Shown here: positions 1 to 54,083 of the stretch, one piece after another | Layout of the letters: each line of letters starts with the position of its first letter | Numbering within the stretch: position 1 is the stretch's first letter | Source of the DNA: Candidatus Babeliales bacterium | GTDB lineage: Bacteria > Babelota > Babeliae > Babelales > JACPOV01 | Reading direction: 5' to 3' | NCBI GenBank assembly: GCA_020054235.1 | Contig: JAGVLQ010000021.1 | Span: 1 to 54,083 of the forward strand | Length of the DNA stretch: 54,083 nt | The notes under the pieces: model-generated | What the model saw: only the letters and a program-made list of their open reading frames with translations | The model's database searches: none | What the model was told of the DNA's origin: nothing | Translations under genes and position numbers: made by a program

Positions 1-42
1 CGCAATTTCGCTTCAGCTCATTGCTTTCCGGCATCCTTAAGG

Positions 43-89
43 ATGACCATTCATCCCCAGGCTTAAAAGCCTTGGGGTTTTCTGGTCAT
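43..89. terminator. Nested inverted repeat, likely terminator
   Basis: An inner stem pairs CCCCAGGCTT (55-64) with AAGCCTTGGGG (67-77) and is followed by TTTTC. An outer repeat pairs ATGACCA (43-49) with TGGTCAT (83-89). This is the usual shape of a rho-independent terminator for a gene left of the window, read on the plus strand. Bases 1-42 hold no start or stop context that identifies that gene. Confidence 0.55.
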
Positions 90-130
90 GCTTAATAAAC
101 AACAACACAATTATTTCAATAAGGAAAAAA

Positions 131-646
131 ATGAAAAAGCAAATCATTTTTACAGCTTTAACTCTTATGAGCCTTTCAGGCCTTTATGCTGGAAGCGGAT
201 CATTTTGGGGCGGGTTTGCTGCCGGAACAGTTTCAGGCTTTGTTGGCAATGAAATTGCTCATCATGCTCATCACCCGCGCAGAGAAGTTGTGGTACACCA
301 CCCAATAAAATATATCGAAGTCGAACGACCACAGTATATAGAGGTTAAAAGGATTAAAACTGAACCTAGCTGTCAAAACTCTGTAGATTTGAAAGAACAA
401 AAAAGACTTCTTGAAGTTGAAAATCAACGCTTACAACGCAAAGTATCAACACTCAACAATGAGCTTGATTCTACGCAAGCCGATAATTGTGAGCTCAACA
501 GAAAGCTTTCAAAACTCGAAAACAAACTTGCTGATGCAACTATAGAAAATAAAGACCTTACAAAAAAGATTGAATCATTATCTTCAAAAATTGAAAAACT
601 TGAAGATTCAATCAATCGCATAAATCAAAAGGCAAGAAAAACTTAA
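131..646 (+). CDS. Secreted glycine-zipper and coiled-coil protein
   Basis: The family is not recognised. A signal peptide covers residues 1-20, with likely cleavage after LYA. A glycine-rich hydrophobic segment follows at about 21-45 (GGFAAGTVSGFVG), like a glycine zipper that could insert in or line a membrane. Then come a His-rich stretch, a short segment containing VERP, and a long charged heptad-like coiled coil from about 85 to the end. The start is supported by an AAGGA ribosome binding site at 120-125. The next gene (806-1270) has the same order of parts. It probably acts in the periplasm or at the envelope, but its function is unknown. It ends at a clear terminator (672-700). Confidence 0.8.
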   Translation: MKKQIIFTALTLMSLSGLYAGSGSFWGGFAAGTVSGFVGNEIAHHAHHPRREVVVHHPIKYIEVERPQYIEVKRIKTEPSCQNSVDLKEQKRLLEVENQRLQRKVSTLNNELDSTQADNCELNRKLSKLENKLADATIENKDLTKKIESLSSKIEKLEDSINRINQKARKT

Positions 647-671
647 TAAACTTATTAACCAAACAAACATT

Positions 672-700
672 AAGCCGCGATTCAAATAGGATCGCGGCTT
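672..700 (+). terminator. Hairpin terminator
   Basis: AAGCCGCGAT (672-681) and ATCGCGGCTT (691-700) form a perfect 10-bp stem followed by AAATATTT. It lies 26 bases after the stop of the secreted coiled-coil gene at 131-646, so it most likely ends that transcript. Confidence 0.75.
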
Positions 701-805
701 AAATATTTAGCCAAATAAAAGCAATAATAACAAATCATTGATTTTTCTGCTTGTAATTCTGTATCTTCAAAGTAAAGGAAAATTCCTTTAAAAAAAGGAG
801 ATACA

Positions 806-1270
806 ATGCTTAGAAAAAGAACAAAAAAAACCTTAATTCTTATTATTTTTTCTTCAATTTTTTCTTCAGAAGTTGATGCTCGTGGCGGTAGTAATTTTGG
901 TTGGTTTGCCGGAGGCGCCGTAGCTGGTGGTTTACTTGGTTCAGCTATTGCAAAAAGTAATAGTAGACGCTATGACCAACCGGTAATTGTAGAACGCCCT
1001 GTTTATGTACAGCAACCCGTACAGCCAGTTATCGTACAACAGCCTGCTCCTCAAACAATGCAACCCAGTGCAAATACACAAGAAACAACTGATTTAAAAA
1101 ATCTTCTCAATGAACAGGATGAAAGAATTCAAAGATTAGAACGCGAACTCAGAGAAGAACGTCGAGCAGCAAAAAAAAGAACAGAGCTTAGCAAACAACA
1201 ATCGTTGCCAAAAAAACAACATCAGCTTAAAGAAGATATTTTTGATGGATTCGAGCCTGAAAATCAGTAA
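806..1270 (+). CDS. Secreted glycine-zipper and coiled-coil protein
   Basis: The family is unknown. The product has a basic N-terminus and hydrophobic core (residues 1-25, signal peptide ending near VDA). A glycine-zipper segment follows at about 31-49 (FAGGAVAGGLLGSAIA). Next is a Pro/Gln/Val-rich linker (IVERPVYVQQ) and a charged coiled coil from about 95. The AAGGAG ribosome binding site at 796-801 fixes the start. The order signal peptide, glycine zipper, VERP segment, coil matches the gene at 131-646, so the two are probably diverged paralogues. Glycine-zipper proteins of this size are often outer-membrane or envelope-spanning, but nothing here proves the location. Confidence 0.8.
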   Translation: MLRKRTKKTLILIIFSSIFSSEVDARGGSNFGWFAGGAVAGGLLGSAIAKSNSRRYDQPVIVERPVYVQQPVQPVIVQQPAPQTMQPSANTQETTDLKNLLNEQDERIQRLERELREERRAAKKRTELSKQQSLPKKQHQLKEDIFDGFEPENQ

Positions 1271-1285
1271 CCAATTATTCTTCAA

Positions 1286-1702
1286 TTAATCTTTGGGTTT
1301 TGAAAAAATAGTTACGTTAATCTGATCTTTATAAGGTTTAATTAAAATTGCACAAATCTTTGATGGTTTTTCAAAAATTAACAAAGCTTCTTGCGTAATA
1401 AAAGAGTTCCACAAGTTCCACCCATAGCGCTCCATCTCTTGTTCATAAAATTCAACGGCATCAGGCAGTGCACTCTTGGCCCTGTACCTAACTGTCATTG
1501 TAATTTCTGATTCATCAGGCTCACTAAGTTTCTCAGGTACTGCATCAATTAAAACAGGCACATCAAAGAGTTTTGCTTCTTGGGCGATCCATTCATCATA
1601 AGTTTTTTTCTTGTGATATAACGTTCCTGAACCGCCACATGAACTAAGAATACCTAAATAAAACACCATCAATAAGATTTTATAATTCAAAGCCTTATAC
1701 AC
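1286..1702 (-). CDS. Putative lipoprotein with FYxxEMxxxGW motif
   Basis: A hydrophobic N-terminus ends in a lipobox-like LGILSSC, with Cys at residue 22, so the mature protein is probably lipid-anchored. A globular domain follows with the pattern EFYEQEMERYGWNLW, seen in several small envelope lipoproteins. I cannot name the family with confidence. The GTG start at 1702 lies 14 bases after rplS stops, so it is probably the last gene of the ffh-rplS operon. An internal TTG preceded by AAGG is an alternative start. It converges on the gene at 806-1270, with only 15 bases between the stops. Confidence 0.7.
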   Translation of the reverse strand: MYKALNYKILLMVFYLGILSSCGGSGTLYHKKKTYDEWIAQEAKLFDVPVLIDAVPEKLSEPDESEITMTVRYRAKSALPDAVEFYEQEMERYGWNLWNSFITQEALLIFEKPSKICAILIKPYKDQINVTIFSKPKD

Positions 1703-1716
1703 TCAGACTTTCTTAT

Positions 1717-2160
1717 TTATTCAGATAATTCAGAAATTGCCACGCCTTCTTGAGCAAGCGGGCGAATTACTTCGCTTTGCTTTTCTTTTTGTTCTTTAGT
1801 TTGGACCAATTCACTTACGCGCGCTGCTTTACCAACACGATTTCTCATGTAATAAAGTTTTGCACGGCGAACTTTGCCTTTACGAATAAATTTAATTGAA
1901 GCAACGAGAGGAGAATAATAAGGAAATATTTTTTCTACAGCAACCGCATTAGCACTAATTTTGCGAACGGTAAAGGTACTGGCTGCGCCATTGTTCTTAA
2001 TTGCAATAACATCACCTTCAAATACTTGTAAACGTTCTTTGTTAGCCTCGGTAATACGCTGGGAAACAGCAATGGTATCGCCTATAGTAAATTCAGGGAA
2101 ATTGCGTTCAGAGGTTCCCAATTGACGAATAGTTTCTTTTGTAAATTTTTGTGCTTTCAT
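1717..2160 (-). CDS. rplS: 50S ribosomal protein L19
   Basis: L19 lies at the 30S-50S interface of the ribosome. The sequence shows the typical N-terminal FTIGDTIAVSQRI, then QVFEGDVIAIKNNG, and the basic GKVRRAKLYYMRNRVGKAAR near the end of the conserved core. At 147 residues it exceeds the usual length of about 115. The excess is a charged tail after the core (about residues 118-147) of unknown role. An AAGGAA site precedes the ATG at 2160. It follows trmD, as in many bacteria (rpsP-rimM-trmD-rplS), though rimM is not present here. Confidence 0.96.
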   Translation of the reverse strand: MKAQKFTKETIRQLGTSERNFPEFTIGDTIAVSQRITEANKERLQVFEGDVIAIKNNGAASTFTVRKISANAVAVEKIFPYYSPLVASIKFIRKGKVRRAKLYYMRNRVGKAARVSELVQTKEQKEKQSEVIRPLAQEGVAISELSE

Positions 2161-2223
2161 AAGTTTTCCTTGAAAAATTAGTAAATCTTTTTTTATTTTA
2201 GCCTAAAAATCGCATCCTGCCAA

Positions 2224-3522
2224 TTATTCTTTGCTATTAATCCCTAACCAACGATCAAATATAATAGCCATAGCTGAACGCACCGAAAGATGATTAAAAT
2301 CAGTAAACCCTTCAACCGGCAGGAGGGTAAAATCACAGCGATCAAGCAATGCAGGAGATAATCCTTTTCCGGTGCCAAAAATAAGCAACACCGGTCTTTT
2401 TTCTTCCCACACCTTAGCTTGATCGTAGTAAGTAATCAAATTTTTGCTTCGCTCTGTCAAAGCTGAAGTACCAATAAGAAGCGGCTTTTGCCCTTCTTTT
2501 TTTTCAATAGCAGCTATAACTTCATCCAAATTATTTAAAAGTTCTACCGCTTGCACCGCTTGATAACGATGAATATTATAGGCTTTACCCGGCCCTGTTT
2601 TCCAAAAATCTAACAACGTACCAACAATATTTTGCTGATCTTTCAGTGGTGTCACAATGAAATAGTTTTTAAGCCCATACGTTGTTGAGGAACGTGCTCC
2701 ATCATGAATATCGATTGATGTCACTGAAGTGGTCCCAACCTGCCCATCAGGCAACAAAACATCAGTATGCATTAACGCAGCATAATGCGAAGGAATATAG
2801 CTTGCTACCAAACGTTTTTGCTGCTGGTTCATTGTATGCGAACGGACCCAATCAAAGTGCTCCATAACCGATTTTTCTGCCGCCATGTTTTGACGCCATT
2901 TTTCGATTGCAGCATGATTGCCAGAACGAACAATGTCAGGAACGGTTAGACCTTGCCAAGTAACAGGCTCAGTAAATTCTGGATAATCAACAAAAGGACC
3001 ATAAAATGAGTCCCTTTCTACTGATTCCACTTTACCAACAATATCGGGAACAAGCCTAAGCATCCCTTCTAAAAAAAGCATTGCAGGCAGATCGCCACCC
3101 ATAACCACAAAATCACCAACCGAAATAATTTCGTCAGCATAAAATTCTTCTACCCTAGCATCCATGCCTTCATAGCGAGCAGGCAAAAGCATCATATGTT
3201 TTTTTTCCTGCAAAATCATAGCCATTTTATGCAATAATCGCTGATCAAGCTTTTTGCCTTGTGGTGAAAAAAAGATTTTGAACGCTGGTCCATGCTTGCG
3301 CTCTTTTTGTTCAATTGCAGCTTGCACAATTTCGGGCTTAATCAGCATGCCAGCTCCTGGCCCAAAAGAATGACCATCGATGCGTTCTTTTGGTTGGGCA
3401 TAGGAGAAAAATGCATCAACATCAAAAGAGACGAGCCCTTTTTGCTGGGCTCGCTTGATTAAGCTTGTTTGCAAAAATGATTGGTACAATTCTGGAAAGA
3501 CAGAAACAATTGAAATATTCAT
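2224..3522 (-). CDS. trmD: TrmD fused to a second SPOUT-like methyltransferase domain
   Basis: The N-terminal half (about 1-235) is TrmD, which makes m1G37 in tRNAs. Its knot region ARYEGMDARVEEF and VGDFVVMGGDLPAM bind S-adenosylmethionine. Residues from about 240 to 432 form an additional domain with TSVTSIDIHDGARS, YFIVTPL, LLIFGTGKGL and FNHLSVRSAMAIIFDR. This matches the SAM-dependent RNA methyltransferase family (Pfam Methyltrn_RNA_4) that is fused to TrmD in some bacteria. The total of 432 residues against about 240 for TrmD alone supports a fusion. The ATG overlaps the khpA stop by four bases (ATGA), indicating translational coupling. The substrate of the second domain is unknown. Confidence 0.93.
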   Translation of the reverse strand: MNISIVSVFPELYQSFLQTSLIKRAQQKGLVSFDVDAFFSYAQPKERIDGHSFGPGAGMLIKPEIVQAAIEQKERKHGPAFKIFFSPQGKKLDQRLLHKMAMILQEKKHMMLLPARYEGMDARVEEFYADEIISVGDFVVMGGDLPAMLFLEGMLRLVPDIVGKVESVERDSFYGPFVDYPEFTEPVTWQGLTVPDIVRSGNHAAIEKWRQNMAAEKSVMEHFDWVRSHTMNQQQKRLVASYIPSHYAALMHTDVLLPDGQVGTTSVTSIDIHDGARSSTTYGLKNYFIVTPLKDQQNIVGTLLDFWKTGPGKAYNIHRYQAVQAVELLNNLDEVIAAIEKKEGQKPLLIGTSALTERSKNLITYYDQAKVWEEKRPVLLIFGTGKGLSPALLDRCDFTLLPVEGFTDFNHLSVRSAMAIIFDRWLGINSKE

Positions 3523-3749
3523 TGAGCTATATCTACTACAATATCGGTTTGCCCCGTCGATAAAGCATTAATCATCGCACGAAGAGATTTTACAATGCGA
3601 CCATCTTTGCCAATCACGCGCTTAAAATCATCCGGTGCAACGCGTACTTCAATAATCGATTTTGGCCCGTCATGAAAAACTTCGATTTTAACCCTCTGCG
3701 GTGCATCAACGAGCTCTTTAATGACATGTTCAACTAATTGCTTGACCAT
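3519..3749 (-). CDS. khpA: KH-domain RNA-binding protein KhpA
   Basis: This small single-KH protein of 76 residues carries the loop VIGKDGRIVKSLR, which contacts RNA. KhpA-type proteins work with KhpB/Jag in RNA binding and cell-shape control in Gram-positives, and are conserved between rpsP and trmD in many phyla. Here it lies directly between them, six bases after rpsP, and its stop overlaps the trmD start. The usual neighbour rimM is missing from this position. Confidence 0.93.
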   Translation of the reverse strand: MVKQLVEHVIKELVDAPQRVKIEVFHDGPKSIIEVRVAPDDFKRVIGKDGRIVKSLRAMINALSTGQTDIVVDIAQ

Positions 3750-3755
3750 TAGGGA

Positions 3756-4004
3756 TTACTTTGCTGCTTGTTTTTGATGAAGTTTTTTAATACGACGAAC
3801 CGAATCTGTCATAATCGCTCCCTGCGAAACCCAATGATCAATACGCTCTTCATGGAATTGAAGAATTTGATGGGTTTTTGGATTATAGGTACCAAGATCT
3901 TCCAAAAATGCACCGTCACGCTTTTTTCTTTCATCAACGGCAACGATACGGTACATAGGGGCATTTTTCTTACCAATACGGGAAAAACGAATCTTTACAG
4001 CCAT
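3756..4004 (-). CDS. rpsP: 30S ribosomal protein S16
   Basis: S16 is needed for assembly of the 30S 5' domain. The 82-residue protein starts MAVKIRFSRIGKKNAPMYRI, a canonical S16 N-terminus, and continues with ERKKRDGAFLEDLGTYNP. The open frame extends upstream to 4190, but that extension has no S16 similarity and overlaps the end of ffh. The ATG at 4004 has AAAGGA about ten bases upstream. It is the second gene of the ffh-rplS operon, 67 bases after ffh. Confidence 0.96.
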   Translation of the reverse strand: MAVKIRFSRIGKKNAPMYRIVAVDERKKRDGAFLEDLGTYNPKTHQILQFHEERIDHWVSQGAIMTDSVRRIKKLHQKQAAK

Positions 4005-4071
4005 GGGAAATAGTGTCCTTTCAAAGGAATTTGAGTATATTTTCAACAAACTGAGGGTTTTGGGAAGCTCT

Positions 4072-5394
4072 TTAACGGAGTCCAGGCATTTTGCCCATCT
4101 TCTTAAAAAGTTTAACAAATTGCTGCATTTGTTCAAATCTTTGCAGTAAAATATTAATATCTGATACCTCGACCCCTGCACCTTGTGCAACTCGCTTTTT
4201 TCGGCTTGCCTGTAAAAGCTTATGATCCAACCGCTCTTTTGGCGTCATCGAGGAGATAATCGCCTTGAATTTCTTCATTTCTGCTTCAGCTTGCAGCATT
4301 TTATCCTGAGGAATTGCTTGAGCACTTATACCCGGGATAAACTTAAGAATCTGGCTAAAAGAACCCATTCTGTTCATCATATCCATCTGTTTGGCAAAAT
4401 CATCAAGGGTAAATCTTCCCTGCCTAAGAGCCTTTTCTGCTTCTTCTTGTTCATGCTTTTTAATTTTTTCATCAGCCTGTTCCATGAGTGTCTGCATATC
4501 GCCCATGCCAAGTAGCCTGCCGGCAACCCGTTCAGGCCTAAACAATTCAAAATCAGATGGCTTTTCTCCTGTCCCTAAGAACAAAATGGGCTTTTTAAGT
4601 TCATAGGCAAACGCAAATGCAGCACCAGCACGAGTATCGCTATCTACTTTGGTCAAAATTGCACCTTCAAAACCAATGCTTTGTTCAAAAGCTTTAGCAA
4701 CACGCAGAGATTCTTGGCCGGTCATTGCATCAAGAACTAAAAATTTATGGTGCGGCTGCAATGAACTATCAATTTCCTGGAGCTCTTGCAGCATAGTATT
4801 ATCAATATGCAAGCGACCTGCGGTATCTAATAAAATAATGTCTGCTTTTAAAGAACGTGCATAGTTAAAAATTTCTTGTGCTGCCTTTAGTGGGAAAGTA
4901 CTTTGCGGGCGATAAAAGTTGATATTAATTTGACGCGCTAAAGTTTCTAGCTGATCAATCGCTGCAGGACGGTAAAAATCTACTGAACCACAAACGATTA
5001 TTTTTGCTTTGCCTTTAGCTTTATAGTAATGCGCTAATTTCGCAATAGTTGTTGTCTTTCCCGAGCCTTGCAATCCCATAACCATAATAGTAGTTGGGAA
5101 CGTAAGCTCAAGAGATGCGTGGTTATTTTGTCCACCTAAAAAAGCTACCAATTTTTTATGCACAACATCAACGAACTGTTCGCTGGGCTTTAATGATTTC
5201 AGAACTTTTTGACCAACAACTTCTTCTTGAATTTCATTAATAAATTTTTCTACGGCACCAAAAGGCACATCGGCTTGAATTAAAGCTTCTTTAACCTTTG
5301 CGATTGTTTCACTAATATTTTTTTCTGAAAGATACGCCTGGCCCGTCAAATGGGCAAATGCTGAAGAAAGTTTATTGGTTAAAAAATCAAACAT
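4072..5394 (-). CDS. ffh: Signal recognition particle protein Ffh (SRP54)
   Basis: Ffh binds signal sequences and the SRP RNA and delivers ribosomes to FtsY at the membrane. The N domain is followed by the GTPase P-loop GLQGSGKTTT (about 107-116), LLDTAGR, and TKVDSDTRAGAAF (usually TKLDGDARGGA). The C-terminal M domain is Met-rich and includes the conserved RKKRVAQGAGVEV helix region. I chose the ATG at 5394 (440 residues) because GAGGA lies eight bases upstream; an in-frame TTG at 5409 lies on top of that site. A good promoter at 5434-5461 precedes it, so the gene heads its operon. Confidence 0.96.
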   Translation of the reverse strand: MFDFLTNKLSSAFAHLTGQAYLSEKNISETIAKVKEALIQADVPFGAVEKFINEIQEEVVGQKVLKSLKPSEQFVDVVHKKLVAFLGGQNNHASLELTFPTTIMVMGLQGSGKTTTIAKLAHYYKAKGKAKIIVCGSVDFYRPAAIDQLETLARQININFYRPQSTFPLKAAQEIFNYARSLKADIILLDTAGRLHIDNTMLQELQEIDSSLQPHHKFLVLDAMTGQESLRVAKAFEQSIGFEGAILTKVDSDTRAGAAFAFAYELKKPILFLGTGEKPSDFELFRPERVAGRLLGMGDMQTLMEQADEKIKKHEQEEAEKALRQGRFTLDDFAKQMDMMNRMGSFSQILKFIPGISAQAIPQDKMLQAEAEMKKFKAIISSMTPKERLDHKLLQASRKKRVAQGAGVEVSDINILLQRFEQMQQFVKLFKKMGKMPGLR

Positions 5395-5433
5395 TATGTA
5401 GTTCCTCAAAAAGAATAATTTTTCGTGAACTTT

Positions 5434-5461
5434 AGTATAGCAAAGATCTTTTATTAGGCAA
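5434..5461 (-). promoter_or_regulatory. Sigma-70-type promoter for the ffh operon
   Basis: On the minus strand TTGCCT (5456-5461) and TATACT (5434-5439) are separated by 16 bases. The -10 is extended by TGC directly upstream. The predicted transcript starts about 33 bases before the ffh ATG. Confidence 0.6.
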
Positions 5462-5471
5462 TTTCAAGGTA

Positions 5472-5849
5472 TCATTTGACCAACCATAAAGCTAAACAAA
5501 ACAACCCTAAGGCCGAAAGGCTGTATTTGCTCGTTTGTGGATACTTTCGTTCAATATCTTCTAAGTATTCGCCGCCACTTTTTATGGGCGTTGAAAGCCA
5601 TTTGTTTTTTGGATTTTCAAGATATTCGGCCACAGCAAGCGCCTTTTCTTTGACTGGCTTTACCATCTTTGCGGTATTGGTATTAAAAAGTTCAAAACGC
5701 TCCTTTTCTTGCTTGTAAGCATCATGAGCCATGTTACTGGCTATTATGCCTCCCACTAAGCATGAAGCTCCTCCAACAGTTCTTACCATGCCACCATACA
5801 TAGATAAAAAACACATACTTAATAGGGCAAATATACACATCTTTTTCAC
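5472..5849 (-). CDS. Small exported or membrane protein, unknown family
   Basis: The 125-residue product has a signal-peptide-like N-terminus (residues 1-19), a glycine-rich hydrophobic stretch (GGASCLVGGIIASNMA), a charged middle part, and a C-terminal membrane segment (about residues 107-124, ending LALWLVK). It would be anchored with the middle part in the periplasm if the N-terminal segment is cleaved. It starts at GTG (5849) behind an AAAGGAG site five bases away. It resembles the other small glycine-rich exported proteins of the window in layout, but no family is recognised. Confidence 0.7.
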   Translation of the reverse strand: MKKMCIFALLSMCFLSMYGGMVRTVGGASCLVGGIIASNMAHDAYKQEKERFELFNTNTAKMVKPVKEKALAVAEYLENPKNKWLSTPIKSGGEYLEDIERKYPQTSKYSLSALGLFCLALWLVK

Positions 5850-5892
5850 AGTCTCCTTTCAAAGCTCTTTGTAGGTTTCTTGGGCAATCTAT

Positions 5893-5900
5893 GCTACACT
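5893..5900 (+). promoter_or_regulatory. Extended -10 element before hflX
   Basis: TGCTACACT carries a TG-extended -10 (TACACT, 5895-5900), similar to TGCTATACT before ffh and TGCTATAGT before trpS. No convincing -35 is seen. It argues that the upstream in-frame ATG at 5891 is promoter, not coding sequence. Confidence 0.4.
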
Positions 5901-5947
5901 TAGAATGTATACTATCAACCTTGCAAAAAAAATATAAGAAAAAAACT

Positions 5948-7054
5948 ATGGTAAAAAGATCACTCGCTCCTCAAGGAGAACTTCCCAAAATTCTTTTAGT
6001 TGGTATTCATGCACCCTACAACAGGCTTCCCGATATTCAATCTTATTATGAAGAGTTTTTAAATCTCGTTAAATCAAATGGCATTACTTATGATGAAAAA
6101 TTCTTTATTAAATTGCGCAGCATTGAGCCCGGGACTTTTATTACCAAAGGTCACCTGGAAGAAATTAAAAAAATCTGCGATGAAAAAAAGATTGATGAAG
6201 TACTTTTTTCTGAGCCGCTTACCCCTCAGCAAGAACGTAATTTAAGTGAATATCTTGATGCACGTGTGTTTGACCGCACCCAATTAATTTTAGAAATTTT
6301 TGAAAAGGCGGCCGTTACCGCTGAAGGTAAAACGCAAGTTGAAATTGCTATGCTTGAACACCAAAAATCGCGCTTAGCAGGAAAAGGAAAGCATCTTTCT
6401 CAGCAGGGGGGAATTTTAGGGTTACGTGCTGGTTTTGGTGAAACCATGAAAGAGCGCGAACGCCGCTACCTTGAAAACAGAATTTTACATTTAAAAAAAC
6501 ATCTAGAAAAGTTAGAACAAACGCGCGAAACACAACGCAAAGCACGATTAAAAAGCCGCCTTCCTTTAATTTGCTTAATTGGCTACACCAATGCCGGCAA
6601 ATCAACCATTTTAAATGCACTCACTAAAAGTGACGTTTTGGCAGAAGATAAATTATTTGCAACCTTAGATACCACAACGCGCAGCCTCTTTATTAATAGC
6701 AAGAAAATCGGTTTAATTTCAGACACGGTTGGCTTTATTCAACTTTTACCTCCTCATTTAATAGAAGCCTTTAAATCAACCTTGGCTGAACTCTATCACG
6801 CTGATCTTTTACTGCAAGTAATCGATCTTTCTGACTCAAACTGGCAAAATCACATCGACGTTGTGCATCAAATATTACATGATCTGGATATTGATAAAGA
6901 TATGCTCTATGTTTTTAACAAAATTGACCGCCTTGAGCTCACGCCAGAAATTCTGCAAGCACTTACAAAATATCAGCCGCATGTATTAATCAGCGCAACA
7001 ACTAAAGATGGTTTAGAACCCCTCAAGAACTATTTACTTGAGAGATTCAACTAA
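5948..7054 (+). CDS. hflX: GTPase HflX
   Basis: HflX binds the 50S subunit and splits stalled ribosomes after stress. The N-terminal glycine-rich domain is followed by a helical linker (about residues 150-205) and the GTPase domain with GYTNAGKST (G1), a switch region with TLDTTTR, DTVGFI (G3) and NKID (G4). The ATG at 5948 gives MVKRSLAPQGELPKILLVG; the in-frame ATG at 5891 overlaps a likely promoter. One oddity is the usual GGIGLRGPGE motif, which reads GGILGLRAGFGE here, with an extra residue and the Pro lost. The gene stands alone, divergent from the exported protein at 5472-5849. Confidence 0.93.
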   Translation: MVKRSLAPQGELPKILLVGIHAPYNRLPDIQSYYEEFLNLVKSNGITYDEKFFIKLRSIEPGTFITKGHLEEIKKICDEKKIDEVLFSEPLTPQQERNLSEYLDARVFDRTQLILEIFEKAAVTAEGKTQVEIAMLEHQKSRLAGKGKHLSQQGGILGLRAGFGETMKERERRYLENRILHLKKHLEKLEQTRETQRKARLKSRLPLICLIGYTNAGKSTILNALTKSDVLAEDKLFATLDTTTRSLFINSKKIGLISDTVGFIQLLPPHLIEAFKSTLAELYHADLLLQVIDLSDSNWQNHIDVVHQILHDLDIDKDMLYVFNKIDRLELTPEILQALTKYQPHVLISATTKDGLEPLKNYLLERFN

Positions 7055-7167
7055 GCATTTTCTTTTGCCAAACTTTTGTGCTAGAACTAAAAACACATCT
7101 TGTATTAAGAAATACGTAAAAACAACCATATGGAGTAAGCTATAGCTTTGCCAAAAAAGGAGGCTTT

Positions 7168-8094
7168 ATGAAAAAAATTATACTCATTACTCTCCTGGGA
7201 CACATCACGTGTAATGGTTCCGAAAAATTTCCTAACTTCAGCATAGGTAAATTTATAACTCTTAAAAAAAAACCTCAGCCAAATGACTCATCAAAAAGAC
7301 AATCCCTCGTTCCAAAAAATAATTATTCGTCATTTATATACAATGCTCCTTTAAAAAAAAAAGAGCCAACCTTTCTAGAAGATGCATCTTCTACTAAGAG
7401 CAAACCTCTAGAAATTCCTACCTCTAAAAATGTAATCTCCTATTCCCCATCATTTGCAAGAAGTGCTCCGAATATGATTTCAACCCAACCACCTCTCATT
7501 AAAGAAGACCCATCCAAAGGACACGCCAGAAATCGCTCTCGCTCGCATAACCTATTAGAATTAGATCAAAAACCACCAACTAATACTAATGCCACAGAGG
7601 AACTTTTTTCTTCTTCTAACAGTACTTCAAAAAACACCCCTGTTTGCTCAAGAACTAAAGCAGCACGTCCTATGCAAAAACAAAAAGAGGAGGAAGATCC
7701 GCTGAGCACCTTGCGTATACACAATAAAAATAAAGAGCTGAAAGAAAAAGAAAGGGAATTACTCGAATTATTAAGCAGTACAGAAATTAAACTTTTAACT
7801 ATTCAAACATTTTTTAAAAAAAACAATATAGAAAAATTCACCGAAGAAAATAGTCAAGATAACGAGTTCGCCGAAGAATTTATAAATATTAAAAAAGAAA
7901 CAGAATCGTTAGTTGAAGAGCAAAAAAAATTAATAAAAGAAAAAGAACAATTATCAAAAAAATTAAATGGAATTCAGAATGCGTGCGCATTTATTGAAAG
8001 ACTATCCGAGTCAAAAGAAGAAGTAAAAAAACAACAAGCAACAGAATTTGCAAAACAAACTAAACCTAAAAATCCTGACAAAGAAAAGAATTAA
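7168..8094 (+). CDS. Secreted charged protein with C-terminal coiled coil
   Basis: The family is not recognised. The first 18 residues look like a signal peptide (MKKIILITLLGHITCNGS). Residues about 20-180 are low-complexity, rich in Ser, Thr, Pro, Lys and Asn, with basic-Ser clusters such as RNRSRSHN. Residues about 190-290 form a Glu/Lys-rich coiled coil. A strong AAGGAGG site precedes the ATG. The next gene (8172) is also a secreted coiled-coil protein 77 bases downstream, so the two are probably cotranscribed. The Ser-rich disordered half followed by a coil resembles secreted effector-like proteins, but no function can be assigned. Confidence 0.75.
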   Translation: MKKIILITLLGHITCNGSEKFPNFSIGKFITLKKKPQPNDSSKRQSLVPKNNYSSFIYNAPLKKKEPTFLEDASSTKSKPLEIPTSKNVISYSPSFARSAPNMISTQPPLIKEDPSKGHARNRSRSHNLLELDQKPPTNTNATEELFSSSNSTSKNTPVCSRTKAARPMQKQKEEEDPLSTLRIHNKNKELKEKERELLELLSSTEIKLLTIQTFFKKNNIEKFTEENSQDNEFAEEFINIKKETESLVEEQKKLIKEKEQLSKKLNGIQNACAFIERLSESKEEVKKQQATEFAKQTKPKNPDKEKN

Positions 8095-8171
8095 CAAAAA
8101 ACTTGCAGGAATTAAAATTTGTTCGTTATACTTTTGACAGTTTTATTTCTAACCACCTAAAAGGAGTTTTT

Positions 8172-9236
8172 ATGAAATTACTCAAGTTTATTCTAATCAA
8201 TTCCTGTTTTGCCGCACTGCCGCTTTCTGCTATGGATGAGTCAAAAGATATGCCTAGCAACAAACCACTTACCTTTGAAACGTGCAATACTAATTTTCTA
8301 AAATATAACGAAAAACTAGTGGCAAATAAGTCTGAGATAAGCAATGAAACATTAATAGGAATAACGCTTGCATGCACTAATGTCATGAAAAATCTTGACA
8401 AAAATAAATGGGATAAGGGTTATAAAAGGACAAAAGATCGCCGTAAAGAAATTTATACAGAATACAAAAAAAATTCTCCACAGAATACTCTTAAGCAATT
8501 AGGGCTGATTGATGAAGAATTGAGTGATAGTGAAAAAAATGAAAATCCATATACTAACTTCCAAAAACTAATTAATAGTAAACAATTTAGCAAAAAGTAT
8601 ACCCAAGAACTTGAAAAACAAACTATATCGCTAAAAGAAAAAATTACAAAATTACAAGAACAAATTAACAACGAAGAAAAATCTGCTCAAGATCTTACAA
8701 AAAAAAGAAAAGTGATAGAACAGCAAAAAGATATCGAAAATAATCAAAAGATTTTAGAAAGCAAAGTACAAGAGATTCTTGATTTAAAAAATGAAAAAAC
8801 ATCGCTTGAAACAGACCTTAAAGATATTGAATTATTTAAAAACCTCATAGAGCAAAATATCAGCACACAAAATGAACAAGCAGAAAAACAACTACAAGAT
8901 ACCAACAATAAAATAACAGAGTTATCTACAACGATACAAACTAAATCAATAAAATTAGGAGAAACTAATACTAGCCTCCTAAGCACTGAAGATACTAGCG
9001 TCCTGGAACAATTAAAACAACAAAAAAATCTACTCACCCAAGAAATTAAAGATGCAGAAAACAAGATACAAGAACTAAAAAATCTTCTACAACAAATGAC
9101 TACAAAAAAAGAATATATGGAAAAGGGAACATCAAGAACATTGCATACTCTTTCATATTATCTTTCTTCCTTATGGCCATGGGCAACTGCGGAAGAAAAT
9201 AAAGAAAAAAAATCAAGCAGTACGGATGATAAGTAA
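8172..9236 (+). CDS. Secreted long coiled-coil protein
   Basis: The 354-residue product has a signal peptide (residues 1-20, ending PLSA) and a helical N-terminal part. A nearly continuous coiled coil (about 140-330) is rich in Lys, Glu, Gln and Asn. A short Trp-containing segment lies near the C-terminus (YYLSSLWPWATAEE). I chose the ATG at 8172 because AAGGAG lies at 8161-8166 and the signal peptide begins there; an in-frame start at 8103 would bury it. It follows the secreted protein at 7168-8094, and the pair ends at the strong terminator 9256-9287. Function is unknown. Confidence 0.75.
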   Translation: MKLLKFILINSCFAALPLSAMDESKDMPSNKPLTFETCNTNFLKYNEKLVANKSEISNETLIGITLACTNVMKNLDKNKWDKGYKRTKDRRKEIYTEYKKNSPQNTLKQLGLIDEELSDSEKNENPYTNFQKLINSKQFSKKYTQELEKQTISLKEKITKLQEQINNEEKSAQDLTKKRKVIEQQKDIENNQKILESKVQEILDLKNEKTSLETDLKDIELFKNLIEQNISTQNEQAEKQLQDTNNKITELSTTIQTKSIKLGETNTSLLSTEDTSVLEQLKQQKNLLTQEIKDAENKIQELKNLLQQMTTKKEYMEKGTSRTLHTLSYYLSSLWPWATAEENKEKKSSSTDDK

Positions 9237-9255
9237 TTGTTAAACAAACTTTTAT

Positions 9256-9287
9256 AAAAAAGGCCGTAAAATTTACGGCCTTTTTTT
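9256..9287 (+). terminator. Strong rho-independent terminator
   Basis: AAAAAGGCCGTAAA and TTTACGGCC form a hairpin followed by seven T. The A-tract on the other side makes it potentially bidirectional. It closes the two-gene secreted coiled-coil unit at 7168-9236. Confidence 0.85.
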
Positions 9288-9289
9288 AT

Positions 9290-9318
9290 TTCACTAATTT
9301 TTGTAAAATCTTTATACT
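9290..9318 (+). promoter_or_regulatory. Promoter directly before the helicase gene
   Basis: TTCACT (9290-9295) and TATACT (9313-9318) have 17-base spacing. The -10 ends only eight bases before the helicase ATG at 9327, so the transcript would start at or just before the start codon. No ribosome binding site is visible, consistent with a leaderless mRNA. Confidence 0.5.
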
Positions 9319-9326
9319 AACATCTT

Positions 9327-11552
9327 ATGAATACACAAAATTTTAAAGATTTTTTTTCACAACAACTCAACGAACAACAGCAACAAGCTGTTACCCATAA
9401 CAAAGGGCCTTTGCTGGTCATTGCCGGTGCTGGTTCTGGTAAAACACGCGTAATTACTGCACGCATCATCAATTTAATGTTGAATGGCATTGATCCGCAA
9501 TCAATTCTTGCTCTTACCTTTACCAACAAAGCAGCTGGCGAAATGAAGGAGCGCATTCACAACTTTGTACAAGGACAAAAACCTTTTATAGGCACGTTTC
9601 ATGCTTATTGTTTGCAACTATTAAAAACACATGCTGATCTTTTAGAGCTACCTACCTTTACTATTATGGATGCTGATGATCAGCAACAGTTATTAACCTC
9701 TATTATCAAGCGCGCAGGTTTTGAAAAACGCATTGCAGCAAAAAGTTTGGGCTATCAAATTAGTACGCTTAAAAATTCATTAAGTACAGCAAGCACACTT
9801 CAATCTGCTGATCATTTGGTACAACAATTGTATCGTGAATATGAGCGCGAAAAAAAAGTAAGCAAATGTTTAGATTTTGATGATCTTTTACTTGAAACAC
9901 TGAATTTATTTAAGCACGAATCCTTTAAAGCAACAATGCAAAAAACTGTTCGCCATATTTTGGTTGATGAATATCAAGATACCAATACCGTACAACATGC
10001 ATTACTCAAGCATTTAGCCTTAGAAAAAAAAGATCAGATGGCTATCGATTCTTTATGCGTCGTTGGCGATGAAGATCAGTCAATATATTCTTGGCGGGGT
10101 GCAACGGTTGCCAACATTTTGCATTTTCAAAAAGATTTTCCAAACACAACCGTCATAAAAATTGAACAAAATTATCGCTCGATGCAACCGATTTTGCAGG
10201 TTGCTAATCATGTTATTGATAACAATCAACAGCGTAATCCCAAAAAATTATGGTCAACCAAAATAGGCAATGATCGCGTACGCTCATTACAATGCATGTC
10301 GGGCTATCAAGAAGGTGATGCAGTTGCGCATGCCGTAAAACATTTACGCAAAAAAAGCACTAAGCAATCTTTTGCGGTATTGTATCGCGCACATTATCAG
10401 TCCCGCACCATTGAAGAATCATTGATTCGCCATTCAATTCCTTATACCATTATTGGCGGCATACAGTTTTATGAGCGCAAGGAAATTAAAGACATGCTTG
10501 CGTATTTACGCTTGTCAGTAAACCCATTTGATCGTATTTCATTTTTTAGGGCCATCAATTGCCCAGCACGAGGTCTTGGTGATAAATTCCAAGAACAATT
10601 TTATGAAATTTGGGACCAACAGCCATTCATGACCTTTTCCGATATTATACAAAATATGATAAAAGAAAAAATTACTGTTGGTGTTAAACAAAAAGCACTG
10701 GAAGATTTCTTAGAAATTTTTGCACCTATAGACCATAATGACGCACCAAAAAAAGCTCTTGAGCATATTGTTGCAAAAACAAATTATTACAGCTATCTGA
10801 AAAATTCTTTTGACCCACAAGAAGCTGAAGCAAAAATTGAAAACGTCAAAGAACTTATTCGTGCAACAACATTTTTTGAGCAAAATGGTATCCATAGCAT
10901 AAAAACTTTTTTGCAAGAAGTTGCCTTAATGCAAGAAAAAGCAGCGGGACAAGAAGATAACCCCGATGCAATCAAACTTATGACCTTACATGCAGCAAAG
11001 GGACTCGAGTTTGATATGGTTGCCCTTACTGGTCTTGAAGAAGGAATTTTTCCCAGTGGTCGCTCGAGCTACGAAGATGAAAAATTGGAAGAAGAACGCC
11101 GTCTTTTTTATGTTGGTATTACGCGTGCTAAAGAATGGCTTTTGCTCACGCATGCACGCTATCGCTATACCTTTGGCTCAATGACTGATCAAATGGTATC
11201 GCGCTTTGTTCGGGAAATTCCAGAACATTTGATGCCTTCATTTGATACTTCGTATTGGCAAGAAGCACAATTTTCCGCGTTTTTTTCTGATTGGTTTGGC
11301 GTTAAAACTGCTTCATCAGTATTAACTTTTGGCACACAACCTACAAAACCACTACAAAAACCAAACGCTGTTCTTTCAAAAAGCACCGATGACGAAACTG
11401 CATGGAAAAAAAATCAACCAGTCAAACATCCTTCTTTTGGCATTGGTATCATTAAAAAAGTAGAAAAACGCGATGCTGATACCATCTTTATTACTGCTAC
11501 CTTCAAAACGGGAACTAAAAAAATTAAATCCTCGTTTTTACAGTCACTGTAA
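9327..11552 (+). CDS. pcrA: ATP-dependent 3'-5' DNA helicase, PcrA/UvrD family
   Basis: This superfamily 1A helicase acts in excision repair and in clearing replication blocks. The motifs appear in order: Q-motif LNEQQQQAV, Walker A AGAGSGKTR (about 32-40), LTFTNKAAGEM, DEYQDTN, GDEDQSIYSWRGA, QNYRS, TLHAAKGLEFD and GITRAKEW. The C-terminal small domain (GIGIIKKVEKRDADTIFITAT) is the Tudor-like fold that binds RNA polymerase in PcrA. The length of 741 residues is normal. It stands alone on the plus strand between a terminator and a convergent gene whose stop lies eight bases away. Whether it should be called uvrD or pcrA cannot be settled here. Confidence 0.95.
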   Translation: MNTQNFKDFFSQQLNEQQQQAVTHNKGPLLVIAGAGSGKTRVITARIINLMLNGIDPQSILALTFTNKAAGEMKERIHNFVQGQKPFIGTFHAYCLQLLKTHADLLELPTFTIMDADDQQQLLTSIIKRAGFEKRIAAKSLGYQISTLKNSLSTASTLQSADHLVQQLYREYEREKKVSKCLDFDDLLLETLNLFKHESFKATMQKTVRHILVDEYQDTNTVQHALLKHLALEKKDQMAIDSLCVVGDEDQSIYSWRGATVANILHFQKDFPNTTVIKIEQNYRSMQPILQVANHVIDNNQQRNPKKLWSTKIGNDRVRSLQCMSGYQEGDAVAHAVKHLRKKSTKQSFAVLYRAHYQSRTIEESLIRHSIPYTIIGGIQFYERKEIKDMLAYLRLSVNPFDRISFFRAINCPARGLGDKFQEQFYEIWDQQPFMTFSDIIQNMIKEKITVGVKQKALEDFLEIFAPIDHNDAPKKALEHIVAKTNYYSYLKNSFDPQEAEAKIENVKELIRATTFFEQNGIHSIKTFLQEVALMQEKAAGQEDNPDAIKLMTLHAAKGLEFDMVALTGLEEGIFPSGRSSYEDEKLEEERRLFYVGITRAKEWLLLTHARYRYTFGSMTDQMVSRFVREIPEHLMPSFDTSYWQEAQFSAFFSDWFGVKTASSVLTFGTQPTKPLQKPNAVLSKSTDDETAWKKNQPVKHPSFGIGIIKKVEKRDADTIFITATFKTGTKKIKSSFLQSL

Positions 11553-11559
11553 AAAATAC

Positions 11560-12123
11560 TTACATATTTCGCAATCGATCACGGGCAATCGATTCATCAT
11601 AAGAATCTTCGTATTGCTTTTTCATTTGATTAGTCATTATTGGTAAAGTCAAAGACTTATCATTAAAACGCAAAATGGTCTCAGCCAACTTTTGCATATC
11701 GGTATTTTCATCAAAAATAATATCTTTGCCAATAATCAAACCATTGGTTAATGCAACGCCATCCCCCGGTGCAACCCAATAACCTCTTTTGGTTTTAATA
11801 ACCTGATAGTATTTTTCTTGAATAGTTGGATTATCTTTCAAATAGGCACCACGCCATTTTTTTGGATTTTTCAAATTCATGGGACCAACTTCTGAGCCTT
11901 CAAAGGCAATGACATTTAAAAAATCAATGTTATTTTTGGTATGCTCAAAACTCAGAATCCCACATTCTTTGTCAATAGTATTTAAAATCTGAGCTAGGTT
12001 GGCAACATCATCAGCGATGATTACATCTATAGCTTTTTGGGCTTTCTGCCAATAAACCCAGAATGACCCTAGAAACAAGATCAGAAAAATTACGGCAATG
12101 ATAACACTCATTTTATTTTTCAT
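11560..12123 (-). CDS. Membrane-anchored protein of unknown function
   Basis: The 187-residue product has one N-terminal membrane anchor (about residues 6-26, VIIAVIFLILFLGSFWVYW). A soluble part of about 155 residues then has the look of a folded domain: NTIDKECGILSFEHTKNNI and YWVAPGDGVALTNG. The family is not recognised. The ATG at 12123 has GGAG six bases upstream. An in-frame start at 12174 would run into the repeat at 12140-12180 and is unlikely. It converges on the helicase and lies downstream of the inverted repeat pair that separates it from trpS. Confidence 0.7.
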   Translation of the reverse strand: MKNKMSVIIAVIFLILFLGSFWVYWQKAQKAIDVIIADDVANLAQILNTIDKECGILSFEHTKNNIDFLNVIAFEGSEVGPMNLKNPKKWRGAYLKDNPTIQEKYYQVIKTKRGYWVAPGDGVALTNGLIIGKDIIFDENTDMQKLAETILRFNDKSLTLPIMTNQMKKQYEDSYDESIARDRLRNM

Positions 12124-12139
12124 ACTACTCCTATTTTGA

Positions 12140-12180
12140 GTTCGTATGGTTCGAGACGCTTCGCTCCTCACCACGAACGG
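12140..12180 (+). repeat. REP-like repeat, copy 1
   Basis: On the plus strand this reads GTTCGTATGGT...CCTCACCACGAACGG around an apical GCTTCGC-type hairpin. GTTCGT pairs with ACGAAC, and GGT pairs with ACC across an AT bulge. The same outer arms recur in inverted orientation at 12268-12319. The outer arms resemble a REP-type sequence that I recall from many unrelated bacterial genomes. Confidence 0.75.
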
Positions 12181-12267
12181 AATCTATAAACTTCTAATCT
12201 GTAATTTGTATTTTAAAAATTTTATTTATGCATCACTACGATAAATTTATACAAATTTTATTATTAC

Positions 12268-12319
12268 CCGTTCGTGGTGAGGAAACATGCTCAGCATGTT
12301 GTCTCGCACCATACGAACG
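12268..12319 (-). repeat. REP-like repeat, copy 2, inverted
   Basis: It has the same outer arms as copy 1 (CCGTTCGTGGTGAGG and CTCGCACCATACGAACG) in opposite orientation. The apical hairpin is different: AACATGC pairs with GCATGTT across TCA. It ends two bases from the trpS stop, so it could act as the trpS transcript end. The 87 bases between the two copies (12181-12267) are AT-rich and carry no gene. Confidence 0.75.
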
Positions 12320-12321
12320 AA

Positions 12322-13382
<1,061 letters not shown>

Positions 13383-13383
<1 letters not shown>

Positions 13384-13718
13384 TACTGTTTTGATTTTTT
13401 GTTTGCAATATGAACGTAGGCATTTTTTTTTACCGATAATTCTTCTTGTTTACATTTTTGATTTTCAGCAAAGTACCTAAGATAAATTTTTGCTTCACCT
13501 TCTTTATTGCCTAAAACAGTTATTACAAACTGTTCATGTGGATTAATTTTATCTTGGCAATCTACAATCTGTGGAAAACCTCGAAAACCACTTTTCATTT
13601 GTTGGTACTTTGCAATTACTATTAAATGGGATTCATTTTTTATCAATAAGCTACGATGCTCCAAACACACCAAGTGTGTAACCCCGATTAATAAAACAAA
13701 TGCAATAATCTTCCGCAT
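13383..13718 (-). CDS. Small secreted protein, unknown family
   Basis: The 111-residue product has a hydrophobic signal-peptide-like start (about residues 1-18, MRKIIAFVLLIGVTHLVC). A beta-rich domain follows with SLLIKNESHLIVIAKYQ and EQFVITVLGNKEGEAKI, ending in a lysine-rich tail. The Cys at residue 18 could be a lipobox, but the preceding residues do not fit well. GGAG about ten bases before the ATG supports the start. The domain pattern is compatible with a small immunoglobulin-like fold, which is inference only. Confidence 0.65.
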
Positions 13719-13792
13719 CTAAAACACTCCAGAAAATCACTTTTATAAACTAAAAAAATATTCTATGCTCCATAATAAATAAAGGAGTCTAT

Positions 13793-14665
13793 ATGATTAG
13801 TATTCCACCATATTTAATGCAAAATTTGCAATATCTTGGAGTTTTTTCCTGGAAAGATCCCGTTGAAATTTTATTTTTTTCTTGGTTAATATATCGATTT
13901 TCATTGTGGCTTAAAGAAAACCAAACCCATACACTTTTGATTCTTTTTTATCGACTCTGCTTATTGTTAATTTGTTCACACTTTTTTCAATTTACTACCA
14001 TTAATTCATTTTTTTTCTTATATGGCCCTGCTTGTATTATGCTTTTTATCTTGGTTCATCAAGAAACATTACAGCAAAATTTTGTTACCATGAAAAAAAT
14101 AAAACCATTGAAAAATCAAACCCAAGCAAATTGGTTAGAAGTGTTATTGCGCACCTGCTTACGCACTCAAAATGCTCATAAATCATTTATTTGTATTATT
14201 GAGCAATCCGATGAACTTTCTTTATTACTTGAAGCTCCATTTTTTATGAAAAATACGATCACTGACGACTTGCTTGTATTGTTACTAGAAAGTCCACATT
14301 TAAATCCTGAAAAATTAGTTTGGCTTTCTCAGGATGGAACAATTAATGCTGTTAATGCTCTGTGGAAAAAACCTATTGATCAAACATGGCTGGCTGATAA
14401 TGTTAAAAATCAAGAAGCTTGGATTGCAAATGCCATTATGACAACACAAAAAACCGATGCCTTAGTTTTTAAATCGAATGCACAATCAGGAACTTTTGAT
14501 GTCGTTGCACAAGGAAAACTAATTGAACATCTTTCTGCAACCAATACACTACGCATCATTCGCCATTATCTTAACGTTGGCCCTCAAGCAATACCAAAAA
14601 AAGGAGATCCTGTGTATGAAAAATCTCAGCATAAAAAATCTACTGTGGAGCAATCTCACCATTAA
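13793..14665 (+). CDS. cdaA: CdaA-like diadenylate cyclase homologue, catalytic motifs lost
   Basis: CdaA makes c-di-AMP and sits in the cdaA-ybbR(cdaR)-glmM operon of many bacteria, exactly the order here. The N-terminus has three hydrophobic segments (about 24-40, 47-65, 70-90) as in CdaA. A domain of DAC size follows with a matching secondary pattern, including TDALVFKSNAQSGTFDVVAQGKL near residues 221-243. The catalytic DGA motif aligns with P172-E173-K174, and the RHR motif with N206-Q207-E208. Both are therefore absent and the enzyme is probably inactive. AAAGGAG upstream and an intact reading frame argue that the protein is still made. Family assignment rests on operon order and pattern. 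Confidence 0.75.
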   Translation: MISIPPYLMQNLQYLGVFSWKDPVEILFFSWLIYRFSLWLKENQTHTLLILFYRLCLLLICSHFFQFTTINSFFFLYGPACIMLFILVHQETLQQNFVTMKKIKPLKNQTQANWLEVLLRTCLRTQNAHKSFICIIEQSDELSLLLEAPFFMKNTITDDLLVLLLESPHLNPEKLVWLSQDGTINAVNALWKKPIDQTWLADNVKNQEAWIANAIMTTQKTDALVFKSNAQSGTFDVVAQGKLIEHLSATNTLRIIRHYLNVGPQAIPKKGDPVYEKSQHKKSTVEQSHH

Positions 14666-15005
14666 GTCTTGTTCTTTCATAGTAGGTTTTGGCTTATGGT
14701 CATTCCTGAGTCAATCTCAACGTTGCTCAATTTCTTGCTTAGCCCCAATTTGCATAATTCATAAAAATACGCAAAATATTAGCTGTCCTCCTTATGCGGA
14801 AGTTACATTGGCTGGGCAAAGATCACACTTGAGTAAACTTGATCTAAGTTCAGTTGCAATACATATCGATGCTCATAAATTACAAGAAGGAAAAAATATC
14901 ACGATTATTGCAGAAAAAGACCTTCTTTTACCTTCTTATATTAACATGCTAGACTGTAATCCTCGAATCGTTGAGCTTATCGTTGAACCATCAAAGGGCA
15001 CTTAG
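14616..15005 (+). CDS. ybbR: YbbR/CdaR-like single-domain membrane protein
   Basis: YbbR-domain proteins regulate CdaA in Firmicutes. This one has 129 residues: one membrane segment (about 17-32, CSFIVGFGLWSFLS, with the GLW typical of the family) and a single YbbR-like repeat with EVTLAGQRSHLSKLDLSSV and IHIDAHKLQEGKN. Many YbbR proteins have three or four repeats, so it is short. The ATG at 14616 has AAGGAG ten bases upstream, inside the end of cdaA. The two genes overlap by 50 bases in different frames, and the stop directly abuts the glmM ATG. Confidence 0.75.
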   Translation: MKNLSIKNLLWSNLTIKSCSFIVGFGLWSFLSQSQRCSISCLAPICIIHKNTQNISCPPYAEVTLAGQRSHLSKLDLSSVAIHIDAHKLQEGKNITIIAEKDLLLPSYINMLDCNPRIVELIVEPSKGT

Positions 15006-16325
15006 ATGATTGATAATTTATTTGGAACTGATGGAATTCGTACAACATTTGGCCTAGAGCCTCTTACTGTTCCTGCCCTCACTCAATTAGGGCAAGCAAT
15101 AGCACAATGGGCACAAATAAAATATCGACCAAATCCATCAATTCTTCTGGCACACGACACTCGCCTTTCATGTTCAATAACAAAATCAGCCCTAAAAAGT
15201 GGTCTCCTGCTCTACCCCGTTACTCTAATTGATGCACAAGTTCTTCCCTCACCTGCTCTCGGTGCTCTTTTGCAAAGCACAAAAGAATTTGATTTTGGCA
15301 TTATTATTTCTGCATCGCATAATCCTTATCAAGATAATGGCATCAAATTGATAGATCCTTGTGGAAAACTTGATTATTCCGATGAACTGAAAATTTCACA
15401 ACTTTTTGCACAAAAATATTCAAATACAGATTATACCAATTTGGGAACTGAAAAATTTAATAACCTTGAACGAACTTATAGAGAACATCTACAAAATTAT
15501 TTTAAAAAAGACTTTTTATATAATAAAAAAATTATTCTTGATTGTGCACATGGCGCAACCTACTCTTTAGCCCCTCAAATTTTCAAACATTTTGGTGCAG
15601 AGGTTATCACTCTTTTTGATAAGCCTAATGGACTTAATATTAATAAACTATGCGGAAGTTTGTATCCCGAAACATTACAGAAAGCTGTTGTAGAATATAA
15701 CGCTGATATAGGTTTTGCGTTTGATGGTGATGGCGATCGCGTCCTTGCTGTCAATCATTTTGGTCATATCAAAAATGGTGATGATATTCTTGCGCTGCTT
15801 TTGGAACATCCCTCCTACAAACCTATGAAAACCGTTGTTGGCACTATAATGACCAATCAAGGTTTTGAAGTCTTTTTAAAAAAATCACAAAGAGCTTTAA
15901 TACGCACACCGGTTGGGGATCGCCATGTGACAGAATTTTTAACTAAACACCAGCTTTTACTTGGGGGCGAACCATCTGGCCATATTATTTTACGTGATTA
16001 CCTAAGCTCCGGTGATGGTATTTTTACTGCATTGAAAACGCTGGAAGCTATTGATTATTGCAATAATTGGGATTTACAAACCTTCAAAAAATTTCCGCAA
16101 ATTCATACCACAATACGTACAAATAATAAAAAAGATTTAAATCAATTACCATTTTCTGAGATAATAGAAGCAAGCAAAGCACAACTGCATCAAGGTCGAT
16201 TGGTTATTCGCTATTCCGGAACAGAACCCGTATTGCGAATTATGGTCGAAGATGATGATTGTGAAAATGCACAGACAGTTTGTTCAACATTATCAAAAAA
16301 ATTACAAGAAACGCTATTACAATAA
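15006..16325 (+). CDS. glmM: Phosphoglucosamine mutase
   Basis: GlmM converts glucosamine-6-phosphate to glucosamine-1-phosphate on the way to UDP-GlcNAc, peptidoglycan and LPS. The sequence shows FGTDGIR at the start, the active-site phosphoserine loop ISASHNPYQDNGIK (Ser near 103), the metal loop FDGDGDRV, GGEPSGHII and the phosphate-binding RYSGTEPVLRIM. All key motifs are intact, in contrast to the dead CdaA homologue two genes upstream. The ATG follows the ybbR stop with no gap, so translation is probably coupled. The length of 439 residues is normal. Confidence 0.96.
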   Translation: MIDNLFGTDGIRTTFGLEPLTVPALTQLGQAIAQWAQIKYRPNPSILLAHDTRLSCSITKSALKSGLLLYPVTLIDAQVLPSPALGALLQSTKEFDFGIIISASHNPYQDNGIKLIDPCGKLDYSDELKISQLFAQKYSNTDYTNLGTEKFNNLERTYREHLQNYFKKDFLYNKKIILDCAHGATYSLAPQIFKHFGAEVITLFDKPNGLNINKLCGSLYPETLQKAVVEYNADIGFAFDGDGDRVLAVNHFGHIKNGDDILALLLEHPSYKPMKTVVGTIMTNQGFEVFLKKSQRALIRTPVGDRHVTEFLTKHQLLLGGEPSGHIILRDYLSSGDGIFTALKTLEAIDYCNNWDLQTFKKFPQIHTTIRTNNKKDLNQLPFSEIIEASKAQLHQGRLVIRYSGTEPVLRIMVEDDDCENAQTVCSTLSKKLQETLLQ

Positions 16326-16348
16326 TTACTCAGTTTCAGGGGGACTTT

Positions 16349-17014
16349 ATGGAACAAAAAAAATTCTTTTTTGCAAAACTTTTTGATTACTTCAAAAATT
16401 CCTTTTTACAAGGCTTACTAACAGTTCTACCAATTACATTAACGTTAGCCCTTTTTACCTTTTTCTTTCGCTTACTCAAAGGCTGGTTAGCGCCCATCTA
16501 TCTTTTGGAACCAGAATATTTACAACGAATTCCTCATTCTGAAATTTTCTTAGTTATTCTTTTTATTCTAGTTATCGGCGCAATTTTTAAAACATTTTTT
16601 ATTCGGTCATTCTTGCATTTCATTGAAACAATTTTTTTCAGAATTCCACTGATGAATCCAGTTTATTCTGGCATCAAGCAACTAGTACAAGCATTCACCG
16701 TTCCTGAAAAGTTAACCTTTAAGCAAGTGGTATTGGTAGAATTTCCACGCCAAGGAATTTTTAGTATAGGTTTTTTAACGAGCCAAGTTCCTCAAGAAAT
16801 AGCGCCAGCTAAGCATAAAAAATTCTATAATGTTTATATTCCAACTACCCCAAATCCAACAACAGGCTTTCTTGTTATAGTCTCAGAAGATGATTACAAA
16901 GTAGTTGATATGACACGACAAGAAGCTATGTCATTGATTATTTCGGGGGGAATCATTCAACCTGATAGATTTATAAAAAGATTCCTTATTGAAGAAACGC
17001 TATCCACCAAATGA
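16349..17014 (+). CDS. DUF502 family membrane protein
   Basis: The 221-residue product has two membrane segments (about 17-38 and 63-85). The family-typical sequence around IPLMNPVYSGIKQLVQAF follows, then VVLVEFPRQGIFSIGFLTSQ and the later NPTTGFLVIV and MTRQEAMSLIISGG. This layout is that of DUF502 proteins, which have no firm biochemical role. The ATG at 16349 has GGGGGA five bases upstream. It begins 23 bases after glmM and is probably the last gene of that operon. Its stop overlaps the end of the convergent holA-like gene by 15 bases. Confidence 0.85.
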   Translation: MEQKKFFFAKLFDYFKNSFLQGLLTVLPITLTLALFTFFFRLLKGWLAPIYLLEPEYLQRIPHSEIFLVILFILVIGAIFKTFFIRSFLHFIETIFFRIPLMNPVYSGIKQLVQAFTVPEKLTFKQVVLVEFPRQGIFSIGFLTSQVPQEIAPAKHKKFYNVYIPTTPNPTTGFLVIVSEDDYKVVDMTRQEAMSLIISGGIIQPDRFIKRFLIEETLSTK

Positions 17015-17971
17015 CTTACTAAAAAACTTAAAATAAAATAAATCTAAACAAAATTCATCGGATCCATTTTTTAAACGATAATCAATTTCATATAAAAAAT
17101 GGTGCGCTTGTGCAAGCTCTTGGTATGATAAATTGCGCCAATCAGTTTTAATCAAATTAAAAGGCAATCGATACGCAACTTTTTTTGCATCTAAAAATTT
17201 TTGTGCATGTGCTAATTTTACAAAACAGGTTGCCCGAAATAATTGCTCAGACCAATAAGAAATCCAAAATTGCGCAGGATATTCATTTTTTATATCATTC
17301 CATAGAGTAAAAAAACTTTTGGCTTTTTTGGAAAAAAAATAGGTACTCAAAGAAAACAGTGACTTTTCCGGAACAATAAGTGCATCAAGCCACTCATGCA
17401 TAAATTGCTGTAATGATGCATTACCGATCAATGAAGAATAATGTGCAAGCAAGCAAACTCTATCTAAAGATAAAGGTTTATTAATACCTTTATACATTTT
17501 TTGCAACATGCTCACATTATTAATTTTTTTTTCTTGAAAAAAAAATTGCGCGATTTCTTGCCATTCTTGCATTAAAACTTCATGCGGCAATTCGATTTTT
17601 TTTAGCGCTTCTTCTTGCTTGCCGAGTTGTTCTTTTGCATCAACAAAAAAAAACAAACTATGCGGACCTTGATAGTGAAGTGCAAATGTTATGAATTGCT
17701 TTTTATTCTTTGCATCAAGTTCACTAATATTTCCACACCAATAAAGTAAGGAGCTTCCCAAAAAAGGGATTGAAAGTTCTCCTTTAAAATTTTCCAATTC
17801 ATATAATGCAAGATCAATAGTACGTAACTGACCAGAATAGAATTTTGAAAAATATGTCTTTAACAATGAAAAAAATAAAACAGGATACTCATTACCTGTA
17901 AAAATGAAAACAGGAGAATTTTGGAAAATATTCGGTTGATTAAGAATTTTAAAAAATGATTGAAGATTCAT
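17000..17971 (-). CDS. holA: DNA polymerase III delta subunit (HolA-like)
   Basis: HolA opens the sliding clamp in the clamp loader. The 323-residue protein has the delta size and pattern: a divergent AAA+-like N-terminus (SPVFIFTGNEYPVLFFSLL), SLLYWCGNISELD, HSLFFFVDAK, and a C-terminal helix pair with LSYQELAQAHHFLYEID and LKNGS that is typical of delta. Overall similarity is low, as is common for this subunit, so the call is moderate. It starts three bases after the rph stop without a clear ribosome binding site, suggesting coupling. Its end overlaps the convergent DUF502 gene. Confidence 0.65.
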   Translation of the reverse strand: MNLQSFFKILNQPNIFQNSPVFIFTGNEYPVLFFSLLKTYFSKFYSGQLRTIDLALYELENFKGELSIPFLGSSLLYWCGNISELDAKNKKQFITFALHYQGPHSLFFFVDAKEQLGKQEEALKKIELPHEVLMQEWQEIAQFFFQEKKINNVSMLQKMYKGINKPLSLDRVCLLAHYSSLIGNASLQQFMHEWLDALIVPEKSLFSLSTYFFSKKAKSFFTLWNDIKNEYPAQFWISYWSEQLFRATCFVKLAHAQKFLDAKKVAYRLPFNLIKTDWRNLSYQELAQAHHFLYEIDYRLKNGSDEFCLDLFYFKFFSKSFGG

Positions 17972-17974
17972 GTA

Positions 17975-18748
17975 TTACAATGAACTCTGAACAATATCTT
18001 TAAGGGTAAATTTAGGACGATTGTTTTTTTGAAAATCAAGCTTTTCATCAATGAAAATTAAGATTTCTTTAACTCCCTTATGAGCAAGCTCTTTCATAGC
18101 CTGCACACGATCCCAGCCAATCGGCTCCTTTTCACCACAACCTTGAAGCTCTATAATATCACCACGACGATTCATAACAAAATTAAAATCCGCATCACCA
18201 TTACTATCTTCCACAAAATCAATGTCCAGCATAGAAATTCCTTTGATAATTCCAACGGAAACTGCCGCAAGTTCTTGTTGAATAATTGGTTTTTCAATAA
18301 GCCCCTTTTTGAGCCATTTTTGTTCTGCAAGAGAGAGCGCAGCAAAAGCACCATTTATACATGCCGTGCGGGTACCACCATCTGCTTGGATCACATCACA
18401 GTCAACATGAATAGTACGTTCCGTTGGTATATCATTTAAATTTACAATAGATCTTAGACAGCGACCAATAAGACGTGAAATCTCAACAGAACGCTCATTA
18501 CGCTTTCCCATTGATTCTCGTTCGGTACGAACTTGAGTAGAAGAAGGCAAAAGAGCATAGGAGGCCGTCAGCCACCATTTGTTTTTGTTCCGCATAAAAA
18601 GAGGTACGGAAGGTGCAAGTGAAACGGCACATAAAACCTTCGTATTACCGATTTCAAATAATACGGAACCATCTGCATTACCAGATAACTCTGTTGTCAT
18701 ATGGAGAGGTCGCAATTGATCATGCGCTCGTTTGTAACTGCGAGGCAT
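17975..18748 (-). CDS. rph: Ribonuclease PH
   Basis: RNase PH trims tRNA 3' ends using phosphate. The 257-residue protein shows DQLRPLHMTTELSGNADGSV, GNTKVLCAVS, RTERESMGKRNERSVEISR, and the phosphate-binding region DVIQADGGTRTACINGAFAA. It starts two bases after the pnp stop, so two related phosphorolytic nucleases are made from one transcript. The canonical RNase PH start RxDGR is replaced by SYKRAHDQLRP. Confidence 0.95.
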   Translation of the reverse strand: MPRSYKRAHDQLRPLHMTTELSGNADGSVLFEIGNTKVLCAVSLAPSVPLFMRNKNKWWLTASYALLPSSTQVRTERESMGKRNERSVEISRLIGRCLRSIVNLNDIPTERTIHVDCDVIQADGGTRTACINGAFAALSLAEQKWLKKGLIEKPIIQQELAAVSVGIIKGISMLDIDFVEDSNGDADFNFVMNRRGDIIELQGCGEKEPIGWDRVQAMKELAHKGVKEILIFIDEKLDFQKNNRPKFTLKDIVQSSL

Positions 18749-18750
18749 AA

Positions 18751-20841
18751 TTAACCTTTATTATTATTTAGAATTTTTAAGCGAACTCTTCCCGTTGAGG
18801 AATCATAATCAATAACTTCAACAGTAATCGCTGAATCAGAAGGATAATCCTTTGCTAAATGTGGCTGCCTTGCACGATCAATAGTAGAAATATGTACTAA
18901 ACCATCAAGTCCTGGAGCAATCTCAACAAAAATACCAAAATCAGCAATACGTTTTACTTTTCCAGCAAATACTGAACCTGACACAATCTGACCACCTAAA
19001 ATTTTAATCCAATCAATGGCCATATCAAGCTTAGGACCTGGCTGTCCATATACCTTAACAGTACCATCATCTTCAATATCAATTTGTGTAGTAGTTTTTT
19101 CAATAATTTCTTTAATAACTTTTCCACCGGAACCAATAATCGCACCGATCTTTTCAGTTGGAACCTTGAAGGTAACAACTTTTGGAACAAGAGCAGACAA
19201 GGTAGGACTTGGCGAAGTCATTACTTTTTGCATCTCACCTAAGATAAATAAACGACCATCTCGAGCTTGTTTTAAAGCTTTTTGAAAAACTTCTTTAGGT
19301 AACCCACCTTTATATTTTATATCCATTTGAATAGCAGTAATACCATCCTGAGTACCCGTAACTTTAAAATCCATAAGGCCATAGGCATCTTCATTGCCGG
19401 TAATATCGGTAATTGCTTGAAAACGATCATCGGGAGATTGCAAAAGACCCATAGCAACGCCACTAACCATTTTTTTTATTGGAACACCTGCATTCATTAA
19501 TGCCATAGTAGCAGCACAGGTAGTCGCCATAGAAGTAGATCCATCAGATTCTAAAATATCTACGACAATACGTACCGTATAAGGAAAGACATCATTTGCT
19601 GGTAAAACATGCTCTATTGCAGAAGCTGCTAAATAACCATGCCCAACTTCTCTTCTACCTGGTCCACGAATAGGTCGAACTTCACCAGCTGAAAATGGTG
19701 GGAAATTATAATGCAACATAAATGTTTTTTCAGTCGTGTTTCCCATCAAATCTTCTACTTGTTGCTGATCTTGTCCACCACCAAGAGTAACACTAGCAAG
19801 AGCTTGTGTTCTTCCACGTTTGAACAATGATGAACCATGAGTAAATGGCAAAAGTCCAACGTCAACAGAAATTGGCCGCACTTTATCAAAAGGTCGACCA
19901 TCAGTCCGTTTATTCATTTCAAAAATTTGATCGCTTACTTTTTGCGCAAAAACCTTTTCATACATATATTCTATAAAATTTTCGGCAACACCATTCTCAA
20001 GAATTTCTGCTTCTTGTTGTTTGAGAAACTCATTTTTTAAAGCAGAAATTGCAGCAGAACGTTCAACTTTATCAGAAACAAAAACAGTTTTGATTCTCTC
20101 TTGATTTAAAAAGGCTTCTGCTTTATTTCGATACTTTTCCCATTCTGGGGCTTCGTTGAGAGCCTCTTTCTGAATTTGTAATTCTTTTTGAATTTCAAGT
20201 TGCCACTCAACTTGCCTTTTTATTTTTTCATGCGCTTTAAAAAGAATATCAACAAATTGGTCTTCTGAAACTTCATTCAGACTACCTTCAACCATGTTAA
20301 TACCTTCGTACGTTCCAGCAACGACGAGACGAACATCTGACTCTTGTGCCTGTTGATACGTAGGATTAAATATCCATTCACCTCCAACACGCGCAACTTC
20401 AACAGCACCAACAGGACCCATAAAAGGAATTGGTGAAATCGATAGCGCTATGGAAGTAGCTATTAATGAAATGGTACTTGGCATATGTTCTTTATCAACA
20501 GAATAAACAGTCGCAAGCACCTGAACTTGATTAAAATATATTTCCGGAAATAAAGGGCGAATTGCACGATCAATTAAACGACTCGTCAAAACTTCTTTAT
20601 CAGTAGATTTTCCTTCCCGCTTGAAATAACCTCCAGGTATTTTTCCTGCAGCCGAAAATTGTTCACGATAGTCAACTGAAAGCGGCAAGAAGCCTGGAAA
20701 ATCTTTTGTTGGTTCAGATACAACCGTAGCAAGAACTACCGTCCCACCATGCTTAAACCAAGCTGCTCCATGAGCTTGTTGAGCAACTTTACCAAGTTCA
20801 ACTTCATAACCAAAATCGGGTAATGTAAATTTTTTTACCAT
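18751..20841 (-). CDS. pnp: Polyribonucleotide nucleotidyltransferase (PNPase)
   Basis: PNPase degrades mRNA phosphorolytically and is a degradosome core. The two RNase PH-like domains are visible (GTVVLATVVSEP and later GRTQALASVTLGG). Between them is the helical region; then come RGPGRREVGHG, the catalytic GTQDGITAIQMDIKYKG, the KH domain with IGSGGKVIKEI (about 564-574), and the S1 domain GKVKRIADFGIFVEI with GLDGLVHIS. The length of 696 residues is normal. It lies downstream of rpsO, as in most bacteria, with AGGA about ten bases before the ATG. Confidence 0.97.
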   Translation of the reverse strand: MVKKFTLPDFGYEVELGKVAQQAHGAAWFKHGGTVVLATVVSEPTKDFPGFLPLSVDYREQFSAAGKIPGGYFKREGKSTDKEVLTSRLIDRAIRPLFPEIYFNQVQVLATVYSVDKEHMPSTISLIATSIALSISPIPFMGPVGAVEVARVGGEWIFNPTYQQAQESDVRLVVAGTYEGINMVEGSLNEVSEDQFVDILFKAHEKIKRQVEWQLEIQKELQIQKEALNEAPEWEKYRNKAEAFLNQERIKTVFVSDKVERSAAISALKNEFLKQQEAEILENGVAENFIEYMYEKVFAQKVSDQIFEMNKRTDGRPFDKVRPISVDVGLLPFTHGSSLFKRGRTQALASVTLGGGQDQQQVEDLMGNTTEKTFMLHYNFPPFSAGEVRPIRGPGRREVGHGYLAASAIEHVLPANDVFPYTVRIVVDILESDGSTSMATTCAATMALMNAGVPIKKMVSGVAMGLLQSPDDRFQAITDITGNEDAYGLMDFKVTGTQDGITAIQMDIKYKGGLPKEVFQKALKQARDGRLFILGEMQKVMTSPSPTLSALVPKVVTFKVPTEKIGAIIGSGGKVIKEIIEKTTTQIDIEDDGTVKVYGQPGPKLDMAIDWIKILGGQIVSGSVFAGKVKRIADFGIFVEIAPGLDGLVHISTIDRARQPHLAKDYPSDSAITVEVIDYDSSTGRVRLKILNNNKG

Positions 20842-20882
20842 TCGTATAAATCCTATACCTAAGGAACAAGCGGTTAATTAAA

Positions 20883-21146
20883 TTATCCTCTAATATTTAA
20901 TCGCTGTATAAGTTCTTTGCATGCCGCAGAATCTGTTTTTTCTAAATAATTCAATAATTTTCGTCGTTGCGCAACCATAATAGTCAAACCACGACGAGAG
21001 GAAAAATCTTTAGGAAATTTTTTAAAATGATCTCCTAAAGCAATTATTTTATCCGTTAACAAAGCAATTTGAACCGCTGTTGATCCAGTGTCATTTTCGC
21101 TTTTTTTAAATTCTTTTATAATTGTTTCTTTTGATTTATATACCAT
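20883..21146 (-). CDS. rpsO: 30S ribosomal protein S15
   Basis: S15 binds 16S rRNA early in 30S assembly. The 87-residue protein includes DTGSTAVQIALLTDKIIAL, HFKKFPKDFSSRRGLTIMVAQRRKLLNYL, and IQRLNIRG at the end, all canonical. I chose the ATG at 21146 (MVYKSKETI); an in-frame codon at 21164 adds six non-conserved residues. It lies between tRNA-Val and pnp and is probably cotranscribed with both. Confidence 0.96.
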   Translation of the reverse strand: MVYKSKETIIKEFKKSENDTGSTAVQIALLTDKIIALGDHFKKFPKDFSSRRGLTIMVAQRRKLLNYLEKTDSAACKELIQRLNIRG

Positions 21147-21182
21147 AAAATCCCACTTAATCAAACTTGATTTAACATCTAT

Positions 21183-21257
21183 TGGTAGGCGCGAGCGGAT
21201 TTGAACCGCTGACCCCTGCTACGTCAAAGCAGTGCTCTGCCACTGAGCTACGCGCCT
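21183..21257 (-). tRNA. tRNA-Val (GAC)
   Basis: A full cloverleaf is seen: acceptor AGGCGCG/CGCGCCT, anticodon loop TTGACGT with GAC, T-loop TTCAAAT, and an encoded CCA. Its first ten bases are also the last codons and stop of rpoC (21248-21257). Confidence 0.93.
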
Positions 21258-24200
21258 TTAGCTTCACGTTTATTGCTCTTATTTTTTGACTGTTCAATCA
21301 CTGCCATTTCTTGCGCGCGAGCTTCTTTGTCTAACTCTGATTCATCATCACCCAAATATTTAAATTTATATGACTTAATACCGGTACCTGCTGGTATCAG
21401 TCTACCAATAATAACGTTTTCTTTTAAGCCATACAAGTTATCGACGGTTCCTGAAATTGCAGCTTCGGCTAAAATCTTTGTTGTTTCCTGGAATGATGCT
21501 GCAGAAATAAAGCTTTCAGTATCAAGAGAGGCAAGTGTAATACCCATCAACGTTGGTTTTGCAGAAGCAACTTTTTTTCCTTCTGCTTGCAATAATGCAT
21601 TCACGGATTTAAAGTGAATTCTGTCAACGCGATCACCTATCAAGAAGTCTGAATTGCCGGAATCAACAATGCGAACTTTTCGCAACATTTGACGAACGAT
21701 TAATTCAATATGCCGGTCATTGATAGTGATTCCCTGTAACATATAAATTTCTTGAATATGATTCACCAAATATCTTTGAAGCGTTTCTGGCCCCAAAATT
21801 CTCAAAATATCATGTAAAACAGGCGTTCCAGTAGTCAACTGATCACCAGCATTAACCTTATCCCCATTAACAACATTTAATTGTTTACCACGAGGAATAA
21901 AATAATCAAATGTTTCATAGGCATTGACAACAGATATTTTACGTAACCCTCTATGAATACCACCAAAAACAATTTCACCTTCAATATCTGATATAATAGC
22001 TGGATCCTTAGGAACACGGGCTTCAAACAACTCTGCAATTCTTGGTAACCCACCAGCAATATCTTTTGTTTTGAAAGTTTCGCGAGGAATTTTAACTAAA
22101 ATATCCCCAACTTGAACTTCCTGCCCATTTTCTACGGCAAGATAAGAACCAGTTGGCAGATAGTATTGCGCAAGTTCTTCATCATTTTTATCGGTAATGC
22201 TTAATGATGGCTGATATTTTTCACCGCGATGTTCTAAAACAATTTTATTTGATTTATTTGTTGCTTCTTCAAAAACTGTTTGAACAGTAACATTATTAAG
22301 CAAGTCAATATAATTTACCTTACCCGCTTTCTCAGTAATAATTACCGTAGCGTTAGCATCCCATTCAGCAAGTTTAGTTCCTGAAGTAACTTCTTGTTTT
22401 TCTTGAACAAGAAGAATAGACCCATATTCTAAATTATTATGTTGAAGTTCTCGTCCATCTTCAGAAATGATAACAAGCGAAGCTTTTCGACTCATAACAA
22501 TTGTTTTGTTATCGCGACTCGTAACGGTACGTACACCTCGCAACTGAATAACACCATTATGTTTTGCAACAATAGATGATTGTTCCGCAGCACCGCTGGC
22601 AATACCACCAATGTGGAATGTTCTCATGGTAAGCTGTGTACCAGGTTCACCAATAGATTGCGCTGCAATAATACCAACCGTAGTACCGACATCAACAATC
22701 TGACCTTTTGAAAGATCCATACCATAACAAAGCGTACAAACACCACGTTTTGCATGACAAACTAAAGTAGACCGCACCGGTAATTTTTTTAGCGCTGAAT
22801 TTGCTATCTTATTAATATCTTCTCTATCAACAAGATCACCTTGTTTGAATAATAATTCCCCTGAAACAGGATCTTTTACGTCAGCAGCAACAACACGACC
22901 AAATGAACGATTTGAAAGAGGATTAATAATGTCACCACCTTCTTTTAGATCCTCCAGCTCAAAATATGCCATGGTTTTGCAATCTTTAATACTTACTACG
23001 ACATCTTGAGCAACATCCACAAGTCGTCGTGTTAGGTAACCAGAGTTTGCTGTTTTTAGAGCTGTATCGGCTTGACCTTTACGCGCACCGTGGGTAGAAA
23101 TAAAGTATTCAAAAACACTTAAACCATCCTTAAAATTACTTTTAACAGGTGTTTCCATAATTTCACCTGAAGGTTTGGCCATTAAACCACGCATACCAAC
23201 AAGCTGTTTAATCTGATCTTTAGAACCACGCGCACCTGATTCAAGCATCATAAAAATAGGATTGAATGGTTTAAATTCTTTATCCTTATTGGCAAAAGCT
23301 TTCTGATTTTCTTGTTCTAAATCCTTGGTAACCTCAGCTGCAACATCTGCCGTAGCATGACCCCAAACAGAAAGAACTTTATTATAACGCTCACCATTCG
23401 TTATAACACCATCCATATACATTTTTTCAACGCGCGTAACTTCCTTTTCAGCTTTTTTAACTAATTCATTTTTAGTTGAAGGAACAATCAAGTTTCCTAA
23501 AGAGAATGAAATTCCTCCAGAAGTTGAATAGTAAAAACCAAGCTTTTTAATATTATCCAAGCATTTGACTGTAGCGTCATTGCCAAAACGATAGTATATT
23601 TTTTCAATCATTTTATTAAGATCGCTACGTTTAAGAACCTTGTTTATCCAATAAAACTCAGAACCTTCTGGTAGGGCATCATATAATAAAACTCGACCAA
23701 CAGTAGTTTCTACAATTTCATTGTTAGACAAGCGAACTTTAATACGGGCATGTAATACAGCTTGACCAAATTGAAAAGCTGAAATTACTTCTTTTATGCT
23801 TGCAAAAACAATTCCCTCACCCTTAGCATTACAACGAACTTTGGACATATAATGCAATCCAAGAACCATATCTTGAGAAGGAACAGCAGGTGAACGACCA
23901 TTTGCAACCGACAAAATATTTTTGGTAGAAAGCATAAGGTTTTCACATTCAATCACAGCATTATCGCTCAAAGGAACGTGCACCGACATAGTATCACCAT
24001 CAAAGTCAGCGTTAAAAGCAGAACAAACCAGTGGATGAATTTTGATAGCCTTACCATCAACTAGAATAGGGTAAAATGCTTGAACACCTAATCTGTGTAA
24101 AGTAGGAGCACGGTTTAAAATAACAGGTCTGTTTCTTACTACATCTTCCAAAACATCCCAGACTTCTGGAACTGATTCTTCAACCATGCGTTTTGCTACA

Positions 24201-25393
24201 CGCAAGTTAGGTGCAAGTTCTCGTTCAATCAAACCTGCATAAATATAAGGTTTGAATAACTCTAGGGCCATAACTTTAGGCAAACCACATTGATCCATCC
24301 GTAGCTTAGGGTCAACAACAATAACTGAACGTCCAGAATAATCAACACGTTTTCCTAATAAATTTTGACGGAAACGACCATGCTTACCTCGCAACATCTC
24401 ACTTAATGACTTCAACGGCCGCTTATTGGAACCACGAACAGCTTGACCACGGCGACCATTATCAATTAATGCATCAACCGATTCTTGTAACATTCGTTTT
24501 TCATTACGAACAATTACCGTAGGAGCTTCAATTTCAAGCAAACGCTGCAAACGAATATTTCTATTCAAAACACGGCGGTACAATTCATTTAAATCAGAAC
24601 TAGCAAAACGTCCTCCTTCAAGAGCAACTAAAGGTCGCAAGTCTGGAGGTAGAACCGGCAACACATTCATAATCATCCATGACGGATTTATATTAGCTTG
24701 TTTTAAACCAGAAAGCACTTTAATGCGTCGCATTATTTTATGGCGAGAAGCAACCGCAGTCATTTTTTCATATTCTTGCTGTTGATTTGCGATTTCTAAA
24801 TCTAGATCCAGTCTTGCTAATATCAAACGAATAGCTTCAGCTCCAATTTCTGCACTAAAATTAATATCAGCAGGGTGAGTCTCAATATATTGTTCATATT
24901 CAGCATGTGTTAACAAGGTACGCTGAACATAGGGCGAATTACCCTGATTAATTACCATATACGCATCAAAGTAGATAACCCGCTCTAAATCCTTAATAGG
25001 CATATCCATAATTAAACTAAGATAACTTGGAATACCTTTTAAGAACCAAATATGGCAAACTGGCGCAACAAGTTCAATATGTCCCATTCGTTCACGACGA
25101 ACTCGAGATTGAATTACCTCTACACCACATTTTTCACAGGTAACTCCTCTATGCTTCATGCGCTTGTATTTTCCACAATTACATTCCCAATCCTTTTGAG
25201 GACCGAAAATTCGTGCACAAAATAATCCGTCGCGCTCAGGCTTCAAAGTACGATAATTGATGGTTTCAATTTTTTTCACTTCACCATACGAAAGTGATCG
25301 AATTTTTTCAGCAGAAGAAAGTCCTAATTGAATTGCATTAAACTTTGCAGCGCTAATATATTCTCTGAAGCGTTCTAGAATTTGATTACTCAC
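21248..25393 (-). CDS. rpoC: RNA polymerase beta' subunit
   Basis: This is the catalytic subunit. The N-terminal zinc site ([19 protein letters not shown]), the Mg2+ motif NADFDGDTM, the trigger-loop region and the second zinc site ([11 protein letters not shown]) are all present. The length of 1381 residues is standard, with no large insertion. I chose the GTG at 25393 because AAGGAGG stands seven bases upstream and [16 protein letters not shown] fits the family; an in-frame ATG at 25426 lies deep inside rpoB. The GTG overlaps the rpoB end by eight bases. The last three codons and stop form the 5' end of tRNA-Val. Confidence 0.97.
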
Positions 25394-28300
25394 TGACTTC
25401 CTCCTTGCCTGTCCTAAACAAATCAACCCTTAAACCTAAACTTTGCAATTCTTTAATTAATACATTAAATGATTCTGGTAATCCTGGCGCAGGAACTTTT
25501 TCACCACTTACAATTGCATCATATACTTTCGGTCGACCATTCACATCATCTGATTTGTAAGTCAACATTTCTTGTAATGTATATGCTGCACCATAAGCTT
25601 CAAGAGCCCATACTTCCATCTCACCAAAACGCTGACCACCCATTTGAGCTTTACCACCTAATGGCTGTTGCGTTACTAATGAGTATGGTCCAACAGAACG
25701 AGCATGCAACTTATCATCGACCATATGATTTAATTTCATCATATAAATAGATCCGACCGTAACAGGCTGATCAAAATATTCACTTGTTCTACCATCTCGA
25801 ACCATAAATGAACCAGTAAATGGTAAATTAAGATCTTCAAGCAATGGTTTAATATCATGATCAAAATTCGCACCATCAAAAACAGGCGATTTGAATTGCA
25901 TACCATCTGAAGCAGTTCTAACTGCTAGTTTTTGAAGACCATCTTCTCCATATAATTCTTCATAGGAATCTATTAAAGCTGAACCATAATATTCTGACAA
26001 ATAATTTTTTATTTTATCAGACGACATCTGATTAAGCATTTTTTCTAATTGTTTACCGATTTGACGTCCCGCTAGTCCAAGTACTGTTTCAAGTATCTGT
26101 CCCACGTTCATACGTGAAGGAACACCTAATGGATTAAGAACAATATCAACAGGCGTTCCATCTTCCATATATGGCATATCTTCTCGAGGAACAATTATAG
26201 AAACAACACCCTTGTTTCCATGGCGTCCCGCCAATTTATCACCAACAGCAACATGACGTTTTGATGCAATATAAACTTTAACCATTTTAATAACACCAGA
26301 AGGAAGAGGATCACCTTTTTTCAAACGATTAATTCGCTCTTCTTTTAATCCAGCAAGAATTCTTCGTTGATTTTCTAACGATGTTTTAATGCGGCTAATA
26401 GTATCATTTATACCTTTATCACTCGCCTTAAGTGATAATAATTCAACTAATGGAATCTCTTGGAGGTTCTTCTTATCAAATTTCTTATTTTTCAATAAGC
26501 TTGATGAAACCTTTCCTGAAGGTTCATTTCCGGCAAGTTCATTAATAATTTTAGTGCGCACCATCTCATCTAAGAAATTCAAATGATCTTTGAATTCACT
26601 TTCAAGCTGAGCTGTTTTTTGTGCAACAATTTCTTTGTAACGTTTATCTTTTCTGATACCACTACGAGAAAATACTTTTACATCAACAACTGTTCCTTCA
26701 ATGCCTGGCGGAACACGAAGCGATGTATCTCGCACCTCACGTGCTTTCTCGCCAAATATTGCGCGTAATAATTTTTCCTCAGGAGAATATTGAATATCAC
26801 CTTTCAGTGTTACTTTACCAACTAAAATATCACCAGGTTTAACTCGTGTACCCGTAAGGACAATACCGTCTTCATCTAAACATGACAATGCCGCTTCACT
26901 TACATTTGGCACATCTTTGGTAATTTCTTCAGGTCCAAGTTTGGTATCTCGGGCATCAACAACATATTCATCAATATGCACCGATGTTAAAGCATCATCA
27001 GCTACGAGCCTCTTGCTAAGAACAATAGCATCCTCAAAGTTATAGCCGTGCCATGGCATAAATGCAACTAATAAATTTTGACCTAACGCTAATTCACCAG
27101 AAGATATTGCTGCACCGTTTGTTAAAATATCACCTGCCTTAATAATATCACCACGCTTAACACAAGGTGTATGATGAATCCAAGTACTATAACTCGAACG
27201 TTGAAACTTCCGCAATGTATAAGTATCTATACCTTGAGAAATCCAATCTTCAATATTACCAAACTCTGATTCATCAACGCGAATAATAATTTTTTCAGAA
27301 GAAACATATTCGACCACGCCAGGCCTCTTGGCAACTATAACTGCACCAGAAGATTTACTGATTTCCTTTTCCATTCCTGTAGCTACAATAGGAGCTTTAC
27401 ATTTGATAAGTGGAACAGCTTGACGTTGCATGTTTGATCCCATAAGTGCACGCGTAGCGTCATCATGCTCCAAAAATGGAATTAATGCGGTTGAAACAGA
27501 GACTAGCTGTTTAGGTGATAAATCAACGTAATTGATTTTTTCAGATTCAGCATATAAAAAGTTGCCTTCATGTCGAGCAACAACCGTATCATTTTTTATT
27601 TTTCTAGATTTATGGTCAACGGCATCAGCTTGAGCAATATATTTTTCAGTTTCCTGGAAAGCATCAAGAAAAACAACATCATCTTTTATGCTTGATTTAT
27701 CAACAGGACGATATGCTGTTTCAATAAAACCTAAATCATTAACCATTGCATAGGTAGCAAGAGATGAAATCAAACCAATTGTTTGACCTTCGGGTGTTTC
27801 AATTGGACAAATACGCCCATAGTGCGACGTATGTACATCTCGAATTTCATAAGTAGCACGATCTTTTAATACACCGCCGGGCCCAAGAGCAGAAAGACGT
27901 CGTTTATGAGCAATCTCAGATAATGGATTCGTTTGGTCCATAAATTGAGAGAGTTGACCCGTACCAAAAAACTCACGCAATACTGCACTTAATGGCTTTA
28001 TATTCAAAAGATCTTGCGGCATTAAAGCACTATGCATTTCTTGTGTTCTAAAACGCTCTTTAACAATTCGCTCAATTCGTAAAAAACCCAGGTAAATTTG
28101 ATTGGTCAATAATTCACCAACTAAGCGAACTCTTCGATTGCCAAGATGATCGATATCATCCAATTCACCTTCACCAAGTTCTCGTAAATTAACAAGATAA
28201 CGAACAGCCCCAATAATATCATCGCGTGTAAGGGTATGTACCTCTTCCGAAATTGATAATCCTAATTTTCTATTAATACGGATTCGCCCAACACGTGTTA

Positions 28301-29708
28301 AATCATAGAGACGACTACTATAGAGCATATTTTCTAAGCGCTCTTTAATCTCTTTTAATGAAGAACTATCGCCTGGCCATACTTTTGCGTGAAGTTCTTT
28401 AAGGGCTTCATCTTCGCTATATGCTTTATCGTTAGATAAAGTTAAGGCAATTGTTGGTTGCAAAACATATCCTGAGGAACTAATAAAATCAATTGAAAGA
28501 TTTTTGTATTTTTTCAATATCTCACAATGTTCTTCATTAAATGTCTGCCCCTGCTCAATCAGAATCTCACCAGTTTCTGGATCCACAACATCCGTAGCAA
28601 CAATACGATTTACAAGACTTGCCTTTTTAACAGATAGCTCAGTTAAATTAGCTTTTTTTAATATCTCAAGAACATCTTGAGTAACTCTCTTGCCAAGCAA
28701 AACTTGCTCTAGATCTTCGGGAATCATGCCTTTCTCTAGTCGCAGTCCAATGAGACTATCATTGATTTCTCTGAAAAATTCACCTTTTCGACATAAAACG
28801 TGATCAAAGGCATAAAAAAGCTTAACAATTTGATCTCGAGGAATTCCAAGTGCTTGCAAAAAAGTTGTAACAAGTAATTTTTTCTTTTTATCAATGCGGA
28901 CAAACAAAAAATCGTTACTATCAAATTCGAAATCTAACCAAGACCCACGCATCGGAATAATACGAGCAAGATAATAAGGTCTACCCCGAACATCTTTAAC
29001 TTTTTTACTTTGCGTAAATACAACACCAGGAGAACGATGAAGCTGGCTTACAACAACACGGTCAATACCATTAATTAAAAAAGTACCTTTATCGCCAAGT
29101 TTAATAACTCCATGGTCATCATATAAATCAGACATGATAGGCAGATCAGCGAAAAATATGTCTTGTTCTTTTATTTCACGGACGTTTTTATTTCCTGTTT
29201 CGTCAATATCCCAAGAAATAAGCTGAACTTTAATCTTGAGAGGCATAGAAAATGTTTGACCACTTGAACGACATTCGTCAGAGCTCATAGGCATTTGAAT
29301 TGAAACACGAGACAAACAATTAGAACATGTTTTATAACGAGCTGATTTTTTTTTGCAAAAAGTACAGGTCAAAGTTTGATCGAGTCGAGAACAATCAGAT
29401 TTTTTACAGGAACAACTCCAAGTATAACGCTCAGCAATCCCCTTTAGTTTACCACAGGTACAAGACCATTCTCCAAGCTCATAACTAACATACTCTAATG
29501 ACATTCTATTGTCATATTCAATCGGAAAAATATCTCTAAGAACTTTTTCCAATCCCATCATTTTACGTTCGTTCGGCAAACAATCAAATTGCGCAAAATC
29601 ATTAAATGATTTTGATTGAATTGCTATTAAATCTGGAACAGGAACAATATCCTTAATTTTTCCAAATGATTTACGCAAAATACCTTTACCCATGTCTAAG
29701 TGAGACAT
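25386..29708 (-). CDS. rpoB: RNA polymerase beta subunit with Cys-rich insertion
   Basis: RpoB is recognised by the rifampicin region [49 protein letters not shown] and the C-terminal [20 protein letters not shown]. I chose the ATG at 29708 (1440 residues) because GGAGG lies nine bases upstream. Residues about 81-140 (29289-29468) are an insertion after [10 protein letters not shown] and before the usual PLKIKVQLI segment. It holds nine Cys: 83, 85, 99, 101, 106, 115, 118, 128 and 131. The last four (C-x2-C-x9-C-x2-C) look like a zinc ribbon. Ordinary RpoB lacks this and has only a short loop here. Confidence 0.97.
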   Translation of the reverse strand: [1440 protein letters not shown]

Positions 29709-29760
29709 GCCGTCGCTCCTCCCGTTCAAATTAAATAACCCCAATCCTAAAAGAAAATGA

Positions 29761-29786
29761 ATACTGCGATTTTTACATCACAGTAT
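29761..29786 (-). promoter_or_regulatory. Hairpin between rplL and rpoB
   Basis: On the minus strand ATACTGTGAT pairs with ATCGCAGTAT (10 bp with one G-U) around a six-base loop. TCATTTTCTTTT follows. It could be a partial terminator or an RNase III site that lowers rpoBC relative to rplJL, as known in other bacteria at this place. Confidence 0.5.
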
Positions 29787-29933
29787 TAGCGAAATTCTAT
29801 AGAACCCAACCCATCTAAACTTTTTCATTTTTATTGGAAACAAAAAATTGAACCTCACTTAAATTATTTAAGCAAGTCTCATAGAAAAAAAGTTGCCGCT
29901 TCATAAGTTTAACTATAAAACGACAACTATTTC

Positions 29934-30317
29934 TTATGACAATTCTATTTTTGCACCAACTTCTTCTAATTTTTGCTTAATTTCATTAGCTTTATCTTTT
30001 GGTGCAGCTGCCAAAATAACAGAAGGCGCGCCTTCTACTGCAGCTTTAGCTTCAGAAAGTCCAAGACCTGAATATTGTTTTACCAATTTGATAACTTTAA
30101 TTTTATCAGAACCGGCATCTTTAAGAGTAACCTTATATTCACTCTTTTCCGCGGCTGCTGCTGGTGCAGTTGCTGCCGCTCCTGCTGCTGGCGCAGCTGC
30201 AGGCATTGCTGCGGTTACACCAAATTTTTCTTCAAGAGCTTTTACAAACTTAGAAAGCTCCAAAACTGACATACTGCCAATTGCTTCAATTAATTCTTCA
30301 TGTGCTTTAGCTGGCAT
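29934..30317 (-). CDS. rplL: 50S ribosomal protein L7/L12
   Basis: L7/L12 forms the stalk that recruits translation GTPases. The N-terminal dimerisation domain ([20 protein letters not shown]) is followed by an Ala/Pro-rich hinge (about 40-60). The C-terminal domain contains [20 protein letters not shown] and [16 protein letters not shown] chose the ATG at 30317 (127 residues), since GGGGA stands six bases upstream and overlaps the in-frame ATG at 30329. Confidence 0.96.
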
Positions 30318-30397
30318 AGCATTCCCCATTCGCTATTAAAAATATAAACATACACAAAAATTGCTTACTATTAAACATCATAAATTCAAAAATTAAA

Positions 30398-30916
30398 TTA
30401 AGAATTATTATTCTCAATCTTTTCAGAAGATGCCTCTAATTTTCCAATTATTGCATCAACAACAAATGCCAATTTACTCATAGGCGCTTTTAATGTGCCA
30501 CAAAGTTGCGCAAGAAGAACTTCTCGAGAAGGTAAACTTGCAATTTCCTTTATTGTATTTTCATCTAAAATTGCTGACTCAAAAGAACCAACAACAATTT
30601 TTAGTTGCTCAAATTCCTTAGAAAAATCAGACAGAACTTTTGCTATAGCAGGTGGTTCATTTTGACTAAAAACCAAAGCTATTTGATCACCTAAAAACGT
30701 ACGCAAACCCTCTACGGTAGGGACACCATCGATTGCGCGCTTAATCAATGTTACTTTCGCAACATGAAGTGCACCACCATTTTCCCGTAGCTTTTTTCTT
30801 AAATCAGTTAACTGTGCTACCGTTAAGCCACGATAGCCAACTAAAAACGAAGCCGTGCTCTTTTGAAAATCACTTTTTATAGCTTCAATAATTTGTTGTT
30901 TTTCTTGACGATTCAT
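30398..30916 (-). CDS. rplJ: 50S ribosomal protein L10
   Basis: L10 anchors L7/L12 dimers to 23S rRNA. The 172-residue protein shows TASFLVGYRGLTVAQLTDLRKKLRENG, then VAKVTLIKRAIDG, and a C-terminal helix that would bind L12. It lies between rplA and rplL in the usual order. TAAGG lies eight bases before the ATG. Confidence 0.95.
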   Translation of the reverse strand: MNRQEKQQIIEAIKSDFQKSTASFLVGYRGLTVAQLTDLRKKLRENGGALHVAKVTLIKRAIDGVPTVEGLRTFLGDQIALVFSQNEPPAIAKVLSDFSKEFEQLKIVVGSFESAILDENTIKEIASLPSREVLLAQLCGTLKAPMSKLAFVVDAIIGKLEASSEKIENNNS

Positions 30917-30929
30917 GGTTTTACCTTAC

Positions 30930-31625
30930 TCAACTAATAAGTATTTCATCAGGACTAACCTGGATGCCCACGCCCATAGTAGAGGAAAGGGTTATTTTTT
31001 GAATAAATTTGCCCTTTGCTGTAGCAGGCTTTGAAGAATTAAGCGCCTTAATAAAGCCACTTAAATTTTCCATGAGCTTTTCAACACCAAACGATACTTT
31101 TCCAATAGTAAAATGCACAAGACCACTCTTGTCATTTTTAAAAAATCTACGTCCCTTTTTCAAGTCATCTACCACAGCGAATACGTCAAAAGTAACGGTT
31201 CCGAGTTTTTTATTAGGTAGCAACCCTTTTGGTCCAAGCGTTTTTGCTAATTTACCAATCTTTCCCATCAAGTCTGGTGTTGCGACAGCAACATCAAAGT
31301 CCATCCAACCACCATCGATTTTTTCAATTAAATCATCAGCACCGATATAATCTGCACCTGCTTTTTTAGCTTGATCTGCATGCTCACCCTTCGCAAATAC
31401 AAGCACCCTAACTTCTTTACCAAACTTGTTAGGAAGAATAACAGATCCTCTAACAACCTGCTCTCCTTTAGAAGCATCAATGCCTAAATTAACATTGACA
31501 TCTACTGACTCATCAAATTTTGCAAAAGCAAATTTTTTTACGTTTTCAATTGCACTTTTTACGGGATGAACTTGTTGCTTTATTTGACTTTGTGCAGCTT
31601 GATATTTTTTTCCATGTGTTGCCAT
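30930..31625 (-). CDS. rplA: 50S ribosomal protein L1
   Basis: L1 forms the mobile stalk near the E site and often represses its own operon. The 231-residue protein starts MATHGKKYQAAQSQI and contains VDVNVNLGIDASKGEQVVRG, ADYIGADDLIEKI, and LGPKGLLPNKKLGTVT, the L1 signature. The ATG at 31625 is preceded by AGGG. A TTG at 31643 overlapping the rplK stop is possible but adds residues not typical of L1. Confidence 0.95.
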   Translation of the reverse strand: MATHGKKYQAAQSQIKQQVHPVKSAIENVKKFAFAKFDESVDVNVNLGIDASKGEQVVRGSVILPNKFGKEVRVLVFAKGEHADQAKKAGADYIGADDLIEKIDGGWMDFDVAVATPDLMGKIGKLAKTLGPKGLLPNKKLGTVTFDVFAVVDDLKKGRRFFKNDKSGLVHFTIGKVSFGVEKLMENLSGFIKALNSSKPATAKGKFIQKITLSSTMGVGIQVSPDEILIS

Positions 31626-31639
31626 TTTGTACCCTAAAC

Positions 31640-32065
31640 TCAATCTACGACTTCTAATCCCATACTACGCGCTGAACCTGCAACTATTCTTTTTGCATTA
31701 TCAATGTCATGTGCATTAAGATCAGACATTTTTACTGCAGCAATCTCTTCAACTTCTTTCCAAGAAATTTTTCCAACGCTACCTTCACCAGGCTTGGAAG
31801 AACCTTTTGCAAGGTTAATTTTTTTCTTAATCAGCTCGGTAGTTGGTGGAGTCTTGGTAACAAACTCAAACGTTCTATCTTGAAAAACGGTAACTAATAC
31901 AGGAATGGTTTGGCCTTTTTTGTCCGCAGTTTTAGCATTAAACTGTTTACAAAACTCCATCATATTAACACCATGCGGACCGAGAGCTGAACCAACCGGT
32001 GGAGCAGGTGTCGCGCCGCCAGCAGGCAATTGTAACTTTACTTTAGCTTTTATTGGTTTTGACAT
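31640..32065 (-). CDS. rplK: 50S ribosomal protein L11
   Basis: L11 forms part of the GTPase-associated centre. The 141-residue protein has KLQLPAGGATPAPPVGSALG at the N-terminus, GVNMMEFCKQFNAKT, and the rRNA-binding C-terminal domain ending GSARSMGLEV. Order and spacing (nusG-rplK-rplA) are canonical. Confidence 0.96.
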   Translation of the reverse strand: MSKPIKAKVKLQLPAGGATPAPPVGSALGPHGVNMMEFCKQFNAKTADKKGQTIPVLVTVFQDRTFEFVTKTPPTTELIKKKINLAKGSSKPGEGSVGKISWKEVEEIAAVKMSDLNAHDIDNAKRIVAGSARSMGLEVVD

Positions 32066-32087
32066 AGGATAAAACTCACTTAATTTT

Positions 32088-32618
32088 TTATCGTTTAACT
32101 TGACTAAACCCTAACTCAATAGGAGTCATACGCCCAAAAATACTAACCATCACGGTCAATCGCTCATTTGCTTCATCTATTTTTTCTACAACCCCTACAA
32201 AACCTGCAAAAGGACCTTCTGCAATATCAACTTCACTTCCTTGTTCAAACTCACTCTTTTTAGGAACAAGAGCAACCTCACCTTTTATCTGTGAAATCAC
32301 TCTATCAATTTCTTTTTTTGAAAGAGGCACTGGATTTTTCCCGCCCAAAAATCGTATAACTTTTGGGGAAGATTCTACAAGTCTCATAGCTTCAGGAACA
32401 AGCTCCATTTCGATTAAAAGATAACCTGGAAAAAGTTGCTGCGCTGTTTTATCTGGCTTTCCTAGTGCTAACTCAAAAGCTTGTTTTGCCTTTGCAGTTG
32501 GTATTAAAATATCACCAAAAAACTCATTGGCTCCTTTTTCAGCAATAGCTTTTTCAATATCTTTTTTGATTGCGTTTTCATAGCCAGCATAAATCTGGAC
32601 CACATACCAGCGCTTCAT
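32088..32618 (-). CDS. nusG: Transcription elongation factor NusG
   Basis: NusG binds RNA polymerase and couples it to Rho or the ribosome. The N-terminal NGN domain (RWYVVQIYAGYENAIKKDIE, FPGYLLIEMEL) is followed by the C-terminal KOW domain (GSEVDIAEGPFAGFVGVVEK). The length of 176 residues is normal. It lies between secE and rplK, as in most bacteria. Confidence 0.96.
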   Translation of the reverse strand: MKRWYVVQIYAGYENAIKKDIEKAIAEKGANEFFGDILIPTAKAKQAFELALGKPDKTAQQLFPGYLLIEMELVPEAMRLVESSPKVIRFLGGKNPVPLSKKEIDRVISQIKGEVALVPKKSEFEQGSEVDIAEGPFAGFVGVVEKIDEANERLTVMVSIFGRMTPIELGFSQVKR

Positions 32619-32669
32619 GAAAGTGTCCTATTGGTTAAGGCAAAAAACATTTGTTTCATTTTTTTATGA

Positions 32670-32849
32670 TTAAAAAACACGCTCAGCAATCCTATAAAAG
32701 AACAAATCAATAGCGCCTAAATAAATAGAAAATGCGCATACTAAAATAAATACTACAATAACAGAACCAACCAGTTCATTAAAACTCGGCCATACAACCT
32801 TGTTCAATTCGAGCTTTACTTCTGAAAAAAATCGAATTACATCCTTCAT
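32670..32849 (-). CDS. secE: Preprotein translocase subunit SecE
   Basis: This short protein of 59 residues was read directly from the minus strand. It begins MKDVIRFFSEVKLELNKVVW, in which FxxEVxxELxKVxWPS is the SecE amphipathic-helix signature. One membrane segment follows (about 27-47, GSVIVVFILVCAFSIYLGAI). SecE clamps the SecY channel halves. It lies 51 bases before nusG, the conserved place. No strong ribosome binding site is seen, but the next in-frame codons upstream lead to a stop. Confidence 0.93.
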   Translation of the reverse strand: MKDVIRFFSEVKLELNKVVWPSFNELVGSVIVVFILVCAFSIYLGAIDLFFYRIAERVF

Positions 32850-32901
32850 TGAATCAATTAGCCCTACACTTTAAAGGGTTAGATTTAATTTTACAAACGT
32901 A

Positions 32902-32977
32902 TGGCAGGCCAGGAGGGATTCGAACCCCCAACCTTCAGATTTGGAGTCTGCCGCTCTACCATTAGAGCTACTGGCCT
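32902..32977 (-). tRNA. tRNA-Trp (CCA)
   Basis: Acceptor AGGCCAG pairs with CTGGCCT. The anticodon loop CTCCAAA gives CCA, the T-loop is TTCGAAT, and the CCA tail is encoded. It lies between rpmG and secE, its common location, seven bases after the rpmG stop. Confidence 0.95.
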
Positions 32978-32984
32978 AAAAGGC

Positions 32985-33146
32985 CTACTTAGTCTCTTTA
33001 TGCTCAGTATGCTTTCGGCAACGTGAACAATACTTACTCAATTTTAAAGAACCTACTGTTCGCTTTCCGGAAGCTACTTGTGAATAATTGCGCTCTTTGC
33101 AAGTTTCACATGATAAACGAGTAGTTGTTTTTTTCTTTTTTGCCAT
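32985..33146 (-). CDS. rpmG: 50S ribosomal protein L33
   Basis: This 53-residue protein begins [20 protein letters not shown] and later has [10 protein letters not shown]. All four zinc-binding Cys (two C-x2-C pairs) are kept, so this is the zinc-containing C+ type. It stands between tRNA-Thr and tRNA-Trp. In many bacteria tuf precedes it here, but there is no tuf in this cluster. Confidence 0.94.
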
Positions 33147-33183
33147 AACTTTCTTTCAAATGCTCAGAATTAAAATAACTTCC

Positions 33184-33259
33184 TGGAGCCCGCGACCGGA
33201 TTTGAACCGGCGACCTCTCCCTTACCAAGGAAGTGCTCTACCAACTGAGCTACGTGGGC
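33184..33259 (-). tRNA. tRNA-Thr (GGT)
   Basis: The anticodon loop TTGGTAA gives GGT, with T-loop TTCAAAT and encoded CCA. The acceptor GCCCACG/CGCGGGC has one A-C mismatch at the fifth pair. It lies 37 bases before the rpmG ATG. Confidence 0.92.
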
Positions 33260-33358
33260 TAAAAAACCACTAAACAACATAGTATAGAGTAATGAAAATT
33301 TTAATAAATGACAAATCAATTTTGAGGTAAACACAACCATACACATATATTTTTTTAT

Positions 33359-33427
33359 GGAGCCCGCCTTCGCTTTAAACTTCGCCGTGACATCGCATCA
33401 CGGTACAGAGCTTTTGGCGACGACGGA
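33359..33427 (-). repeat. Palindromic repeat attached to tRNA-Thr 3' end
   Basis: Directly after the encoded CCA of tRNA-Thr(TGT), about 69 bases form hairpins: CCGTGA/TCACGG around a seven-base loop, then a GCGAAGG/CCTTCGC-type arm. The stretch TGTCACGGCGAAGTTTAAAG resembles TGTCACGGTGTAACCTTTAG in the repeat after tRNA-Tyr. The remainder of the 33261-33427 gap is AT-rich and has no gene. Confidence 0.6.
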
Positions 33428-33503
33428 TGGAGCTGGCGGCAGGATTTGAACCCGCGACCTGCTGATTACAAATCAGCTGCTCTACCAACTGAGCTACGCC
33501 AGC
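33428..33503 (-). tRNA. tRNA-Thr (TGT)
   Basis: Acceptor GCTGGCG pairs with CGCCAGC. The anticodon loop TTTGTAA gives TGT, and CCA is encoded. With the GGT tRNA it provides two Thr isoacceptors in tandem. Confidence 0.95.
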
Positions 33504-33548
33504 AAACGTTTCATGAACTTAGCCCACCCTTTTCAAGGTGAGAATTAA

Positions 33549-33624
33549 TGGAGCGGGAAACGGGACTCGAACCCGCAACCTACAGCTTGGAAGGCTGCCG
33601 CTCTACCAATTGAGCTATTCCCGC
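33549..33624 (-). tRNA. tRNA-Gly (TCC)
   Basis: Acceptor GCGGGAA pairs with TTCCCGC. The anticodon loop CTTCCAA gives TCC, the T-loop is TTCGAGT, and CCA is encoded. The spacer to tRNA-Thr(TGT) contains a small CACCCTT/AAGGTG hairpin. Confidence 0.95.
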
Positions 33625-33750
33625 ATAGTATACACTATTCTACTTAAAAATTAAGTTTTTTATAATATTTTTCATTCAATCGTCCAGGTTAGCATTTTTG
33701 GCTTATTTTTTTCAAAAATTAAACCCTTTATGACATAAACTATATTATTG

Positions 33751-33858
33751 TTCGTCTTCGCCTAAAGGTTACACCGTGACAGGCTTCGAATTCGTACTTC
33801 TATTTAAAAATTCCGTTAAAAAACTGGCCTGCCGGGCGTAGTTCGCTAGAAAGAAGCC
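33751..33858 (-). repeat. Palindromic repeat attached to tRNA-Tyr 3' end
   Basis: CAGGCTTC (33780-33787) pairs with GAAGCCTG (33853-33860), which includes part of the tRNA CCA end. An adjacent arm TGTCACGGTGTAACCTTTAG with GGCGAAGAC matches the repeat after tRNA-Thr(TGT). No gene lies between tRNA-Gly and tRNA-Tyr. Confidence 0.6.
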
Positions 33859-33944
33859 TGGTGGCGAGAGCAGGATTCGAACCTGCGAAGGTATAAACCA
33901 ACGGATTTACAGTCCGCCCCCTTTAACCACTCGGGCATCTCGCC
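33859..33944 (-). tRNA. tRNA-Tyr (GTA)
   Basis: Acceptor GGCGAGA pairs with TCTCGCC. The anticodon loop CTGTAAA gives GTA. A long variable arm (class II) and an encoded CCA are present. It is the first gene of the long minus-strand cluster leading to rpoBC. Confidence 0.95.
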
Positions 33945-33993
33945 TTCAAAAAATATCAATCTTTACTTTTGCTTAATTTTAAAAGTATAAAAT

Positions 33994-34021
33994 ATAATAG
34001 ATATTTTACTATTTATTGCAA
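33994..34021 (-). promoter_or_regulatory. Promoter for the tRNA-Tyr to rpoC cluster
   Basis: On the minus strand TTGCAA (34016-34021) and TATTAT (33994-33999) have 16-base spacing in an AT-rich stretch, about 40 bases before tRNA-Tyr. It is divergent from the promoter at 34050-34079. Confidence 0.6.
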
Positions 34022-34049
34022 CTTTTTCCATGAATTTTTCTCAAAAATA

Positions 34050-34079
34050 TTGAATTTATGCATAAAAAACTTGTATTCT
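34050..34079 (+). promoter_or_regulatory. Promoter for the secreted-protein pair
   Basis: TTGAAT (34050-34055) and TATTCT (34074-34079) have 18-base spacing, about 45 bases before the gene start at 34131. Confidence 0.5.
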
Positions 34080-34130
34080 AGATAATAATAAAGACTTTTT
34101 TAAAAGCTTGAAAAATTTAAAGGGAACTAG

Positions 34131-34919
34131 ATGAAGGGCTTACAAAGAATTATTCTGAATACGTTTTTAATTTTAGTCTCTGGTATTTTTTTTCCACTTG
34201 CCTCTCAAAGTAAAAAATTTAAACCTAAAAGCTTCAAACCTCGGGGTGGTCCACAAATCCCCACAAGCCAAATTTGGTACCTGCCATGGGATAGCCACAA
34301 ACCTGAAGATTCTTTTATTACAAATGATTTAACAACAATAAAGATTGGCACAATACAATTTCCCTCAAGCTCAATCTACCAACTAAAAAATTCAAATATT
34401 TATATCAGTGCAGATGATGGCAACAACAATTTAGTCAATCTGATAAATATCAATCCAACAATAAAAAACATTCTAAAAATTTCTCAAAATAATAATACAA
34501 TTGAATTCTTACCACAAACATCTCCTGATCTTTTTCCCTCAGGACAACTTCAAGTTGATAACACTGGCGGGCAACCTCAGATCAAATTTATAAATCCTGG
34601 AAAACTTACTGGTTACGGTCAAACTTCAATTCTCGATATACTTGGCCCAAAAGGATTAATAAAGCTTATAAAAAATGACTTTAATGCAACAGAATCAAAT
34701 GGCTATTTTTTTATTAACAATCAACCAATAACAATTACCCTCAATCTAACTTTAGATGCTCAAAATGCAAAAATAGATTCTGTAGTGATTGATTACTTTA
34801 TAAAGGGAACATTGGGAACGGTAACTATAAAAAAACCTGCATCAAAAATATATACCAACGACATTTTAATTAAAAATAAAATTTTACTTGAAATTCCTAC
34901 TACATCTTCAAATCAATAA
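34131..34919 (+). CDS. Secreted protein of unknown function
   Basis: The 262-residue product has a signal peptide (about 1-26, ending LASQS) and a basic linker (KKFKPKSFKPRGG). A beta-rich domain of about 200 residues is full of Asn, Ile and Thr (SNIYISADDGNNNLVNLINI, NGYFFINNQPITITLNLTL). There is no recognised family and no catalytic motif. AAAGGGA before the ATG and the promoter at 34050-34079 support expression. The next gene (34934) starts 14 bases later, so they form a two-gene unit of exported proteins. Confidence 0.7.
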   Translation: MKGLQRIILNTFLILVSGIFFPLASQSKKFKPKSFKPRGGPQIPTSQIWYLPWDSHKPEDSFITNDLTTIKIGTIQFPSSSIYQLKNSNIYISADDGNNNLVNLININPTIKNILKISQNNNTIEFLPQTSPDLFPSGQLQVDNTGGQPQIKFINPGKLTGYGQTSILDILGPKGLIKLIKNDFNATESNGYFFINNQPITITLNLTLDAQNAKIDSVVIDYFIKGTLGTVTIKKPASKIYTNDILIKNKILLEIPTTSSNQ

Positions 34920-34933
34920 AAAGGAAAGTTTTT

Positions 34934-35314
34934 ATGAAAAAATTTATAGTACTAACAATAAGTATTATCAGCCTACCTGTATTCGGACAAAATATTGTTA
35001 CTCTTCAAAATGACATTAATAAGCTTGCAGAGCAAATTTCTAAGGATTCTCAACAATTAATAACCCTTAAAGAAAATGCTGGAAATAATCCCTCAATTAC
35101 AGCAATTACTATAAAAATAAAAGAGGCACAAGGAATGGGAAAGTTAATCGATAATCAAAATCACCAAAAGCTACTAAAACAATTAAACGATGAATATATG
35201 AAAATTCCAGAAATTAAAGGCTTATCTGACACCATAAATTCAAATAAGACCACGTTAAAAACCAAAAAAGAAGAATTGGAAAAGCTGAAATATCAAAAAT
35301 CGTTAATTTTATAA
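34934..35314 (+). CDS. Small secreted coiled-coil protein
   Basis: The 126-residue product has a signal peptide (about 1-18, ending VFGQ) followed by two helical stretches with heptad pattern (about 22-45 and 95-122). It is rich in Lys, Asn and Ile. AAAGGAAAG before the ATG marks the start. It is translated after the secreted protein at 34131-34919 and overlaps the convergent tsaE end by 22 bases. Function is unknown. Confidence 0.7.
   Translation: MKKFIVLTISIISLPVFGQNIVTLQNDINKLAEQISKDSQQLITLKENAGNNPSITAITIKIKEAQGMGKLIDNQNHQKLLKQLNDEYMKIPEIKGLSDTINSNKTTLKTKKEELEKLKYQKSLIL

Positions 35315-54083: not shown

Follow-up and report, generated by a model that had tools for sequence, protein, structure and literature searches.

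A diadenylate cyclase-like membrane protein of the Dependentiae that lacks both catalytic motifs and is retained with YbbR

We describe a protein of the CdaA family, here called CdaA*, that has kept the three membrane helices and the diadenylate cyclase (DAC) fold of the family and has lost both of its catalytic motifs. It is encoded in a 54,083-nucleotide stretch of DNA from a Candidatus Babeliales bacterium (the window), which belongs to a 1.25-Mb assembly of 29 contigs that is 95% complete. Its homologues are widespread in the phylum Dependentiae (TM6), where they occur in the same genomes as a YbbR-like protein. We consider it rather probable that CdaA* is a pseudoenzyme derived from CdaA and retained as YbbR's partner in the membrane, where its role would be linked to the cell wall and independent of c-di-AMP.

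Fold and active site of CdaA*

The features of the locus are collected in Table 1. The ybbR-like frame overlaps the end of cdaA* by 50 nucleotides, and glmM starts immediately past the ybbR stop. Start codon, ribosome binding site and overlap are all kept, in agreement with the first-pass annotation of this DNA, which had also recognised the gene order and the membrane-plus-DAC layout of CdaA. This gene order, cdaA-cdaR-glmM on one strand, is present in the window and in most carriers of cdaA*; glmM is missing in ten. No Rfam match was found near the CdaA* locus. A 111-aa signal-peptide-like ORF without a Pfam match lies between trpS and cdaA* (13383-13718, minus strand), and the upstream neighbours in this interval vary from genome to genome. 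Elsewhere in the window an ORF of 1122 aa (41189-44557, plus strand) has no Pfam match at 1e-5.

Table 1. Features of the CdaA* locus in the window, with the genomes that carry cdaA* without a canonical glmM
Feature	Position	Strand	Basis
Ribosome binding site AGGAG of CdaA*	13783..13787	+	sequence read
CdaA*, membrane-anchored DAC-fold pseudoenzyme, 290 aa, ATG start	13793..14665	+	ORF, TIGR00159, AF2 and Foldseek, 67/101 phylum genomes
Three transmembrane helices, residues 21-100, including HQxxLQKNF motif from residue 89	13853..14092	+	AF2 helices 21-42, 46-64, 68-100
DAC-like cytoplasmic domain, residues 114-260, without active site	14132..14572	+	profile alignment, motif survey, AF2, Foldseek
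Ala128, in place of B. subtilis CdaA Arg126 (GlmM contact)	14174..14176	+	alignment
E173-K174-L175 in place of catalytic DGA	14309..14317	+	profile alignment to 9g69
W210-I211-A212 in place of catalytic RHR	14420..14428	+	profile alignment to 9g69
YbbR-like protein (CdaR equivalent), one TM helix and single YbbR domain	14616..15005	+	ORF, Pfam YbbR, AF2, Foldseek
GlmM with intact catalytic residues, lacking the acids that contact CdaA in Firmicutes	15006..16325	+	TIGR01455 E 2e-115, residue check
DUF502 membrane protein, old pair with glmM	16349..17014	+	PF04367 E 2e-31; adjoins glmM also in cdaA*-less genomes
Carriers without canonical GlmM: G044, G065, G066, G031, G009, G077, G043, G090, G099, G017	loci L125, L059, L118, L109, L111, L095, L104, L119, L070, L071		

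CdaA* resembles CdaA/DacA (TIGR00159; PF19293 and PF02457) in its three transmembrane helices, its cytoplasmic DAC fold and the gene order cdaA-ybbR(cdaR)-glmM. It differs from these proteins in lacking DGA, RHR and the arginine that contacts GlmM, and it scores far under the family cut-offs. TIGR00159 matches residues 22-251 of the window protein with an E-value of 1.4e-4 and 21.3 bits, against a curated cut-off of 188.8 bits. CdaA_N is matched weakly, in 9 of 24 members, with an E-value of 0.071 in the window protein and of 4.6e-5 in the best relative, and the window protein has no match to the Pfam DAC domain (PF02457). A profile built from 24 relatives finds the CdaA structure 9g69 at 6e-11, in an alignment that spans both the membrane helices and the DAC domain.

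An AlphaFold2 (AF2) model of CdaA*, built from 28 phylum sequences, has a pLDDT of 81, with most of the DAC-like part above 90. Comparison of this model with CdaA, which had been proposed as a check, returned a DAC fold: the best 50 Foldseek matches in the PDB are all diadenylate cyclases (CdaA, DacA and CdaM), with E-values from 2e-9, and TM-scores by target among these 50 are mostly 0.66-0.79. Because the profile match to CdaA structures agrees with the AF2 and Foldseek matches, both the homology of CdaA* and its DAC fold stand. The two proteins differ in the stretch that follows the last membrane helix, which reads FQPEIRRALE in CdaA and HQxxLQKNF in CdaA*; H89, L93 and Q94 of the latter are invariant in the homologue alignment.

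The catalytic motifs of Bacillus subtilis CdaA are D171GA and R203HR (PMC8573169). Neither DGA nor RHR was found in any of the 66 full-length homologues, at the aligned positions or elsewhere, and the possibility that CdaA* holds intact motifs at another place in the protein was rejected. The first-pass annotation was thus right that the motifs are absent; its positions for them were wrong, by one residue for DGA (given as 172-174) and by four for RHR (206-208). Both catalytic loops are highly variable, the RHR loop is deleted in part in several homologues, and the first arginine of RHR is replaced by tryptophan in 35 of the 66. What is conserved instead is structural: the glutamate of an IE strand (62/66), the aspartate of an SDA strand (64/66) and the HQxxLQKNF motif. 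A lone HDG string occurs in the C-terminal tail of a single homologue (L079). Since both catalytic motifs are lost, CdaA* is predicted to be incapable of making c-di-AMP by the known mechanism.

Distribution of CdaA* and its association with YbbR

Homologues of cdaA* are found in 67 of the 101 Dependentiae genomes, about two thirds, and nearly all are free of internal stops; a 68th match, in G070, was left out as a spurious fragment. The 30 named relative loci of a narrower alignment are mostly from candidate division TM6, Candidatus Dependentiae or Babeliales, and a contig search with the single CdaA* protein as query gave no matches. As both motifs are missing from 66 of 66 full-length homologues, which stand in the ancestral gene order, this loss appears to be phylum-wide and is probably older than the radiation of the present carriers.

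The YbbR profile matches the same 67 genomes as CdaA* and none of the other 34, and ybbR lies directly 3' of cdaA* in 64 homologue loci. Four genomes (G037, G029, G086 and G082) have trpS adjoining glmM, the cdaA*-ybbR pair being gone from between them. A search upstream of glmM in non-carriers found no hidden divergent cdaA* or ybbR. The physical linkage of the two genes is not strict, since in genus g46 cdaA* (L093/L096, L107 and L115) lies apart from ybbR-glmM (L184-L186), with all three genes kept.

CdaA* also co-diverges most strongly with YbbR. In a mirror-tree analysis of 39 genomes, with TrpS as control, the partial correlations are 0.47 for CdaA-YbbR, 0.49 for GlmM-DUF502, 0.30 for CdaA-GlmM (p 0.006) and 0.13 for YbbR-GlmM; for adjacent, overlapping genes such co-divergence, like co-occurrence, can partly mirror shared inheritance.

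The YbbR fold of the partner protein is confirmed by its predicted structure. Pfam YbbR is detected in 12 of 36 members of this family. The AF2 model has a pLDDT of 92, and its four best Foldseek matches in the PDB are YbbR domains (5hqh, 4qdy, 2kq1 and 3lyw), the match to 5hqh having an E-value of 6e-5. The protein shares with CdaR/YbbR (PF07949; Listeria lmo2119, PDB 5hqh) the single transmembrane helix, the YbbR fold and the overlap with cdaA. The CdaR proteins of lactic acid bacteria contain three or four YbbR domains (PMC10243994), whereas the Dependentiae protein has one domain in about 130 aa. CdaA and CdaR of Firmicutes interact through their membrane helices, and even in model Firmicutes CdaR/YbbR has no known function (PMC10243994).

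GlmM and the rest of the operon

The GlmM encoded downstream is intact at its catalytic loops, as had been annotated; both the catalytic serine loop (S100) and the DGDG metal site are preserved. All GlmM proteins of the phylum, including that of the window, fall under the TIGR01455 cut-off (0/101 above), so GlmM in this phylum will escape automatic naming.

The first-pass annotation suggested that a dead CdaA is kept as a dock or regulator, holding or tuning GlmM at the membrane and thereby controlling the supply of cell-wall precursors. CdaA:GlmM complexes are known in Firmicutes (PMC8573169; PDB 9g69 and 7olh), the order cdaA-ybbR-glmM is kept in most carriers, and the CdaA-GlmM partial correlation points the same way. 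The interface is not conserved, however. Arg126 of B. subtilis CdaA contacts GlmM residues D151, E154 and D195, and the R126A substitution abolishes the complex (PMC8573169). Across the 66 homologues the column of Arg126 contains K in 15, N in 12, H in 7 and R in 3. In the GlmM of the window the three acids are replaced by K, N and H, and across the phylum these positions vary, with no clear difference between lineages that carry cdaA* and those that do not. The likeness to the B. subtilis complex (PDB 7olh; PMC8573169) is that both proteins come from one operon; the differences are that the residues of the interface salt bridges are absent on both sides and that GlmM is dispensable in Dependentiae.

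The presence of CdaA* is also statistically unrelated to that of canonical GlmM. Over the 101 genomes, 57 have both, 10 are carriers without canonical GlmM, 26 have GlmM alone and 8 have neither (p 0.29); the corresponding counts in genomes at least 90% complete are 42, 8, 15 and 3. Most genomes without cdaA* keep glmM. In the ten carriers without it (Table 1) DUF502 comes after cdaA*-ybbR and the place that glmM usually takes is without it, so assembly gaps are not the cause. Values of dN/dS remain low in the two pairs of such genomes that were tested (0.08 for G031/G009 and 0.17 for G099/G017).

A phosphomannomutase-like paralogue is present in most of these ten genomes and MurA in nine of them, which would make them natural cases of GlmM replacement. 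The B. subtilis protein PgcA illustrates that phosphoglucosamine mutase activity can occur in such paralogues (PMC6797236).

A docking role cannot explain why genomes that lack GlmM retain CdaA*, unless GlmM has been replaced there by the phosphomannomutase-like paralogue. Because that paralogue could take the place of GlmM, also as the docked partner, the proposal is weakened rather than removed. As stated it is not supported, given the absent contact residues, the ten carriers and the independent presence of the two genes, and we regard it as unlikely. Some coupling of CdaA* with GlmM is possible, as the adjacency of their genes in most genomes and the partial correlation of 0.30 would allow, and the two might meet through a different interface. 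The same three observations weaken GlmM as a constant partner of CdaA*.

The adjacency of glmM and DUF502 is also seen in genomes without cdaA*. Together with the separate losses, this indicates that the locus consists of two pairs, cdaA*-ybbR and glmM-DUF502. DUF502 was rejected as a constant partner of CdaA*; it trails glmM where the cdaA*-ybbR pair is absent, and it is missing in several carriers. Two other arrangements were seen around glmM. Upstream of glmM, most members of the clade without the pair (L158-L182) have a divergent gene whose product, of about 220 aa, has six TM segments. In G021 (L105) two tandem GlmM-like open frames follow ybbR, one of which lies on a very long branch of the GlmM tree.

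c-di-AMP, selection and the cell wall

No Pfam DAC domain above the cut-off was found in any of the 101 Dependentiae genomes, and 11 of 14 control genomes were positive. Eight matches below the cut-off equal the degenerate homologue in the size of their open frames, and those that were checked sit at its locus. The presence of another DAC, still active, in this genome or elsewhere in the phylum was rejected, as there is none above the cut-off. The ydaO (c-di-AMP) riboswitch and, above its cut-off, the PgpH extracellular domain are likewise absent from all 101 genomes, which sets the Dependentiae apart from the hosts of CdaA/DacA. The loss of c-di-AMP synthesis, which the first-pass annotation had also proposed, is supported by these three absences, with DAC and PgpH judged at the cut-off. 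The missing motifs, riboswitch and PgpH argue against the production of c-di-AMP from ATP by CdaA*.

The pocket might instead have been remodelled, so that it still binds a nucleotide as a sensor or belongs to a cyclase with a different product. The conserved fold and the conserved glutamate and aspartate of the domain speak for this. Against it, the catalytic loops vary widely, with deletions of the RHR loop in several members, no conserved polar or metal-binding set substitutes for the motifs, and neither the c-di-AMP riboswitch nor PgpH above the cut-off was found. We consider this reading somewhat less likely still than docking of GlmM.

The dead DAC-like domain is under purifying selection. 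Between close genome pairs dN/dS of this part is 0.08-0.35, of the same order as for the membrane part, YbbR and GlmM; the frames run from stop to stop and include a few upstream codons, and several pairs have a dS close to saturation. In G001/G002, the cleanest pair with a dS of 0.4, the ratio is 0.09. A decaying pseudogene or chance open frame, for which the genome reduction of the phylum and the very low similarity to active CdaA might speak, is refuted by the presence of largely stop-free homologues in 67 of 101 genomes and by dN/dS well below 1, with the start, ribosome binding site and ybbR overlap kept and the DAC fold confidently predicted, and is most improbable.

CdaA* thus shows the homologous fold, the missing catalytic residues and the purifying selection of a pseudoenzyme. 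Pseudoenzymes are a known kind, and we rate a phylum-wide one in the CdaA family as a case not met in the open-licence literature searched; those papers describe no DAC homologue that is inactive, nor do they treat c-di-AMP in the Dependentiae. The degenerate GGDEF domains, for example that of GdpP (PMC10243994), are similar in that a nucleotide-cyclase fold outlives its canonical activity, although both the fold and the messenger differ.

The losses of the cdaA*-ybbR pair tend to coincide with those of MurA. Within the families that carry the module, and ignoring phylogeny, 62 genomes have both CdaA* and intact MurA, five are carriers without MurA, three have MurA alone and six have neither (p 0.00015, with G086 counted as broken). 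The five carriers without MurA are mostly incomplete genomes. In G086, MurA is in two pieces with stops (G086:C4:42337-43568), and cdaA*-ybbR and a clear MreB are also lost. The pair is lost and MurA kept in G029 and G037. G051, a single contig of 1.1 Mb, lacks MurA, canonical GlmM, DUF502 and the cdaA*-ybbR pair; it appears to resemble Babela massiliensis, which has been described as lacking murein synthesis (PMC4378268). The pattern of MreB is no clearer than that of MurA: neither the pair nor a clear MreB is present in G051, G082 and G086, and G019 and G092 keep CdaA* without a clear MreB. A large clade (families f5, f8, f11, f12, f15 and f17; SH-aLRT 95 in the GlmM tree) has no cdaA*-ybbR pair and mostly retains MurA; a wall therefore does not require the pair.

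The reading that we favour is therefore one in which YbbR, and not GlmM, is the partner of CdaA*. CdaA* descends from CdaA, whose DAC fold and three helices in the membrane it keeps, and it has lost both catalytic motifs; co-occurrence, gene overlap and co-divergence indicate that selection holds it as an obligate partner of YbbR. The two proteins most likely sit together in the inner membrane, the YbbR helix against those of CdaA*, the YbbR domain facing outward and the DAC-like domain lying in the cytoplasm. Because CdaA and CdaR of Firmicutes bind through their transmembrane parts and losses of the module tend to accompany loss of MurA, we infer that the pair would serve the homeostasis of the cell wall or envelope through protein contacts, without a second messenger. 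GlmM would be an operon neighbour and possibly an optional client of the pair, and not a required partner.

More tentatively, the CdaA-CdaR(YbbR) complex may in general have a conserved envelope or cell-wall job that is independent of c-di-AMP, the Dependentiae having dropped the enzyme and kept the job; we think this quite conceivable without calling it probable. If it is true, the Dependentiae reveal a function which c-di-AMP hides in Firmicutes and other bacteria. For annotation, sharing an operon with glmM is a poor guide to function in this phylum, and to name these genes diadenylate cyclases would be wrong. With c-di-AMP synthesis lost and a dead CdaA kept strictly with YbbR, the pair would do more than regulate a cyclase, and the Dependentiae pair offers a clean test of the function of CdaA-YbbR beyond cyclase regulation.
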